Positions 1-64,000 of a stretch of DNA of 64,000 nt are shown piece after piece (position 1 is the stretch's first letter; each line of letters begins with the position of its first letter). The notes under the pieces are model-generated. The model was not told where the DNA came from and ran no database searches. It saw only the letters and a list, made by a program, of their open reading frames with translations. Source of the stretch: Anderseniella sp. (GTDB taxonomy: Bacteria; Pseudomonadota; Alphaproteobacteria; Rhizobiales; Aestuariivirgaceae); NCBI GenBank assembly GCA_028289645.1, contig JANQOK010000014.1, positions 1 to 64,000 of the forward strand. Reading direction: 5' to 3'. The translations under genes were made by a program, and so were the position numbers.

Positions 1-71
1 TCAAGGCCATCTACAATGACAGCCGGCGCGAAAAGGCCGGTATGGAAACCGTCGTCAACCAGACCGAATAG
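1..71 (+). CDS. C-terminal end of an unidentified protein (partial)
   Basis: An open frame enters from the left edge, with its first full codon at base 3, and stops at TAG 69-71. It encodes 22 residues ending in KAGMETVVNQTE. A strong Rho-independent terminator 30 bases further on supports this being the true 3' end of a gene. The fragment is too short to assign a family. Confidence 0.6.
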   Translation, partial: KAIYNDSRREKAGMETVVNQTE

Positions 72-100
72 ACCACACGGACACATACAACAACCAAAGC

Positions 101-129
101 CCCCCGCTGCTCACCGCAGCGGGGGTTTT
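101..129 (+). terminator. Rho-independent terminator of the left-edge gene
   Basis: A perfect 10-bp GC-rich stem (CCCCCGCTGC, 101-110, with GCAGCGGGGG, 116-125) closes a 5-base loop TCACC and is followed by TTTT. The T-run lies only on the + strand side, so it serves the gene ending at 71. Confidence 0.92.
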
Positions 130-140
130 GCTTCATGCTC

Positions 141-192
141 ATGCCGCTCACGCAAGCAGGCTGAGTGTTTATGCCGCTCACGCAAGCAGGCT
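141..192. repeat. Two direct copies of a 22-bp repeat
   Basis: The 22 bases at 141-162 (ATGCCGCTCACGCAAG then CAGGCT) recur exactly at 171-192, 30 bases apart. The second copy forms the left end of the large palindrome at 171-480, so the first looks like a duplicated end of that element. Confidence 0.85.
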
Positions 193-480
193 TCGCCTGC
201 GCATATTTGTTGGTCGAACAGCTTATCCGCCTTCGGCGGGCCGTTCTCCGACCCTGAACACCTGTTGAACCCCACATCATCTCAGATTGTCATCCTCGGG
301 CTTGTCCCGAGGATCCATGCAACGCCGAAATGGACCCTCGGGACAAGCCCGAGGGTGACAACGTTGATGCAGGAAAAAGTATATCGGTCGTTCAGCACAG
401 GAGAACGGCCTGAGCGAAGCGAAGAAAGCAGTTCGACCAGCAAACATGCGCAGCCGCAAGGCTGCTTGCGTGAGCGAAAT
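171..480. repeat. Large imperfect palindrome (about 310 bp) with a nested RIME-like core
   Basis: Reverse-complementing 390-480 gives a sequence that follows 171-262 closely by eye. Both arms contain GCTCACGCAAGCAG, TGGTCGAAC and GGCCGTTCTCC in the same order. At the centre, 288-360 is itself an inverted repeat (TGTCATCCTCGGG...CCCGAGGGTGACA), and each half of it contains a smaller palindrome around CTTGT or ACAAG. Outer and inner symmetry centres agree at about base 324. A further arm fragment (AAGCTGTTCGACCAC) lies near 493-507. Short CTCGGG/CCCGAG inverted repeats are common intergenic elements in Alphaproteobacteria; the larger nesting is what is notable. No protein-coding frame here is credible. 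Confidence 0.85.
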
Positions 481-518
481 AAACCAAACCACAAGCTGTT
501 CGACCACAAAAACTCAAC

Positions 519-1229
519 TCAGTCTTTCACCGGCATCGGATTGAAGTTAAACGCCGGGCCGACATCCTCCAGCCTGTAAAACCTGGACAACGCCAGTTTT
601 TCAGAAGTCTCGTTGGTTTCATCATCCTGGATGTTGCCGCTGTTTTTCACAGCAAGGCCGGCGGTGTAATCGACGCTGATGCCGGATGTTCTGCCCGATG
701 CGCGGTGCGTGCGCTGGCTCTCGAATGCAACCAGTGAAAAATGCCCTTCTCGATACTCAAACCGGAACGCACGCAATTCTGTTTCCCATCCGCCGGCGCT
801 CATGAACCTCTCCAGGTTGATGGCGAAACCTTTCGGCTTCGGCTCCAGAGGAGCATAAGCTGACAGGTAATCCTCCACGTTCCTGCTCTCACGCATAGGT
901 ATCAGGGCGGTTTCCCGATGCACGAGCTTGTACCGCCCGGTCTCCTTGTCCCTGAACGCGATCAGGATCAACCGGCGCATGGCATCGAATGAAGTTCCGT
1001 CTGCCAACGACTGGTCATGATCCTCACGAACAATCAAAACCAGGTCCTGCAATCCGTCTGCGTCCAGGTCATTGTCGACCCTGTGCTCCAGCGACCAGCC
1101 GGTCGCGACGAACTCCTCTGCATTTTCCGCGACTTCAACTACGTTTGGATAGGCGCCTTGGGCTGCCGCAGGCACCGGCTGCACAAGGCTCGCACAAACC
1201 AGAAGCAAAGCTGTCAGAGCACTTGTCAT
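519..1229 (-). CDS. Exported hypothetical protein
   Basis: A 236-residue protein that begins with a clear signal peptide (MTSALTALLLVCASLVQPVP, then AAAQG) and is predicted periplasmic. The start ATG at 1229 was chosen because it places the signal peptide at the N terminus, has a GGAAAG ribosome site and leaves 43 bases after the upstream gene. Upstream in-frame starts would run into that gene. Residues about 40-50 carry an acidic, EF-hand-like stretch (DNDLDADGLQDL) of the sort found in calcium-binding or FG-GAP proteins. It is probably co-transcribed with the membrane protein before it. No function is assigned. Confidence 0.7.
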   Translation of the reverse strand: MTSALTALLLVCASLVQPVPAAAQGAYPNVVEVAENAEEFVATGWSLEHRVDNDLDADGLQDLVLIVREDHDQSLADGTSFDAMRRLILIAFRDKETGRYKLVHRETALIPMRESRNVEDYLSAYAPLEPKPKGFAINLERFMSAGGWETELRAFRFEYREGHFSLVAFESQRTHRASGRTSGISVDYTAGLAVKNSGNIQDDETNETSEKLALSRFYRLEDVGPAFNFNPMPVKD

Positions 1230-1272
1230 GCTGATCTTTCCGCCACCAAGCCGGCGGCCTGTCGGTTGCAGT

Positions 1273-2211
1273 TCAACTGGTGGGCCTTTCATCCGCATCA
1301 CCGATGCCGTGAACAGCTGTTGCATCAAAAACCGGTATCTCGAAATCTGCGCTGAAACTGTTCCCATCCGGTGACTTTGACAGGATCTCAAGCTTCCAGA
1401 TGACTTCGCTGCCGTCATCTCTGGGTCCGGATGATGGGGCGTCGCTCGGGATTTTGAGATTGACCGGCAACCGGAACCAGCGGCCTGTTTCCTTAATCTC
1501 GGCAGATTTTATTCGCTTTTCATAGTCGAAAAACGGTGCTTCATCATGACGGTCGTTCATGCGGCGCGCACCATCTGTCGCAATGCGCTGTGTCCAGCGG
1601 CGCACAAAAGCGGACAGTTGCAACTTGGTATGCACCTTGGGTTCCGGCCTGAAGCCAAGCTCGACGTATCCCTTGAAATCCTGACCAGGCTGTCCGGGCA
1701 ATGTATCAATGAACATGGTTGTGGTACCGAATCTCACCCAACTGATGCTGTTCCTGACCGCTGCCCACAACGTCACCACACCAATCAGCACAAACACCAG
1801 GCAAAGCACAATCAACGGCCAGGACTGTTGCAGTATCTGCTCGCCTCGATCGGCGGCGACGAACCAGATTGCCGCCCACCAGTTGATAGCAAACAGCCAT
1901 AGAAAAAGCACCTTGCCCAGCTTAGTGTGGGTTAGTCGCTTGCTGGCCCACTGCTTGTTGCGCAGCCATGGCGCGGATGCACTGGACGCCCGCTCCCGCC
2001 TGAGCCGGTTTCGGTTCCGGCGCGGTTCAAGCACAACCGCATACAGGCCATACAGGCAAACTGCCAGTCCGATCAGGCAAGCCTCACCTGCCAGCAGGGC
2101 CGGGAACAAGGGCAGTCCCTCTTCGCGATACAGTGTGGGCAGGTTGACCAGCAATATGACGAGCAGCACGACTGGCAACACCAGTACCAAACCAGGGAAA
2201 ACGAGGTGCAT
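1273..2211 (-). CDS. Hypothetical multi-spanning membrane protein
   Basis: A 312-residue inner-membrane protein. Hydrophobic spans lie near residues 2-22, 35-57, 105-125 and 130-155, followed by a soluble C-terminal domain with a beta-rich stretch (residues about 190-300). The layout resembles DUF3592-type proteins, but I do not recognise a specific family. The ATG at 2211 puts the first span at the N terminus; a GTG at 2271 would add 20 residues but has no ribosome site. It precedes the exported protein at 519-1229 on the same strand, and the two may work together at the membrane. Confidence 0.65.
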   Translation of the reverse strand: MHLVFPGLVLVLPVVLLVILLVNLPTLYREEGLPLFPALLAGEACLIGLAVCLYGLYAVVLEPRRNRNRLRRERASSASAPWLRNKQWASKRLTHTKLGKVLFLWLFAINWWAAIWFVAADRGEQILQQSWPLIVLCLVFVLIGVVTLWAAVRNSISWVRFGTTTMFIDTLPGQPGQDFKGYVELGFRPEPKVHTKLQLSAFVRRWTQRIATDGARRMNDRHDEAPFFDYEKRIKSAEIKETGRWFRLPVNLKIPSDAPSSGPRDDGSEVIWKLEILSKSPDGNSFSADFEIPVFDATAVHGIGDADERPTS

Positions 2212-2401
2212 TTGAGGTCCGTTCAGAAGTTCAACAATCACCGAAGCAAGCCTGGCGCCGCCACAGTGCACAGACTACTATGTAACGGTAAAACGCACCC
2301 GGACCTGTGCAGGACATCACATCGCAACCGCCCTCAGACGTGTATTTAGATGAGTAGTGTTCCAGACACCCAGCACTCAACCAGCATGATAAGGGGCAGA
2401 T

Positions 2402-3139
2402 ATGAACGTCCTCAGCAAGACTTGCCTCATCGCGGTTCAACTTTTGCTTGCTTCGGCGCATGCCGCCCTGGCAACGCCGAGTCCGGGTATCGTGATCTCA
2501 GATCATATCATCGGTACCGCTGCGAATAGCTTCTTTGTCATCCGGACCACGACCCTCAATGCACCAACCTACTATCGGTATCACAGGCGCCTGGAGTTTG
2601 TTGAACTGTCGGCCGACGACGGCAGCATTGTGAAAAAATGCATGTTGCGCGAAACCGAGTATGTATCCGATGCAGGCATTGAGCCGGAAACCTGGACACA
2701 AACTGAAACACAAAAGCCTGCTTGCCAGGTTTCCGACATGCTTTCCAGGCGCAGCGCAGGTTACATGGCGCCACGCAGCACCGGACCGGTCGCTTTCAGG
2801 CTGACCGCCGCCGGCCTGGAAGCCCGGGAGGACAAATCCGATGGCAGCGTCACTTGGGCCAATGTGATGTCTGCCAAGAAAATCAGGGCGCGAGCCGCGA
2901 AGACAACCTCAATTCCGGCAACTGAGATTCCGTGGCAGACTGGCCCTGACTCATCTGCAGTGTTCAGCCTTGTCGGAAACGCCGAAGACGACCAGCCCCT
3001 GCATGAGGCATGCGAGCTGGACCCGGTCCCGGTCACATCCAGGGATCATGGCCCGGCTTATCTTCGCTTGCTATGCTGGCCCGGAGACGCCGATGCGGAC
3101 GGCGCAAATTTCTACCTTACACTGGACATCAAGCGATGA
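2402..3139 (+). CDS. Exported hypothetical protein
   Basis: A 245-residue protein with a signal peptide (MNVLSKTCLIAVQLLLASAH, then AALA) and an AAGGGG ribosome site just before the ATG. The mature part has several cysteines (KKCML, PACQ, HEACELD, LLCWPG) that could form disulfides in the periplasm, and no catalytic motif that I recognise. It is divergent from the membrane protein at 1273-2211 and convergent with the glycosyltransferase at 3163. Function unknown. Confidence 0.7.
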   Translation: MNVLSKTCLIAVQLLLASAHAALATPSPGIVISDHIIGTAANSFFVIRTTTLNAPTYYRYHRRLEFVELSADDGSIVKKCMLRETEYVSDAGIEPETWTQTETQKPACQVSDMLSRRSAGYMAPRSTGPVAFRLTAAGLEAREDKSDGSVTWANVMSAKKIRARAAKTTSIPATEIPWQTGPDSSAVFSLVGNAEDDQPLHEACELDPVPVTSRDHGPAYLRLLCWPGDADADGANFYLTLDIKR

Positions 3140-3162
3140 GGCGGCAAGAGGCGGAACTACGA

Positions 3163-4221
3163 CTACTGCTCCTGGCTCATATTCTTTGGCCCGATCATCG
3201 AAACAACATTCCCGTCCTGTGATCCATCGCCTAAACGGCTTCGCAGGGCCGGCACAAAGCGCTGGATGGTTATGTCGCTCACAGCGTCACTCTCGATGAG
3301 CTTCAAAAGCTGGTCGTCTCCTCTGAAATCAGACCGATGACCAACAGATGGAACTGAGCGGCGTTCGCGATACTCAGCCAAGGACTTGCTGTAATAATGA
3401 TTGATGCGCAGCACGTCGGTTGATCGGGTCGCAAGCCGGTGATCGGCATGACCGATTCTTTGCCGGTGCTCCGTCCACGACTCTGGATAGCCATGCCTGA
3501 GAATAAATACATGGGTGTTATGAACCCCGCGCACTGCGCTTGGGCGCACGATGGTCTTGACCCGGGACAGATGCTTGCATGACGCCCTGGGTTGCCTGAG
3601 CCTTTGCGTGTAGTTCTCAGTTACCAATCCCGCAGGTTTGCGGACGTGTCCGGATGTGCCGAACATGTGCCAGTAGACCGAGAGAGAATCGATATCTTCA
3701 TACTCACGCAGCACTTCGGCCACCGAACCTGCTGTTGTCGGAAACAGGAATTCATCGGCATCGATAAACGCCATCCATTCGACGAGATGGCCAAAATTGG
3801 CAATACAGTGCAGCATCGCCAGCTTCTGAGTGCGACCGTTGGTGCCGGCCACTCCTTCCCAGCCTTTCAGAAAATCAGCCCAGTGCACCAGCGTGACCAG
3901 CCCATCGTCCACATAGCTGGACAGCAACTCAACCGTACCGTCGTTGCTGCCATTGTCGTAGATGAAGAAGTGATTGACCCCCATCATGCGATGGAATTCG
4001 ATCCACTCAGCCATATAGGGAGCTTCGTTTCGAACCATGATGCAGACGGCGAGAAACTGCTTTTGTGCACTGGTCTGCGCGACCGGTTGCGAAAGCCAAA
4101 GCCTCCGCTTCGCAGCCCCCGGCCATAGCCCGGCAAGCCGCCAGAATTGTTGTTCGAGTTTGAACAAAGTCTCCGGTTTCAACGACAACATAGCGACGAG
4201 GCCCCCAATCGCTTTCACCAC
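3163..4221 (-). CDS. Glycosyltransferase family 92-like protein
   Basis: A 352-residue protein of the GT92 (DUF23)/GT-A-like type. The N-terminal catalytic half has the opening FLAVCIMVRNEAPYMAEWIE, the FFIYDNGSNDGT strand and the metal-binding DxD motif in FIDADEFLF. The family transfers sugars from nucleotide donors, usually in polysaccharide or glycan synthesis. No membrane span is seen, so it probably acts at the inner face of the membrane. The frame opens with GTG at 4221; an ATG at 4191 (MLSLKPETLF) is an equally good start. It stands alone in an AT-rich stretch, with no other polysaccharide gene beside it. Confidence 0.8.
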   Translation of the reverse strand: MVKAIGGLVAMLSLKPETLFKLEQQFWRLAGLWPGAAKRRLWLSQPVAQTSAQKQFLAVCIMVRNEAPYMAEWIEFHRMMGVNHFFIYDNGSNDGTVELLSSYVDDGLVTLVHWADFLKGWEGVAGTNGRTQKLAMLHCIANFGHLVEWMAFIDADEFLFPTTAGSVAEVLREYEDIDSLSVYWHMFGTSGHVRKPAGLVTENYTQRLRQPRASCKHLSRVKTIVRPSAVRGVHNTHVFILRHGYPESWTEHRQRIGHADHRLATRSTDVLRINHYYSKSLAEYRERRSVPSVGHRSDFRGDDQLLKLIESDAVSDITIQRFVPALRSRLGDGSQDGNVVSMIGPKNMSQEQ

Positions 4222-4355
4222 ATCCGTTAAAGGAAATGTATACCACTTAGCCGAAAAATGAAACTAACATTACGGAAGTATCGACGAATATTTGTGATTT
4301 TCGTATAACAGTCTCAATCATCATGAAAATTGCTGAAAATTCGCCGACTTACACA
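4222..4355. other. AT-rich intergenic gap
   Basis: An AT-rich stretch, in contrast with its neighbours, between the start of the glycosyltransferase and the end of the cytosine deaminase. It probably holds the glycosyltransferase promoter on the minus strand. I see no clear terminator for the deaminase operon. Confidence 0.4.
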
Positions 4356-4805
4356 TCACTCTTCGGCGATGTCTTCATTCCACAGCTCAGGCTTTTCCGC
4401 AATGAAACGGGTCATGAGGGCGATGCAGTCTTCATCAACAGCGATCACCACCTCAATGCCCTTCGACCGCAGAAACTCTTCATTACCGCCGAACGTTGTG
4501 TTTTCGCCGATCACCACCCTGGGGATACCAAACTGGATGATGGTGCCGGTACACATCATGCACGGGCTCAGGGACGTATACAGCGTCGTATCCCGGTAGG
4601 ACTTCTGGCGGCCGGCCTTGCGAAGCGCATCCATTTCGCCGTGCGCTATCGGATCACCCTGCTGGACCCGCTGGTTGCGTCCTTTCGAAACCAGAACATC
4701 ACCGCGCGCCAGCACCGAGCCGATGGGACAGCCGCCTTCGTCAAAGCCTGCCTTGGCCTCGTCATAGGCGATGCGAAGGAACCTGCGATCGGTATCACTG
4801 AGCAT
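4356..4805 (-). CDS. Cytosine deaminase, yeast FCY1-like
   Basis: A 149-residue zinc-dependent deaminase of the CDA superfamily. The zinc/catalytic set is complete: HGE (H55, E57) and PCMMC (C82, C85). The stretch TTLYTSLSPCMMCTG and the end ELWNEDIAEE match yeast cytosine deaminase better than guanine or tRNA-adenosine deaminases, so conversion of cytosine to uracil is the likely reaction. It is the last gene of the BMP transporter operon, 12 bases after the permease, which fits deamination of an imported base. The uracil would feed the PreT-PreA pathway encoded at 30-33 kb. Guanine deaminase remains a weaker alternative. Confidence 0.82.
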   Translation of the reverse strand: MLSDTDRRFLRIAYDEAKAGFDEGGCPIGSVLARGDVLVSKGRNQRVQQGDPIAHGEMDALRKAGRQKSYRDTTLYTSLSPCMMCTGTIIQFGIPRVVIGENTTFGGNEEFLRSKGIEVVIAVDEDCIALMTRFIAEKPELWNEDIAEE

Positions 4806-4817
4806 GTGCTTGTCTCC

Positions 4818-5765
4818 TTAAACCCTTTCCCCGCGCCTGAACGGCACCAGCAAGGCCTGGGGATACTTTGTTTTCCGCGCCATCACAATCATGGCGAGGA
4901 TCGACATGATGTAGGGCAGCATCAGGAAGAACTGATATGGAATGAACGCGCCAGCAGACTGCTGGGCGCGAACCTGAATGGCCTCAAGCCCGGCAAACAG
5001 CAGCGCGCCGATGAGCGCCCGGCCCGGTTGCCAGGATGCGAAGATCACCAGCGCCACGCAGATCCAGCCGCGCCCGTTGATCATGCCGAAGTAGAAGGCG
5101 TCAAACCATGACATGGTTATGAACGCGCCGCCAATCGCCATGAGTGCGCTACCAACCATGACCGCGCCGGTGCGTACAGCAAGCACGTTTATGCCTTGCG
5201 CCTCCACGGCCACCGGATTTTCGCCAGACATGCGCACCGCCAATCCTACTGGCGTTCTGAACAATACGTACCAGACCATCGGCACCAACAGCAGCGCCAG
5301 ATAGGTAAGTGCCGACTGGGTGAACAGCGCCTCGCCGATGATCGGCAGGTCAGACAGCCAAGGCACTGCAATAGGTTGGAACGGCACGATTTTCGGCGGT
5401 GTCGTGGCATCCGGCAGCAGCATCCGGTAGACGAAGTAACTCAAGGATGAGGCAAACAGCGTGATACCGATGCCGGTGACATGCTGCGACAGGCCCAGGT
5501 GGACCGTAAACACGGCATGCAGCAATCCGAATATCGCCCCTACGCAGGCCGCGAACAACACCCCGGTCCACAAATCTCCGCCCTGATAGACCCACATCCA
5601 GCCCGCCATGGCACCAACCGTCATGATGCCTTCAATCCCGAGATTGAGCACCCCTGCCCGCTCGCAGATAAGCTCGCCCAGGGTCCCGAATATCAACGGG
5701 CTGACAATGCGTATGGTGGCGGCCCAGAAGCCTGCCGTCAGCAGGATGTCGATGAAATCACTCAT
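4818..5765 (-). CDS. Nucleoside/nucleobase ABC transporter permease 2 (BMP-type)
   Basis: A 315-residue polytopic permease of the branched-chain/ribose permease superfamily, of the YufQ/NupQ kind. Near the N terminus it has the family stretch FGTLGELICERAGVLNLGIE, followed by many hydrophobic spans. The ATG at 5765 overlaps the stop of the preceding permease by four bases (ATGA), so the two should be translationally coupled. Together they form the membrane channel for a BMP-family binding protein. Substrate inference, a nucleoside or free base, rests on the adjacent cytosine deaminase and the RutR site. Confidence 0.88.
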   Translation of the reverse strand: MSDFIDILLTAGFWAATIRIVSPLIFGTLGELICERAGVLNLGIEGIMTVGAMAGWMWVYQGGDLWTGVLFAACVGAIFGLLHAVFTVHLGLSQHVTGIGITLFASSLSYFVYRMLLPDATTPPKIVPFQPIAVPWLSDLPIIGEALFTQSALTYLALLLVPMVWYVLFRTPVGLAVRMSGENPVAVEAQGINVLAVRTGAVMVGSALMAIGGAFITMSWFDAFYFGMINGRGWICVALVIFASWQPGRALIGALLFAGLEAIQVRAQQSAGAFIPYQFFLMLPYIMSILAMIVMARKTKYPQALLVPFRRGERV

Positions 5766-6814
5766 GCGCGCCACCTGATCCGGTACTGACTGAACATGAC
5801 ACTGCACAGCACCGCCAGTATCGAGACCCCCACCAGCACGTCTGCAATATAGGTGGGTATGTTGACCGCGCGCGACATGGCGTCGGCCCCCACATAGACC
5901 GCCGACAGGAAGATGGCGGCTGGCACCACAGCAAGCGGATTGAGTTGCGCAAGCATGGCAACCGCGATGCCGGTGTAACCAAACCCGGGAGACAGGTCCA
6001 GCGTCAGATACCCCTTCAGGCCGGCGGTTTCACTGACACCGGCAATACCGGCCAGTCCGCCGGAAATCATCGCTGTCATGATCACGGTGCGATTGACATT
6101 AATACCGGAAAACTCGGCCGCCTTGGCGTTGTGCCCGACCGCCCTGATTTCGTAGCCCTGAACAGTAAACCGCATCATCAGCCAGATGATCACCGCCATG
6201 AACAAGGCGATGATCAGGCCGAAATGCAGCCGTCCCTTTGCCAGCAGTGTCGGCAGCACACCTTCGTCAATGATCGAAGCCGCCTGCGGCCAGCCAAGCG
6301 ATGCCGGGTCTTTCCACGGCCCCTCAATCAGGTAACCGACCACCAGCAGCACAACGAAGTTCAGCAACAGGGTCGTGACAACCTCGTCAACCTTGAGATG
6401 GGTCTTCAAAAGCACCGGCACAATCAGCAACGCGCCGCCAGCCAGCGCCCCCATGATGATGAGGAACGGCACCATCAGCGCCGGCGGCAGCGTGACCAGG
6501 CCGGTACCGAAGAACGTTGCGGCCAGAGCGCCGGCATACAGTTGCCCTTCAGCGCCGATATTGTAGAACTTGGCCCGAAACGCCACCGAGACTGCCAGCC
6601 CCGTGAAAATCAGCGGGATCGAGCGGGTCAGGGTTTCGTTGAGCGCGAATGCCGAACCGAATGCGCCCTTGAACAGCAATGAATAGGCATTGAGGATCGA
6701 AGCGCCCGCCCAGGAAATCAACACGGCGCATATGATCAGTGAGGCCAGTATGGCCCACACCGGAGCCAGACCGGCGCGCCAGACCGACACGGTTTCACGC
6801 GGCTCAATGACCAT
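5762..6814 (-). CDS. Nucleoside/nucleobase ABC transporter permease 1 (BMP-type)
   Basis: A 350-residue permease of the YufP/NupP kind with about ten hydrophobic spans and the typical FRAKFYNIGAEGQLYAGA stretch. I chose the ATG at 6814 because GGGGAGG lies seven bases upstream; it overlaps the end of the ATPase gene by 11 bases. An ATG at 6850 would overlap much more. It pairs with the permease that follows and is powered by the double-domain ATPase before it. Confidence 0.88.
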   Translation of the reverse strand: MVIEPRETVSVWRAGLAPVWAILASLIICAVLISWAGASILNAYSLLFKGAFGSAFALNETLTRSIPLIFTGLAVSVAFRAKFYNIGAEGQLYAGALAATFFGTGLVTLPPALMVPFLIIMGALAGGALLIVPVLLKTHLKVDEVVTTLLLNFVVLLVVGYLIEGPWKDPASLGWPQAASIIDEGVLPTLLAKGRLHFGLIIALFMAVIIWLMMRFTVQGYEIRAVGHNAKAAEFSGINVNRTVIMTAMISGGLAGIAGVSETAGLKGYLTLDLSPGFGYTGIAVAMLAQLNPLAVVPAAIFLSAVYVGADAMSRAVNIPTYIADVLVGVSILAVLCSVMFSQYRIRWRA

Positions 6815-8354
6815 CAACGGACCTCCCCGCGTTTGCTTCCGCATGATCAACGTGCCCCGCCATCATCATGCCAATCTCGGCAATCGAGCGCTCTCCTGTC
6901 AGCAGCGCATTGCTCAGCGTGCCGTGCGACATCACCGCAATCCGGTCACTCAGGGACATCAATTCATCCAGGTCCTCGGAGATCAGCAGGATGGCCGCGC
7001 CTCTGTCACGGGCGTCCAGCAACTGCTCCTGCACATAGGCGATCGCACCTTCATCCAACCCGCGCACCGGCTGGTTGGCCAGAATGAAAGACGGCGAATT
7101 GGACAGCGCCCGGGCCAGAATGAGTTTCTGCATGTTGCCGCCTGACAGCAGCCGGGTCTCGGCATCCGGCCCCTTGCAGCGCACATCGAACTCTTCGATC
7201 TGTTTCTCCGCCCGGGCCCTCGCGCCGCTACCGCTGATAATGAACCCGGCCCGGCAGATCTCGGGAGAGCGGATGTCCTCGGAAATCAGGTTTTCCCAGA
7301 TGTCCATGTCAGCGACCACGCCACGCGCATGCCGGTCCTCCGGTATCCGCCCGACACCGGAAGCAACGATCGCGCGCGGATTGCCGGCGGCCAGTGCCTG
7401 GCCATTGAGCCGAATGCTGCCGGAGAAGTCTGTTCTCAAGCCGGACAGAACATCCGCAAGCGTGCCCTGTCCATTGCCGGCAACGCCGGCAATTCCGACA
7501 ATCTCGTGCTGGCGAAGTGTCAGATCGATTTGCTTGAGTTCCGTTGCACCGGTCCCGCTCGTCGACACTTCGCTCAATTCGAGAACCGGGCCGCCGGGAT
7601 CGATCGGCGCAAGCTTGGGACGGGTAACCGTGCGTCCGACCATCAGTTCAGCCAGTTGCTCGCGCCGTGAGGTGGCTGTTTCAAGAGTCCCGACGATGGC
7701 ACCGCGCCGCAGCACCGCAATCCGGTCACTGACCGCGAGGATTTCGTGCAGCTTGTGGGAGATGAAAATGATCGCCAGTCCCTTCGCGGTGATCGATTTC
7801 AGTGTCGCAAAGAGGCGCTCCGATTCCTGCGGGGTCAGCACCGCCGTCGGTTCATCAAGGATGAGAATGCGCGCGTCGCGGTACAAGGCCTTGAGGATTT
7901 CCACCCGCTGCCGTTCCCCCACCGACAGGTCCGACACCATGGCATCGGGATCGACCACCAGGCCGTAGTCGCTGATCATCATGGCCAGCTTTTTCCGGCT
8001 TCCGGCCTGGTCCTGCCGCCACGACCACAGGCTTTCGGTGCCTAGCGTAATGTTCTCCAGGACCGTGAGGTTGTCAGCCAGGGTGAAATGCTGATGCACC
8101 ATGCCGATACCGGCATTGATGGCCGCCTGGGTGGAACCTGGGGCGAGCACCTTGCCGTCGACCAGAATGTCGCCGTCATCGGCCTGGTAGTGACCGAACA
8201 GGATGTTCATCAGAGTGGTCTTGCCGGCACCGTTCTCGCCCAGCAGGGCAAGCACCTCGCCCTGTTGCAGTGTCAGCGACACATCGTCATTTGCGGTCAG
8301 GGTTCCGAAGCGCTTGGTGACGCCCCGGAACTCCAGTACTGGCGGTTTGCTCAC
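6804..8354 (-). CDS. Nucleoside/nucleobase ABC transporter ATP-binding protein (two domains)
   Basis: A 516-residue double ABC ATPase (YufO/RbsA architecture). Domain 1 has Walker A GENGAGKTT, signature LSVGERQ and Walker B ILILDEPTAVL. Domain 2 has the signature LSGGNMQ but a degenerate Walker A (GVAGNGQGT), with no lysine, which is normal for the second domain in this family. It is followed directly by the two permeases and preceded by the BMP binding protein, giving a complete importer. Confidence 0.92.
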   Translation of the reverse strand: MSKPPVLEFRGVTKRFGTLTANDDVSLTLQQGEVLALLGENGAGKTTLMNILFGHYQADDGDILVDGKVLAPGSTQAAINAGIGMVHQHFTLADNLTVLENITLGTESLWSWRQDQAGSRKKLAMMISDYGLVVDPDAMVSDLSVGERQRVEILKALYRDARILILDEPTAVLTPQESERLFATLKSITAKGLAIIFISHKLHEILAVSDRIAVLRRGAIVGTLETATSRREQLAELMVGRTVTRPKLAPIDPGGPVLELSEVSTSGTGATELKQIDLTLRQHEIVGIAGVAGNGQGTLADVLSGLRTDFSGSIRLNGQALAAGNPRAIVASGVGRIPEDRHARGVVADMDIWENLISEDIRSPEICRAGFIISGSGARARAEKQIEEFDVRCKGPDAETRLLSGGNMQKLILARALSNSPSFILANQPVRGLDEGAIAYVQEQLLDARDRGAAILLISEDLDELMSLSDRIAVMSHGTLSNALLTGERSIAEIGMMMAGHVDHAEANAGRSVDGH

Positions 8355-8369
8355 ACCCCTGTCTGACTT

Positions 8370-9377
8370 CTAGAAGGACGACTTCGGTTCAGTGTCCGTA
8401 ATGGTCACCTCAAACTGCCCGGAGAGAATTTTCGCCTTGGTTGCCTCCACCTTGGCCTTGATCTCAGCCGGGATCTTGTCCTCGAACTCATAATACGGCG
8501 CAAGACTGGCACCGCCTTTGCGCATCATGGTCCACTCCTTGTAGTCTTCGGCCGCGAAAGTGCCGGCCTTCACCCGCGAAATTGCATGGGCAATGGCTTC
8601 TTCCATGTGCCACAACGCGGAGGTCACCACCACGTCGGTGCCGTTTTCTTCCTTGTTCATGTCATTGACGTTGCCGAACGCCAGCACGCCCTTCTCACGG
8701 GCTGCGTCGACCACCCCGGCGCGTTCCGCATACATGATATCGGCACCGGCCTCGATTTGGGCAAATGCCGCCTCCTTCGCCTTGGGCGGATCATACCAGG
8801 ACCCGATGAAGGTGACCTTGTGCTGGATGTCCGGGTTGACCGACTTGGCGCCGTCGATGAAGGCGTGGAACAGCCGGTTCACCTCTCCGATCGGATAACC
8901 GCCGACCATGCCGAGCTTGTTGGTCTTGGTCATGGCACCGGCAATCATGCCCATCAGGAAACAGGGTTCGTGAATGTAGTTGTCGAACACGGCAAAGTTG
9001 GTTCCGTGCGGCTTGAACGGATCACCCATCAGGAATGCAATGTCAGGATACTCGTCGGCAACCTTGCGGGCCTCCTTGGAAATGCCGAAGGCTTCTCCGA
9101 CCACCAGTTTCACACCGGACTCGCAGTACTCGCGCAACACGCGGATATAGTCGGTATTGGCGACCTTCTCCGAGAACACGTACTCGATCTCGCCTTTTGC
9201 CTTGGCAGCTTCCAGCCCCTGGTGCAGGCGTGCGTCCCATTTCTGCTGGATCGGCTGGGTGTAGATGCCGGCAACCTTGATTGTATCGGCAAATGCAGGC
9301 TTCGCACCAAGTGATGTTGCACCGGCTGCCGCCGCCAGCATCAGGTTAAACTGGCGTCTGTTTGTGTTCCAGGTCAT
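8370..9377 (-). CDS. BMP-family substrate-binding protein of the nucleoside/nucleobase transporter
   Basis: A 335-residue periplasmic binding protein of the BMP (PnrA-like) family. It starts with a twin-arginine-like leader (NRRQFNLMLAAAAGATSLGA). The mature domain shows the family course KVAGIYTQPIQQKWD, LVVGEAFG and KLGMVGGYPIGEVNR. BMP proteins bind nucleosides or related bases. It is the first gene of a five-gene operon (binding protein, ATPase, two permeases, cytosine deaminase). A RutR-like palindrome lies 80 bases upstream, so induction by uracil or thymine is likely. Confidence 0.88.
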   Translation of the reverse strand: MTWNTNRRQFNLMLAAAAGATSLGAKPAFADTIKVAGIYTQPIQQKWDARLHQGLEAAKAKGEIEYVFSEKVANTDYIRVLREYCESGVKLVVGEAFGISKEARKVADEYPDIAFLMGDPFKPHGTNFAVFDNYIHEPCFLMGMIAGAMTKTNKLGMVGGYPIGEVNRLFHAFIDGAKSVNPDIQHKVTFIGSWYDPPKAKEAAFAQIEAGADIMYAERAGVVDAAREKGVLAFGNVNDMNKEENGTDVVVTSALWHMEEAIAHAISRVKAGTFAAEDYKEWTMMRKGGASLAPYYEFEDKIPAEIKAKVEATKAKILSGQFEVTITDTEPKSSF

Positions 9378-9456
9378 TCTCTGTCTCCACTAGGTAGTTG
9401 CAATGGTCTTCGGTCTGGTCCCCCCGGCAATGCTCCGGCAATTCCGTGTTCGTATT

Positions 9457-9472
9457 TTTACCAATTGGTCAA
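9457..9472. promoter_or_regulatory. RutR-like operator of the BMP transporter operon
   Basis: TTTACCAATTGGTCAA, with a perfect inner palindrome ACCAATTGGT. It fits the known RutR site (TTGACCA-NN-TGGTCAA) and two other copies in the window at 15925 and 33096. It lies between the operon's first gene and the terminator of the upstream operon, where its promoter must be. Confidence 0.82.
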
Positions 9473-9566
9473 ATAAATGGTAGCCAAAGAAATTCGGCTA
9501 AGCCAGCAGTTTTTGGAACGGTTACAGGTTTTCCAGCCGCAATCTGCTTCTACCCACAGTTTTCAA

Positions 9567-9596
9567 CGAAAAAGGGCGGCCACGAGAGCCGCCCTT
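9567..9596 (-). terminator. Rho-independent terminator of the pyd/ABC operon
   Basis: Read on the minus strand, AAGGGCGGC (9-bp perfect stem, arms 9588-9596 and 9572-9580, 7-base loop) is followed by a run of Ts. It lies 25 bases after the stop of the binding protein at 9621 and separates that operon from the BMP operon. Confidence 0.88.
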
Positions 9597-9620
9597 GCAG
9601 TGCTCGCTGATGTAGCGCGT

Positions 9621-10613
9621 CTACTTGAGCGCCTTGTCGGTAATCGCCGAAGTCCAGGCACCTTCAGGCTCCTTGGTGATCACCGGGTCTGAGCCGCCTT
9701 TCAGCAGGGTGCTGACCGTGCGCTTGAAGTCGGCTTCATCCAGCGCCCCGTTGGAGCCGGCGGTGAGCTTGGCGATCTCGCCCATCATGCGCTTCTGGTG
9801 TTTTTCCGTCTGCGCGCCGGAGGCGTCGTTTTCCAGCACAATCTCTGCGGCCTCGTCCGGGTTCTCCTCGGCAAACTTCCAGCCCTTCATGGAGGCGCGT
9901 ACAAAGCGGACCATCTTGTCTTCGAAGGCCGGATCCTTGAGCTTGTCCTCCAGCACATAGATGCCGTCTTCCAGCGTCGCCACACCCTGGTCCTCATACT
10001 TGAACACAACCAGGTCATCCGCGGACAGTCCGGCATCGATGATCTGCCAGTATTCATTGTAGGTCATGGTCGACACGCAGTCGGCCTGCTTCTGCAGGAT
10101 CGGGTCCACATTGAAGCCCTGCTTCAGAACCTTCACCCCGTCGGCACTGCCGTCAGTTGGGATGCCAAGCTGGCTCATCCAGGACAGGAACGGGTACTCG
10201 TTGCCGAAGAACCAGACGCCGAGTGTCTTGCCCTTGAAATCTGCCGGCGAGCTGATCCCGGAATCCTTGCGGCAGGTCAGCATCATGCCGGACGATTTGA
10301 ACGGCTGGGCGATATTGACCAGCGGCACGCCCTTCTCGCGCGATGCCAGCGCAGACGGCATCCAGTCCAGAACCACGTCAGCGCCACCGCCAGCGAGCAC
10401 CTGCACCGGTGCAATGTCGGGCCCGCCCGGCTTGATCTCCACGTCAAGGTTTTCTTCCTTGTAGAAACCCTTGTCCTTGGCGACATAATAGCCGGCAAAC
10501 TGGGCCTGGGTGACCCACTTCAGCTGCAGCACCAGCTTGTCCGCCGCCATTGCGGCCGTTGCGGCCAGCGACATGACCGCTGCCAGCATGATCGTCATGA
10601 GTTTTTTCATCAT
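9621..10613 (-). CDS. ABC transporter substrate-binding protein, NMT1/THI5-SsuA type
   Basis: A 330-residue periplasmic binding protein with signal peptide (MMKKLMTIMLAAVMSLAATA, then AMAAD). The mature start LVLQLKWVTQAQFAGYYVAK and GGPDIAPVQVLAGGGADV are typical of the NMT1/SsuA group, whose members bind pyrimidine-like, sulfonate or nitrate ligands. It is the last gene of the dihydropyrimidinase operon and ends at a strong terminator. The context suggests a pyrimidine, dihydropyrimidine or ureido acid; the sequence alone does not fix the ligand. Confidence 0.85.
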   Translation of the reverse strand: MMKKLMTIMLAAVMSLAATAAMAADKLVLQLKWVTQAQFAGYYVAKDKGFYKEENLDVEIKPGGPDIAPVQVLAGGGADVVLDWMPSALASREKGVPLVNIAQPFKSSGMMLTCRKDSGISSPADFKGKTLGVWFFGNEYPFLSWMSQLGIPTDGSADGVKVLKQGFNVDPILQKQADCVSTMTYNEYWQIIDAGLSADDLVVFKYEDQGVATLEDGIYVLEDKLKDPAFEDKMVRFVRASMKGWKFAEENPDEAAEIVLENDASGAQTEKHQKRMMGEIAKLTAGSNGALDEADFKRTVSTLLKGGSDPVITKEPEGAWTSAITDKALK

Positions 10614-10628
10614 AAAGCTACTCCCTTG

Positions 10629-11495
10629 TTAAATCCGCCTGCTTCGAATTGACGGATGCCAGAACGTGATGGTGCGCTCGATGAGCGCCACCAAACCGTA
10701 GAAAGCCGACCCGGCCAGGGCTGCCACGGCGATTTCAGCCCAGACCATATCCACATTCATTCTCCCCACTTCCGTGGAAATGCGAAAGCCCATTCCCACG
10801 ATTGGCGTGCCGAAAAATTCCGCCACGATGGCGCCGATCAGGGCGAGCGTGGAGTTTAATTTAAGTGCATTGAATATGAAAGGAGACGCGGCGGGAAGGC
10901 GCAACTTGATCAACGTCTGCCACCAGGAACTGGCGTAGGTGCGCATCAGGTCGCGCTGCATGTGATCGGCCGCCGACAGTCCCTGCACCGTGTTCACCAG
11001 CATCGGGAAGAACGTCATGATCACCACCACCGCCGCCTTCGACTGCCAGTCGAATCCGAACCACATGACCATGATCGGCGCTACGCCGATGATTGGTAGC
11101 GCCGACACGAAATTGCCCAGCGGCAACAGCCCACGCTTCAGGAACGAGGACCGGTCGCACAACAGCGCAACCAGGAAGCCCGATCCGCAGCCCAGCACGT
11201 AGCCGGCCAGCACCGCTTTGAGAAACGTCTGCTGGAAGTCGGCCCACAGGATGGGCAGCGAATTCAAGATGCGTTCCCAGATCATTGATGGCGGCGGCAG
11301 CAGGACTCGTGGAACTTCAAGCCCACGGGTGATCCCTTCCCACAACACCAGAACAGCTACGCCGAACAACAGCGGGATCAGCAGGTTCACCGTCTTCTGC
11401 ACGGAATGACTGGCAAACGTCCGCCGCGACAGCCACTCGTTGACCGCCCAGGTGGCGAGCCAGAACATCACCGCGAAGACAACAAGCCAGCTCAT
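10629..11495 (-). CDS. ABC transporter permease (pyrimidine-linked, SsuC/ThiX type)
   Basis: A 288-residue permease with about six membrane spans and the cytoplasmic EAA-type loop (GLSAADHMQRDLMRTYASS...LPAASPFIF), which contacts the ATPase. Its ATG overlaps the stop of the upstream permease by four bases. With the permease at 11492 it forms a heterodimeric channel for the binding protein at 9621. Confidence 0.87.
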   Translation of the reverse strand: MSWLVVFAVMFWLATWAVNEWLSRRTFASHSVQKTVNLLIPLLFGVAVLVLWEGITRGLEVPRVLLPPPSMIWERILNSLPILWADFQQTFLKAVLAGYVLGCGSGFLVALLCDRSSFLKRGLLPLGNFVSALPIIGVAPIMVMWFGFDWQSKAAVVVIMTFFPMLVNTVQGLSAADHMQRDLMRTYASSWWQTLIKLRLPAASPFIFNALKLNSTLALIGAIVAEFFGTPIVGMGFRISTEVGRMNVDMVWAEIAVAALAGSAFYGLVALIERTITFWHPSIRSRRI

Positions 11496-12379
11496 GTCGC
11501 CGCACCTTCCGGTTTTTGCCCCATGCGCCTGAGCACATACGAATGGGCCAGGCCAACGATCATCACCAGCACCGCCGCCAGGATTGCCGCGGTGAACAGG
11601 GCCGACCAGATCTGGATTGTCTGGCCGTAATAGGAGCCGGCCAGCAGCCGGGCACCGAGTCCGGCGACCGCGCCGGTCGGCAGTTCGCCGACAATGGCCC
11701 CGACCAGCGATATCGCGATGGCGATTTTCAGCGATGTGAACAAATACGGCATCGATGACGGCCAGCGCAGTTTCCAGAAGGTTTGTGCCGTGGACGCGCT
11801 GTAGGTGTGCATCAGGTCGAGCTGCGCCCGGTCCGGACTGCGCAGGCCCTTCACCATGCCGACCACAACCGGAAAGAACGACAGATAGGTGGATATCAGC
11901 GCCTTGGGCAACAGACCCGACAGGCCGACGGCGTTCAGCACAACAATGATCATCGGCGCAACGGCCAGTATCGGAATTGTCTGGCTGGCGATAACCCAGG
12001 GCATCACAGACTTGTCCATCGCCCGGTTGTGCACAATTCCGACGGCCAGCAGGATGCCAAGCGCGGTACCGATCGCGAAACCAAGCAGCGTCGCCGACAG
12101 CGTAATCCAGCCGTGATAGACAAGGCTGCGCTTGGAGGTGAATTTCTTCAGGACGATGGTCTTGTACATCTCCTCGGCAACCTGGTGGGCAGCCGGCAAG
12201 ACGGGCCGTTCCTGGGTCATGGTGTTGGAGACAAGTTGCGAGAATCCGATCTCCGTGCCCGCCCGCTCCGCCTTGTCATATTCAAACGGCGCGTTCATCC
12301 ACACCACGCAGGCGTACCAGATCGCCACCACCGCAGCGAGGACCGTGAGAACCGGAATGGTTTTGCCCTTGCCGTCCAT
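11492..12379 (-). CDS. ABC transporter permease (pyrimidine-linked, SsuC/ThiX type)
   Basis: A 295-residue permease of the same family as the following gene. It has an N-terminal anchor (residues about 8-27), a periplasmic segment of about 70 residues, then five or six spans and an EAA loop (GLRSPDRAQLDLMHTYSAS). Its stop overlaps the next permease's start (ATGA), and it begins 12 bases after the ATPase gene, so the three should be co-translated. Confidence 0.87.
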   Translation of the reverse strand: MDGKGKTIPVLTVLAAVVAIWYACVVWMNAPFEYDKAERAGTEIGFSQLVSNTMTQERPVLPAAHQVAEEMYKTIVLKKFTSKRSLVYHGWITLSATLLGFAIGTALGILLAVGIVHNRAMDKSVMPWVIASQTIPILAVAPMIIVVLNAVGLSGLLPKALISTYLSFFPVVVGMVKGLRSPDRAQLDLMHTYSASTAQTFWKLRWPSSMPYLFTSLKIAIAISLVGAIVGELPTGAVAGLGARLLAGSYYGQTIQIWSALFTAAILAAVLVMIVGLAHSYVLRRMGQKPEGAAT

Positions 12380-12391
12380 GATCAGGCCCGT

Positions 12392-13174
12392 TCACTCGTC
12401 ATAGCTGTGCCCTGCCCGCAAGCCGTCGCGCACCCGGTGCGCAATCTTCAGAAATTCCTCGCTCTCGCGGATGTCCAGCGGCCGCTGCTTCGGCAATGAC
12501 GACTCAATGACATCACTGACCCGGCCGGGACGCGGGCTCATGACGACGATTTTCGTGGACAGGTAGACCGCTTCCGGAATCGAGTGGGTGACGAAACAGA
12601 TCGTCTTGTCGGTCTTGTCCCACAGCTTCAGCAACTGTTCGTTGAGGTGATCACGCACGATCTCGTCGAGCGCGCCGAACGGCTCGTCCATCAGCAGCAG
12701 ATCAGCGTCGAAGGCCAGCGCCCGCGCAATCGAGGCCCGTTGCTGCATGCCGCCTGACAGCTGCCAGGGATATTTCTTCTCAAAGCCGGACAGGTTGACC
12801 AGTTCCAGCGTGCGGGCAATGCGCTGGCGCGTCTCGTCTGCGGTGTAGCCCATGATTTCCAGCGGCAGGCCGACATTGCGCTCGATGGTGCGCCACGGAT
12901 ACAGAGACGCCGCCTGAAACACATAGCCGTAGGCACGCGCCTTGCGTGCCGCTTCCGGGTCAACGCCATTGACCTGGATTTCACCGCCGGTGGGCTTTTC
13001 CAGGTCGGCGATGACCCGCAGGAATGTGGTCTTGCCGCAACCGGAGGGGCCGATAAACGAGACAAATTCGCCCTTTTTGACGCTTAGATCAACACCCGAC
13101 AGCGCGTGCACCGGCCCGTCGTCCGTCTGAAATGTCAGGGACAGGTCTTTTGCCGACACTACATCGTGCGACAT
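12392..13174 (-). CDS. ABC transporter ATP-binding protein (pyrimidine-linked, SsuB/ThiZ type)
   Basis: A 260-residue ATPase with Walker A GPSGCGKTT, signature LSGGMQQR, Walker B LLLMDEPFGALDE and a switch histidine in FVTHSIPEA. The ATG at 13174 shares a base with the TGA of the dihydropyrimidinase gene (TGATG). A longer reading from 13237 would run deep into that gene and is rejected. It energises the two permeases that follow. Confidence 0.9.
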   Translation of the reverse strand: MSHDVVSAKDLSLTFQTDDGPVHALSGVDLSVKKGEFVSFIGPSGCGKTTFLRVIADLEKPTGGEIQVNGVDPEAARKARAYGYVFQAASLYPWRTIERNVGLPLEIMGYTADETRQRIARTLELVNLSGFEKKYPWQLSGGMQQRASIARALAFDADLLLMDEPFGALDEIVRDHLNEQLLKLWDKTDKTICFVTHSIPEAVYLSTKIVVMSPRPGRVSDVIESSLPKQRPLDIRESEEFLKIAHRVRDGLRAGHSYDE

Positions 13175-14631
13175 CAAACGCCACTCGCCGGAATTCCCGT
13201 TCGCTGCACCTTGCGCGGCGCGGTGATCTGCTTCCACTCGGACAGCGCCTTGTTGACGGCCTGGAACGGCTCGCGCTTCACGAACTCGCCATGACCTTCC
13301 TGGGTCTTGATGGCGCCTTCCTCGATCGCTACCTGGCCCCTGGTCAGGGTGTATCGCGGCAGGCCTTCCACCTTCTTGCCTTCAAACACGTTGTAGTCGA
13401 TGGCCGACTGCTGCTTGTCCGCGGTGATGGTTTTCTTCAGGCTCGGATCCCACACCACCAGGTCGGCATCCGACCCTACCAGGATGGCGCCCTTCTTCGG
13501 GTATATGTTGAGGATCTTGGCGATGTTGGTCGAGGTCACAGCCACGAACTCGTTCATTGTCAGGCGGCCGGTCTTGACACCATAGGTCCACAGCATCGGC
13601 ATTCTGTCTTCAAGCCCGCCGGTGCCATTGGGAATCTTGGTGAAATCGCCGACACCATAACGTTTCTGCTCCGTGGTAAATGCGCAGTGGTCGGTTGCCA
13701 CCACCTGCAGCGACCCGGCCTGCAGTCCGGCCCACAGGGAATCCTGGTGCTGCTTGTTGCGGAACGGTGGCGACATCACCCGGCGCGCGGCATGATCCCA
13801 GTCAGCATTGGCATACTCGCTCTCATCCAGTGTCAGGTGCTGGATCAGTGGCTCGCCATAGACCCGCATGCCCTTCTGCCGGGCCCGGCGAATGGCTTCA
13901 TGCGACTGCTCGCACGACGTGTGCACAACATACAGCGGCACACCTGCCATGTCGGCAATCATGATCGCCCGGTTGGTCGCCTCGCCCTCCACTTCCGGCG
14001 GCCTTGAATAGGCATGGGCTTCGGGGCCGTCATTGCCTTCGGCCATCAGCTTGGCCTGCAATTGCGCAACCACGTCGCCGTTTTCCGCATGCACCAGCGG
14101 CATGGCGCCAAGCGCAGCACAGCGCTGGAACGACGAGTACATCTCATCATCGTCGACCATCAGGGCACCCTTGTAGGCCATGAAATGCTTGAACGTGTTG
14201 ATGCCCTTGTCGCGCACCACGGTTTCCATTTCATTGAAAACCTGCTCGCTCCACCAGGTGATTGCCATGTGGAAAGAGTAGTCGCAATTGGCCCGTCCGG
14301 ACTTGTTGTCCCACATCTGGATCGCCTCGAGCAGCGACTGCTCAGGCGACGGCAGGGCAAAGTCGACCACCATCGTCGTGCCGCCGGACAGTGCCGCCCG
14401 TGTGCCGCTTTCGAAGTCGTCCGACGAATAGGTGCCCATGAACGGCATTTCCAGGTGGGTGTGCGGGTCGATTCCGCCGGGCATGATATAACAGCCCGTG
14501 GCGTCCAGTGTCTGGTCCCCGTCGAGGCCGCTGCCGATGGCGACAATCTTGCCACCCTCAATCTTGACGTCCGACTTGTAGGTCAGGTCTGCGGTAACGA
14601 TGGTGCCGCCCTTGATGACTGTACTGGCCAT
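13174..14631 (-). CDS. hydA: Dihydropyrimidinase (D-hydantoinase)
   Basis: A 485-residue cytosolic amidohydrolase that opens dihydrouracil or dihydrothymine to the N-carbamoyl-beta-amino acid. The binuclear zinc set is visible: DPHTHLEMPF, the carboxylated lysine in FMAYKGALMV, VHAENGD, VVHTSCEQ and VATDHCAF. Length and motifs match dihydropyrimidinases rather than dihydroorotases or allantoinases. It is the second gene of a RutR-site operon, between the carbamoylase (14 bases upstream) and an ABC transporter, and performs the second step of reductive pyrimidine breakdown. Confidence 0.94.
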   Translation of the reverse strand: MASTVIKGGTIVTADLTYKSDVKIEGGKIVAIGSGLDGDQTLDATGCYIMPGGIDPHTHLEMPFMGTYSSDDFESGTRAALSGGTTMVVDFALPSPEQSLLEAIQMWDNKSGRANCDYSFHMAITWWSEQVFNEMETVVRDKGINTFKHFMAYKGALMVDDDEMYSSFQRCAALGAMPLVHAENGDVVAQLQAKLMAEGNDGPEAHAYSRPPEVEGEATNRAIMIADMAGVPLYVVHTSCEQSHEAIRRARQKGMRVYGEPLIQHLTLDESEYANADWDHAARRVMSPPFRNKQHQDSLWAGLQAGSLQVVATDHCAFTTEQKRYGVGDFTKIPNGTGGLEDRMPMLWTYGVKTGRLTMNEFVAVTSTNIAKILNIYPKKGAILVGSDADLVVWDPSLKKTITADKQQSAIDYNVFEGKKVEGLPRYTLTRGQVAIEEGAIKTQEGHGEFVKREPFQAVNKALSEWKQITAPRKVQRTGIPASGV

Positions 14632-14645
14632 GATGTCTTACCCTC

Positions 14646-15896
14646 TCACCCGGTGATTTCAGCTGTTTCGACAACGGCATGAAACAACACTTCCGCGCCG
14701 GCCGTCGACCATTCCTTGGAAATTTCTTCCGCTTCGTTGTGGCTCAAACCATCGACACACGGGCACATCACCATGGCCGTCGGCGCCACCCTGTTGACCC
14801 AGCACGCATCATGGCCGGCACCTGAGATGATATTGCGGTGCGAATAGCCGAGCCGTTCCGCTGCACTGCGGATTGCCTCAACGCAGGTTTCATCAAACTC
14901 CACCGGGTCAAAGCCGCCGATCTTTTCAATCTCGACACTGAGCCCCATGTCGTCGCAGATTTTCTTCGCACCGTCCGCCAGACGCTTCTGCATGTCCTGG
15001 ATCACCGCCAGGTTGGGCGAGCGGAAGTCGACGGTGAACACCACCTTGCCGGGGATCACGTTCCTGGAGTTGGGATAGACCTCCACATGACCGGCGGCAC
15101 CGACCGCATCCGGCTTGTGCGACCAGGCGATTTCGTCAACAAGTTCCAGGATGCGCGCCATGCCGAGGCCGGCATTCTTGCGCATCGGCATCGGCGTCGA
15201 GCCAGTATGGGCATCCTTGCCGGTTACGGTCAGCTGCGTCCATGACAAACCCTGGCCATGGGTCACGACGCCGATATCCACGTCCTCAGCTTCCAGGATG
15301 GGACCCTGCTCGATATGCAACTCGAAGAACGCCTTCATCTTGCGGGCACCGACTTCCTCATCGCCGCGCCATCCAATGCGCTCCAGTTCGTCACCGAACT
15401 TCTTGCCTTCAGCGTCCTCGATTGCGTAGGCCCAGTCCTGCTTGTGGATACCGGCAAACACGCCGGAAGCCAGCATCGGCGGCGCGAAACGCGCACCTTC
15501 CTCGTTGGTCCAGTTGGTCACCACGATCGGGTGCTTGGTCTTGATGTTGAGATCGTTCAACGTCCTGACGATCTCAAGCCCGGCCAGCACCCCCAGCACG
15601 CCGTCATAGCGCCCACCGGTGGGCTGCGTATCCAGGTGCGAACCGACATAGACCGGCAACGCATCCGGGTCGGTGCCTTCGCGACGCATGAACATGGTGC
15701 CCATCTGGTCGACACCCATTGTGCAGCCTGCGTCTTCGCACCAGCTCTGAAACAGCTTGCGGCCCTCGCCGTCCTCGTCGGTCACGGTCTGGCGGTTCGA
15801 GCCCCCGGCGACACCGGGCCCGATTTTCGCCATCTCGTGAATGGTGTCCCAAAGCCGGTCGCCATTGATCCGCAGGTTCTCGCCAGGTGCTGTCAT
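14646..15896 (-). CDS. N-carbamoyl-beta-alanine amidohydrolase (M20 hydantoinase/carbamoylase family)
   Basis: A 416-residue zinc hydrolase of the PydC/HyuC family that removes the carbamoyl group from N-carbamoyl-beta-alanine, giving beta-alanine, CO2 and ammonia. Zinc-site motifs are SHLDTQPTGGRYDGVLGV, TNWTNEEGARF, FELHIEQGP and SGAGHDA...GLSHNEAE. The ATG at 15896 (MTAPGENLRIN) was chosen because it matches the family N terminus and leaves room for a promoter; the frame extends upstream into the regulatory region. A RutR-like palindrome lies 29 bases before the start. The same family contains L-carbamoylases and allantoate hydrolases; the neighbours favour the pyrimidine role. Confidence 0.9.
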   Translation of the reverse strand: MTAPGENLRINGDRLWDTIHEMAKIGPGVAGGSNRQTVTDEDGEGRKLFQSWCEDAGCTMGVDQMGTMFMRREGTDPDALPVYVGSHLDTQPTGGRYDGVLGVLAGLEIVRTLNDLNIKTKHPIVVTNWTNEEGARFAPPMLASGVFAGIHKQDWAYAIEDAEGKKFGDELERIGWRGDEEVGARKMKAFFELHIEQGPILEAEDVDIGVVTHGQGLSWTQLTVTGKDAHTGSTPMPMRKNAGLGMARILELVDEIAWSHKPDAVGAAGHVEVYPNSRNVIPGKVVFTVDFRSPNLAVIQDMQKRLADGAKKICDDMGLSVEIEKIGGFDPVEFDETCVEAIRSAAERLGYSHRNIISGAGHDACWVNRVAPTAMVMCPCVDGLSHNEAEEISKEWSTAGAEVLFHAVVETAEITG

Positions 15897-15924
15897 TTGA
15901 TATCCGTCTGCAACATTGAAAAAA

Positions 15925-15940
15925 TTGATCAATTGGTAAA
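15925..15940. promoter_or_regulatory. RutR-like operator between the carbamoylase operon and rutR
   Basis: TTGATCAATTGGTAAA, second copy of the motif TTNAYCAATTGGTNAA. It is 29 bases upstream of the carbamoylase start, where a bound repressor could block transcription, and 93 bases before rutR on the other strand, so it may also serve autoregulation. Confidence 0.82.
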
Positions 15941-16032
15941 GATTACAGGTTTCACATCGTTCCTCAAGATGTAAAATGAGTTCAAAAGGCCGTATTCCCA
16001 CAACATAGCCGGCCACGCAGGAGACCTATCGC

Positions 16033-16665
16033 TTGGCCAAGCCCAGAGCCGCAGAAACCCGCAAGCGCACCCGCATCCAGCAGGAGAAAGAAGACCGCAT
16101 TCTGGACGCCGCGCTTGATGTATTTTCCGTGCACGGGTTCCGCGGCGCAACCATTGACCAGATTGCTTCTGCCGCCGGCATGTCTAAGCCCAACCTGCTG
16201 TATTACTTCCGCACAAAAGAAGCCATCCACCGATTGCTGATCGGCCGACTTCTGGACACTTGGCTCGACCCCTTGCGCGAGATGAGTGCCGAGGGCGACC
16301 CCCTGTCGGAGATCTGCTCCTACATCCGGCGCAAGCTTGAGATGGCCCGTGATTACCCGCGCGAAGGCCGCCTGTTCACCAACGAGATTCTGCGCGGCGC
16401 TCCGCACATCCAGGAAGAATTGCGCGACCTGAAGTCGTTGGTTGATGAAAAGGCAACCATCATGCGGCGCTGGATGAAAGACGGGCGCATGGCCAAGTGC
16501 GACCCGCACCATCTTATCTTCTCGATCTGGGCCACCACCCAGCACTATGCCGACTTCGACGTCCAGGTGCGCGCGGTTTTAGGACCGGCCAAGTCAGGCG
16601 AAGGCCGTTTTGAGGACGCCGCGCGCTACCTTGAGAAGCTGTTTCTGGATGGTTTGAGACCTTAA
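16033..16665 (+). CDS. rutR: TetR-family pyrimidine regulator RutR
   Basis: A 210-residue TetR-family repressor. The N-terminal HTH (residues about 20-66) reads ILDAALDVFSVHGFRGATID..MSKPNLLYYFRTKEA. The ligand domain keeps RutR landmarks: IRRKLEMARDYPREGRLF, KSLVDEKA and DPHHLIFSIWATTQHYADF. RutR releases DNA on binding uracil or thymine. The start is TTG at 16033, preceded by AGGAG. It is divergent from the carbamoylase-dihydropyrimidinase operon, with a RutR-type palindrome between them, and two more copies of the site lie before the other pyrimidine operons. Confidence 0.92.
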   Translation: MAKPRAAETRKRTRIQQEKEDRILDAALDVFSVHGFRGATIDQIASAAGMSKPNLLYYFRTKEAIHRLLIGRLLDTWLDPLREMSAEGDPLSEICSYIRRKLEMARDYPREGRLFTNEILRGAPHIQEELRDLKSLVDEKATIMRRWMKDGRMAKCDPHHLIFSIWATTQHYADFDVQVRAVLGPAKSGEGRFEDAARYLEKLFLDGLRP

Positions 16666-16760
16666 AGTCAGACTCAAGCTGCTTTGAGCCCGTTTCTTCA
16701 TCATTCCGCGCCACAGCGAATGACCACTCTGGCAACTCCAATTTGATATTAGTGAAAGTT

Positions 16761-16782
16761 CATATTAGATTGATCTAATATG
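16761..16782. promoter_or_regulatory. Perfect 22-bp palindrome, probable ArsR-type operator
   Basis: CATATTAGAT (16761-16770), TG, ATCTAATATG (16773-16782): 10-bp perfect arms. An extra half-site-like GATATTAG lies at about 16745-16752. It sits just upstream of the SRPBCC-ArsR pair, the usual place for autoregulation by the ArsR protein encoded there. Confidence 0.8.
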
Positions 16783-16806
16783 ATTAATGCTGGCGAGAAC
16801 AAACAG

Positions 16807-17445
16807 ATGTATCTCAACGATGCTCTAGGTGCGTCCTTTCGGGAGGTCGGTCGCAGTGAACGTGATGGACGCCCAACGCACATCGTGCGCGCAAGTCGCC
16901 ACTACGCGACAACTCCGGGCGATTTGTGGAGTGCATTGTCGGACAAGGAGCGCCTGCAGCGCTGGTTCGCGAAAGTCAGTGGCGATTTCAAACAGGGCGG
17001 GCGCTTCTCAATAGAGGGAAATGCAAACGGTGAAATTGTTGCTTGCGAACCGCACAGATTATTGGCTCTCACTTGGGAGTTCGGCGGTAACACCAGTTGG
17101 GTCTGTGTCACAATCGAAGAGTCAGGCGAAGGCTCTCTGTTGACGCTCGAACATGAACTTCCGACAGATGGGAAAAGCCAAGCGCATTGGGATCAATACG
17201 GCCCCGGTGCCACCGGCGTGGGCTGGGAGCTGGCTATGCTGGGGTTGGATATGCATATATCTGGCGACGGTTCATCGACTATAGAGGCTGGAGAGACTTG
17301 GGCTGGGACCGCGACAGGCAAAGCAACCTTGCGTAGATGGGCCGAAACATGGGGCAAGGCTCATGCCGAGACCGGAATAGATGCTCAAATCGCTATGGAG
17401 ACCGCAGAAAACACTGCTGCGTTCTACACGGGTGAGGAACAATGA
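16807..17445 (+). CDS. SRPBCC/AHSA1-family protein
   Basis: A 212-residue protein with an AHSA1-like SRPBCC (START-like) domain. Typical pieces are ATTPGDLWSALSDKERLQRWF, GGRFSIEGNANGEIVACEP and LLALTWEFGG. The fold binds hydrophobic ligands; the bacterial members have no general assigned reaction. I chose the ATG at 16807 because the earlier in-frame ATG at 16780 lies inside the palindrome and has no ribosome site. The stop overlaps the ArsR gene by four bases, a very common SRPBCC-ArsR pairing. Confidence 0.83.
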   Translation: MYLNDALGASFREVGRSERDGRPTHIVRASRHYATTPGDLWSALSDKERLQRWFAKVSGDFKQGGRFSIEGNANGEIVACEPHRLLALTWEFGGNTSWVCVTIEESGEGSLLTLEHELPTDGKSQAHWDQYGPGATGVGWELAMLGLDMHISGDGSSTIEAGETWAGTATGKATLRRWAETWGKAHAETGIDAQIAMETAENTAAFYTGEEQ

Positions 17446-17774
17446 ACGCCTTTGATGTGCTATCCGACCCCGTGCGCAGGCGAACCCTAGAACTGATTTC
17501 ACAAAAAGAGCATTCGTCGGGTGAAATCGTTGAAGTCGTTGAGGCCGAGTTCGGTATTTCCCAATCCGCCGTGTCGCAGCACCTTCGCATTTTGCGCGAC
17601 ACCGGCTTTGCAAAAGTGCGGAAAGACGGTGCAAAGCGCCGTTACGAGATTGATCCCTCGGGATTTGCAGACGTGGACGCATGGTTGGATCAGCTTCGCC
17701 GCTTCTGGGCGTCAAAAATGGAAACCCTGGCAACAGAGATCGAACGCGGCAAGCGATCTGAAAAAAGCACCTAG
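17442..17774 (+). CDS. ArsR-family transcriptional regulator
   Basis: A 110-residue winged-helix regulator. It starts MNAFDVLSDPVRRRTLELIS and has the recognition helix region FGISQSAVSQHLRILRDTGF and the wing VRKDGAKRRYEI. No metal-binding cysteine pair is present, so it is not a metal sensor of the ArsR/SmtB kind. It is coupled to the SRPBCC gene (ATGA) and probably represses the pair through the palindrome at 16761-16782. Confidence 0.9.
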   Translation: MNAFDVLSDPVRRRTLELISQKEHSSGEIVEVVEAEFGISQSAVSQHLRILRDTGFAKVRKDGAKRRYEIDPSGFADVDAWLDQLRRFWASKMETLATEIERGKRSEKST

Positions 17775-17955
17775 CAGACATTCATCTTGGCTCTGGAGGC
17801 GGCCAATGTCGTCAATTCAAAAACCGGTTCCTAGATCTGGAGTCTCATCATGCCAGATACGACGAGATTGACCCAAAGTCGGCGTTAAAGAACAACGCGT
17901 TGGGCAAGCGGGCCCGCCTTTTGTCACTGCAGCAGCCGTCGGCACACTTCGCCCT

Positions 17956-18858
17956 TTAGCGCTCCGCTGACCAGGCAACTGCATCATGCGGGTGCAGACT
18001 CTCCAGATGTCGGACATAGACTTGAGGATTGGTGTAGCTGTCTAGCACTGCCTCGATGCGGCGAACGGCATCCTCCACGAACATCAGGTTTTGCCCATTG
18101 AGGTAGGCAAACGCCTGCTCATCGGCACGCTTGACTGCTGTCTGCACTGGTGTGGCAACAGCCTCTTCAACGCGATCGATAAGTGCAATCAGGCCCAGTT
18201 CTGGCAGACCGTCACCATCTGCGGTAACTGACACCCTTGCTTCACTGCGCTGGCTATGCGGCGTGCCCAGGGTCGCGTTTTCGCGCAGCCATCTTGCGAC
18301 CTCATTGATTGCGACCGCTGACTGGCCTTCAAAATCCTCCAGAAATCTCGTTTCCACCAGCTGCCGGGTCAGCGCGGCGGAACAGGGACAGGTCGACGAG
18401 TATTCAATCGTGACCTGAACAACCAATCTGAATTCACCGTCAACAAGCGTTGCATCCAGGCTGACAGGATAAGCCTTCCAGCCCGCCAGTCCTTCGGTAA
18501 TCAGCGCCGGACGCCGCAACAGAAGGTTGAAGTCAATCTTTGCGCGCGCACTTTCACTGCCGCAGTCCTTGTGGGTGTCGACCATTCCCTGCAGGAGTTC
18601 TCGCAGAGACATTGCGGTAAGTGTGTTTCCTCCCCCCAATCCATCATCCAGCAAGCGGTACAAGCGGGACATGTGGATGCCCTTGACGTGCGGCACTGGT
18701 AGGTCAACCTGTAAATCTGCACGCGCCGGTAAATCGCGTTGATAGCCTGGTTCCGCCACGCTGACGAACAGATCAATGCCCTGCATGCCCACCCATTCCA
18801 ACGGGCGCAGGTGTGGTGCACTTTCAGTGCGGGAAACATCGGGGAGTATTGCGTTCAC
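17956..18858 (-). CDS. folE2: GTP cyclohydrolase FolE2 (type IB)
   Basis: A 300-residue enzyme that converts GTP to dihydroneopterin triphosphate, the first step of folate synthesis, without strict need for zinc. The COG1469 signatures are visible: PDVSRTE near the N terminus, [28 protein letters not shown] and [17 protein letters not shown] with the metal-ligand cysteine. The start is GTG at 18858, seven bases after AGGAG; an upstream reading to 18954 has no comparable site. FolE2 commonly replaces zinc-dependent FolE when zinc is scarce, which fits the neighbouring COG0523 GTPase and DUF1826 gene. Confidence 0.93.
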
Positions 18859-18961
18859 CTTATATCTCCTGAGCAATCGTAGTTTTGGAAGATCCTGGGT
18901 GCTTGTACCTCGACTGCCAAGCGCTGCAGCGACCCGTCTGGCGTCACAATCCACATTGCCC

Positions 18962-18976
18962 TTACAACGTCTGTAA
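18962..18976. promoter_or_regulatory. Small palindrome upstream of folE2
   Basis: TTACA-ACGTC-TGTAA, 104 bases from the GTG start of folE2 and just beyond the hairpin that follows adhC. It could be a regulator site for a separate folE2 promoter. It does not match a Zur box that I know, so the assignment is tentative. Confidence 0.35.
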
Positions 18977-18978
18977 CA

Positions 18979-19019
18979 GCTGCGCGTGCGGACCAGGTCG
19001 ACTGGTTCGCACGCGCAGC
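18979..19019 (-). terminator. Long hairpin after the AdhC-like gene
   Basis: GCTGCGCGTGCG (18979-18990) pairs with CGCACGCGCAGC (19008-19019). The inner ACCAG/CTGGT pairs extend the stem past a G-T wobble to a 5-base loop. It begins 16 bases after the adhC stop on the minus strand. There is no T-run, so it may stabilise mRNA or terminate only partly. Confidence 0.55.
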
Positions 19020-19034
19020 AGCAACTGAATTACC

Positions 19035-20198
19035 TCACTCCGGAAGCACCTTTCCGGGCAGCGAATTGACCGTCATGGTGTCGGATGGCTGGTAATGAAT
19101 GACTGACCGGATCGACTCTCCCGCCTTCAACAGGTCAAACGCCGTGTTGATCTGGCCATGCCCCATATTGTGCGTGATATAGGGATCGACACTGAAATCA
19201 CCACGCATCCACTCGTCAACCATGCCAGGCAGCTCGCTGCGGCCCAGGACACCGCCAAACGCCGTGCCGCGCCACACGCGACCGGTAACCAGTTGGAACG
19301 GTCGGGTCGAGATCTCCTGTCCGGCACCCGCAACACCGATAACCGTGCATTCACCCCAACCCTTGTGGCAGGATTCCAGTGCTGCACGCATCAGATCAAC
19401 ATTGCCGACCGCCTCGAACGTGTAATCCAGACCGCCGCCAGTCATCTCAACCAGCACATCCTGTATCGGGGCATCATAGTCTTTGGGGTTGATGCACTCC
19501 GTCGCGCCAAGCGCCTTGGCCAGCAGGAATTTCGCGGGGTTGATGTCGATACCGATGATCCTCGAGGCACCGCTCATCACCGCACCCTGGATCACCGCCA
19601 TGCCGACAGCGCCAAGCCCGAAGACTGCAATGCTCGCGCCAGCCTCAACCTTTGCAGTGTTGCGCACAGCACCCATGCCCGTCGGAACGGCACAGCCCAT
19701 GACCGATGCCTTGGACAGGGGAGCGTCCTTGGTGATCTTGGCCACGGAAATCTCTGGCAGCACTGTGTACTCGCTGAACGTGCTGGTGCCCATATAGTGC
19801 AGGATCTGCTTTCCCTTGTACGAAAACCGGGAGGTCCCGTCCGGCATCAGCCCGGCACCCTGGGTTTGGCGAATGGTCTGACACAGATTGGTCTTGCCCG
19901 ACTTGATATAAGGGCAGTCGGGATCTTCAGGGACATAAAGTGGGATGACATGGTCTCCAGGTGCCACAGATGTGACACCCTTGCCTACTTCCTCCACCAC
20001 ACCACAGCCTTCGTGGCCCAGGACACATGGAAACAAACCTTCCGGATCTTCACCGGACAGGGTGAACACATCGGTATGACACAGGCTTGTCGTTACAATC
20101 CGAACAAGAACCTCGCCTTCCTTAGGACCTTCCAGGTCGATTTCCTCGATTTCCAGAGGCCGGTTTGGCTCCCAGGCAATGGCAGCACGTGTCTTCAT
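19035..20198 (-). CDS. Class III alcohol dehydrogenase / S-(hydroxymethyl)glutathione dehydrogenase, degenerate structural-zinc site
   Basis: A 387-residue zinc alcohol dehydrogenase. The catalytic zinc ligands remain (C40 in SLCHTD, H62/E63 in GHEGCG, C169 in VMGCAVPTG), as do the NAD fold ([13 protein letters not shown]) and the class III stretch [12 protein letters not shown]. The structural-zinc loop, normally with four cysteines (PEC-x2-C-x2-C...C), reads [17 protein letters not shown]: positions 92 and 98 are Asp and Ile, and only C95 and C106 are left. It lies 13 bases after the DUF1826 gene in a COG0523/FolE2 island. I infer a zinc-sparing paralogue of the usual formaldehyde-detoxifying enzyme. 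Confidence 0.87.
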
Positions 20199-20211
20199 GT
20201 TGGCTCTCCCT

Positions 20212-20871
20212 TCAATTTAGTGTTGGCACGGAATCCCGAGGTGGCTCGTCCGTCATTTCGCTGACGGGATCGAGCACCAGCACAAGGCGCGTTTCGCCTG
20301 TACCCTCGATCGGGGGCGAGCGGTGCAGCAGGCCTGACTTCGGGCCTTCCGGCCACAGCGTGCCGCGGAGCAAAATCGGGGCCCCGGTTGATACGGTGAA
20401 CACACGTCGCGGCTCTGTCCCGTCGGTTGAAATGCCGTACTGCGTGCCTGTCCCGCGATAGGTGCAGACGAGGCGGGCTGAGACAGCATCAACATGGAAC
20501 TTCCTGCAGGCATTGCTGGTGACCACGTCCAGGCGCAGCCGCAGGTATTGAGTCTTCATTAAATTTGCAAACATCTCCGAAAGAGCCGCAATGTCCTCAA
20601 TCAGCAGATCGCGTTCCAAGTCTTCGGGTGTTGCCGCCATGTCGCAGAGCTGGCGTACCGTATCCAATACGGCCTGCCGGTGCAGGATCACCCGTCCTTG
20701 CGGCAGGTGATCCGGATCAAGCTGGTTCATCCATGTTTGAAACTCCGGCAGTTGCTGCCGGCGCCATATGGCAGCGGCGCACCCGGGACGGTGGATGGCG
20801 GAAAGCCCCTCAGGCGTATCGGCGACACCAACGCCGACTGCGGCGTTTTTGACGGTCTCTCGAACCAACAT
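20212..20871 (-). CDS. DUF1826 domain protein
   Basis: A 219-residue DUF1826 protein. It contains the alpha-helical [20 protein letters not shown] followed by [16 protein letters not shown] and the C-terminal LLHRSPPI box. His and Cys residues in these motifs could bind a metal. The function is unknown; members of the family occur next to COG0523 GTPases in zinc-limitation clusters. The ATG at 20871 overlaps the GTPase stop by one base (TGATG), so a longer reading into the GTPase gene is rejected. Confidence 0.83.
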
Positions 20872-22082
20872 CACGCAGCTTCCTCGGTCCGCCGCCACAG
20901 CGGGAATGGATCTGGATAATCTGGCAGATTGTCCGGTCCTGACGCGACAATCGCTGGCACCAGGCAGCTGTCCAACAGGGCCTTGATGGCCGGCCAGTCT
21001 ATGCCGGCGCCGATGAAGACCAGCTCCTGACGGCGGTCCCCCCAGGGCTCCTGCCAATACGCATCAATATAGGCACGTCCTGTTCCTTCGGTTGGCCTGC
21101 GCGCCTCCGGCACCGTCGCCCACCACTGCCCGAGCGGGGAAATCGATGACAGCGACCCGGCAAGCGAAAACTCCGCGACCCACTGCGGGCGGGTAGCGAT
21201 CCAGAAATGCCCCTTTGCGCGGATGACGCCCGGCAATTCACCATTGAGCACGTCTTTGATCTTTTCCGGGATGAAAGGCAGCCGCGCCCGATAGACAAAC
21301 GACTGCACTCCATATTCTTCCGTTTCCGGCACATGGTCGGCAAAGCCATAAAGTTCCTTGGCCCACATCGGATGTTCATGCGCCGCTTCAAAGTCAAACA
21401 TTCCGGTCTCCAGGATTGCATCGGTCGGAACGTCGGAATGGTCGGTCTCGATAATCCGCGCATCGGCGTTTAGGCTGCGGATGATCTTGCGGGCGGCATC
21501 CACGCGTTCGGGACCCGCATCGCTTATTTTGTTGAGGACCACAACATCTGCGAACTCGATCTGATCCGTCAACAAATGGACGAGTGTACGTTCATCGTCC
21601 TCGCCGAGTGCCTCTCCCCGATCATGTAGAAAGTCATGAGAGGAAAAGTCTTTCAGCAGGTTTACCGCATCGACCACCGTCACCATAGTGTCCAGCCGGG
21701 ACACATCCGACAGGCTGTCACCAACTTCATCGCGGAAATCGAAGGTCGCCGCGACTGGCAGCGGTTCCGATATCCCCGTGGATTCGATCAGCAGGTAGTC
21801 AAAACGCCCTTCGCCTGCCAAACGACGGACTTCAGCCAGAAGATCGTCGCGCAAGGTGCAGCAGATGCAACCATTCGACATCTCGACCAGGGTCTCGTCG
21901 GTGCGGCTGAGCTCGGTGTCGGCGCGAACAAGATCGGCGTCAATATTGACCTCAGACATGTCGTTGACGATAACCGCGACCCGCCGTCCCTCGCGATTGT
22001 TCAGGACGCGATTGAGCAGCGTGGTCTTTCCTGCTCCCAGAAAGCCGGATAGGACAGTGACAGGAAGGCGGGTATCGGGCAT
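20871..22082 (-). CDS. COG0523-family GTPase (putative zinc metallochaperone, ZigA/ZagA type)
   Basis: A 403-residue G3E GTPase. The Walker [10 protein letters not shown] is at residues 13-21, the metal-binding GCICC motif at 71-75, and [10 protein letters not shown] and VVLNKISD follow; a CobW C-terminal domain begins after residue about 280. The family delivers or allocates metal ions, and FolE2-linked members answer to zinc shortage. The start at 22082 has GGAG nine bases upstream. It is the first gene of the run GTPase-DUF1826-AdhC and is divergent from an Rrf2-type regulator. Confidence 0.9.
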
Positions 22083-22108
22083 AAGACGCATCTCCAAAAG
22101 GTTCGTTT

Positions 22109-22159
22109 TCACGTAACTTATACAGTTGCAAGAGCAACGCAACATTTATTGTTACGTGA
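22109..22159. promoter_or_regulatory. Inverted repeats in the GTPase/Rrf2 divergent promoter
   Basis: TCACGTAAC (22109-22117) and GTTACGTGA (22151-22159) are perfect 9-bp arms separated by 33 bases. Between them, GTTGC-AAGA-GCAAC (22125-22138) forms a smaller palindrome. The position fits binding by the Rrf2 protein or by a Zur elsewhere in the genome. The sequence is not a clear match to the alphaproteobacterial Zur box. Confidence 0.6.
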
Positions 22160-22186
22160 TATCGTCACATCGGGAGGAATCGGTTC

Positions 22187-22597
22187 ATGAAGCGAAACAG
22201 TCGCCTGTCTCTAGCACTGCATACGCTTGGTCACATGGCCACTGAGCCTGATCGGGCACGCACATCAGCCGACATTGCCGCCCATGCCGGAACCAACCCG
22301 GTTGTAGTTCGCCGTGTCCTGGGTCGGCTGCGGCAGGCGGGACTGTTGACATCGGAAAAAGGCCATGCGGGAGGCTGGCAACTTGCGCGAGCGCCACAGG
22401 AAATCACCCTGGCCGATATCTATCTCGCCCTGGACGAACGCTTGATCGCGACTGACAATGAGGACGATGCTCCCAACTGCTCTGTTGAAGACGCATTGCG
22501 CCGCCGGGTCTCTACGGTGATGCAGGATATTGAACGCAACCTGATTGAGCGGCTCGCCGCAACGACGATTGCAGAAGTTCACAAGGACGAAGACTAG
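22187..22597 (+). CDS. Rrf2-family transcriptional regulator
   Basis: A 136-residue winged-helix regulator. The N-terminal SRLSLALHTLGHMA, DIAAHAGTNPVVVRRVLGRL and KGHAGGWQLARAPQEITL are typical Rrf2 features. Only one cysteine is present (NCSVEDAL), so it lacks the three-cysteine iron-sulfur site of IscR or NsrR and may sense another signal. GGGAGG lies upstream of its ATG. It is divergent from the COG0523 GTPase and probably controls the zinc island. Confidence 0.87.
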   Translation: MKRNSRLSLALHTLGHMATEPDRARTSADIAAHAGTNPVVVRRVLGRLRQAGLLTSEKGHAGGWQLARAPQEITLADIYLALDERLIATDNEDDAPNCSVEDALRRRVSTVMQDIERNLIERLAATTIAEVHKDED

Positions 22598-22957
22598 AGG
22601 TGCCGTTCATTCGTTGGTCACATTACCTCTTCCGCCAGTAGACCGAAACTGGGGCTGCGGCATTGTTTCCACACCAGGAAAGCTCCCGCGGGCAGCCTAG
22701 CTCTTGGACACTTGGCTCGATCCCCCGCGCAATATGGATGTTCGAGGCGTTGCCGGTTGACGACGGTTTGACCCTCGAAACCTGATGTGGCAACTACGGT
22801 CTGCATTGGTCATGTACAATTTTTGGAGTGTAGCTGCGGGGTTGGCAGTTTTGTGCAATTGGGCAGCGTAGGCCGAAAGATGAATTGCAGAGGTCAATCA
22901 TGCACTGCAGCCGAGTCCGAGCTTGAACTTTTGTGCAAGGGGCGCTGAAGGTGATGG
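22598..22957. other. 360-base gap without a recognised gene
   Basis: Lies between the Rrf2 regulator and the end of a LysR gene. Short open frames occur on both strands, but none has a ribosome site with a recognisable product. No tRNA-like cloverleaf or clear terminator was seen. Confidence 0.5.
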
Positions 22958-23851
22958 TCAGGTTTGCTGAAGGTGCAATGAGAGCAACCAGCTCCTGAAC
23001 TGGCGAACCGGCATTCGGTCCTGATCCCCCGAACGACAAACAAAGTACAGCGCACGATCGGGCGTCGTGACAGACTGGTCCAGCCTGACAAGCCTCCCCG
23101 CCTCCAGATCGTCTTCCACAAGCAGCCGCCTCGCGAGAGCGACACCCTGCCCATCGATTGCAGCGGCAATAAGCACAGCGGAATCGGCAAACCTGACAGC
23201 AGGTGTTGCCACCCGGATTGGATCGAGAGCATTGCCTGCAGCCCAACGTTCCCAGGCCGGGTCGAACTCATCGGAAAGAAGCGGTAGCGAGGAAATCCCT
23301 ACAGGCTTCATCGGAATCGTCTGGCCGGCTGCAAACCTGGGCGCTGCGACGACGATCAGTTCCTCTCGTGTAAGGAGTTCGCAATGCAGGTTTCCCCAAT
23401 TCGGGGTGCCGTATCTCAAAGCGACATCGACCTGACTGGACTGCAAGTCGATAATCTCATCATTGGTGTCCAGAAACACTGACAATCCTGGATGGGCTTC
23501 CCGGAAGGTAGAAAGCCTGGAGACAAGCCATTTGGTTGCAAGCGAAGCAGACAGCGAGATAGTGATCGACCGGGTGTTTTCAAGGCGTTTCACATCCTGA
23601 ATGCCCTCGCGCAAGGCCATGAAGGCTCGCTGCGTCGCCTCATGCAGGCGCGCGCCCTGTTCGGTTGTCTTCACCCCATTGGATCTGCGATGAAACAGCA
23701 ACACACCTAGATGGTCCTCAAGCTGTTTGATCTGACGGCTGATGGCGCCATGGGTGACACCCAGTTCATTCGCCGCTTTGCTGAGGCTGGCACAGGTTGC
23801 GGCCACGTCGAATGCCTGCAATCCACGCAAATGCCGGGGATGATGACTCAT
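22958..23851 (-). CDS. LysR-family transcriptional regulator (GcvA type)
   Basis: A 297-residue LysR regulator. The HTH reads LRGLQAFDVAATCASLSKAA.. VTHGAISRQIKQLEDHLG. The effector domain resembles GcvA-type members (ITISLSASLATKWLVSRL, DVALRYG). The ATG at 23851 (MSHHPRHLRG) puts the HTH at the usual distance; upstream starts reach into the shared promoter. It is divergent from the SDR gene at 23996 and is the likely regulator of that gene. Confidence 0.88.
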   Translation of the reverse strand: MSHHPRHLRGLQAFDVAATCASLSKAANELGVTHGAISRQIKQLEDHLGVLLFHRRSNGVKTTEQGARLHEATQRAFMALREGIQDVKRLENTRSITISLSASLATKWLVSRLSTFREAHPGLSVFLDTNDEIIDLQSSQVDVALRYGTPNWGNLHCELLTREELIVVAAPRFAAGQTIPMKPVGISSLPLLSDEFDPAWERWAAGNALDPIRVATPAVRFADSAVLIAAAIDGQGVALARRLLVEDDLEAGRLVRLDQSVTTPDRALYFVCRSGDQDRMPVRQFRSWLLSLHLQQT

Positions 23852-23995
23852 AATGTGAATTTTTGTCATATCAATGTGCGATAAAGTCGATATTTTGCAA
23901 CCTAACATAGGCGTATATCTAATTCTATATGTTGAAATATCACAACACTGGCCGTGTGCATATCTCGCCACAACCCAACCAGTAGGAGACCAGAC

Positions 23996-24745
23996 ATGTC
24001 TGCGTTTAAAGTTGCAATCATGACCGGCACCGGCCAGGGGATCGGCAAGGGTTGCGCGATTGAAATGGCGAAGGCGGGGTACAAGGTATCGCTGATGTCG
24101 CCTTCAAACAGGTCGAAGGAACTGGCGGAAGAACTCGGTGGCCTGGGTCGCAGCGGCTCAGTGCTGGATGTCGGCGATCTGCAGGCGATGGTAGACGAAA
24201 CAATGTCCACCTATGGCCGGATCGACGCGGTGGTAAGCAATATGGGTCATGGTGGCAGCGTCCCTGAGGCTATCAAGACCGTGGGATTCGATCCTGATTT
24301 CGAGGGGCCGTTGCTGGAGCTTTCAGACGAGCTTTGGCATGAGAGCCTTGATATGTATGTGCTGAACGTTGTGAAGCTTGCCCGTATCATCACACCGATC
24401 ATGATCAAACAGGGCGGCGGTGCATTCGTGAACATCTCATCGATGAACACCGTGGAGCCCCGAGCTCCCTACCCCATGAGCATGCTGCGCGGAGCATTGC
24501 ACAGTTTTGCCAAGCTCTATGGAGATCGCTACGCGCGTCACAACATCAACATGAACAATCTCATGCCGGGGTTCTGCGAGAACGTGAACTTGTCTGAGTT
24601 TGCCCGCAAATCAATTCCGGCGCAGCGGCCCGCGAGCTTTGAGGAAATAGGCAAGGCTTGTGTCTTTCTGGCATCCGAAGGTGCGCGTTACATAAATGGT
24701 CAGAGCATTCTCTCAGACGGGGGAATGAATCGGGCAGTACGCTGA
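23996..24745 (+). CDS. SDR-family protein lacking the catalytic lysine
   Basis: A 249-residue Rossmann protein with the cofactor motif TGTGQGIG (residues 10-17), a changed NNAG motif (NMGHGG) and the catalytic Ser-Tyr region ISSMNT...APYPMSMLRG. In the YxxxK motif Tyr159 is kept, but residue 163 is Met. Similar 'YP.S..R' SDR branches exist, so the change may be a family trait; the oxidoreductase activity should not be taken for granted. AGGAG lies eight bases before the ATG. It is divergent from a GcvA-type LysR regulator. Substrate unknown. Confidence 0.82.
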   Translation: MSAFKVAIMTGTGQGIGKGCAIEMAKAGYKVSLMSPSNRSKELAEELGGLGRSGSVLDVGDLQAMVDETMSTYGRIDAVVSNMGHGGSVPEAIKTVGFDPDFEGPLLELSDELWHESLDMYVLNVVKLARIITPIMIKQGGGAFVNISSMNTVEPRAPYPMSMLRGALHSFAKLYGDRYARHNINMNNLMPGFCENVNLSEFARKSIPAQRPASFEEIGKACVFLASEGARYINGQSILSDGGMNRAVR

Positions 24746-25005
24746 AGCAAAGCCACACCGCCTCTGCAGCAAATCGGTGTTGCCCGCACAGAGGAAGACC
24801 ATCGAAGGAAATCCAGAAACTGCCCTGCTGGTTTACATATCTCAGTTGCGGCATTTTCAACCGCGCTATCAGAATACTGAAAAGGTAGGGAATGACACAC
24901 CGCGCAAGTCGCTGCTCCACAGAAGTGTCGGCTTCGCGAGCTCGGGCGGCGTTGGAAACTCCGGAAAATTACTGTTATGTCAATGCAAAAGACAGCGGGG
25001 TTTTC

Positions 25006-25530
25006 ATGAAAGAGAAATTCGAAGCCTGCGAAGGTGGTTGCGCGTGTGGTCATGTTCGCTATCAGGTGATCTCCGAACCCATGATCGTCCATTGCTGCCA
25101 TTGCAGTTGGTGCCAGCGTCAAAATGGCAGCGCGTTTGCGGTCAACGCTTTGCTCGAGGCGGACCGGGTACAACTTCTGGCGGGCGACGTCGAAAACCTT
25201 GAAATGGCCTCACCCAGCGGCAATGGCCAAACCATCGCCCGCTGTCCCCATTGCCGGGTTGCGGTCTGGAGCAACTATTACATGGGCGGTCTGAAAGATC
25301 GCATCCGCTTTGTTCGAGTCGGCTCGCTGGACAATCCAGACCTTATGCCACCAGATGTCCATATCTTTACATCCAACAAGCAGGCGTGGGTTGTTCTGCC
25401 CCCGACGGATCAGTCGACTGAGAAATTTTATGATCCTCTGGCAACCTGGTCTGCGGAGAGCCTGAAACGCCTGGACGTGTTGGAAGCAGCGGCCGGGATA
25501 GAGAAGTCCTGGAAAAATCTGTGGCGCTGA
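25006..25530 (+). CDS. GFA/CENP-V domain protein
   Basis: A 174-residue zinc-binding protein of the Gfa/CENP-V superfamily. Its cysteine clusters are CEGGCACGHVRY, HCCHCSWCQ and CPHC, the normal two-zinc set. Some relatives have been described as glutathione-dependent formaldehyde-activating enzymes, but that activity is doubtful for many. The ATG at 25006 starts right before the domain and follows a GGGG ribosome site; the frame is open upstream to 24892 without support. The 260 bases before it hold no recognised gene. Confidence 0.83.
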   Translation: MKEKFEACEGGCACGHVRYQVISEPMIVHCCHCSWCQRQNGSAFAVNALLEADRVQLLAGDVENLEMASPSGNGQTIARCPHCRVAVWSNYYMGGLKDRIRFVRVGSLDNPDLMPPDVHIFTSNKQAWVVLPPTDQSTEKFYDPLATWSAESLKRLDVLEAAAGIEKSWKNLWR

Positions 25531-25676
25531 CCAGTAGCGCGAAGGCGTAACTGCGTCACTGCAAAGAACGCAGCGTCGTTTCCGGCCATCCCAAACAGTG
25601 TCGGGCCTGACCCGCCTTGCACAGGCACGGCTGCGCTTGAAAGCTCACAATGTCGGCCCCTGCCGGGGATGAACGG

Positions 25677-26534
25677 TCAGTTGCGGGCGATCCCCCGAAA
25701 TGCGGCTGCCAGTGCGGCCATTGCTTTGTGCGCCCGCCCATCGCGAATTCTCGAATGTAGCACGATGGGCAATCGTGGCAGCTCCGGCAATCCAAGTCGG
25801 GTACCGACATCGACCGCCCCGAGGGGCAACATCCGCCGCGCCAGAGCAGACACCCCCAAACCGGCAGTGACCGCCGCAGCGACAGCTGTCACACCGCCAC
25901 CGACGAAAGCCTCCGTCCACGGCACTCCCGCTTCATCGAGGAGTTGCCCCGCCATAACACGAACACCGCACGGCTCCGCCAGCGTCGCGAGTGGCAGCGG
26001 TTCACCTTCACGGCGCTGCCAACCGGGCGCAGCGTACCAGCCGAGTGTCTCATGGGTGAGCACTTCGCCGTCGTTTCGACCGGCGTGAAACCGCACGATC
26101 ACCGCATCAAGTTCGCGCCGGTCGAAACACTGCAACAAGTCACCAGAGGACCCGATGCGGATTTCAATCAGCAGTTGAGGGTCCTGATCTTTCATCCGTG
26201 CAATCAGGGCGGGCAGCTCCGGCCCCGCGACGTGATCACTGATCCCGATTGCAAGACGCTGTCGTGATGTAGTGAGCGTTGCGGTGGCCTTGTCATGCAC
26301 AGCAAGCAACTCGCGCGCGTGTTGCAGGAATGCTTCCCCCTTCGAAGACAATTGCACATATCTCGGCGTCCGCTCGATCAAGCGGCAGTCCAGGCGGTCT
26401 TCAAGCCGCTTCAACTTCAGGCTGACAGCAGATTGGGTGGTCTCGCAGGCCTCTGCCGCGCGGGTAAAACTGCCAAGATCGGCAATATGAACAAAGGCCT
26501 GTACCGCATCCAGATCAAGGCGACGTTCTACCAT
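25677..26534 (-). CDS. LysR-family transcriptional regulator
   Basis: A 285-residue LysR regulator. The N-terminal HTH is LDLDAVQAFVHIADLGSFTR..TTQSAVSLKLKRLEDRL; the effector-binding domain includes AIGISDHVAGPELPALI. It is divergent from the small tautomerase-family gene at 26646, its probable target. Confidence 0.87.
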   Translation of the reverse strand: MVERRLDLDAVQAFVHIADLGSFTRAAEACETTQSAVSLKLKRLEDRLDCRLIERTPRYVQLSSKGEAFLQHARELLAVHDKATATLTTSRQRLAIGISDHVAGPELPALIARMKDQDPQLLIEIRIGSSGDLLQCFDRRELDAVIVRFHAGRNDGEVLTHETLGWYAAPGWQRREGEPLPLATLAEPCGVRVMAGQLLDEAGVPWTEAFVGGGVTAVAAAVTAGLGVSALARRMLPLGAVDVGTRLGLPELPRLPIVLHSRIRDGRAHKAMAALAAAFRGIARN

Positions 26535-26645
26535 TTCAATTCCTTATAACTGAAATCTCTATTGATTGATTGTCTTAATATATGCCGAACATCTAGGGTG
26601 AGCCAGATTTCTTTGCACCAGAAAAACTCACAGAAAGGACCAAAC

Positions 26646-27026
26646 ATGCCCCTCGTACACATATCGCTTCGCGCAGGAAAATCTGACGGTTACCGGCAGG
26701 CAGTTCTCGACGGCGTCTATCAGGCCATGCGAGATACCTTCAATGTGCCGGAAGACGATCAATTCATGACGATCACAGAGCACGAGCCTTCGAACTTCAG
26801 ATACGGAAAGAGCTATCTCGACATCGCACGAAGTGATGACGTGATCTTCATCCAGATCAGTGCCATGAACAGCCGGAACTCAGACCAGAAGAAGGCGCTG
26901 TTCGCGCGCCTTGCCGAGCTGCTCAGCGAAAAGCCCGGCATGCGGCGCGAAGACATATTCGTAAACATCGTCGAGGGCGTCAAAGAGAACTGGTCCTTGG
27001 GAAATGGGCTCGCGCAGTATGCCTGA
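26646..27026 (+). CDS. Tautomerase-family protein
   Basis: A 126-residue member of the tautomerase (4-oxalocrotonate tautomerase-like) superfamily of the longer, fused type. The mature N terminus would be the catalytic Pro of MPLVHISLRAGKS, and EDIFVNIVEGVKENWSLGNG forms the typical C-terminal part. The ATG at 26646 is required to place Pro second and has AAGGA upstream. The substrate is unknown; the divergent LysR and convergent GntP-type transporter suggest use of an organic acid. Confidence 0.83.
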   Translation: MPLVHISLRAGKSDGYRQAVLDGVYQAMRDTFNVPEDDQFMTITEHEPSNFRYGKSYLDIARSDDVIFIQISAMNSRNSDQKKALFARLAELLSEKPGMRREDIFVNIVEGVKENWSLGNGLAQYA

Positions 27027-27062
27027 TGCCGGCGATCAGCCGCCATCCAGACTTTGATGCAG

Positions 27063-28274
27063 TCATGGCACAACGGTCATTACGGCCAGTAGAATCGCCA
27101 TGCCCACCAAAGCCTGCACCGCGGCTCCTCCAGACAGGATACGCAATGCCCTGCCCTCGCCTTTCTCATCCTGCAAGCTGTCCCGGCGCACCAGCCAGTA
27201 GTAGCTGTCATTCGGCAGTATCGTGACAAAGGATCCGAGGCAGATCGCAAAAACGGCAGCTGTTTCGTTGATGCCACTCGCCACCACAACCGGAGCGGCG
27301 ACCGGCGCGATCGCTGCAAATGTAGCCATAGACGACCCCTGGGCCAGCTTGAACACCACGGTCAGAGCAAAAAGCGCCAGCAATGTCATCGTCTGGCTAT
27401 CCCGGGGCACGAAATGATCAATTGCCAGCATCCCTGTCAACATCCCGCCAAAAGCACTGGCCGCCCCGATGATCAGCAACAGCGATCCCGTTCGGCGCAC
27501 AGCGGCGTCGAGGCAGTCACGGCGTTCGTCGGATGGCGTCTGCATCAGCGCCAGCACGGCCGCGAGAATCAACGCGCCTTTGGGCGCCAGAAAGAAATCC
27601 AGCGTTGCGATTCCGGTCTTGCCTGCTGCACCGCCAATAATGAGCAATGCACCCATGACCAGAAAAGGGGCGAACAGTGAAACCAGGTTGCGCTTGCTGA
27701 CCGCGGCGACGTCGTGAGCAAGCACGCTTGTGGATCCGGTGATCATGCGGGTCCAGAGCACTCCCGCCGCCCATACGGGCAGTGTCAGCACCACCCCGCA
27801 GAGCAGCAGCACCATGGGCTCGACCCCGGCCGGTCCCGTTACACCAAGCCCGGTGGCCACAATGAGCGGGCCTGCGGGATAAAGCAGTTTGAACCCTGCA
27901 TAAGCGCCGAATGCAGTGTCCAGCTTGTATCGTCCCGCAGCCGGCGACAAAGCGGCGTAGGCCGTGTCAGGACAGATCATGCCTGCGCCCGCAACCGGAG
28001 AGGCAAGCGCCGCCGTGCGGCCAGCTGCCTCAGATGCAACGTTCCGACTGGCAAGGGCAGCGGCCAGGGTGAAGGATGGCAGCAGGATCAGCGCGAACTC
28101 GCCCAATGCTCGTCCGAAGCCAGTGTTGAATTCGCCAATGACCTCATCTGCGCCCACCCCGCCGAGAAGGCCAAGGGCAAGTGTCAAAACGACCATCCAG
28201 ACTACCAGTGGCAGGTCTGACAGCTGACGTTTGAGGTTTGATGTCACGGTACTTGTAATGAGCAGGTCTGCCAT
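27063..28274 (-). CDS. GntP-family-like organic acid transporter
   Basis: A 403-residue inner-membrane transporter with about ten to twelve hydrophobic spans. Family-like stretches are SLLLIIGAASAFGGML, FKLAQGSSMATFAAIAP and LGSFVTILPNDSYYWLV, which resemble the GntP/ion-transporter superfamily that carries gluconate and other hydroxy acids with protons. It is divergent from a LysR regulator across a short gap with an LTTR-type palindrome. The substrate cannot be read from sequence. Confidence 0.75.
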   Translation of the reverse strand: MADLLITSTVTSNLKRQLSDLPLVVWMVVLTLALGLLGGVGADEVIGEFNTGFGRALGEFALILLPSFTLAAALASRNVASEAAGRTAALASPVAGAGMICPDTAYAALSPAAGRYKLDTAFGAYAGFKLLYPAGPLIVATGLGVTGPAGVEPMVLLLCGVVLTLPVWAAGVLWTRMITGSTSVLAHDVAAVSKRNLVSLFAPFLVMGALLIIGGAAGKTGIATLDFFLAPKGALILAAVLALMQTPSDERRDCLDAAVRRTGSLLLIIGAASAFGGMLTGMLAIDHFVPRDSQTMTLLALFALTVVFKLAQGSSMATFAAIAPVAAPVVVASGINETAAVFAICLGSFVTILPNDSYYWLVRRDSLQDEKGEGRALRILSGGAAVQALVGMAILLAVMTVVP

Positions 28275-28292
28275 CCGAGGTCACCTTTTTCT

Positions 28293-28305
28293 TGAGTTTA
28301 ACTCA
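28293..28305. promoter_or_regulatory. LysR-type box (T-N11-A palindrome)
   Basis: TGAGTTTAACTCA is a perfect 13-bp palindrome of the T-N11-A type bound by LysR regulators. It lies between the GntP-type transporter (start 28274) and the LysR gene (start 28356). Confidence 0.7.
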
Positions 28306-28355
28306 TGATAAACTGGCCATTTGCTTTGTTTAAATGCGAAATTGTGAGGTTCAGC

Positions 28356-29240
28356 ATGCCTAAAACTCATGCAAATCCACCCCTTCGATCACTGCAGGTT
28401 TTTGAAGCGGCAGCCCGTTGCGGGGGTTTCACCGCTGCCGGTGAGGAGCTTGGCATCACGCAAAGTGGCGTGTCGCGGCAGGTGTCTGATCTGGAAGCCG
28501 TACTTGGTGTGCTGCTGTTTGTGCGCAACGGCGCACGGCTGCGCGTGACCCCCGCTGGAGCTCGTTTGGCCAACCAGCTGGCAGATGCCTTTAGCCGCAC
28601 ATGGTCTGCCGTGGCCGACGCGCGGCGGTCAGACCAGATCGTCACGCTGTCAATGCTGCCGTCCGTGGCTGCCCGCTGGTTTGCTCCCAGGCTTGGCAGT
28701 TTCCTGAACACCAAGCCTGGCATCGACCTGCGCATCACCGCGTCCAGGCATCTTGTGGATTTCGCGGCAGAGGGCGTGGACGCGGCGATCCGGTACAGCC
28801 CGTCGCCCGCACCTGATCTGAACGCGCTCAAGCTCGGAACCGAAACCGTGATGCCGGTTTGCTCACCGGACTATGCCCGCAGGTTCGCGCTCAACACACC
28901 GGAAGACCTTTGCGGTGCTACGCTTCTTTGTGGCGATATACCTGAAGACTGGCCCACATGGTTCGAAGCGGCCGGATGCGCGCACCTGCCGCCCAGCGGA
29001 CCGCGCCTCGGCGACGATGGCGCGATCCTGCAAGCCGCCGTCGAACATCAAGGTGTGGCGCTTGGCCGGTCCTTGCTGGTCGCTGACGATATTGCAGCTG
29101 GGCGCCTCGTGGCCCCGTTTTCCGTGTCGCTGGACGCAAGCTACGCTTACTGGTTTGTTCAACCCCAGGACATGACCACGACAGGCGCTGTCGAAGCGGT
29201 TCGGGATTGGCTTGTTGAGCAGTTCTCTTCACGGGACTAG
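28356..29240 (+). CDS. LysR-family transcriptional regulator (GcvA type)
   Basis: A 294-residue LysR regulator. The HTH is LRSLQVFEAAARCGGFTAAG..ITQSGVSRQVSDLEAVLG, and the effector domain has VDAAIRYSPS. The ATG at 28356 is preceded by GAGG; the frame is open upstream to 28305, in the promoter. It is divergent from the transporter at 27063, with an LTTR box between them. Confidence 0.88.
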   Translation: MPKTHANPPLRSLQVFEAAARCGGFTAAGEELGITQSGVSRQVSDLEAVLGVLLFVRNGARLRVTPAGARLANQLADAFSRTWSAVADARRSDQIVTLSMLPSVAARWFAPRLGSFLNTKPGIDLRITASRHLVDFAAEGVDAAIRYSPSPAPDLNALKLGTETVMPVCSPDYARRFALNTPEDLCGATLLCGDIPEDWPTWFEAAGCAHLPPSGPRLGDDGAILQAAVEHQGVALGRSLLVADDIAAGRLVAPFSVSLDASYAYWFVQPQDMTTTGAVEAVRDWLVEQFSSRD

Positions 29241-29354
29241 AGCGAGATGCGATTAGATTGGATCATTTGACCGTGGCGACCAACGGCAGCAAGATCCTTA
29301 TGGCAGTCATACGCCGCCAGTCCGGCCAACAGCCATCGACCGTTGCCTGTCTCC

Positions 29355-30284
29355 TCACTCATCCGGCGCCAGCGCCATCACCAGCATGGCGGCTGCCGTC
29401 ACCAGCGCGCCGGCGATGATTGACGGGCCGACCCAGCCGTGCCCGATGCTGCCTTCGATCAGGATGACGAAGGCAGGCGTGAAATAGGTATAGGACAGCA
29501 CCTTTGACGCAGGCAGCCGCAGCGAGGCGAACTGGATCAGGAAGAAGGTGCCTGCCGTGGTGAACACTGCCAGATAGGCGACTGCCACCCACACGATGAC
29601 CGGCAAGGCCGGCCAGTCCGTGGTCACAATGTCGGAGGCCCCGACAGCGCCGATCCACAGGGTTGAGGCCACCAACGTGTACAGGGTGAAATGCAGCACC
29701 GGTTCGCCCTTGTTGAACTTGCGCACCAGCGATGCATATGCCGCATGCGCCGCACATCCCACGAAGAAGATCGCCTCACCCTTGCCGATCTGCAGGGCGA
29801 GAATGGCATTCAAGTCGCCCCGGAATATCACCCACACCGCTCCGACTGCCGCGATAAGCAGGCTGAGCCAGACAATGCCAGGCGTCGTCTGGCGCAGGAA
29901 CAGCCAGCCGAACCCGGCGCTCATCAGCGGCACCAGCATGAACACCGCACCGGTCGAGATCGGTTCGGCAATCTGCAGCGCCACGAACATCAGGATGAAA
30001 TAGGTGGCCATCAGCGCGCCCAGAATGGCGTAACGCCAAAGACCCTCCGGCCGGGTGATCGGGCCTTTTGCAATCGCCAGGGCCACGACTGCAACAAGAG
30101 CTGTCGCAATGACAAACCGGACCCCGTTCAGCGCCGCTGGTGCGATGAACGGCGCGGCCAGGTCGCCAATTGAGAAAGAACCGGCGATCAGCAGCGCAAA
30201 CATCAGCGATGCCAGGTGACCGAGCAGTTTCTGCCGGCCGGTGGCAAAGGCGGACGGCCGCGCCAAACCGGACGGCTCACTCAT
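29355..30284 (-). CDS. EamA/DMT-superfamily transporter in the pyrimidine operon
   Basis: A 309-residue inner-membrane protein with ten hydrophobic spans in two EamA repeats (residues about 20-150 and 165-300). It starts 30 bases after the preA stop on the same strand, so it probably shares the RutR-controlled preT-preA transcript. EamA proteins usually export or exchange small metabolites. Export of beta-alanine or uptake of a base are both possible; the sequence does not decide. Confidence 0.85.
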   Translation of the reverse strand: MSEPSGLARPSAFATGRQKLLGHLASLMFALLIAGSFSIGDLAAPFIAPAALNGVRFVIATALVAVVALAIAKGPITRPEGLWRYAILGALMATYFILMFVALQIAEPISTGAVFMLVPLMSAGFGWLFLRQTTPGIVWLSLLIAAVGAVWVIFRGDLNAILALQIGKGEAIFFVGCAAHAAYASLVRKFNKGEPVLHFTLYTLVASTLWIGAVGASDIVTTDWPALPVIVWVAVAYLAVFTTAGTFFLIQFASLRLPASKVLSYTYFTPAFVILIEGSIGHGWVGPSIIAGALVTAAAMLVMALAPDE

Positions 30285-30314
30285 CGCAGCGGCTCAGCGA
30301 CACCGGCTCCTGTG

Positions 30315-31625
30315 TCACTCCGCCGCGACCCGCGACGGGTTGTTCGGGTGTTCGGTCCAGTTGCCATAGTCGCCGCTGACCTTTTCCCCGGTCCGCTTGT
30401 CTGTCTCACCGGCCGCCAGCGGCTCCATGGTGATGCAATTTTCCACCGGGCACACGTTCACACACAGATTGCAGCCGACGCATTCTTCATCGATCACCTC
30501 GAACCGGCGCACCCCGTTCACTTCCTGGGTGATCGCCTGGTGGGAGGTGTCTTCGCAGGCGATGTGGCACCGGCCGCACGAAATGCACAGGTCCTGGTTG
30601 ATCTTCGCCTTGGTGACATAGTTGAGGTTGAGATACTGCCAGTCAGTGACATTGGGCACCGCGCGCCCGATCACGTCATCGAGACTCGCATGGCCCTTGG
30701 CATCCATCCAGTTCTGCAGGCCCTCGATCATCTCCGACACGATCTTGAAACCATATGTCATTGCGGCTGTGCAGACCTGGACATTGCCGGCGCCCAGTGC
30801 CAGGAATTCCGCCGCATCGCGCCACGTGGTGATGCCGCCAATCCCGGAAATGGGCAAGTCGCGGGTTTCAGCATCTCGGGCGATTTCCGCCACCATGTTC
30901 AAGGCAATCGGCTTGACCGCCGGTCCGCAATAGCCGCCGTGCGATCCTTTGCCGTCAATCGAAGGTTCGGGAGAGAAACTGTCAAGATCGACCGAGGTGA
31001 TCGACGACACCGTATTGATCAGTGAAACCGCATCCGCGCCGCCTGCCTGGGCCGCGCGGGCCGGAAACCGGATGTCGGTGATGTTGGGAGTCAGTTTCAC
31101 AATCACCGGCATGCGGGTGTTCGCCTTGCACCAGCGCGTGACCATTTCGATGTATTCCGGCACCTGCCCGACGGCCGAACCCATGCCGCGTTCGCTCATG
31201 CCGTGCGGACAGCCGAAGTTGAGTTCGATGCCGTCAGCGCCGGTTTCCTCAACCAGCGGCAATATCGCTTTCCAGGCAGCCTCCTCACACGGCACCATGA
31301 TGGATACCACCATGGCACGGTCCGGCCAGTCCTTCTTGACCTGCTTGATCTCGCGCAGGTTCACGTACAGGTCCCGATCGGTAATCAGCTCTATGTTGTT
31401 GAGGCCCAGCAGGCGCCGGTCAGCCCCCCAGATCGCGCCATAGCGCGGCCCGTTGACATTGACCGCCGGCGGACCTTCCTCGCCCAGCGTTTTCCACACC
31501 ACACCGCCCCAGCCGGCCTTGAAGGCGCGCTCGACATTGTAGGCCTTGTCGGTCGGCGGCGCCGAGGCCAACCAGAACGGGTTCGGGGACTTGATGCCGG
31601 CGAAAGTGTTTGTGATGTCAGCCAT
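30315..31625 (-). CDS. preA: NAD-dependent dihydropyrimidine dehydrogenase subunit PreA
   Basis: A 436-residue FMN/iron-sulfur subunit that reduces uracil or thymine to the dihydro form. A dihydroorotate-dehydrogenase-like barrel (residues about 1-300) has NTFAGIKSPNPFWLASAPPT, ELNFGCPHGMSERGMG with the active cysteine, and GIGGITTWRDAAEF. The C terminus has two 4Fe-4S motifs, CISCGRCHIAC and CVGCNLCVNVC. It follows preT by 38 bases and forms the heteromeric enzyme with it. This is step one of the pathway completed by the enzymes at 13-16 kb. Confidence 0.94.
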   Translation of the reverse strand: MADITNTFAGIKSPNPFWLASAPPTDKAYNVERAFKAGWGGVVWKTLGEEGPPAVNVNGPRYGAIWGADRRLLGLNNIELITDRDLYVNLREIKQVKKDWPDRAMVVSIMVPCEEAAWKAILPLVEETGADGIELNFGCPHGMSERGMGSAVGQVPEYIEMVTRWCKANTRMPVIVKLTPNITDIRFPARAAQAGGADAVSLINTVSSITSVDLDSFSPEPSIDGKGSHGGYCGPAVKPIALNMVAEIARDAETRDLPISGIGGITTWRDAAEFLALGAGNVQVCTAAMTYGFKIVSEMIEGLQNWMDAKGHASLDDVIGRAVPNVTDWQYLNLNYVTKAKINQDLCISCGRCHIACEDTSHQAITQEVNGVRRFEVIDEECVGCNLCVNVCPVENCITMEPLAAGETDKRTGEKVSGDYGNWTEHPNNPSRVAAE

Positions 31626-31663
31626 GCTACTCTCTCCTTTGACGCGCCTGCCTGAAAGGCGCG

Positions 31664-33007
31664 TTAGCGCTTGAGTGTATCGTTGATCGCCTCGGCGGCG
31701 TCGCGGCCCTGGGCAACCGCCGTCACGGTCAGGTCATCGCCTGAATTGGTGCAGTCGCCGCCTGCCCAGACATTGTCAGCGGACGTGCGGCCATTCTGAT
31801 CCGTCGCAATACGTCCACCATCCAGCTTGACCGGTGAGCCGAGCCCGGACGTCTCAAGTTTCTGGCCGATGGCAACCAGCACCTGGTCCGCCTCGATGGT
31901 CATGGTCTCACCGGTGCCGACCAGCTTGCCATCGGTCTGTGAAGTATACTCCAAGGTCACCGACTGCACCTTGCCGTCAGTCGTGTTGACCTGTTCCGGC
32001 TGCAACCAGTGCCGGATGACAACACCGCGCGACGTGGCCAGGTCCTGTTCAAACAGAGATGCGTTCATCTGGTCCTTGCCGCGCCGATAACAGATGGTCA
32101 CGTCCTCGGCGCCGAGCAGCTTGGCCTGAACGGCTGCATCAATCGCCGTCATGCCGCCGCCGATCACCACAATGCGCCGGCCCACGGCAATGTCTGATTT
32201 GTCTGCCGACTGGCGCAATCCAGCAATGAAGTCCACGGCATCGACCACACCGTCCGCATCTGCACCTGGCATCTGCAATGCATTCACGCCTGCCAGTCCC
32301 GTTCCCAGGAAAACCGCATCATAGTCTGACTGCAGTTGTTCGAGCGAAAGGCCGTCGCCCAGTTCCTGACCATACTGGATATCGATACCGCCGATGGACA
32401 GCACAAAATCAACCTCGCGCTGGGCAAAACCGTCGACGGTCTTGTAGGCCGCAATGCCGAACTCGTTCAGGCCACCCGGTTTTTCTCTGCTTTCGAAAAT
32501 CACCACGTCGTGCCCGTACAGGGCCAGACGGTGCGCACATGCCAGGCCCGCCGGTCCTGCCCCGACCACGGCGACCTTGTTTCCAGTTGCCGGCGCACGG
32601 GTGTAGATGTCGGCACCATTGTCCATGGCGTGGTCGGTTGCATAGCGCTGCAGCAGGCCGATCTTGACCGGCTTGCCTTCGGCCACTTCACGCACGCAGA
32701 CCTGCTCGCACAGGGTCTCGGTTGGACACACCCGGGCACACATGCCACCCAGGATATTCTGGTCGAAAATGGTTTCCGCCGACCCCAGAGGGTTGCCTGT
32801 CGAGATCTGCCGGATGAACATCGGGATATCGATCGAGGTTGGGCATGCAGTGACGCATGGCGCATCGTGACAGAAGTAGCACCGGTCCGCGGCAACTATC
32901 GCCTCGTGCGCGCTGAGAGGTGGGTGCAAATCCTGGAAGTTGTCCGCTATGTCGGATGGGTCCAACCGTCCTGCAACAACGCCGCTCATATGCTGTTTGC
33001 TGTTCAA
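31664..33007 (-). CDS. preT: NAD-dependent dihydropyrimidine dehydrogenase subunit PreT
   Basis: A 447-residue flavoprotein subunit related to glutamate synthase small subunit. The N-terminal iron-sulfur domain has CYFCHDAPCVTACPTSIDIP and GGMCARVCPTETLCEQVC. FAD (VGAGPAGLACAHRLALYGHD) and NAD (VIGGGMTAIDAAVQAKLLG) sites follow. It passes electrons from NADH to PreA. The TTG at 33007 has AAGGAG eight bases upstream and is preferred; ATG at 32989 is the alternative. The RutR-like palindrome lies about 90 bases upstream. Confidence 0.92.
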   Translation of the reverse strand: MNSKQHMSGVVAGRLDPSDIADNFQDLHPPLSAHEAIVAADRCYFCHDAPCVTACPTSIDIPMFIRQISTGNPLGSAETIFDQNILGGMCARVCPTETLCEQVCVREVAEGKPVKIGLLQRYATDHAMDNGADIYTRAPATGNKVAVVGAGPAGLACAHRLALYGHDVVIFESREKPGGLNEFGIAAYKTVDGFAQREVDFVLSIGGIDIQYGQELGDGLSLEQLQSDYDAVFLGTGLAGVNALQMPGADADGVVDAVDFIAGLRQSADKSDIAVGRRIVVIGGGMTAIDAAVQAKLLGAEDVTICYRRGKDQMNASLFEQDLATSRGVVIRHWLQPEQVNTTDGKVQSVTLEYTSQTDGKLVGTGETMTIEADQVLVAIGQKLETSGLGSPVKLDGGRIATDQNGRTSADNVWAGGDCTNSGDDLTVTAVAQGRDAAEAINDTLKR

Positions 33008-33095
33008 TGGACTGTCTCCTTGGCCCTGGCCGGACTGAAACCGGCCCGGCGTCATCGGTCAGTGTGAAGGTGTCAGCGTATGCAAGTTCAAAAAA

Positions 33096-33111
33096 TTTAT
33101 CAATTGGTAAA
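33096..33111. promoter_or_regulatory. RutR-like operator between preT and upp
   Basis: TTTATCAATTGGTAAA, the third copy of TTNAYCAATTGGTNAA in the window. It lies between preT (start 33007, minus) and upp (start 33218, plus), so it may control both the breakdown and the salvage of uracil. Confidence 0.82.
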
Positions 33112-33217
33112 TTTTCTTTCCGTTATCCACACCCTCCACTTGCCGAAACTGCCATGAGTGCGTATCCAATTCTCCCAGTTCGCTCTCGTTCCTGCCCAGT
33201 TCGCAAAGGTTTCAGTC

Positions 33218-33850
33218 ATGACGTCACCGGTAACCGTGATCGACCATCCCCTGGTCCTGCACAAGCTCTCTCTGATGCGGGACAAGACGACGCCGTCTGC
33301 CGTGTTTCGCAAGCTGCTGCAAGAGATTTCACTGCTGCTGGCTTATGAGGTGCTGCGCGACCTGCCGCTGACCGAACGCACCATCGAGACGCCTATCGAA
33401 GCCATGCAGGCACCGTTCCTGGCCGGCAAGAAACTGTGCCTGGTGTCGATCCTGCGCGCCGGCAACGGCCTGCTGACCGGCATGATGGACCTGGTCCCGT
33501 CGGCCCGCGTCGGCCATATCGGCCTGTACCGCGATCCGAAGACCCTGAAGGCCGTCGAATACTATCTGAAGCTGCCGGATGAGATCGAGAGCCGTCCGGT
33601 CATTCTGGTCGACCCGATGCTGGCCACCGGCAATTCCGTGTCCGCCGCCATAGAGCGCCTCAAGGAGGCCGGTGCAAAAGACATTCGGTTCCTGTGCCTG
33701 TTGTCTGCGCCGGAGGGCATCGAGGCCCTGTCAAAGAAGCATCCCGACGTGTCGATCTTTACCGCCGCCATCGACAGCCACCTGAACGATCACGGCTACA
33801 TCGTGCCGGGCCTCGGCGACGCCGGCGACCGCATGTTCGGCACCAAGTAG
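33218..33850 (+). CDS. upp: Uracil phosphoribosyltransferase
   Basis: A 210-residue enzyme that makes UMP from uracil and PRPP. The family is clear from [33 protein letters not shown], the PRPP loop [13 protein letters not shown], and the uracil-binding end [18 protein letters not shown]. The ATG at 33218 gives the usual length; the frame is open 20 residues further upstream. It is divergent from preT with a RutR-like site between, which places salvage and catabolism of the same base at one control point. Confidence 0.95.
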
Positions 33851-33932
33851 CGGGATTGCGGTCAAATAATCGAAGTCTTGCAATTTGTTCGCCCGCAATC
33901 TCGTCAACAAGCGAAGGTTGTGAGCCAAAAGA

Positions 33933-34514
33933 TCAGCCAGCATTGCCGGCTTCCTCAAGTTTGATATTCCTGCGGGCGGCCATCCGGTGCGCCAGGTTGC
34001 GTATGTCGTCATCAGTCAACCGAATGCGGGCCAGCGGCAGTATGATAGCGTTTTCAAGAGTCAGGTGATTGCGCTCATTTTCGGCAAACCGGTGCAGCAG
34101 CTTGGCCAGCGGAGATGCCTCTCCTGTCTTGGCTTTTCCGGCAAGCACCTTGGCCAGGCCTTCGGTGATGAGCTTGGCATCAAGCCGGTCTGCGGCATGC
34201 TCCTGGGTCAACTGGGCAATCACATCGTCAATGCGGTCTTCCGGTTCCGCCCGCCGGCGCAGCATCGGGAACAGATCATGTTCCTCATCCTGCATGTGCG
34301 GCGCGAACTCCACTCGCAGATATCGCAGCACCGCCTCGATTGCTGACTTGTCCGGACGTTCCTGATCGGCAATCTCGTCGAGCATGTTGCACAGAACACG
34401 TTGCCGGAAGTGTTCCGCAAAGATGTAGTCAAGCGGTTCGGCCAGCTGCGATGACGGAGGCGCATTATCGAGGGCCTCCAGTGCCAGGGCTTCCGTTTCC
34501 TCCCGTTTTTTCAT
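33933..34514 (-). CDS. Hemerythrin HHE-domain protein
   Basis: A 193-residue helical protein of the HHE-cation-binding type. Candidate di-iron ligands are H35 (YIFAEHFRQ), H73, E77 and H79 (APHMQDEEHDLF), TQEHAADRL and ENERNHLTLENAI. It is probably cytoplasmic; related proteins sense or bind O2 or NO, or protect iron-sulfur centres. It is the last gene on the nar strand, 113 bases after the peptidyl-prolyl isomerase gene, so a role in nitrate or NO metabolism is an inference from position. Confidence 0.85.
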   Translation of the reverse strand: MKKREETEALALEALDNAPPSSQLAEPLDYIFAEHFRQRVLCNMLDEIADQERPDKSAIEAVLRYLRVEFAPHMQDEEHDLFPMLRRRAEPEDRIDDVIAQLTQEHAADRLDAKLITEGLAKVLAGKAKTGEASPLAKLLHRFAENERNHLTLENAIILPLARIRLTDDDIRNLAHRMAARRNIKLEEAGNAG

Positions 34515-34627
34515 CGTCGCTTCCTCCTTTGGCCAGTTTCGCCAAGCCTGTCAGCACCGCAAATAAAGGCACTTGAAAACAACCGCTTAGGTTCTCATTC
34601 TGATTCAATGCAGCAAGCTGAAATGTC

Positions 34628-35548
34628 CTATTGAACCAGAATGCCGTCCGATGCCTCCATATCGATCCCTTTGATGTCCGCCCTGCCCGCAAGTATGGAA
34701 ATGTACTGCGCCACCGCCTTTGACCATGCCGCTGCGTCCAGCCAGGCAGCGATGCGCGCCTCAACGCTTTCAAACGGCAGTTGCTGGCCATCAATCTTTC
34801 GGTCCACCACCACCAGGTGGAAGCCGAAGCGGCTTTCGACCAGCTTCGGCTCGGCATCCCCGGCCGTGATGTTTTCCAGCGCCCGTTCAAATTCGGTCAC
34901 TGTCGACCCGGTGGTGATCTGACCCAGATTGCCGCCCTGGCGGCCTGACGGACAGTCCGAAAACTCTTCGGCAGCACCGGCGAACTCTTCCGGATGCTGG
35001 GCCAGATGAGCCGCAAGATTTTCAGCCTTGCCGCGCACCCTGCGCCGAGCATCGGTATCTGTGCTTTCGACAGCGAACAGAATGTGGCGCGCCTCGTAGA
35101 TCGTGTCGGAACAGAACCGGTGTTTGTTGACCGTGTAGATCCGGCGGCACTCTTCCTCTCCTGCCTGCGGCACATCAATTTCCCGCTCAATCAGCAGCCT
35201 TATGATGGCGTCCTCATCTGCCTCCTGCTGCCTCGCCGCGCCGGTCGCCACGGCACCCTGCACCCCGAGCCGGTCGGCCTCCTGCAGCAGCAGTTCGCGC
35301 ACCGCCAGGGCATGGGCTGCCTGCGCCAGCGCGGCTCCGGGTGTCTCTGCCGGATGGTTCTGGGCTTCGGCCATGATCTCGGCTTCCGCAATCAGCACGC
35401 CGTTGACCGTCACGTCCCTGATCACCCTGGCTGGCTTGGGCGGCACCTTGGTGTCCGGTTCGACATATCCGTCATAACCGGTCTGCGCAGTCTCCTTCCT
35501 GCCCGGTTCACGAACATGCAGGGTCGGGTTCTGGTAGATCGAGGTCAT
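34628..35548 (-). CDS. Parvulin-type peptidyl-prolyl isomerase of the nar operon
   Basis: A 306-residue protein with a helical N-terminal region and a PpiC/parvulin domain at about 140-250. The domain signatures are YEARHILFAVE, FSDCPSGRQGGNLGQI and ESRFGFHLVVVDR. There is no signal peptide, so it should act in the cytoplasm, like NifM. It starts six bases after narI, and the same arrangement is known in other narGHJI clusters, suggesting help in folding the nitrate reductase. Confidence 0.88.
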   Translation of the reverse strand: MTSIYQNPTLHVREPGRKETAQTGYDGYVEPDTKVPPKPARVIRDVTVNGVLIAEAEIMAEAQNHPAETPGAALAQAAHALAVRELLLQEADRLGVQGAVATGAARQQEADEDAIIRLLIEREIDVPQAGEEECRRIYTVNKHRFCSDTIYEARHILFAVESTDTDARRRVRGKAENLAAHLAQHPEEFAGAAEEFSDCPSGRQGGNLGQITTGSTVTEFERALENITAGDAEPKLVESRFGFHLVVVDRKIDGQQLPFESVEARIAAWLDAAAWSKAVAQYISILAGRADIKGIDMEASDGILVQ

Positions 35549-35554
35549 GGATTG

Positions 35555-36271
35555 TCACTCCGCCGGCAGCCGCGACGTACCGCGACGGTTGCGTTCCCGG
35601 ACCACCTGGTAACCGGGCCGCCAGAAATAGCGCACCGGAACCGACAGCATGTGCACCAGCCTGGAGAACGGGAAAATCAGGAAGATCGTCAGACCAAGCA
35701 GGATATGGGCCTGGTACGGCCATGCCTGCGCAGCCACAAGAGCGGCCGTGCCGTCAATCTGCAGGGTCAGGATACGCTGAGCCCATTCCGACAGCGCCAG
35801 CATGACGCCGGCGTCTTCATGCTGAAGCGAATACGGCACTGTGATCAGGCCAAGCGTCAGCTGCACCCACAAAATGACGAGGATGGCATTGTCGGCAAAC
35901 GTCGAGGTGACGCGGATGCGCGGATCGAAGAACCGCCGGTGCATCAGCATGCACAGGCCAATGAAACAGATGATGCCGGCAATCGAACCTGCGACAATCG
36001 CAAGCAACTGCTTGGATTCCGCCGCCAGGAAATGCTCGTAGACCGAATGCGGTGTCAGAAGTCCGACAGTGTGCCCGAGCAGCAGGAACAGGATGCCGAC
36101 ATGGAACATTACGGACCCCCAGACAAGCTGCTTGCGGCGCAGCAACTGGGATGATCCCGAACGCCACGAATACGGCTCGCGGTCGTAGCGCAGGATGGAA
36201 CCGATGATCATGATCGCCAGCGCCACATACGGATAAACGGTAAACAGCAGGGTGTTGATGTAACTGGGCAT
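35555..36271 (-). CDS. narI: Respiratory nitrate reductase gamma subunit (cytochrome b)
   Basis: A 238-residue membrane anchor with five spans that carries two b hemes and oxidises quinol. Candidate ligand histidines are in MFHVGILFLLLGHTVGL and AHILLGLTIF...SRLVHMLSVP. The ATG lies one base after the narJ stop, and the GGAGG in the last codons of narJ serves it. Confidence 0.95.
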   Translation of the reverse strand: MPSYINTLLFTVYPYVALAIMIIGSILRYDREPYSWRSGSSQLLRRKQLVWGSVMFHVGILFLLLGHTVGLLTPHSVYEHFLAAESKQLLAIVAGSIAGIICFIGLCMLMHRRFFDPRIRVTSTFADNAILVILWVQLTLGLITVPYSLQHEDAGVMLALSEWAQRILTLQIDGTAALVAAQAWPYQAHILLGLTIFLIFPFSRLVHMLSVPVRYFWRPGYQVVRERNRRGTSRLPAE

Positions 36272-36272
36272 G

Positions 36273-36997
36273 TCAGCCTCCTAACCGGGTGGGTTGGCCG
36301 GGCACTTGATCGTCCGGTTTACGTTGATAAGCACGCATCTGGCGTTGGATCCGGTCAGGCCCGCAGGCGCCTTCCCCGGCATTGCCGCCGAAGGTGACCG
36401 CCTCTTCCTCCCAGATGCGATCCAGCGCCTCCAGGTCATTCGGGTCATGCTCCGGCACCGCCAGCAGCTCGCGCACCAGCTTTGCATCAGGCTTTCCCCT
36501 GGCGATGCTCTCGAGCGCAACGAAGGCGTTGACGTAAACCGACTCGCGCTTGCGCAGGCGCTGCTTCAGGGCAGTGATGATGTGTGCCGTCTGGCCCAGC
36601 AGCTCCCTGGCTTCTGCGGCCGGCTTGTTCGACAGGTATTCCAGGAACATCGGCAGAAAATCGGGAAGTTCCTTGGCATCGATCTCGAAACCGTCTGCCT
36701 CGTACATGCCCATCAGGTCGACCATCGCCTGACCGCGGTCACGGCTTTCTCCGTGCACATGTTCAAACAGATGCAGCGACAGCGTACGGGTGCGGTCAAA
36801 CAGGAACACATAGCGCTCCTGCGCATCGTACAGGTCCAGCCTGCCGATATCATCGATCAGGCGGGTGACCAGTTTCAGTTCCCGGTCATCCAGCGCCGCA
36901 TCTTCTTCAAGCGCCGTCTTCAACTCCGGCAGGCCGCTTAGCAACTCCGCCGACGGATAGGTGAGCAGCAGCGACAGGACTTTCAGGGTTATATTCA

Positions 36998-37001
<4 letters not shown>
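36273..37001 (-). CDS. narJ: Nitrate reductase assembly chaperone NarJ
   Basis: A 242-residue cytosolic chaperone that inserts the molybdenum cofactor into NarG and is not part of the final enzyme. It has the all-helical TorD/NarJ type sequence: LKVLSLLLTYPSAELL at the start, LSLHLFEHVHGESRDRGQAM, and DFLPMFLEYLS. It overlaps narH by four bases. Confidence 0.95.
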
Positions 37002-38532
<1,531 letters not shown>

Positions 38533-38536
<4 letters not shown>

Positions 38537-41500
38537 TCTGCTGCCTCCACTTTGGGGGTTGCCGGTTCGAGATACGGACCTTCCATCCAGTCGACCTTGT
38601 CTAGCTTGTGGACCACCACGAACTCGTCTCGGTTGGATCCGACCGTGCCGTAATAGTTGAAGCCGTACGACTGCTGGGCGTAGCCGCCGATCATATGCGT
38701 CGGCTTGGTGATCGCACGGGTGACCGAGTTGTGAATGCCGCCGCGCTGTCCGGTCAGTTGCGAGCCCGGCGTGTTCACGATCTTTTCCTGCGCGTGGTAC
38801 ATGTAGATCGTGCCTTCCTTCATGCGCTGGGAGACGACGACCCGGGCTGAAATCGCCCCATTGCTGTTGAACACCTCGACCCAGTCATTGTCGACAAGCT
38901 GCGCCTTGGTAGCATCCGTTTCCGATATCCAGACCACCGGACCGCCACGGTTCAGCGTCAGCATCATCAGGTTGTCGGAATAGGTCGAGTGAATGCCCCA
39001 TTTCTGGTGCGGTGTGATGAAGTTCAGCACCACCTGGGGTTTGCCGTTCGACTTGGCCTCGATCACCGGGTTGATCGACTTGGTGTCGATCGGTGGCCGG
39101 TAGACGCAGAACGCCTCGCCGAAGGCGCGCATCCACAGGTGATCCTGGTACAGCTGCTGGCGTCCTGTCAGAGTGCGCCACGGTATCAGCTCATGGACAT
39201 TGGTGTAGCCGGCATTGTAGCAGACCTTCTCGCTTTCAATGCCCGACCAGGTCGGCGAAGAGATGATCTTTCTGGGCTGTGCAACCACGTCCCGGAAGCG
39301 GATTTTCTCGTCCTCCTTGGGTATCGCCAGATGGGCATGTTCGAGACCGGTTGCCTTGGACAGCGCGTCCCAGGCTTTGACCGCCACTTCGCCGTTTGTC
39401 TCCGGCGCCAGCGACAGGATCACCTCGGTGGCGTCAATATCCGTATCGATGCGCGGCCGGCCCTGGGTTGCACCTTCTTCGGTTACAACGCCGTTCAGGT
39501 TGCCGAGCAGTTCAACTTCGTGCTCGGTGTTCCACGCGATGCCCTTGCCACCATTGCCGAGCTTGTCCATCAGCGGCCCAAGTGCGGTGAAGCGCTTGTA
39601 CAGGTTCGGATAGTCCCGTTCCACCACGGCGACCGTCGGCATGGTCTTGCCGGGCACCGGCTCCACTTCACCAGCCTTCCAGTTCTTGACATCCAGCGGC
39701 TGGGCAAGTTCGCCCGGCGTGTCATGCAGAATGGGAACAAGCACCACATCCTTTTCCACGCCGAGGATTTCCGGAGACACCTCGGAGAACTTTTCCGCCA
39801 GTCCCTTGAAAATGTCCCAGTCACTGCGGGCGCCCCATGCCGGGTCAGCGGCACTGGTCAGCGGATGGATGAACGGGTGCATGTCCGACGTATTGAGATC
39901 GTTCTTCTCGTACCAGGTGGCCGTCGGCAGCACGATGTCGGAATACATGCAGGTGGTCGACATCCTGAAATCCAGCGTCACCAGCAGGTCAAGCTTTCCT
40001 TCCGGCGCTTCGTCATGCCAGTTGACTTCAGCAGCCCGTACCCGGCCCTCGTCGCCGAGATCCTTGCCCATGACGCCATGCGAGGTGCCGAGCAGGTGCT
40101 TCAGGAAGTACTCGTGGCCCTTGCCCGACGAGCCCAGCAGGTTTGAACGCCACACGAACAGGTTGCGCGGCCAGTTGGCCTCATCGTCCGGGTCTTCGCA
40201 CGACATCTGAAGTTTGCCGGCCTTCAACTGCGCGGCGACATAGTCTTTCGGGTCCTTGTTGGCCTTGGCGGCCGCGGCCGCGACTTCAAGCGGGTTGGTC
40301 TTGAGCTGCGGGGCGGACGGCAGCCAGCCCATGCGTTCAGCCCGGATGTTGTAGTCGATCAGAGACCCGTCCCAAGGCCCGTCGGGCGCCGTCGGCGATA
40401 GGATCTCGTCCACCTTGAGAGTTTCGTAGCGCCACTGGTCGGTGTGGGCATAGAAGAACGAGGTCGAGTTCATCTGCCGCGGCGGACGGTTCCAGTCAAG
40501 ACCGAAGGCGAGCGGCAGCCAGCCGGTCTGCGGCCGCAGCTTCTCCTGGCCGACATAGTGGCTCCAGCCGCCGCCGGACTGGCCGACACAACCGCACATC
40601 ACCAACAGGTTGATGATGCCGCGGTAGTTCATGTCCATATGGTACCAGTGGTTCAGACCGGCCCCAAGAATAACCATCGAACGGCCCTTGGTCTTTTCCG
40701 CATTGGAGGCAAACTCGCGGGCAACCGCGATAATCTGGTCACGCGGCACGCCGGTTATCTGCTCGGCCCAGGCCGGCGTGTACGGCAGGTCGTCATCATA
40801 GGACTTGGCCGAATTGCCGTCGCGCAGGCCGCGATCGAGACCGTAATTGGCCACGAACAGGTCGAACACGGTAGCCACCAGCGTGTCGGCACCGTTCAGT
40901 TTGACAGATCGTGCCGGCACAGAGCGCACCAGCACGCTGTCATGATCGGTGCCTTCGAAGTGGTCGTGTTCGCGGTTACCGAAGTACGGGAAGGCGACCG
41001 GCGCTGCCTCGTCATGGTCCTGATCGAGGATCAGGCTCATGGCGAGCTCGACATCCTTCCCCTTCCCGTCCCTGGCCTCCAGATTCCACTTGCCATGCTC
41101 GCCCCAGCGGAATCCTACGGAGCCGTTTGGCGCCACCAGTTTCCTGGTATTGCCGTCAATTGCGACTGTCTTCCAGTCAGGATTGTTTTTCTCGCCAAGC
41201 GCACCCCGGATATCGGAGGCCCGCACCAGCCGGTCCGGCACATAGTGGCCGTCTTTCTTGACCAGCTTCACCAGCATCGGCATGTCGGTGTAGCGGCGGC
41301 AGTAGTCTTCAAAGTACTCCGCCTGCCGGTCGAGATGAAACTCCCTGAGGATCACGTGCCCGATGGCCATGGCCAGCGCGGCATCGGTGCCCTGCTTGGG
41401 ATGCAGCCACATGTCTGAGAACTTTGCGGCCTCGGAGTAATCCGGCGACACCACCACGGACTTGGCGCCTTTGTAGCGGGCTTCGGTATAGAAATGCGCA

Positions 41501-42291
41501 TCCGGTGTGCGGGTCTGGGGCACGTTTGAGCCCCACAGCATCAGGAAGCCGGAATTGTACCAGTCGGCACTTTCAGGCACGTCGGTCTGCTCGCCCCAGG
41601 TCATCGGAGACGCTGGCGGCAGGTCGCAGTACCAGTCGTAGAACGACATGCACACACCGCCCATCAGGGACAGGTAGCGCGACCCTGCGGCATAGGAGAC
41701 CATCGACATGGCCGGAATCGGCGAGAAACCGATGACCCGGTCCGGGCCCCATTTCTTCACCGTGTAGGCATTTGCGGCCGCAATGATTTCGTTGACTTCT
41801 TCCCACTTGGCGCGAACGAACCCGCCGTGTCCGCGCACCTGGACGTAGTCCCGGCGCTTGTTCGGATCTTCCTGAATGGCAGTCCAGGCGGCAACCGGCG
41901 TGCGCACCGCGCGCTCCTTGCGCCACTGCTTTAACAGCCTGGCCCGCACCAGCGGGTATTTGACCCGGTTGGCTGAGTACATGTACCAGCTGTAGCTGGC
42001 CCCGCGCGAGCAGCCGCGAGGTTCATGGTTGGGCAGGTCCGGCCGGGTGCGCGGATAGTCGGTCTGCTGGGTTTCCCAGGTAACAATGCCACCCTTCACA
42101 TAGATCTTCCACGAGCATGAACCGGTGCAGTTGGCGCCATGGGTGGAGCGCACAACCTTGTCGTGCTGCCAGCGTTTCCGGTAGCTGTCTTCCCACGAGC
42201 GGTCCTCATTGGTGGTTACGCCATGGCCTTTCGAAAACGTGCCGATGTTCTTGCGGGCCAGGAAGTTGAGACGGTTGAGCAGGTTACTCAT
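38533..42291 (-). CDS. narG: Respiratory nitrate reductase alpha subunit
   Basis: A 1252-residue molybdo-bis-MGD enzyme that reduces nitrate to nitrite at the inner face of the membrane. The N-terminal FS0 cluster has H51 with C55, C59 and C94 (HGANCTGSC, RGCSRG). The Mo ligand Asp is D223 in YDWYCDLPPAS. There is no twin-arginine signal, as expected for cytoplasmic NarG. The ATG at 42291 (MSNLLNRLNFLAR) is the family start; the frame stays open upstream through the hairpin and into narK2, which is rejected. Confidence 0.97.
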
Positions 42292-42320
42292 TTCGGTTTT
42301 CTCCAGTCTGTTCGATGGTG

Positions 42321-42340
42321 CGGCGCGCTCGCACGCGCCG
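42321..42340 (-). other. GC-rich hairpin between narK2 and narG
   Basis: CGGCGCG and CGCGCCG (7-bp stem, 6-base loop) lie in the 64-base gap before narG. There is no T-run. It may mark mRNA processing or adjust narG expression relative to the transporters. Confidence 0.45.
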
Positions 42341-42355
42341 ATCACTCTGTTCAGA

Positions 42356-43963
42356 TCACGGGTTTTGCACGTAGGCGTTCTTGCGCAGGTAGAACCACCA
42401 GTTGATGGCAATGCACAGCATGTAGAAGGCGGCAAAGCCGTATAGGGCCAATTCCGGCGTCGCCAACTTGATCTGCTCGCCCAGCACCTTCGGAATGATG
42501 AAGGCGCCGTAGGCGGCAACCGCCGAGGTCCAGCCGAGAACCGGACCCGCCTGCTCCTTGTCGAACACGATGGCGATGGTGCGGAAGGTCGAGCCGTTGC
42601 CGATGCCAGTCGCGGTGAACAGCACCAGGAACAACAGCAGGAACGGCACGAAATACTGTTCCGGCGTTGCCGAGGCATAGGCCTGCTTCATGAAATAGGC
42701 GACACCCAGGGCACTTGCGACCATGACCACAGAAATGATCTGGGTGACTTTGGCACCGCCGATCTTGTCGGAGATCATGCCGCCGATCGGCCTGATCAAC
42801 GCACCGATGAACGGGCCCATCCAGGCATACATCAGGGCGCTGGGACCGTTCGGGTTCACCGTGTCATGGGTCAGCACGCCATCGACCACCACGTGCTGGA
42901 AGCCGAAGATCACCTTGATGGCCAGCGCAAAGGCAGCCGAATAGCCGATGAACGATCCAAACGTCATCGTATAGATGATGGTCATAGCCCAGGTGTGCTT
43001 GTTACCGAAGATCTGGTACTGCCGGGTCAGGTTGCGGCCGATCGGCCCCGGGATCATTTTCAACAGGAGGACCGTTGCCGCGATCACCAGCGGCAGCACG
43101 ATCCATTTCGATATATTCAGGCCTGATCCGCCAACGCTTTCCGGCAGCATGAACCAGAGCCCACCGGCCGCTGTAAGCATGCCGATCAGCAGCATGAATG
43201 TGATGGTTGCAAACGCCCCAAGCGGGTTGGAGATGTTTGGCGAGACATGTTCGTCGCGGATGTTGTTCATGCCGAACCAGCCAGCAATTGCCAGCGGGAT
43301 CAGGAACACCAGCCAGATGAAACCGGCATTCTGGATGTAGGTTTCCGAGCCGGCCGGGATCTTGCCGATCAGCGTGCCGCTGGTGTTCTGCAGGATCATG
43401 GCTTCACCACCGAATATGCCGATGGTCATGGCAAGCGGCACCAGGATCTGCATTGTCGTGACGCCGAAATTGCCCAGCCCGGCATTCATGCCCAGCGAAT
43501 ACCCTTGCGTCTTCTTGGGAAAGAAGAAACTGATGTTAGACATCGATGAGGCGAAATTGCCGCCACCGATGCCTGACAGGAAGGCCAGGATCTGGAACTG
43601 CCACAGTGGCGTGCTGGGATCGCTCAGGGCAAACCCGGCACCAGCCGCGGGGATCATCAGCAACGCCGTTGTAAAGAAAATTGTGTTGCGTCCGCCGGCA
43701 ATGCGAATGAAGAACGTGCTGGGTATTCTGAGCGTTGCCCCGGTCAGGCCGGCAATCGCTGCCAGGGTAAACAGTTCGGATTTCTCGAACGGAAATCCCA
43801 GGTTCAGCATCTGAACCGTGATGATCCCCCAGTACAGCCACACGGCAAATCCACACAGCAGGCTGGGAATGGAGATCCACAGGTTCCTGTTGGCAATCGA
43901 CTTGCCTTCCTTTTCCCAGAAGGCGTTGTCTTCCGGATTCCAGTTGCGAAGGTCTTGTCCCAC
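42356..43963 (-). CDS. narK: Nitrate/nitrite transporter, NarK2-type
   Basis: A 535-residue major-facilitator protein of the NNP family with about 12 to 14 spans. Nitrate-signature-like motifs are FLSGIGGGNFASSMSNISFF and GMNAGLGNFGVTTMQ. NarK2-type members usually exchange nitrate for nitrite. In some denitrifiers, such as Paracoccus, NarK1 and NarK2 are one fused protein; here they are two genes, with the NarK1-like gene just upstream. Confidence 0.92.
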   Translation of the reverse strand: MGQDLRNWNPEDNAFWEKEGKSIANRNLWISIPSLLCGFAVWLYWGIITVQMLNLGFPFEKSELFTLAAIAGLTGATLRIPSTFFIRIAGGRNTIFFTTALLMIPAAGAGFALSDPSTPLWQFQILAFLSGIGGGNFASSMSNISFFFPKKTQGYSLGMNAGLGNFGVTTMQILVPLAMTIGIFGGEAMILQNTSGTLIGKIPAGSETYIQNAGFIWLVFLIPLAIAGWFGMNNIRDEHVSPNISNPLGAFATITFMLLIGMLTAAGGLWFMLPESVGGSGLNISKWIVLPLVIAATVLLLKMIPGPIGRNLTRQYQIFGNKHTWAMTIIYTMTFGSFIGYSAAFALAIKVIFGFQHVVVDGVLTHDTVNPNGPSALMYAWMGPFIGALIRPIGGMISDKIGGAKVTQIISVVMVASALGVAYFMKQAYASATPEQYFVPFLLLFLVLFTATGIGNGSTFRTIAIVFDKEQAGPVLGWTSAVAAYGAFIIPKVLGEQIKLATPELALYGFAAFYMLCIAINWWFYLRKNAYVQNP

Positions 43964-44040
43964 GTCATTCTCCTGTTTCGGTGCAGGCAGCGAGCCGCCC
44001 GCTCAATCGGTTCACCGGGCGAATCCGGCCTGTCGTCCAG

Positions 44041-44070
44041 GGACCAGGCCGCCGCTGGCGGCCTGCGTCC
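44041..44070 (-). other. Strong hairpin between narK1 and narK2
   Basis: CAGGCCGCC-GCT-GGCGGCCTG (9-bp perfect stem at 44045-44065) is extended by GGAC and GTCC at the outer ends. It begins nine bases after the narK1 stop and has no T-run on either strand. It is probably an mRNA stability or partial termination element. Confidence 0.6.
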
Positions 44071-44078
44071 AAGTGTTG

Positions 44079-45446
44079 CTATTCGGCTGGCTTGAGGTCA
44101 CCCGCAGCAGCTTTGCCCTTTGGCTCAGCCTGCGGTTTTTCAAGCGGTTTATCAGGCACATCCGAGAGGTACTTCTCGGCTTCCAGGCCAGGATGACGGG
44201 CCCGCTCCATGCGCCGGATTGCAACGTGCATCCAGATGGTGGAGATCGCGACCAGCGCGAACATCAACATGTAAGGAGCCGTCCACACGCCGGTATAGTC
44301 GAGCAGGATGCCGAATGAGATTGGCAGAATGAATCCGCCCAGTCCGCCGATCATGCCGACCAGGCCGCCGACCGAACCAACATGATGCGGGTAGTAGACG
44401 GGGATGTGCTTGTACACAGCGGCCTTGCCCAGGCTCATGACGAAGCCGAGCACAACGGTCAGCGTCACGAACACTGCGACACTCAAGCCGATTTCAAACT
44501 GAATCGGTCCCTCGATGCCCTGCACCACATAGCTGGTGTTGGGATAGCTCATCAAAAACAGGCAGGCGAGCGAGACGATGAAGGTCAGGTACATCACGAA
44601 GCGCGCACCCCATTTGTCCGACATCCAGCCGCCCAGGGCACGGAACACCGAACCCGGCAGCGAATACAGCCCGGCAAATATGCCGGCTGTGGTCAGCGGC
44701 AGTCCGTACGCGCCCACATAGTAGCGCGGCAGGAAAGAGGCCAGCGCGACAAAGGCGCCGAACACGAAGAAGTAGTAGGTGGCGAAGCGCCAGACCTGGA
44801 TGTCCTTCAATGGCGCCAACTGTTCAGCCGCCGACACCGCCTTGCTGCCGGTTCTCTTGCGGCTGGCCTGGGCCGGGTCGTCCTTGGCCAGGACATAGAA
44901 CAACACCGCCGTGATCGCCAACACGATGGCATAGACCCGTGCAGTGCCCTCCCAGCCGATCGCCACCACCAGGAACGGGGCCGCGAAGTTGGTAACCGCC
45001 GCACCGACATTGCCTGCGCCGAAAATGCCGAGAGCAGTGCCCTGGCGCTCCTTTTCAAACCATTGCGAGACATAGGCCACGCCGACAATGAACGAACCGC
45101 CAGCAAGGCCGAGGCCAAGTGCTGCAATCAGGAAAACTTCGTAGGTCTGGACCGACGTCAGCAGCCATACCGCGACTGCCGTGACCATCATCTGCAGCGG
45201 AAACATCAATCGCCCGCCAAACTGCTCGGTCCACACACCAAGGAAGATGCGGCTAACCGATCCGGTCAGGACAGGCGTCGCGACCAGCAGGCCAAACTGC
45301 GTGTCCGACAGGCCAAGGTCTTGTTTGATCTTGACTCCGATAATCGAGAAAATCGTCCACACCGCAAAGCATACGGTGAACGCGAAAGTGCTTAGTCCCA
45401 GTGCCCTGTACTGGTCCGGGCGAGTGACACCATCAAGCGTGTGCAT
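44079..45446 (-). CDS. narK: Nitrate transporter, NarK1-type
   Basis: A 455-residue NNP-family major-facilitator protein with 12 spans. The two nitrate signatures are visible: GLAGGSFIVGVAYVSQWF...GAGNVGAAV in span 5 and GMIGGLGGFILPISFG in span 11. NarK1-type members are nitrate/proton symporters that start uptake. It is the first gene of the nar run, and an FNR-like box about 90 bases upstream fits anaerobic activation. Confidence 0.92.
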   Translation of the reverse strand: MHTLDGVTRPDQYRALGLSTFAFTVCFAVWTIFSIIGVKIKQDLGLSDTQFGLLVATPVLTGSVSRIFLGVWTEQFGGRLMFPLQMMVTAVAVWLLTSVQTYEVFLIAALGLGLAGGSFIVGVAYVSQWFEKERQGTALGIFGAGNVGAAVTNFAAPFLVVAIGWEGTARVYAIVLAITAVLFYVLAKDDPAQASRKRTGSKAVSAAEQLAPLKDIQVWRFATYYFFVFGAFVALASFLPRYYVGAYGLPLTTAGIFAGLYSLPGSVFRALGGWMSDKWGARFVMYLTFIVSLACLFLMSYPNTSYVVQGIEGPIQFEIGLSVAVFVTLTVVLGFVMSLGKAAVYKHIPVYYPHHVGSVGGLVGMIGGLGGFILPISFGILLDYTGVWTAPYMLMFALVAISTIWMHVAIRRMERARHPGLEAEKYLSDVPDKPLEKPQAEPKGKAAAGDLKPAE

Positions 45447-45535
45447 TGATCCAACCCCTCATGGTTTGCACAGGCATTTCGCCGTGCAGACTGGTTAAAG
45501 ACGGGACCAGAGTTGGCAATCGGGGCTTTGCGGGG

Positions 45536-45549
45536 TTGATCTATGTCAA
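45536..45549. promoter_or_regulatory. FNR/NarR-type box upstream of narK1
   Basis: TTGAT-CTAT-GTCAA matches the FNR consensus TTGAT-N4-ATCAA at nine of ten positions. Its centre is about 97 bases before the narK1 start, a normal place for an activator site at -41.5. Confidence 0.72.
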
Positions 45550-45672
45550 GGAATCCAATCGCAGGAAGACAAACAAATGTCTCAAGCGCACAAAGCAAGA
45601 CAACCATATGTGCCGGTCAAGAAAGCAAATTGCCGACAAGGCACAGGCTTGCTACAATAATCAATCAAGGTC

Positions 45673-45686
45673 TTGATATTTATCAA
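45673..45686. promoter_or_regulatory. Perfect FNR-type box overlapping the regulator's ribosome site
   Basis: TTGAT-ATTT-ATCAA is an exact FNR box. Its last two bases belong to the AAGGAG ribosome site of the Crp/Fnr gene that starts at 45698. A site this close to the start suggests repression, perhaps autorepression, more than activation. Confidence 0.78.
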
Positions 45687-45697
45687 GGAGAGGGAGC

Positions 45698-46396
45698 GTG
45701 CGAGCCAGCGATCTGCCGCAAGTCAGGGCATTGCGCCTGTTCAGCAGCATGGAGGAGAAACACTTCGATGCACTGATGGAGGTGTCGTACCTGCAGACCT
45801 TTCCGCCTCAGCTGGACCTCATTGCCGAAGGCGACCTGGCTGACTTTCTCTACATCGTTGTGGAAGGTTCGGTCGAACTGTACGCCCGCTCCAACGGACG
45901 GGAATCGGCCATGGGCCTGGTCCGCCCAGTCGGCACTTTCATCCTCGCAGCCGTGCTCAAGGATGCGGTCTATCTGATGTCGGCACGCACCGCGCAGCGG
46001 TCAAAAATCCTGCTGATACCGTCACAGAACATTCGGCAGGCGTTTCAGCAGGACGCCGAGTTCGCCCGCGCCATCGTGTTGGAGCTTGCAAGCTGCTATC
46101 GCGGCGTGGTGAAGGAGTACAAGGACCTTAAACTGCGAACCGCGGTTGAACGGCTCGCCAACCGGCTATTGCGTTACCACAACGACCAGGGCGCGAGTGG
46201 AACCCTCGAGTTGCCGCACGACAAGCGCACGCTGGCGTCCGTGCTTGGCATGACCCCGGAGAACCTGTCGCGGGCGTTCAACACCCTGAAGCCTTATGGT
46301 GTTGAAGTCGACGGCTCGACCATCACGCTTGCCGACCTGAAGTCCATGGAAACGCTGGCAAAGCCCAATCCGCTGATTGACGACCGCAGCACGTAG
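45698..46396 (+). CDS. Crp/Fnr-family regulator, NarR/DNR-like
   Basis: A 232-residue regulator with an N-terminal cyclic-nucleotide-type beta barrel (residues about 20-120), a long dimer helix and a C-terminal HTH. The recognition helix (TPENLSRAF) has the E..SR pattern of proteins reading TTGAT-N4-ATCAA. It lacks the N-terminal cysteines of FNR, so it does not carry a 4Fe-4S oxygen sensor. It begins with GTG after AAGGAG and is divergent from narK1. This is the arrangement of NarR, the nitrate/nitrite-responsive regulator of nar genes; an NO-responsive DNR-type protein is the alternative. Confidence 0.87.
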   Translation: MRASDLPQVRALRLFSSMEEKHFDALMEVSYLQTFPPQLDLIAEGDLADFLYIVVEGSVELYARSNGRESAMGLVRPVGTFILAAVLKDAVYLMSARTAQRSKILLIPSQNIRQAFQQDAEFARAIVLELASCYRGVVKEYKDLKLRTAVERLANRLLRYHNDQGASGTLELPHDKRTLASVLGMTPENLSRAFNTLKPYGVEVDGSTITLADLKSMETLAKPNPLIDDRST

Positions 46397-46442
46397 GAGA
46401 AATCGCAGTTCGCGCGCGAGAACGTGGTCAGAAATCCTCAAC

Positions 46443-47417
46443 CTACTCAGGCCCGCTGCCCTGCCCTTTCTGATACGCAGCCACAACCATCTTTGCCATA
46501 GCTATGTCCTGGGCCGCGATGCCGGTCAGATCGGCAACTGTAATCTGATCATTCGCTGTCCGGCCCGGCGCACGCTGGTCCAGCACGGCGCCGAGTTCGA
46601 CAAGCCGATCAGATTCAACCAGTCCGGCGCGTATCGCCGTGGCCACCTCTCCGTGGTCCTCGCATTGCGAGGTGAGGTCGACGATCAGCCTGTCGGCCCC
46701 GGCAACCAGCTCAGTGTCCAGTTCCTGCTTGCCAGGAGCGTCAGCGCCGACGGCGGTGATGTGTGTGCCCGGCCGGATCCAGTTGTGCTCTATGATCGGC
46801 GTGCTCGAAGCCGTCGTCGTGATGATGGCATCTGAATTGCGGCATGCGCCGGCCAAATCTTCTGTGGCTGAAACGGTCAATCCCGAGCCCGAAAGGTCCT
46901 GCGCGACAAGTCCGGCCCGCTCGGCAGAACGTCCCCAGACCTGAAAACTCAGCCGCCTGCCGGCCATAAGCCTGGCGTGCGCCTCAATCTGACGGCGGGC
47001 CTGAACACCAGTCCCGACCACGGTTATCCGCTCGCAATCCGTTCGGCTCAACAGACGTGTCGCGACTGCCCCGCCGATTGCGGTACGGAAGTCTGTCATG
47101 CACATTTCATCATGCAGCACGGCCCTGACGGCACCGGTCCGGGCACACATGACCAGCGATATGCCGTTGCCGCTGGGCAGGCCTCGGGCTGCGTTGCCGT
47201 AGAAACCGGTCGCGACCTTGATCACGAAGACCGGATCTCCTTCGACATGCCCGTACTTGATGTGACAGTCACCGTCATGTTCGCGAAGCACAATGTGGCC
47301 CACCGGCGGCAGATTCACCTTGCCGAGACTGGCAGCCCGGTAGGCGTCTTCAATCTGTTCGGCTGCCAGGTCATAGTCCATCAGGGCTTCAATCTGCTGC
47401 CGTGCAAGAATGATCAT
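46443..47417 (-). CDS. Ornithine cyclodeaminase/mu-crystallin family protein
   Basis: A 324-residue NAD(P)-binding enzyme of the OCD/mu-crystallin family. Family pieces are GHIVLREHDGDCHIKYGHV, LHDEMCMTDFRTAIGGAVA, and the Rossmann motif VVGTGVQARRQIEA. Members include ornithine cyclodeaminase, alanine dehydrogenase and ketimine reductases, so the reaction is uncertain. The ATG at 47417 (MIILARQQIEAL) matches the family start. It is divergent from an aminotransferase gene, suggesting a joint role with an amino or imino acid. Confidence 0.85.
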   Translation of the reverse strand: MIILARQQIEALMDYDLAAEQIEDAYRAASLGKVNLPPVGHIVLREHDGDCHIKYGHVEGDPVFVIKVATGFYGNAARGLPSGNGISLVMCARTGAVRAVLHDEMCMTDFRTAIGGAVATRLLSRTDCERITVVGTGVQARRQIEAHARLMAGRRLSFQVWGRSAERAGLVAQDLSGSGLTVSATEDLAGACRNSDAIITTTASSTPIIEHNWIRPGTHITAVGADAPGKQELDTELVAGADRLIVDLTSQCEDHGEVATAIRAGLVESDRLVELGAVLDQRAPGRTANDQITVADLTGIAAQDIAMAKMVVAAYQKGQGSGPE

Positions 47418-47525
47418 ACTGGCTGCCCTCTGCCTTGTTTGCCACGTGCCCGTTGCCGCATTGCCGATCCTGCCGACCACCTATATCAACATCTTCAAAG
47501 TGAACAAGGCACGAGGCGGGCTGCG

Positions 47526-48662
47526 ATGACGACGTTACCGGATTTCAAACTGGAAACACATTTCTCCAGGTGGGAATTTCACGCCAGATACCACATGACG
47601 GCGTCAGATGCCGAGAGCATCTCAATGCGTGACCTGCTGGCCATGGCAACACCGGAAGAACGCGAGGAGTTTGACAACCTCTGGCTGGGGTATACGCAAA
47701 CCTTTGGCGCCCCCGACCTGCGCGAGGCGATAGCATCGACCTTTGAAGACCGCTCCGCGCAGGACGTGTTGTGTTTCGCCGGCGCCAGCGAAGGCATTTT
47801 TGCGGCCAACTCGGTGATCCTGGACAAAGACAGTCACGCCATTGTAGTGACCCCAAACTACCAATCCCACGAAACCCTGCCCGTCGCCATTTGCAGCGCA
47901 ACCGGCGTGCCGCTTGATCCCGATGACAACTGGTCTTTGGACATTGACCGGATCGCCGCTGCAATTCAGCCCAACACCAGATTGGTAACGATCAACTTCC
48001 CGCACAACCCCACCGGCGCCATCCTGCCGCTGGACCGCTACCATGCACTGGTTGACCTGTGCCGGAAGCACGGCATCTACATCCTGCACGACGAGATTTT
48101 CAACGGGCTCGGGCGCACCGGAACAGAACACTTGCCCTTCATCGCGGACATTTACGAGCGTGGGCTTTCACTTGGCGTCATGTCGAAGTCCTACGGGCTG
48201 CCTGGCCTGAGGATTGGCTGGATTGCCTGTCAGGATGCGGGGCTCATCGGCCAGATGGAGCGTATGAAGCACTACCTTTCGATCTGCAATTCCGGTCCCA
48301 GCGAGCGGCTGGCCAAGATCGCGCTCAATAACCGCGACCGGCTGCTGGCCAGAAACTGCGCCATCGTCGATGAAAACCTGCCCAAGTGGGAAACGTTCTT
48401 CGCCCGCTATCCGGACTTGTTTGACTGGCAGGCGCCTGATGGCTCGTGCATGGCCTTCCCGCGCTACAAAGGAGCCGAAGGTGTCGAGCAGTTCATCCGG
48501 TCACTGGTGGAGGAAAGCGGCGTGCTGCTGCTGCCCGGCAGCATCTACAATTCTGTACTGGGCGAGACACCGACCGACCGCTTTCGGCTCGGATTCGGCC
48601 GCAGCGGACTTGAAGAAGGGCTGGCAGCGCTGGATGCACACATCATGCGCAATCGAGGTTGA
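47526..48662 (+). CDS. PLP-dependent aminotransferase, class I/II
   Basis: A 378-residue fold-type I aminotransferase. Visible features are TINFPHNPTGAILP with the substrate-contacting Asn, LHDEIF, the PLP lysine in SKSYGLPGLRIGW and the C-terminal RFRLGFGR arginine. The ATG at 47526 follows a GAGGCGGG region; the frame is open far upstream on the opposite side of the OCD gene, which is antisense reading. Substrate unknown. It is divergent from the OCD-family gene 108 bases away. Confidence 0.87.
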   Translation: MTTLPDFKLETHFSRWEFHARYHMTASDAESISMRDLLAMATPEEREEFDNLWLGYTQTFGAPDLREAIASTFEDRSAQDVLCFAGASEGIFAANSVILDKDSHAIVVTPNYQSHETLPVAICSATGVPLDPDDNWSLDIDRIAAAIQPNTRLVTINFPHNPTGAILPLDRYHALVDLCRKHGIYILHDEIFNGLGRTGTEHLPFIADIYERGLSLGVMSKSYGLPGLRIGWIACQDAGLIGQMERMKHYLSICNSGPSERLAKIALNNRDRLLARNCAIVDENLPKWETFFARYPDLFDWQAPDGSCMAFPRYKGAEGVEQFIRSLVEESGVLLLPGSIYNSVLGETPTDRFRLGFGRSGLEEGLAALDAHIMRNRG

Positions 48663-48719
48663 CGGTCTTCAACAATGGACCGGCTCACCTTATTGCAAGT
48701 GTGCCGCATCACAGCACGA

Positions 48720-49658
48720 CTACAGCATCCGTCGCAACGCGCCGGCATAAATCCGCTTCCAGCCGCGGTGACTCGTAGTCAGGAACCAGGACTGCCTCAG
48801 GTCCCAGGCACTGTAGATATAGTCTTCCTGATCCGGTGATCCGAACTGCTCCATGCCGCTCAGCGTGTAGGGGGTCATTTCACTGAACCACACCTTGTCG
48901 CCCACACACATGAAGTCACATCTGATCTGATCGGTGTCCTTTACCAGCACTCTTGCATACTCAATGGCCCGGCCAAATCCCGAAGGCGGTTGCCAGTCAT
49001 CGGGAAGCCGGGGAATATCCTCCGGCTGCACCGGCACCCGGTTTCCATCCTGATCGAAGAACCCGCCTTGGCGCGGGCCATCTTTCCATCCGGTGACGCA
49101 CAACGCCGCCGCCGGCTCGCCGCCCGCCGAATACACCTCGATCATCACCGGAGGCGTGCCGCCCGATGCCGTAATAACCTCTTCAACGAACACCTTGCGT
49201 GGCACATTCCTGTACCCCCATTCCGCATTGCCCTGGCCATAAGGCCGCGACAGCCACCTCAGAAAGCTGGCTTCAATGGCCTTTCGGTCGACGGATTTTC
49301 CGTCAATCCGGACATTGTAGCTCGAACCGTTGCTCGCCTTGATAAATGCCGGGCGCATCAGAAGGTGATCTGGGATATCGCGCGCTGACTGGCCCTGCCA
49401 GAGTGTCTCGGGAACAAGCAGGTCGGGACAGTGATCGCGCACCCATTCCTTGCACGCCAGCTTGTCGCAAAACACCTGAAACAACGGATTGTGGTCAAAC
49501 GCCTTGCGCCAGAAAAACTTGTCATTCTGGCTCGCCGGCGGACACAGCTGCGGCCAGCGGCCGACCTGACGTCGGAAACTGAAAACGACCCGCCAGTGTC
49601 GCACAACCATTGCCGCGTTCGCCGCCTTGACGACCAGGCGGTCCAAAATCCTGCCCAA
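48720..49658 (-). CDS. TupA-like ATP-grasp protein, copy 2
   Basis: A 312-residue protein of the TupA-like ATP-grasp family. Landmarks are DKFFWRKAFDHNPLFQ, DKLACKEWVRDHCP, FIKASNGSSYNVRIDGK, NVPRKVFVEEV and MTPYTLSGM. TupA takes part in building teichuronopeptide, a cell-surface polymer, and relatives are found in capsule and glycan clusters; the joining reaction here is unknown. It starts with TTG preceded by AAGGA. Its closest visible relative is the next upstream gene at 49774, so it arose by tandem duplication. Confidence 0.82.
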   Translation of the reverse strand: MGRILDRLVVKAANAAMVVRHWRVVFSFRRQVGRWPQLCPPASQNDKFFWRKAFDHNPLFQVFCDKLACKEWVRDHCPDLLVPETLWQGQSARDIPDHLLMRPAFIKASNGSSYNVRIDGKSVDRKAIEASFLRWLSRPYGQGNAEWGYRNVPRKVFVEEVITASGGTPPVMIEVYSAGGEPAAALCVTGWKDGPRQGGFFDQDGNRVPVQPEDIPRLPDDWQPPSGFGRAIEYARVLVKDTDQIRCDFMCVGDKVWFSEMTPYTLSGMEQFGSPDQEDYIYSAWDLRQSWFLTTSHRGWKRIYAGALRRML

Positions 49659-49773
49659 CCCAATTCCTTCAGACTTGCAGTTACAAGATATCTGCGGACC
49701 AGCATGCTCCCCGCCGCAACCATAGCGCGGATTGACAGATCAATTTAACCCCCTATCAGGTCAATCGGCTGCA

Positions 49774-50730
49774 TCAGATGGCAGGCTGCTTATCCAGCAC
49801 GCGGCATAGCGCGCTTGCATAAATCCGCTTCCAGCCTTTGTGCCGCGTGCGCAGGAACCATGAACGCCTCAGATCCCAACCGCCGTAAATCTGCATCTCT
49901 TCGCTCAAGTTGTCGAAACTGCCCAACCCACTCAGGGGATAAGGTGTCATTTCGCTGAACCAGATTTTGTCACCTACGCACAGGAAGTCGCTCCTTATCT
50001 GATCGGTATCATGCACAAGAGCTCTCGAATACCCGATCACCCTGTCGAGACTTGAAGGTGGTTGCCAGCCGTCAGGCAATCCGTCGAGATCATCCGGTTG
50101 TTGCGACACCCTGGAGCCATCCGGATTGAAAAACGAACCCCGGCGCTCGCCGTCCTTCCAACCGGTAATACAGAAGACAGCCGCCGGCTTGCCGGCAACC
50201 GTATAGACATTGGTCATCACCGGAGCTGCTCCGCTTGGAGTTGACACGATCTCCTCTACGAAAACCGTGCGTGGCACGTTTTTGTATCCCCACTCGGCAT
50301 TTCCCTGCCCGTAGGGGCGCGACAGCCATTTGGAAAACTTGCTTTCAACAAGGTCGCGGTCGACAGTCTTTCCATCTATCCGGATATTGTAACTCGAACC
50401 GTTGTTCGCCTTGATGAACGCCGGCTGCGTCAACAGGTCGTCCGGTATATCGCGTGCTGATACGCCTTGCCACAGCGTCGCAGGTATCAGCACCTCTGGA
50501 CAACGTTGCCGGACCCACTCCTTGGACGCCAGTTTGTCGCAATACACTTCAAACAGGGGGTTGTGATCAAACACCTTGCGCCAGAAAAACTTGTCATTGT
50601 GCCTCAGCGGCGGACACAATTGCGGCCATCGCCCGACATGACGGCGGAAATTGATGCTCGCCCGGCAATGCCGCACAACCATCGCAGTACCCGCTGCCCT
50701 CACGATCAGTCGGTCCAGCCAGTCACTCAC
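49774..50730 (-). CDS. TupA-like ATP-grasp protein, copy 1
   Basis: A 318-residue paralogue of the gene at 48720, similar over the whole length by eye. They share DKFFWRK.FDHNPLF, KEWVR..CP, FIKA.NGSSYN and SRPYGQGNAEWGY. The frame opens with GTG at 50730, without an obvious ribosome site. It lies 115 bases before its sister on the same strand, so the two are likely co-transcribed. No glycosyltransferase or export genes are adjacent. The family suggests ATP-dependent ligation in surface-polymer synthesis. Confidence 0.82.
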   Translation of the reverse strand: MSDWLDRLIVRAAGTAMVVRHCRASINFRRHVGRWPQLCPPLRHNDKFFWRKVFDHNPLFEVYCDKLASKEWVRQRCPEVLIPATLWQGVSARDIPDDLLTQPAFIKANNGSSYNIRIDGKTVDRDLVESKFSKWLSRPYGQGNAEWGYKNVPRTVFVEEIVSTPSGAAPVMTNVYTVAGKPAAVFCITGWKDGERRGSFFNPDGSRVSQQPDDLDGLPDGWQPPSSLDRVIGYSRALVHDTDQIRSDFLCVGDKIWFSEMTPYPLSGLGSFDNLSEEMQIYGGWDLRRSWFLRTRHKGWKRIYASALCRVLDKQPAI

Positions 50731-50863
50731 TCAAATGCTCCCAGCGCGATGTGAACCCGGCCTTTTGCCGCCAACTCCTCCAATTGCAGGATGCAGCACA
50801 CCACGGTCATTGCCGCAAGGACGCATTGACTGCGTCCATATATGGAACCGCCATCTAACGGAG

Positions 50864-51175
50864 CTATCGATTGTCATCCGGCACGAACCTGGGCCATACG
50901 ATGCAGCAGCATACGTACAGGAAGGCCTTGGCCAACCGGTCGCAGTTGGTCCGCTCCTCATCCACCTGCCACAACTCGGACAGCCGATCGTCACCATGCT
51001 CGAACCACAACACCGGCAACAGGACAAGCCCGCTCAGAACGGCTATGCCGCTCAGGGGGTGGACATCAAACACGCCAAAATGCTTGAAAACACCAGTGCC
51101 GATCAGCAGCAGGCCACCGTACAGAGCATACTTCCATACCATAAAGTACAGCACTCCACTCGGCACGGTCGGCAT
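50864..51175 (-). CDS. Small hypothetical membrane protein
   Basis: A 103-residue protein with three hydrophobic spans (near residues 8-27, 38-58 and 84-97). The ATG at 51175 has AAAGGA six bases upstream; a TTG at 51193 overlaps that ribosome site and is rejected. It lies 133 bases upstream of the TupA-like pair on the same strand. No family recognised. Confidence 0.65.
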   Translation of the reverse strand: MPTVPSGVLYFMVWKYALYGGLLLIGTGVFKHFGVFDVHPLSGIAVLSGLVLLPVLWFEHGDDRLSELWQVDEERTNCDRLAKAFLYVCCCIVWPRFVPDDNR

Positions 51176-51433
51176 CTGATATCCTTTCCGCAATCAGCTG
51201 AAACACGCCGTCCAGTCAAACCAGGTCGCTTCTATAGATATATGTGCACAATTCCTGATAACAACCGCTGCTGCGGTCGCTGACGCAGCGCCGCAATATC
51301 TTTCAGTAGCATCGCTATGGATTTCACCAATTGACCCGGCGCAAGTCCGCAGCAGTGCTTGGCCTCGGTCGGCACGGATCCGGTTAAGCCCGGACTCTGC
51401 TTTGCAAACCCGATCAGACCGGCCCGAGGCGAC

Positions 51434-51889
51434 CTATTTGGGTGCCAGTGGCGTTTCCTGGTAAAGCCGTTGCACCCATTTGCCATCACGCTGAACCCAG
51501 ATCTGGGTTGCCAGAACCCGTTCCGGCAGGGTCTTGCCATGAAACGTGCCCTGGTTCTCAACATAGTAGGTGCGCATGTATACCCCCGGTCCGAGCTTGA
51601 CCAGTTGATGGTCTTCCACCTTGGCGGAGCGGATATCGAGATTCTCGATGGCGTCGGGAAGGTACTCGCTGACCGGGCTCACCCCGGTGTAGGTGGTCAC
51701 CACCAGGTGGTCCGGTGCGAAAAAGGTTTTGATCTCGTCAAAATCCTGGCGCGCGAATGCTGCACCGATTTCGTCGATGGCCTCCTGGATCGGGGACGGA
51801 GAGTTGGCCTGCACCGAGTGCAGCAAGGCGAAAACAACACCTGCCCCCAGTGCGCCGGTGAACGCCATCCGCCTGACTAGTCTTTTCAT
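51434..51889 (-). CDS. Exported SnoaL/DUF4440-like (NTF2-fold) protein
   Basis: A 151-residue protein with an N-terminal signal or anchor (MKRLVRRMAFTGALGAGVVF) and a domain of the NTF2-like type: IQEAIDEIGAAFARQDFDEI, FFAPDHLVVTTY, then strands ending in WVQRDGKWVQRLYQE. Small NTF2-like proteins of this type bind or turn over unknown ligands. It lies 30 bases after the ThDP-enzyme gene on the same strand and could belong to that operon. The 258 bases after it hold no recognised gene. Confidence 0.72.
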   Translation of the reverse strand: MKRLVRRMAFTGALGAGVVFALLHSVQANSPSPIQEAIDEIGAAFARQDFDEIKTFFAPDHLVVTTYTGVSPVSEYLPDAIENLDIRSAKVEDHQLVKLGPGVYMRTYYVENQGTFHGKTLPERVLATQIWVQRDGKWVQRLYQETPLAPK

Positions 51890-51919
51890 GGAACAACCTC
51901 GTTTAGGACTATCACCTGT

Positions 51920-53524
51920 TCAGTGAGCGGCGCCGGCAGGAGCCGGAACACCTTCAATAACCACATTCACACACGCCACCTTGCCGCTGCGCACGGCGCG
52001 TTCCAGTGCCTCGTCCAGATCGGCGAGGTCGGTGACGTACTCGCCATGGCCTCCCAAAGCCCTGACGGCCTGATCGTAACGCGCATTGCTCAGCGTACAC
52101 CCTATCAGCCGCTCGGGTCCATAGTCACGCATCTGAATAAGATGCTCAGCATTCCAGCGCCCGTCATTGCCTATAACCACCACAAACGGGGTGTCTTCGC
52201 GAACTGCCGTTTCAAACTCTGCCAGGTGGAAACCGACAGTTCCGTCACCCATCAGGGCAAATACCACTGCCCCAGGCTTCGCCAGCTTTGCGGCAATCCC
52301 GTAGCACAGTCCGCCGCCAATCGCCCCGCCGGGGCCGTTGATGATCCTGTGAGTTGCGCTGGTTACAGCCTGCGACCACTGCCCGAACTCCCCGCCGTCA
52401 CTGATGACCACGCTTTCAGCTGCAGCATCCACCTGCCGCTGCACGGCGGCACACAATGCAGCCGGATGGACGCCGGCCGCGGAGCGTACATCGCTTTCCG
52501 AGTAGCTTCGCGCGGCGATATAACCGGCTACTTCGCTGCGCCACGCGTTGCGCTCAGTGTTCCCGGGCCCCTCCTTGATCAGGAATTCCACCACAGCCTT
52601 GGGATCTGCGGCGATGGCCAGATCCAGGCGGTCGGCCAGGTTCAGTCTGGCCCGGTCGCACTCTGCCGCCTCGGCATCGATAACGATCCACCGGCATGTC
52701 GGCAGACACATGTCTGTGCTGCCAAAGCCAAGCGCGAAATCCACCCGCTTGCCGAGGCTGACAACCAGATCGGCCTTTGCCATCGCCTTTGCAAAATCGC
52801 CCAGCGCCGGATCTCTCAGACCGCGCGGGCTTTCCATCGCCACCACAGGTGCATCCACCGCATCAGCCAGCGCGGCAAGCCGTGCACCATATCGTGTCGG
52901 GCTCATTGCAGGCCCGCCCACGAGCAATGGTTGACTGGCAGATGCCAGCGCTTCGACAAGCAACTGCGCCTGATCCGGCACTGGTCCGCGATTCTGCAAT
53001 GGATATGCAGGCACTGCTGCATCGGCCACACCCGCCTCCAGCACATCCACCGGCAACGCCATGTGCACCGGCCCCGGTCTGCCGGACAGGGCAACCTGAA
53101 CCGCCCTGGCCGCATCTTGCCCCATGGTGCCTGGATCAGTTGCCCGCAAGGAGAGCTTGGTCACCGGTGCCGTCATGGCCACCTGGTTCAGTTCCTGGAA
53201 CGCTCCGCGGCCATCCTGTGCCAGCGGCGAGTCTCCGGTCAGAAACAGCACCGGGGTCTCAGACTGGCGGGCAGTGTACAGCGGCCCAAGTGCGTTGGTC
53301 GCGCCGGGCGCTGCGGTGACCAGACAGACACCAATGCCGCCGGTCAACTGCGCCCAGGCGTCAGCCATGAACACACAGGCCGCTTCATGGCGGGCGTGCA
53401 CGATCTCGATGTTGACATCCAGGAACGCGTCATAGACCGGCATGATCTGATTGCCGGATAAGGAAAACACCCTGGTAACGCCGGCAGCGGCAAGCGTTTG
53501 CGCCAGAAGGTCAGCACCTCGCAT
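51920..53524 (-). CDS. Thiamine-diphosphate-dependent enzyme (acetolactate synthase large-subunit-like)
   Basis: A 534-residue ThDP enzyme with the three usual domains. The N-terminal pyrimidine domain has the catalytic glutamate E47 in VHARHEAAC. The central domain starts after about residue 180. The C-terminal cofactor motif is MGDGTVGFHLAEFETA..VIGNDGRWNAE. It is not linked to a small regulatory subunit (IlvH), so valine synthesis is unlikely. Its start lies 15 bases after the TctA gene, so it probably acts on the carboxylate brought in by that transporter, as a decarboxylase or a carboligase/lyase; which one cannot be read. Confidence 0.83.
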   Translation of the reverse strand: MRGADLLAQTLAAAGVTRVFSLSGNQIMPVYDAFLDVNIEIVHARHEAACVFMADAWAQLTGGIGVCLVTAAPGATNALGPLYTARQSETPVLFLTGDSPLAQDGRGAFQELNQVAMTAPVTKLSLRATDPGTMGQDAARAVQVALSGRPGPVHMALPVDVLEAGVADAAVPAYPLQNRGPVPDQAQLLVEALASASQPLLVGGPAMSPTRYGARLAALADAVDAPVVAMESPRGLRDPALGDFAKAMAKADLVVSLGKRVDFALGFGSTDMCLPTCRWIVIDAEAAECDRARLNLADRLDLAIAADPKAVVEFLIKEGPGNTERNAWRSEVAGYIAARSYSESDVRSAAGVHPAALCAAVQRQVDAAAESVVISDGGEFGQWSQAVTSATHRIINGPGGAIGGGLCYGIAAKLAKPGAVVFALMGDGTVGFHLAEFETAVREDTPFVVVIGNDGRWNAEHLIQMRDYGPERLIGCTLSNARYDQAVRALGGHGEYVTDLADLDEALERAVRSGKVACVNVVIEGVPAPAGAAH

Positions 53525-53539
53525 TTTTGGTTCCCTTGA

Positions 53540-55048
53540 TCAAGGCTGAGATGTACCGGTGGCCTGGTGCCGGGTGGCCCTGATGCCGGCGCGGACAATG
53601 GCGAAAACTGTGATGGCAGTGAGCGTCCAGAAGAACCAGGTGATGGGCCCGCGGAACAGCACCCATCCGGAGCTGCCCGACATCAGCATCGACTGGCGGA
53701 AGTTGTCTTCCAGCAACGGGCCCAGAATGAACGCGATCAGGAACGGCGCAGCCGGCACCTTGTAGCGCATCATGACAAAGCCGACGCCGCCCATGGCAAA
53801 CATAACGCCAACATCGAAAATGTTGTTGTTGACGGCAAACACACCATAGATGCACAGGATCAGCACCGCGGGAAACAGCACGCCGCGCGGAATGTCGGCC
53901 ACGTATTTGAACCCTCTGATGGCCACCGAACCGAGGAAAAACAGGAAGATCGAGCTCACGATCAAGCCGATGAACAACCCGTAGATGATGTCCACGTTGA
54001 GGACGAACATCATCGGTCCGGGCTGCAATCCGTGGATCATGAAGGCGCCCATGATGATCGCGGTAATCACATCGCCCGGCACGCCAAGCGCCAACAGCGG
54101 GATCAGCGTTGCACCGGCAACACCGTTATTGCCGGCTTCAGACGCCGCCACGCCTTCTATCTCGCCATTGCCGAAGTTTTCCTTGTTGGGCGATTTGCGC
54201 CGCGCTTCGGAGTAGGACAGAAAGGCCGACGGGGCGGCGCCGATGCCTGGTATCGAGCCCAGAAACACGCCGATGAAACTGCCCCGTACGATCGATTTGA
54301 AGGACCGTCTGTATTCCTGGAATGTCACCTTGTTTCTGCCGAGGCTGCGGGCCACCCCGTCTTGGGAGGCAGGATTCCAGACCATGCTCAGGATTTCGGG
54401 GATTGCGAACAGGCCGATCAGCACCGCGATGAAATTCAGGCCGCCCATCATGTTCGGATTTTCGAAGGTGAAGCGGTTGGTGCCGTACACCAGGTCCAGC
54501 CCGATCGTTGCCAGCAACAGGCCCAGCATTGCCGACAGCCCGCCGCGCAACAGGCTGTCACCCGATACGCCGGCGATGATGGTCAGCGAAAACAGGATCA
54601 GCGTGAAGAACTCCGGCGGGCCGAAACTGAGCGCAAATGACGCCAGAAATCCGGCAAAGAAAATCAGGGCCAGATTGCTTATTAGGTCTGCCGTGCACGA
54701 GGCCCACAGCGCCATCCCCAGGGCTTTGCCAGCCTGGCCTTTCTCCGCCATCGGATAACCGTCCAGCACCGTCGCTGACGATGCCGGCGTCCCCGGTGTC
54801 TTGATCAGGATGGCCGGGATCGATCCGCCAAAAATGCCACCCTTGTACACCCCCAACAGCAACAGGATGCCGGTGATCGGTGTCATGGAAAACGTGAACG
54901 GCAGGGTCAGGGCAACTGCCATTGTGGCGGACATGCCGGGTATGGCGCCGCCGATCACGCCGATGGCGACACCAAGCGCCAGCGCCAGAAACGCCTCGAC
55001 ATTGCTGACCAGTTGCAGGCCGGCCAGAAGGCTGTCGATAAAGCTCAT
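53540..55048 (-). CDS. Tripartite tricarboxylate transporter large permease, TctA family
   Basis: A 502-residue membrane protein with about 11 or 12 spans. Hallmarks are GVAIGVIGGAIPGMSATMAV, GVYKGGIFGGSIPAILIKTP near the N terminus and GSFIGVFLGSIPGIGAAPSA in the second half. It moves a carboxylate captured by the TctC-type protein. The ATG overlaps the small permease gene by four bases. Confidence 0.93.
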   Translation of the reverse strand: MSFIDSLLAGLQLVSNVEAFLALALGVAIGVIGGAIPGMSATMAVALTLPFTFSMTPITGILLLLGVYKGGIFGGSIPAILIKTPGTPASSATVLDGYPMAEKGQAGKALGMALWASCTADLISNLALIFFAGFLASFALSFGPPEFFTLILFSLTIIAGVSGDSLLRGGLSAMLGLLLATIGLDLVYGTNRFTFENPNMMGGLNFIAVLIGLFAIPEILSMVWNPASQDGVARSLGRNKVTFQEYRRSFKSIVRGSFIGVFLGSIPGIGAAPSAFLSYSEARRKSPNKENFGNGEIEGVAASEAGNNGVAGATLIPLLALGVPGDVITAIIMGAFMIHGLQPGPMMFVLNVDIIYGLFIGLIVSSIFLFFLGSVAIRGFKYVADIPRGVLFPAVLILCIYGVFAVNNNIFDVGVMFAMGGVGFVMMRYKVPAAPFLIAFILGPLLEDNFRQSMLMSGSSGWVLFRGPITWFFWTLTAITVFAIVRAGIRATRHQATGTSQP

Positions 55049-55536
55049 GGCAGCCTCACGAAGTCACCCTGGGGAACGGCGACCCCGGCAATGTGGGCAA
55101 AAAACACATACAGCACCAACGGGATCACGACGGCGCAGACCAGCGCCGAGCGCGGGTGTTTTGTCTTCACCAGAAATGCCGTGGCGGCAAATGTCAGCAT
55201 GGCGGTCCCCACCAGGCCGAGCCGCGGCATGACCAGCACCGATGCAATCATGATCACGGCCATGATGGCCAGGCGCGTGAAGGCTGCCGGCCTGTCGTCA
55301 ACGTCGGATGCATCAGGTTTTTCCGGTCTCGGCCGGGCAATCGACGTGACGATGAGCCCTGCCCCGATAAGCCCGGTGAGTGCTGCCAGGACGTTGGGCC
55401 AGAACAGCGGTGACAGGATAACATTCGGAACATTGCTGGGGCTGGACACCCAGAACGGAATTGCAACGGCTATCAGGAACACAGATGCGGCGATGGCGCC
55501 GATACCCAGTTGTATCTGGATGCTTCTGTCTTCCAT
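55045..55536 (-). CDS. Tripartite tricarboxylate transporter small permease, TctB family
   Basis: A 163-residue membrane protein with four or five spans, the usual small subunit. Its stop overlaps tctA (ATGA). A hairpin lies between it and the binding-protein gene upstream. Confidence 0.9.
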   Translation of the reverse strand: MEDRSIQIQLGIGAIAASVFLIAVAIPFWVSSPSNVPNVILSPLFWPNVLAALTGLIGAGLIVTSIARPRPEKPDASDVDDRPAAFTRLAIMAVIMIASVLVMPRLGLVGTAMLTFAATAFLVKTKHPRSALVCAVVIPLVLYVFFAHIAGVAVPQGDFVRLP

Positions 55537-55557
55537 GGCCGCCTCCGGTCTTGAGAA

Positions 55558-55584
55558 GACGCCGGACTCTGAAAGTCCGGCGTC
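55558..55584 (-). other. Perfect hairpin between the TctC and TctB genes
   Basis: GACGCCGGACT and AGTCCGGCGTC form an 11-bp perfect stem with a 5-base loop. It begins 26 bases after the TctC stop and has only a short T-rich tail. It probably ends or protects most transcripts after the binding-protein gene, giving more binding protein than permease. Confidence 0.7.
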
Positions 55585-55609
55585 CGTACTGGCTCGATGG
55601 TAAGGAAGA

Positions 55610-56587
55610 TCAGCCTTCGATTCTCATGCCCAGTTCATCTACCAGGGCGCGGAAAATCGTGTACTGGCCGCGGATGAACTCGTTGGCGTCTTTCGGGTTC
55701 ATCAATTCAATGACCGACCCGCGCGCTTCCATCTTGCTGCGGAAACCCTCGTCCGCGGTCGCGGCCGCCATCCACGCACCCCACTTTTCAGCAACGTCAT
55801 CCGGCAGGTTTGCAGGTCCGGCAATACCTGTCCAGCCGACCAGTTGTTCCAAAGCCGGTTTGCCAAGGTCAGCCGCGGTCGGTGCATCGAACCCTTCAAC
55901 CGGCTTTGGCGTGGTGACCATCAGCGGCACCAGCTGGCCATTGGCGACGAAACTGGCAAGTGCCGATGAGTTGGTGCACAGGAATGTGGCAGTGCCGTTC
56001 AGCACTGCGGTTGCCGCGGCACCGCCGCCCTTTTGCGGAATGTGGGTTGCCGCCTCGAGCGGCTTTTCAATGCCGAATTCCTTCAGCACCATGGCACCTG
56101 CCAGGTGCAACAGGGACCCGACACCTGAAGAGCTGTAGGCCACACCACCATCTTTCACTTTGGCGATCAGCTCGTCCATCGATTTGATGCCCGACGCCGG
56201 CGTCACTGCGCAGGCGACCGGATTGATCTCGTAGACGGTAACAAAACGGAAATCGTCCAGAGTGTACGGCAGTGTCGCCTTCATCGCCGGATTGACCGAA
56301 TGCGACCCGACGCGGGCAAACAGCATGGTGTATCCGTCCGCCTTGGCGTTTTGCACCGCAACCGACCCGGTGGCGCCGCCGGCCCCGGTAATGTTGGACA
56401 TCACCAGCGGCTTGCCGACAGCGCTTCCCAAAGGCTCGGCGATAGTCCGCGCAGAAATATCAGTTGCCCCGCCTGCGCCGTAGGGAATGACCATGTTGAT
56501 CGGGCGTTCCGGATACTCGGCGAAAGCCGCGGTTGCGGTAACACCAAGGGCCATGGCTCCAATAAATGCGGCTTTGACGAATTTCAT
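55610..56587 (-). CDS. Tripartite tricarboxylate transporter substrate-binding protein (TctC/Bug family)
   Basis: A 325-residue periplasmic protein with signal peptide (MKFVKAAFIGAMALGVTATA, then AFAEYP). The Bug-family start YPERPINMVIPYGAGGATD is followed by the ligand-binding GAGGATGSVAVQNAKADGYT. It binds a carboxylate and hands it to the TctAB permease encoded downstream. It is the first gene of the operon and is divergent from a LysR gene. Confidence 0.92.
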   Translation of the reverse strand: MKFVKAAFIGAMALGVTATAAFAEYPERPINMVIPYGAGGATDISARTIAEPLGSAVGKPLVMSNITGAGGATGSVAVQNAKADGYTMLFARVGSHSVNPAMKATLPYTLDDFRFVTVYEINPVACAVTPASGIKSMDELIAKVKDGGVAYSSSGVGSLLHLAGAMVLKEFGIEKPLEAATHIPQKGGGAAATAVLNGTATFLCTNSSALASFVANGQLVPLMVTTPKPVEGFDAPTAADLGKPALEQLVGWTGIAGPANLPDDVAEKWGAWMAAATADEGFRSKMEARGSVIELMNPKDANEFIRGQYTIFRALVDELGMRIEG

Positions 56588-56756
56588 CTGATACTCCCTC
56601 CTGGAACCGTGATCGAGGTGTCACGGCTGTTGTTTTTGCAGGCCGCCAGTCAGGCAAACCCGTCGATTGTCGAGAAAACATATTATTAAGTCAGCCTTGC
56701 ACAAAGTGACAAAAAATAACATGGACTGAAAGAAAAAATTACGCCAAACACATGCA

Positions 56757-57671
56757 ATGTCCATCCGCGTATTGAGAACGCTCATCGCAGTCGAGGAAAA
56801 CGGCACCTTCAGTGCCGCAGCCGATGCTGTGTTCGTCACCCATGCCGCCGTCAGCCAGCAGATGAAGACCCTGGAGGAAGAATGGGGCGTCACCATCTTT
56901 GACAGGACACGGCGCACGCCGGTCCTCACCCCGACCGGCAGGGCGCTGGTCAGCAAGGCGCGCGAAGTGGTCGCTGCCTATGACGGACTGGTGCCATCGG
57001 TGCTCGGCGATGACGGCCTGCGCGGCAAGCTGATGCTGGGCGCGGTTCCAACCACCCTGGTCGGGTTGACGCCAGCCGCCATATCCATGCTCAAGGAGGA
57101 GTACCCGGCCCTGCATGTCAGTGTGCACCCGGGACTGACCAACGAGCTGCTGCTGCAAGTCGAGCGCGGCAATCTGGACGCTGCAGTCGTGACCAAACCC
57201 GACCTGCTGCCGGCAAGACTGGATTGGCAGGATATCGCCGTGGAACCGATGCAACTTCTGGCCTCTATGGAGGCCGAAAGCGACGATCCGGTTCATCTCC
57301 TGAAAACCAATCCGTTCATCCGGTTTTCCAGAAATGCCGTTGTCGGGGTGATGATCGAGAAATGGCTGCAGAAGCAGAAAATTGAGGTCAATGACACCAT
57401 GGAGCTGGAAGGGCTGGAGGCCATCTCCAGCATGGTCATGTGTAATCTCGGCGTCTCGATAGCACCGCGCAGTTGCGTTCCGGCCATGAACCAGCTGCCG
57501 TTGAAACGCCTGTCACTGGGCCCGGACGCTCCTGCCCGGCAACTGGGACTTATCAGCCGAGACGACAGCGCCCGGGCCCGGGTCATCGACGAAATGCACG
57601 CCAGGCTGGTGTCTGCCGTTGCGGCGGCCGACCGTACGGTGGCCAACACACAGGCAAATCCACCGGGATGA
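56757..57671 (+). CDS. LysR-family transcriptional regulator
   Basis: A 304-residue LysR regulator with [41 protein letters not shown]. The effector domain includes [18 protein letters not shown]. There is no good ribosome site before its ATG, so it may be leaderless or weakly translated. It is divergent from the TctC-type gene and its TGA overlaps the TSUP permease gene (ATGA), making it the likely controller of both. Confidence 0.87.
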
Positions 57672-58414
57672 CAGCAGAATTTCTCACCTATCTGGTGCTC
57701 GGCGCTGCGGCCGGTGGCCTGATCAACGGCTTTGCCGGCTTCGGAACAGCCCTGTTCGCGCTCGGATTCTGGCTGCAGATCATGCCGCCGGTTCAGGCGG
57801 TTTCCATTGTGGTTGTAATGTCGGTGGCAAGCGGCCTGCAGGGGCTGTGGCTGGTGCGACGCTCGATTGCCGATCAACCGCGCCGCCTGGCCAGGTTCCT
57901 GCTGCCGGCGCTGTTTGGCATACCTGCCGGTGTGGCGCTGTTGTCGGTGCTGCAGCCCGGCATTCTGAAGATCGTCATAGCCGGCTTCATGATCCTGTAT
58001 GGCGGCTTTTTCACACTCCGCGGCTCGCTGCCCAGGCTTGAACGGCCAACCCCGGTGATCGACGCAATTGTCGGCCTGCTGGGCGGCATTCTCGGCGGCG
58101 CTGCATCGCTGTCCGGCGCCCTGCCCACTATGTGGTGCGCCATGCGCCCGTGGCCGAAATCGGAGACACGGGCGGTCCTGCAGCCATACAACGTGACCGT
58201 ACTGGCGTTGGCCATGGCGGTGTTCGCCTTCAACGGCGCCTACGGCTGGGACAGCATCAAACTGATTGCCATTGCACTGCCGGTGACCATGATTGCGGCC
58301 CAGATTGGCATCTCGGCGTTCAAGCGCCTGAGCGATGATCAGTTCCGCCGCATCATCATCTTCATGATGTTTGTCTCCGGCTCGATACTGCTGGTCAGGG
58401 AGTTCATGTTCTAG
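57668..58414 (+). CDS. TauE/SafE (TSUP) family permease
   Basis: A 248-residue membrane protein with seven or eight spans in two repeats. Typical pieces are [20 protein letters not shown] near the start and [20 protein letters not shown] in the second half. The family exports or imports sulfonates, sulfite or organic anions such as sulfoacetate. It is coupled to the LysR gene, which suggests the same carboxylate or sulfonate pathway as the Tct operon. Its stop abuts that of the fumarase beta gene. Confidence 0.87.
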
Positions 58415-59095
58415 TCAGCCGATCAGTTCATCGCTCTTGTCATCGGTTTCGCCGAACCGCTTCAGCGTTGCCGGGCGGGTGCCCTCGTATGCTTTTTCCA
58501 GATTCTTGGAGATGCGTTCGTTTTCCCGTTCGAACAGGCAGTTGCCGTCCAGATCCGAGGCCACGATGAACGGGCCCATCCTGTTGCAGCGGATCACCCA
58601 CATGGCCTGGGCAAGGCCAAGTTCCTCGTTCCAGTGCACCGCCTCGACATTTTCAACACCACGACCAAGCAGCGCGCCGGTGCCGTAGCCGACTGTGCTC
58701 AGGTAGATCGCGCCGTTGGGCACAAAATAGCTCTTGTAGTCCTTGCTGCTCATGCCGCCCTTGCCGATCACCAGCTTGGCGCCCGACTTGGCCAGCCATT
58801 CCGGCAGCCACTTGGCGAACCGGAAAGATGCCGTTGCCGTCACCGCTCCCATCTCGAAACTGCCGTCCGGATTGATCCGGGCCGCCGGCGAGCAATGAAA
58901 GTTCGCCGCGCTCTGCGACGGCAGTTCCATGGGAATATTTGCCTTGTCTTCCAGCGCACGGCGATACACTCCTTCGCGCGCCGTATACATCAGCCCGTCC
59001 AGGTAAACGATGTCACCCAGCCGCAAATCCGCCAGCGCTTCGGCGCTTGGCGTCGTGCTCAGGCGGATTTCTCGTGGCTTTGAGGCATTTGCCAT
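58415..59095 (-). CDS. Class I fumarate hydratase/tartrate dehydratase beta subunit
   Basis: A 226-residue subunit homologous to the C-terminal half of FumA/FumB and to TtdB. Visible are IRLSTTPSAEALADLRLGDI, SFEMGAVTATASFRF with the conserved substrate-binding region and IGKGGMSSKDYKSYF. It starts 37 bases before the end of the alpha gene, so the two are coupled. With the alpha subunit it makes the iron-sulfur hydro-lyase. Confidence 0.9.
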   Translation of the reverse strand: MANASKPREIRLSTTPSAEALADLRLGDIVYLDGLMYTAREGVYRRALEDKANIPMELPSQSAANFHCSPAARINPDGSFEMGAVTATASFRFAKWLPEWLAKSGAKLVIGKGGMSSKDYKSYFVPNGAIYLSTVGYGTGALLGRGVENVEAVHWNEELGLAQAMWVIRCNRMGPFIVASDLDGNCLFERENERISKNLEKAYEGTRPATLKRFGETDDKSDELIG

Positions 59096-60021
59096 TCCAC
59101 AGTCTCCCGGCGCTGATAATCGGTGAACCAGTCAGGATCGGTGCGGTGCTCCACACGCCCGTCCGCGAAAACCCGAGCCACCGCCCGCCGCGACGACAGG
59201 CAGAAAGCGTGCACCGACATCTGCATGCCGCCGGTGTGGCAATACCCCACCTCGATATGGGTATCGATGACCATCGACTTGCCGACAAAACCCATCGCTC
59301 CCATGCCGATGGAATTGCCCAGTTCGGTGAACTCCAGTTCCAGGTCCGCGATCTTCGGATCGGAATTCCGGTCACCCACGGTGCGCAGGCAGGCAGCCCG
59401 CTTGCCCAGCACCATGCAGGTGTCCTTGCAGCCGCCGAGCCCGATGCCGATGATCGCCGGTTGGCAGGCCAGGCCGCGTTTGCCGAACGCCACCAGGCTG
59501 TCGAGGAAGAACCGCTTGATGCCCTGAATGCCGTCAGACGGAAACAGCATCCGGTAATCGGTGCCGAACAAGCCGCCCTTGTGCACGGTGATCAGGTCGA
59601 TCCATTCGCCGCCCGGCTCGTAAGCATATTCAATCTCCGGAGCGCCGATGCCGACATTGTTGTCATGATCCGTGCGCCACAGCGGGTGCACCCGGTTGGG
59701 GCGCAGCGGCACGCCGTTGGTGGCGTTGGCCGTGGCGCGGCGCAAGGCCGCCTCCAGCGCAATTGGGCCGCCCTCAATCTGGGTTTCATTGCCCATTTTC
59801 ACATACCAGCGCGGGGTGCCCGTATCACCGCACATGGCGCGGCGGTCCTGTTTCGCCGCCTCGTAGTTTTCCAGCATGGCCTGCAGCACGAAGGATGACA
59901 GGTCGCCGTCCTCAACGCTGGCGGCAGCTTTGAGGCCCTCCAGATAGTCGTCGGGAATTTCTATGGCCGCTTTGTCCATCAGGGTTTCAGCGGTTTTTTC
60001 GATCACGTCAATCGGGATCAT
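59059..60021 (-). CDS. Class I fumarate hydratase/tartrate dehydratase alpha subunit
   Basis: A 320-residue catalytic subunit homologous to the N-terminal half of FumA/FumB and to TtdA. Candidate 4Fe-4S ligands are C64 (MCGDTGTP), C198 (GGCKDT) and C274 (HAFCLSS). It interconverts fumarate and malate, or dehydrates tartrate, or hydrates mesaconate; these family activities cannot be separated here. The start overlaps the stop of the flavoprotein gene by four bases, tying the enzyme to that complex. Confidence 0.9.
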   Translation of the reverse strand: MIPIDVIEKTAETLMDKAAIEIPDDYLEGLKAAASVEDGDLSSFVLQAMLENYEAAKQDRRAMCGDTGTPRWYVKMGNETQIEGGPIALEAALRRATANATNGVPLRPNRVHPLWRTDHDNNVGIGAPEIEYAYEPGGEWIDLITVHKGGLFGTDYRMLFPSDGIQGIKRFFLDSLVAFGKRGLACQPAIIGIGLGGCKDTCMVLGKRAACLRTVGDRNSDPKIADLELEFTELGNSIGMGAMGFVGKSMVIDTHIEVGYCHTGGMQMSVHAFCLSSRRAVARVFADGRVEHRTDPDWFTDYQRRETVEWQMPQSHEKSA

Positions 60022-61790
60022 TGCGCAGCCTCCACCAGAGTTTCCGGTTCGCCATCGGGCAATATGGTCTCGCCGGGCCTGACGATTGTAAACTGAACCG
60101 GCTCACGCGCCACATCAACTTTACCGTCCTGTTGGCGCGCAACGGTGAAGTATGAACTCTCCATGGTGCCGCTGTCTGGGAAGTCTTCCCGATAGTGGGC
60201 GCCACGGGAGTTCTTGCGCGCCAGCCCGGCCCTTGCGATCACATCGGACACGTCGCACAGGCTCGCCATGTTCAGCCAGTCATGCCAGGTCAGGTTGAAA
60301 GCCAAATTGTCCGACGCAACGCCGGTTTCGTGCAGTTCGGATTTCAGATCTGCAATCCTGTCGACACCGCGTTTCATGCCGGCAGCGGTACGCAGCACCC
60401 CGACATCGTCCCACATGGTCTCCTGCAACTCGTGGCGCAGCCGCTGCACGTTGCCGGGCCGTTTTGAAAACGGCGCTTGTGCGCGCTCGACTTCAGCGGC
60501 CAGTACGGTTTCGTCGGGATCCCGAAGTGCGTTTACTGTCCGGATGTCGGTGCCCATCACATCGCCTGCAACGCCACCATAAACCGTGGAGTTGGCGACG
60601 CCGTTGCCGCCGAGCCGGTTCGAGCCGTGGGCGCCGCCGGCGTCTTCGCCCGCCACGTACAGGCCCTCCAGTTCGGTGCGCGTGTCCGCATCCACCACTA
60701 CGCCACCCATGAAATAATGTGCGGTCGGCACCACTTCCACCAGGCCTGCGGCGAGATCAAAACCACTGTCTTCGCAGCGCTTCACCATGCCCTTGAATTT
60801 CTGCCGTACATTGTCGGGGCCCAGGTGGCCCATGGAAATATAGACACCGCCGTTTCTGGATGAATTGTTCTTACGCATCTCCGCATAAATGCCGCGGCTG
60901 ACCACGTCCCGGGTCGCCCGTTCGCCTAGATCGTCATAGTCGAACATGAAGCGCTGTTCGGCACCGTTCAGCAACCGTCCACCTGCCCCGCGCAGGCCCT
61001 CCTCCAGAACCGTGCCGGTCATCTTGGTATGGTCGCCTGCCAGAAGGCCGGTCGGATGGAACTGCACCATCTCCATGTCGCGCAACGGCAGTCCGACCCG
61101 CAAGGCCATGGCCAGGCCATCCATGGTCTTGTCGCCTGACGGCGTGTGGTACTTGTACATGGTCGGCCCGCCCCCGGTTCCCATCATCACCGCTTTTGCC
61201 CGCACAAACCGGAACTTGCCGGTGCGCATGTCGATGAACAGAACTCCGGCCAGGGCAGAGCCGTCCACCGTCGGGATCAACCCGATAGCCCGGTGCTCCT
61301 GCAGCTTTTCAACCGGCCTGGAGAGCACCTGCTCCATCAGCCGGTTGATGATTTCGATGCCGGTCAGATCTCCCTTGTGAACGGTCCGGTCTGCGGTCTG
61401 GCCAGCAAACGCCTTCTGGTGCAGCGTGCCGTCCGGATTGCGGTCGAAGAAGCAACCGACTTCATTCTCCAGCTCTCGAATGCGCACCACCGCCTGCTCG
61501 CACAGCTTCCAGGCCATGTCCTGGTTGGGCAGCCATTTGCCGCCATTGATGGTGTCCATAAAATGCCGCTCCACCGTATCACCGCCCCCAAGCGCCACAT
61601 TGTAGCCGCCCTGCACCATGCGGGTGCAGCCGCACTTGCCGATCAGGCCCTTCACGGCAATGGTAATCCTGGTGCCCGGCGGCGTGGACTGCTGAGCATG
61701 CAGGGCGGCAAACATGCCGGCGCCGCCGGTGCCCAGTATCAGGATGTCGGTGTCATGCCGTTCGACAGCGCTGGCGCCTACCATGTTCAT
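60018..61790 (-). CDS. Succinate dehydrogenase/fumarate reductase-like flavoprotein subunit without the FAD-linking His
   Basis: A 590-residue flavoprotein. The FAD site begins at ILGTGGAGMFAA (residues 18-29). Catalytic residues of the family are kept: H245 (VQFHPTG), R267 (EEGLRGAGG), H358 (PTAHYFMGG) and R392 (GSNRLGGN). The motif that normally reads SHT-x3-QGG, in which His bonds covalently to FAD, reads GCTRMVQGG here, with C55 in place of His. Non-covalent FAD in such enzymes generally favours fumarate reduction over succinate oxidation. It sits in one operon with an iron-sulfur subunit, two membrane anchors and a class I fumarase. Confidence 0.88.
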   Translation of the reverse strand: MNMVGASAVERHDTDILILGTGGAGMFAALHAQQSTPPGTRITIAVKGLIGKCGCTRMVQGGYNVALGGGDTVERHFMDTINGGKWLPNQDMAWKLCEQAVVRIRELENEVGCFFDRNPDGTLHQKAFAGQTADRTVHKGDLTGIEIINRLMEQVLSRPVEKLQEHRAIGLIPTVDGSALAGVLFIDMRTGKFRFVRAKAVMMGTGGGPTMYKYHTPSGDKTMDGLAMALRVGLPLRDMEMVQFHPTGLLAGDHTKMTGTVLEEGLRGAGGRLLNGAEQRFMFDYDDLGERATRDVVSRGIYAEMRKNNSSRNGGVYISMGHLGPDNVRQKFKGMVKRCEDSGFDLAAGLVEVVPTAHYFMGGVVVDADTRTELEGLYVAGEDAGGAHGSNRLGGNGVANSTVYGGVAGDVMGTDIRTVNALRDPDETVLAAEVERAQAPFSKRPGNVQRLRHELQETMWDDVGVLRTAAGMKRGVDRIADLKSELHETGVASDNLAFNLTWHDWLNMASLCDVSDVIARAGLARKNSRGAHYREDFPDSGTMESSYFTVARQQDGKVDVAREPVQFTIVRPGETILPDGEPETLVEAAQ

Positions 61791-62128
61791 ATCGCCCTCA
61801 GCAGGAACACACCGGAAATCAGAAACGAAACCGCAGCCGCACCGGCGGCCATCGATTTCTGCCGGTCAGACCAGGGCAGCCATTCCAATGCCATCAGGCG
61901 CAAACCACCAAACATGTGCAGCGCCAGCAGGAACACCAGACCGAACTCGGCAAACTTGACCACCGCTAGTTCGGTCCACCGGAAGAATCCGTCGAGGCGT
62001 TCTGGATCGGTCAGGGCCAATGCCAGGGTGTAGAAATGCACCGGCAGAAACAGCGCCAGGGAAACGCCGGACACACGGTGCAGGATGAAGGCGTACCAAA
62101 GTGGGTGGTTGCGGTGCGGGCGCATCAT
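61787..62128 (-). CDS. Sdh/Frd-like membrane anchor subunit (cytochrome b type)
   Basis: A 113-residue protein with three spans. SdhC-like features are LHRVSGVSLALFLPVHFY in span 1 and LALHMFGGLRLM in span 2, with histidines suited to heme or quinone binding. Both ends overlap neighbouring genes by four bases. With the 110-residue subunit encoded before it, it should form a two-protein anchor for the flavoprotein and iron-sulfur subunits. Confidence 0.82.
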   Translation of the reverse strand: MMRPHRNHPLWYAFILHRVSGVSLALFLPVHFYTLALALTDPERLDGFFRWTELAVVKFAEFGLVFLLALHMFGGLRLMALEWLPWSDRQKSMAAGAAAVSFLISGVFLLRAI

Positions 62129-62457
62129 GACAGGGTCACCGCGATCACTGCACGTGCGCCTAACGCAAACAGGGCCAGTGCCGCGGTCCAGGTCAGCAGT
62201 TCCAGAAGCATGCCTTTCAGGCCCAGCACCTCATGGATAACGACTCGCAGGCCAATGGCCGCGTGGATCGATACGGCGACGACAAAACTGCCGTAAAACA
62301 GGAACCACGCCACGCTGCCCTGCGTACGACCCAGGATCTCGGCGGCAGACAGCCCGCCCTGGACCGCATAGATCATCACTGCCAGGTGTCCCAGTACCAG
62401 TGGCGCCATCAGCACTGCGGTGATCCGCTGCAACATGTATAGCCTGACGGTCAGCAC
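62125..62457 (-). CDS. Sdh/Frd-like membrane anchor subunit
   Basis: A 110-residue protein with three spans and histidines in VLGHLAVMIY and SIHAAIGLRVVIHEV that could bind heme b. It begins with GTG at 62457, one base after the TAA of the iron-sulfur gene, with AGGAG eight bases upstream. It belongs to the same anchor as the following gene. Confidence 0.8.
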   Translation of the reverse strand: MLTVRLYMLQRITAVLMAPLVLGHLAVMIYAVQGGLSAAEILGRTQGSVAWFLFYGSFVVAVSIHAAIGLRVVIHEVLGLKGMLLELLTWTAALALFALGARAVIAVTLS

Positions 62458-62458
62458 G

Positions 62459-63187
62459 TTACTTGCTCCTCTTGAAGAACGAGCGCGCCGTCGCCCGCTT
62501 CAAGCCGGCAATCGCCGCCATCGGGTTCAGGTCATTTGGGCAGTAGTGACTGCAACTGCCCTGGCTGTGGCAATTGTGGCATCCGCCCGTCCCGGACACG
62601 GCATCGAGTATGGCCTGCCTGCCGTCATCCTTTGCGTCATTGTACAGCGTCCATGCCCGCTGCAAGGCTGCCGGGCCGAGATAGTCGGCATTGCCGGCCA
62701 CCGTGTCGCAGGCGGCATAACACACCGAACAATTGATACACTCGATACCCTTGTTGGCTTCCAGGCGCGCCGCGTCCTCCGGGTCGATCTGCTCAATCGG
62801 CTCGTCGCGGGTCCGCGACGGGTGATGCCTGCCTTCCGCAGCCACCCATTTGTCGAAGAACGGATCCATGTCCGTCGCCAGGTCCTTAATGACCGGCAGG
62901 TTGCGCAGCGGACCTATGCTGATCCGATTGTCCTGCAGCGCGACCTTCACATGGGTGCGGCATGTCCAGCGCGGCACCCCGTTGACCATCATGGCGCACG
63001 ATCCGCACATGCCGACGCGACAGGCATAGCGATAGGACAGTGTCGGATCGAGATGCTGCTGGATCCACGACACCACATCCAGGATGGTCTGATTGTCGTG
63101 GGCTGGAACCCTGAAGTCCTCATAGCGGCCGGACACAGCATCGCCACGCCATACCGAAACCTCCAATTCTGCCAGGTCGGATGACAA
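62459..63187 (-). CDS. Succinate dehydrogenase/fumarate reductase-like iron-sulfur subunit
   Basis: A 242-residue electron-transfer subunit. The 2Fe-2S ligands are C56, C61, C64 and C76 (YACRVGMCGSC...WTC). A second motif is CINCSVCYAAC, closer to FrdB (CINCGLCYAAC) than to usual SdhB. A third is CHNCHSQGSCSHYCP. It is the first gene of the six-gene operon iron-sulfur, two anchors, flavoprotein, fumarase alpha, fumarase beta. Confidence 0.9.
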   Translation of the reverse strand: MSSDLAELEVSVWRGDAVSGRYEDFRVPAHDNQTILDVVSWIQQHLDPTLSYRYACRVGMCGSCAMMVNGVPRWTCRTHVKVALQDNRISIGPLRNLPVIKDLATDMDPFFDKWVAAEGRHHPSRTRDEPIEQIDPEDAARLEANKGIECINCSVCYAACDTVAGNADYLGPAALQRAWTLYNDAKDDGRQAILDAVSGTGGCHNCHSQGSCSHYCPNDLNPMAAIAGLKRATARSFFKRSK

Positions 63188-63278
63188 ATCACCGCTCCAG
63201 TATCAGGACAGGCACCATCATCCGTCTATCTATATGTATATATTTTTCTAACGAAAAGAGATAAAAACTAACTGCAAA

Positions 63279-63295
63279 TGTAAATTTGAATTACA
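63279..63295. promoter_or_regulatory. Inverted repeat upstream of the Sdh/Frd operon
   Basis: TGTAA-ATTTGAA-TTACA in the AT-rich 212-base gap between the iron-sulfur gene and uspA. Its position, 92 bases before the iron-sulfur gene start, fits a regulator site such as that of a GntR-type protein. No regulator gene is adjacent. Confidence 0.4.
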
Positions 63296-63326
63296 AAAAT
63301 TCCAGCACGTCGATGAGGCATGTCAT

Positions 63327-63340
63327 TTGATTTGCATCAA
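63327..63340. promoter_or_regulatory. Perfect FNR-type box upstream of uspA
   Basis: TTGAT-TTGC-ATCAA, an exact FNR consensus, centred 66 bases before the uspA start. It is well placed for activation of uspA under low oxygen. It is also 146 bases upstream of the divergent Sdh/Frd-like operon. Confidence 0.8.
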
Positions 63341-63399
63341 GATATGTTGCGTTTTTGCACATTACCATTGCGGTCATCATCAACTTTGAGGTGGCCGAC

Positions 63400-63834
63400 A
63401 TGTTTAAAACTATCGTCGTTGCAATTGATGGATCCGAACAGGCCGCACATGCGCTTGCCACGGCTTGCGACATTGCAGACAAGTACAAGGCTGCGGTTCA
63501 TCTGGTGCATTCGCCTGAACTGGAAACCACAGCAATTGCGGTAGGCTCCGGCGCCGTTGCCATTGCACCTGACGCGAGCAAGATTGCCGAGGCAGGAAAG
63601 CATGTCATGGACCAGGCGGTGAAACAGGCAGAAGCCCAGGGTTGCAAGCCGGCTGAATGCATCATTGGCAATGGCGACCCGGCCGAGGAAATCCTGCAGC
63701 AGGCGGAAAAATCGAAGGCCGACCTGATCGTGACCGGCCGCCGCGGACTTGGCGGGCTCGCCAGTCTTTTGCTCGGCAGCGTGTCGCACAAGGTCAGCCA
63801 GAATGCACCGTGCACCTGCATGACCGTAAAGTAG
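63400..63834 (+). CDS. Universal stress protein, UspA family
   Basis: A 144-residue single-domain Usp. It starts MFKTIVVAIDGSEQAAHALA and has the ATP-binding motif VTGRRGLGGLASLLLGSVSH near the C terminus (G-2x-G-9x-G-S), so it should bind ATP. The ATG at 63400 with GAGG upstream was chosen; the frame is open to 63355. The FNR box upstream suggests anaerobic induction, as known for Usp proteins of denitrifiers. Confidence 0.92.
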   Translation: MFKTIVVAIDGSEQAAHALATACDIADKYKAAVHLVHSPELETTAIAVGSGAVAIAPDASKIAEAGKHVMDQAVKQAEAQGCKPAECIIGNGDPAEEILQQAEKSKADLIVTGRRGLGGLASLLLGSVSHKVSQNAPCTCMTVK

Positions 63835-64000
63835 GCGGAAAAACCTCAAGCCTTGCACCTGGCCGGTTCCATTTTTGCCAACATCGGCCGGACTTACAGA
63901 CAGCGTCTTTCTGCTGTCTGCAGATTTCTCCACGGACAATGTCGATTTCGATGATCGCCGTTCGTCTGGTATGTACCAGGTACATGGCGTTCCTGGTTCA
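63835..64000. other. Window end without a recognised gene
   Basis: 166 bases after uspA. Small open frames on the minus strand carry no recognisable product, and no clear terminator was seen. Confidence 0.4.

Follow-up and report, generated by a model that had tools for sequence, protein, structure and literature searches.

Among the closest described systems are the Zur-regulated zinc-sparing paralogues, exemplified by zinc-free ribosomal proteins, FolE2, HemB2 and DksA in the relevant passages of a review (PMC6103462). These passages also name alcohol dehydrogenase in general among the zinc-free paralogues, and the Zur regulon table of the review contains adhA of Corynebacterium, a Zur-repressed gene whose product is called zinc-dependent. 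DUF1826 occurs in Haas et al. (PMC2770081); the words 'alcohol dehydrogenase' did not turn up in a term search of that article, nor in one of the P. denitrificans Zur paper (PMC5387054), which concerns a species that may lack the gene described below. Among the literature matches listed, which consisted of titles and abstract openings with few subscription papers, no description of the variant was found.

The gene studied here lies in a 64 kb stretch of DNA, the whole of which is referred to as the window, and specifies a class III alcohol dehydrogenase (ADH; FrmA, AdhC, ADH5; TIGR02818) in which two of the four structural-zinc cysteines have been lost. It is therefore referred to as the two-Cys enzyme, and ordinary AdhCs as four-Cys. 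With the latter it has in common a full-length family match and the catalytic-zinc ligands, along with residues which we take to contact hydroxymethylglutathione; it differs from them in the lost cysteines, in a conserved C-terminal tail, in a neighbourhood made up mostly of zinc-shortage genes, and in the rarity of fghA nearby. Like the Zur-regulated paralogues it is an additional copy, poorer in zinc ligands, that lies next to COG0523 and Zur genes, with the zinc-dependent copy elsewhere in the genome. Unlike them it loses the structural site only; the catalytic zinc is kept, and at best one of two zincs would be saved. Corynebacterium adhA, too, is described as an alcohol dehydrogenase that belongs to a Zur regulon.

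The dehydrogenase gene occupies positions 19035–20198 on the minus strand and codes for 387 amino acids. The product matches NCBIfam TIGR02818 (S-(hydroxymethyl)glutathione dehydrogenase) over its full length with 638.6 bits (cut-off 543.95). Its structural-zinc loop, residues 90–106 (19881–19931), was defined by translation and by alignment to human class III ADH (PDB 8gv3, 1m6h). The first-pass annotation had placed the loop at 19888–19944, a span which is shifted, cuts off Cys106 and is out of frame from its own end. It had correctly read the first and third cysteines of the loop as replaced: in the alignment with the human loop, IPQCGECKFCLNPKTNLC, these correspond to Asp92 (19923–19925) and Ile98 (19905–19907), while the second and fourth are kept as Cys95 (19914–19916) and Cys106 (19881–19883). 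With two of the four ligands replaced the enzyme has no four-cysteine structural zinc site, and by its sequence it is a variant of the class III ADH family from which that site has been lost. The three catalytic-zinc ligands, Cys40 (20079–20081), His62 (20013–20015) and Cys169 (19692–19694), all on the minus strand, are retained as had been noted, and are present in 84/84 aligned members of the clade described below. The Asp and Glu of DPEG, the Arg of IR-TQG and the Lys of CHKGWG, through which human class III ADH presumably holds the glutathione moiety, are identical in the window and human enzymes. An AlphaFold model built from a 38-row clade alignment was discarded (mean pLDDT 46; residues 1–176, the loop included, below 50).

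Relatives of the enzyme were sought at several depths. An AdhC was found at E ≤ 1e-80 in 39 of 60 genomes, the window's own included; copies at 91–100% identity occurred in the own genome, G008 and G058, and the other matches listed reached at most 63%. Among 289 genomes of the class, again including the own genome and with a limit of 1e-172, one other genome had a copy at 92%, and two had copies at 68–70%, which are four-Cys. Genome contigs were also scanned with six peptide patterns, and the best 80 of 186 relatives (L039–L118) were kept; these have 81–94% identity to the window enzyme. The loop itself (EDPDCPYI) served as one of the six patterns and the lower-ranking relatives were dropped, so this sample of the clade is biased towards near relatives. 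Nine plasmid records have copies at 80–90% identity, the next plasmid records reaching 71%. Four of the nine, together with L039–L118, make up the 84 two-Cys loci used for the neighbourhood counts. Outside the clade AdhCs are at most 71% identical among the matches listed.

Residues were compared in an alignment of 84 clade members (the window and 83 loci) with 76 four-Cys AdhCs, the latter picked by identity and not by loop; L097, L145, L155 and L246 were excluded as they yielded no extractable full ORF, and the loop of L097, read separately, is of the clade's type. Asp92, Cys95 and Ile98 are present in 84/84 clade members and Cys106 in 83/84, L113 having Ser at this position, although near-copies among the loci (e.g. 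L042 and L045) mean that 84/84 is not a count of independent events. All four positions are cysteine in 76/76 comparison AdhCs, so the loop is neither chance nor sequencing error; contamination or a frameshift as its cause was ruled out by its recurrence across many assemblies. In a tree that left out the columns of the loop and comprised 27 two-Cys rows, 32 four-Cys rows and one human row, the two-Cys rows form one clade (27/27 rows, support 100/100), and on this tree the two-Cys sequences are of one origin. The hosts belong to the Hyphomicrobiales, Roseobacteraceae, Paracoccaceae, Stappiaceae, Acetobacteraceae, Halomonadaceae and others. They are intermixed on the tree, which suggests horizontal transfer of the two-Cys gene; the labels of some metagenome loci (e.g. 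Anaerolineae for L045, Phycisphaeraceae for L046 and L081) may result from wrong binning, and no conclusion is drawn from them.

The first-pass annotation had connected the loss with a zinc-limitation island, and the loss does recur beside zinc genes. At least one zinc-shortage gene was detected in the flanks of 64/84 two-Cys loci versus 0/37 four-Cys loci, using as references the zinc proteins encoded in the window and at the two-Cys loci, a set which dissimilar zinc genes in the controls could escape; we do not think it likely that this choice accounts for the zero. The flanks covered 10 kb for the clade's plasmid loci and up to 8 kb for the others, and ZnuC-like ATPases (29/84 two-Cys, 8/37 four-Cys) were omitted from the count as unspecific. 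Restricting the comparison to loci with at least 17 kb of DNA gave 37/46 versus 0/27, and dereplication at 95% protein identity gave 33/47 versus 0/29. Two or more zinc-shortage genes were present at 54 of the 84 loci; individually, COG0523 was found at 49, DUF1826 at 50, HisI at 28, ThrRS at 25, Zur-like genes at 23, FolE at 12, CysRS at 10 and FolE2 at 2. The formaldehyde-pathway neighbour fghA shows the reverse distribution, being close to 15/37 four-Cys genes versus 3/84 two-Cys genes; the four-Cys copies of Azospirillum and Phaeobacter adjoin it. In a Gluconobacter albidus plasmid FolE, HisI, ZigA, the two-Cys dehydrogenase and carbonate dehydratase follow one another, with DUF1826 and a Fur-family regulator adjoining on the opposite strand; the plasmid loci of Sagittula stellata and of Paracoccus ferrooxidans include genes for GTP-binding proteins, for DUF1826 and for metal ABC transporters. 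The loop itself, on which the zinc-sparing idea would have foundered had it been common in AdhCs outside zinc clusters, occurs in none of the 76 comparison enzymes.

Promoters were scanned with a Zur matrix made from five P. denitrificans boxes of other genes, published in the section of PMC5387054 used here, and both the 10- and the 12-bit thresholds are reported from one run. Boxes of at least 12 bits occur within 150 bp upstream of 26/84 two-Cys genes versus 0/36 four-Cys genes; at 10 bits the same scan gives 31 two-Cys genes versus one four-Cys gene. The 26 stronger boxes lie 39–79 bp before the gene start, copies with a clear box including those of Tritonibacter aquimaris (L077) and Leisingera (L083), and Paracoccus versutus being another host with such a box. 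Zinc neighbours were not found at 20 two-Cys loci, and eight of these have a box of that strength (L077, L082, L091, L104, L106, L108, L110 and L113); 12 of the 84 have neither zinc-shortage genes nor a 12-bit box, several of these being on short contigs. COG0523 promoters were scanned at 25 loci, L040 being left out. A box of at least 12 bits stands in seven of them, including those of L039 (20.2 bits) and L044 (15.8 bits), both close relatives; the other 18, to which the close relatives L043, L049 and L059 belong, have no box at 10 bits.

In the window the operon begins with a ZigA-type COG0523 GTPase (20871–22145, minus strand; PF02492, PF07683), its likely start being near 22082; against the ZigA model NF038288 it scores 574.9 bits, under the cut-off of 600. 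The end of this gene is overlapped by the ORF of a DUF1826 protein (20212–21057, minus strand; PF08856, 197.5 bits), the true start of which is probably near 20880. Downstream of the dehydrogenase is a FolE2 GTP cyclohydrolase (17956–18954, minus strand; PF02649, and NF010200 above cut-off). About 5 kb from the dehydrogenase, the ORF at 24892–25530 looks by eye like a zinc protein of the GFA family (glutathione-dependent formaldehyde-activating type). The operon promoter contains a weak Zur-box-like site, GTGACGATATCACGT (22154–22168, minus strand). It scores 11.2 bits, which ranks it second among the sites of the 64 kb window, and a score as high came up in 56 of 2000 first-order Markov resamplings of the promoter.

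Divergent from the operon is an Rrf2-family regulator (22187–22597, plus strand; PF02082, and TIGR00738 above cut-off), and the gap between it and the COG0523 gene holds a candidate tandem operator (22113–22155) of two GYAAC-N7-GTTRC sites, at 22113–22129 and 22139–22155, 26 bp apart. A related Rrf2-family gene adjoins the island in the window and in L051, L065, L066, L072 and L073. Two such sites at this spacing are present in 5/6 of these Rrf2 promoters, L066 having a single site and L065 an imperfect last half-site. L051 is among the 12 loci with neither zinc genes nor a box, yet it has both the Rrf2 gene and the candidate operator. Across all the DNA scanned, 4.5 million bases if both strands and overlapping loci are counted, single sites matched 44 times, and the tandem was found in the window, L051 (at 7668), L056 (5833), L065 (7240), L072 (1266) and L073 (5121); L169, which also has it, is a repeat of the window. 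The pattern had been derived by eye from promoters of the Rrf2 genes, so L056 is the one independent match; there the tandem lies upstream of an ORF resembling, by eye, a dipeptide/nickel-type binding protein, and a transporter of this type is zinc-regulated in P. denitrificans according to the part of PMC5387054 consulted. Besides the two sites at 22113–22155 the pattern has no match in the 64 kb of the window (0.24 expected; two in 1/100 shuffles). The window operon is probably driven by the divergent Rrf2-family regulator acting at the tandem operator, a regulator of Rrf2 type being more likely here than Zur. We infer that at these islands an Rrf2 protein, which may sense zinc, stands in for Zur, and the 43-bp tandem is possibly the site of a zinc-gene-linked Rrf2 regulator substituting for Zur.

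Zur itself appears to be present in the same genome. Contig C7 carries a Fur-family gene (PF01475), taken as Zur, together with genes that look by eye like znuA, znuC and znuB, and a Zur-type box, GTTACTTTATAACGT, of 13.5 bits lies between znuA and znuC. The ORF following znuA (G000:C7:21356-22144, L204) resembles DUF1826 by eye. The genome also encodes a PF01227-type FolE in addition to FolE2, so the FolE2-for-FolE parallel, which had been drawn at the outset, stands. The question whether a four-cysteine AdhC exists elsewhere in the genome is answered by G000:C14:214682-215809 (L125), a second AdhC with all four cysteines, 63% identical to the window enzyme and with fghA nearby. A further AdhC, at 58–67%, was found in 39/40 other sequenced hosts of the two-Cys gene, the exception being Roseibium G352 (L058), in which no further AdhC was found. 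From the 39 genomes 40 such AdhCs were taken, and the 39 loops that could be read (L246 is cut) are all four-Cys. Among metagenome and single-cell genomes, which may be incomplete, 15/23 have a second AdhC of any loop type and in 8/23 none was found.

Taking loop, partner and regulation together, we consider it likely that the window AdhC is a zinc-sparing paralogue of AdhC/FrmA. The two-Cys AdhC is probably a spare copy for the same chemistry with half the zinc, a reading for which the invariance of the loop in the clade, the 64/84 versus 0/37 count of zinc genes and the four-Cys partner all argue. The operons and Zur-type boxes suggest that zinc shortage would turn it on along with genes for zinc thrift such as COG0523, DUF1826 and FolE2; zinc-replete cells would be served by the four-Cys AdhC encoded elsewhere in the genome, and in the window the switch would probably be thrown by the Rrf2-family regulator. 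With its catalytic zinc and its residues for handling hydroxymethylglutathione kept, the enzyme is predicted to act on this substrate. With two of the four structural ligands lost, each subunit most likely folds with a single zinc instead of two, the emptied loop presumably being stabilised by other contacts, among which a Cys95–Cys106 disulfide could form and the conserved C-terminal tail may also be mentioned. Against zinc sparing are the weakness of the window's own Zur-like site, the 12 loci having neither zinc genes nor a box, the 18/25 COG0523 promoters that lack a box at 10 bits, and the absence of the words 'alcohol dehydrogenase' from the P. denitrificans Zur paper. Against a spare copy are the eight metagenome or single-cell genomes without a second AdhC, three of which have the two-Cys gene by fghA with no other AdhC found (L063:3324-5712 and L075:6790-9161, labelled Rhodospirillaceae, and L079:7962-10167, labelled Aestuariivita), with the reservation that these genomes may be incomplete. 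There the enzyme looks like a housekeeping formaldehyde enzyme rather than a spare, and these lineages may have no other formaldehyde dehydrogenase. A more far-reaching version, which we put forward tentatively as the less probable course of events, has a one-zinc AdhC spreading horizontally, taking the place of the two-zinc enzyme when zinc is short and, in some marine lineages (L063, L075 and L079), replacing it outright next to fghA, the island of the window's group having moved from Zur to an Rrf2 protein that reads zinc status through the 43-bp tandem.

Near-invariant Cys95 and Cys106 also count against zinc sparing, as a wholly abandoned site would not need them, and a residual site or a disulfide is possible. 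The loop might still bind metal through Asp92, Cys95, Cys106 and a fourth donor, perhaps with weaker affinity or with another metal, and the enzyme would then be differently metallated and not a one-zinc form. In some archaeal alcohol dehydrogenases a carboxylate replaces one structural cysteine, and Asp92 is as invariant in the clade as Cys95; Ile98, however, removes a second ligand in every member, and L113 has lost the cysteine at 106 as well, so that we regard a metal-binding loop as unlikely. Thirty diagnostic positions set the two-Cys apart from the four-Cys AdhCs, some of them (A170, P172) adjoining the catalytic ligand Cys169, and the tail after the SIRSV motif is of 19–21 residues in the 34/84 two-Cys members in which it was measurable versus 2 residues in the 31/76 four-Cys AdhCs measured. 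These features would suit a paralogue with a new substrate that travels with zinc genes by happenstance. The TIGR02818 score above cut-off and the unchanged DPEG, IR-TQG and CHKGWG positions, whose roles we presume, speak against it, as does the position beside fghA in L063, L075 and L079, since a housekeeping formaldehyde role there, if real, argues that the two-Cys enzyme is active on the usual substrate; a change of substrate accordingly seems to us quite improbable. Least credible is that the cysteines were given up as a guard against oxidative or nitrosative ejection of zinc and not to save it. Two more cysteines are indeed replaced in the clade, Cys165 (76/76 four-Cys) by Ser in 82/84 members and Cys138 (65/76 four-Cys) by Thr in 84/84, but Cys284 is gained in 82/84, and neighbours and promoter boxes indicate zinc shortage, not redox stress.

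If zinc sparing is the true explanation, a widespread detoxification enzyme joins the zinc-thrift swaps, and does so as a partial form of thrift in which the structural zinc is surrendered and the catalytic zinc retained. A long-standing question about proteins, what keeps an ADH folded and stable in the absence of its structural zinc, becomes open to test, since the clade's natural solutions can be compared with the four-Cys enzyme that the same cell encodes. There is also a consequence for annotation, the two-Cys genes being labelled as ordinary class III ADH in the plasmid records examined.

Two further neighbours recur at the two-Cys loci. The product of L119:6680-7159, annotated as phosphoribosyl-AMP cyclohydrolase and counted apart from HisI, has relatives in 19/84 loci. 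No HisI model matched it. It matches NF047901, NCBI's model for metal-independent carbonic anhydrases (E 3e-53, 180 bits, short of the cut-off of 350), and is likely to be another zinc-free replacement that has been misnamed. An AraC/GlxA-type regulator with a DJ-1/PfpI domain (L119:7865-8887) has a relative in 28/84 loci; in L119, L121 and L124 the regulator and the two-Cys dehydrogenase genes are divergently oriented.
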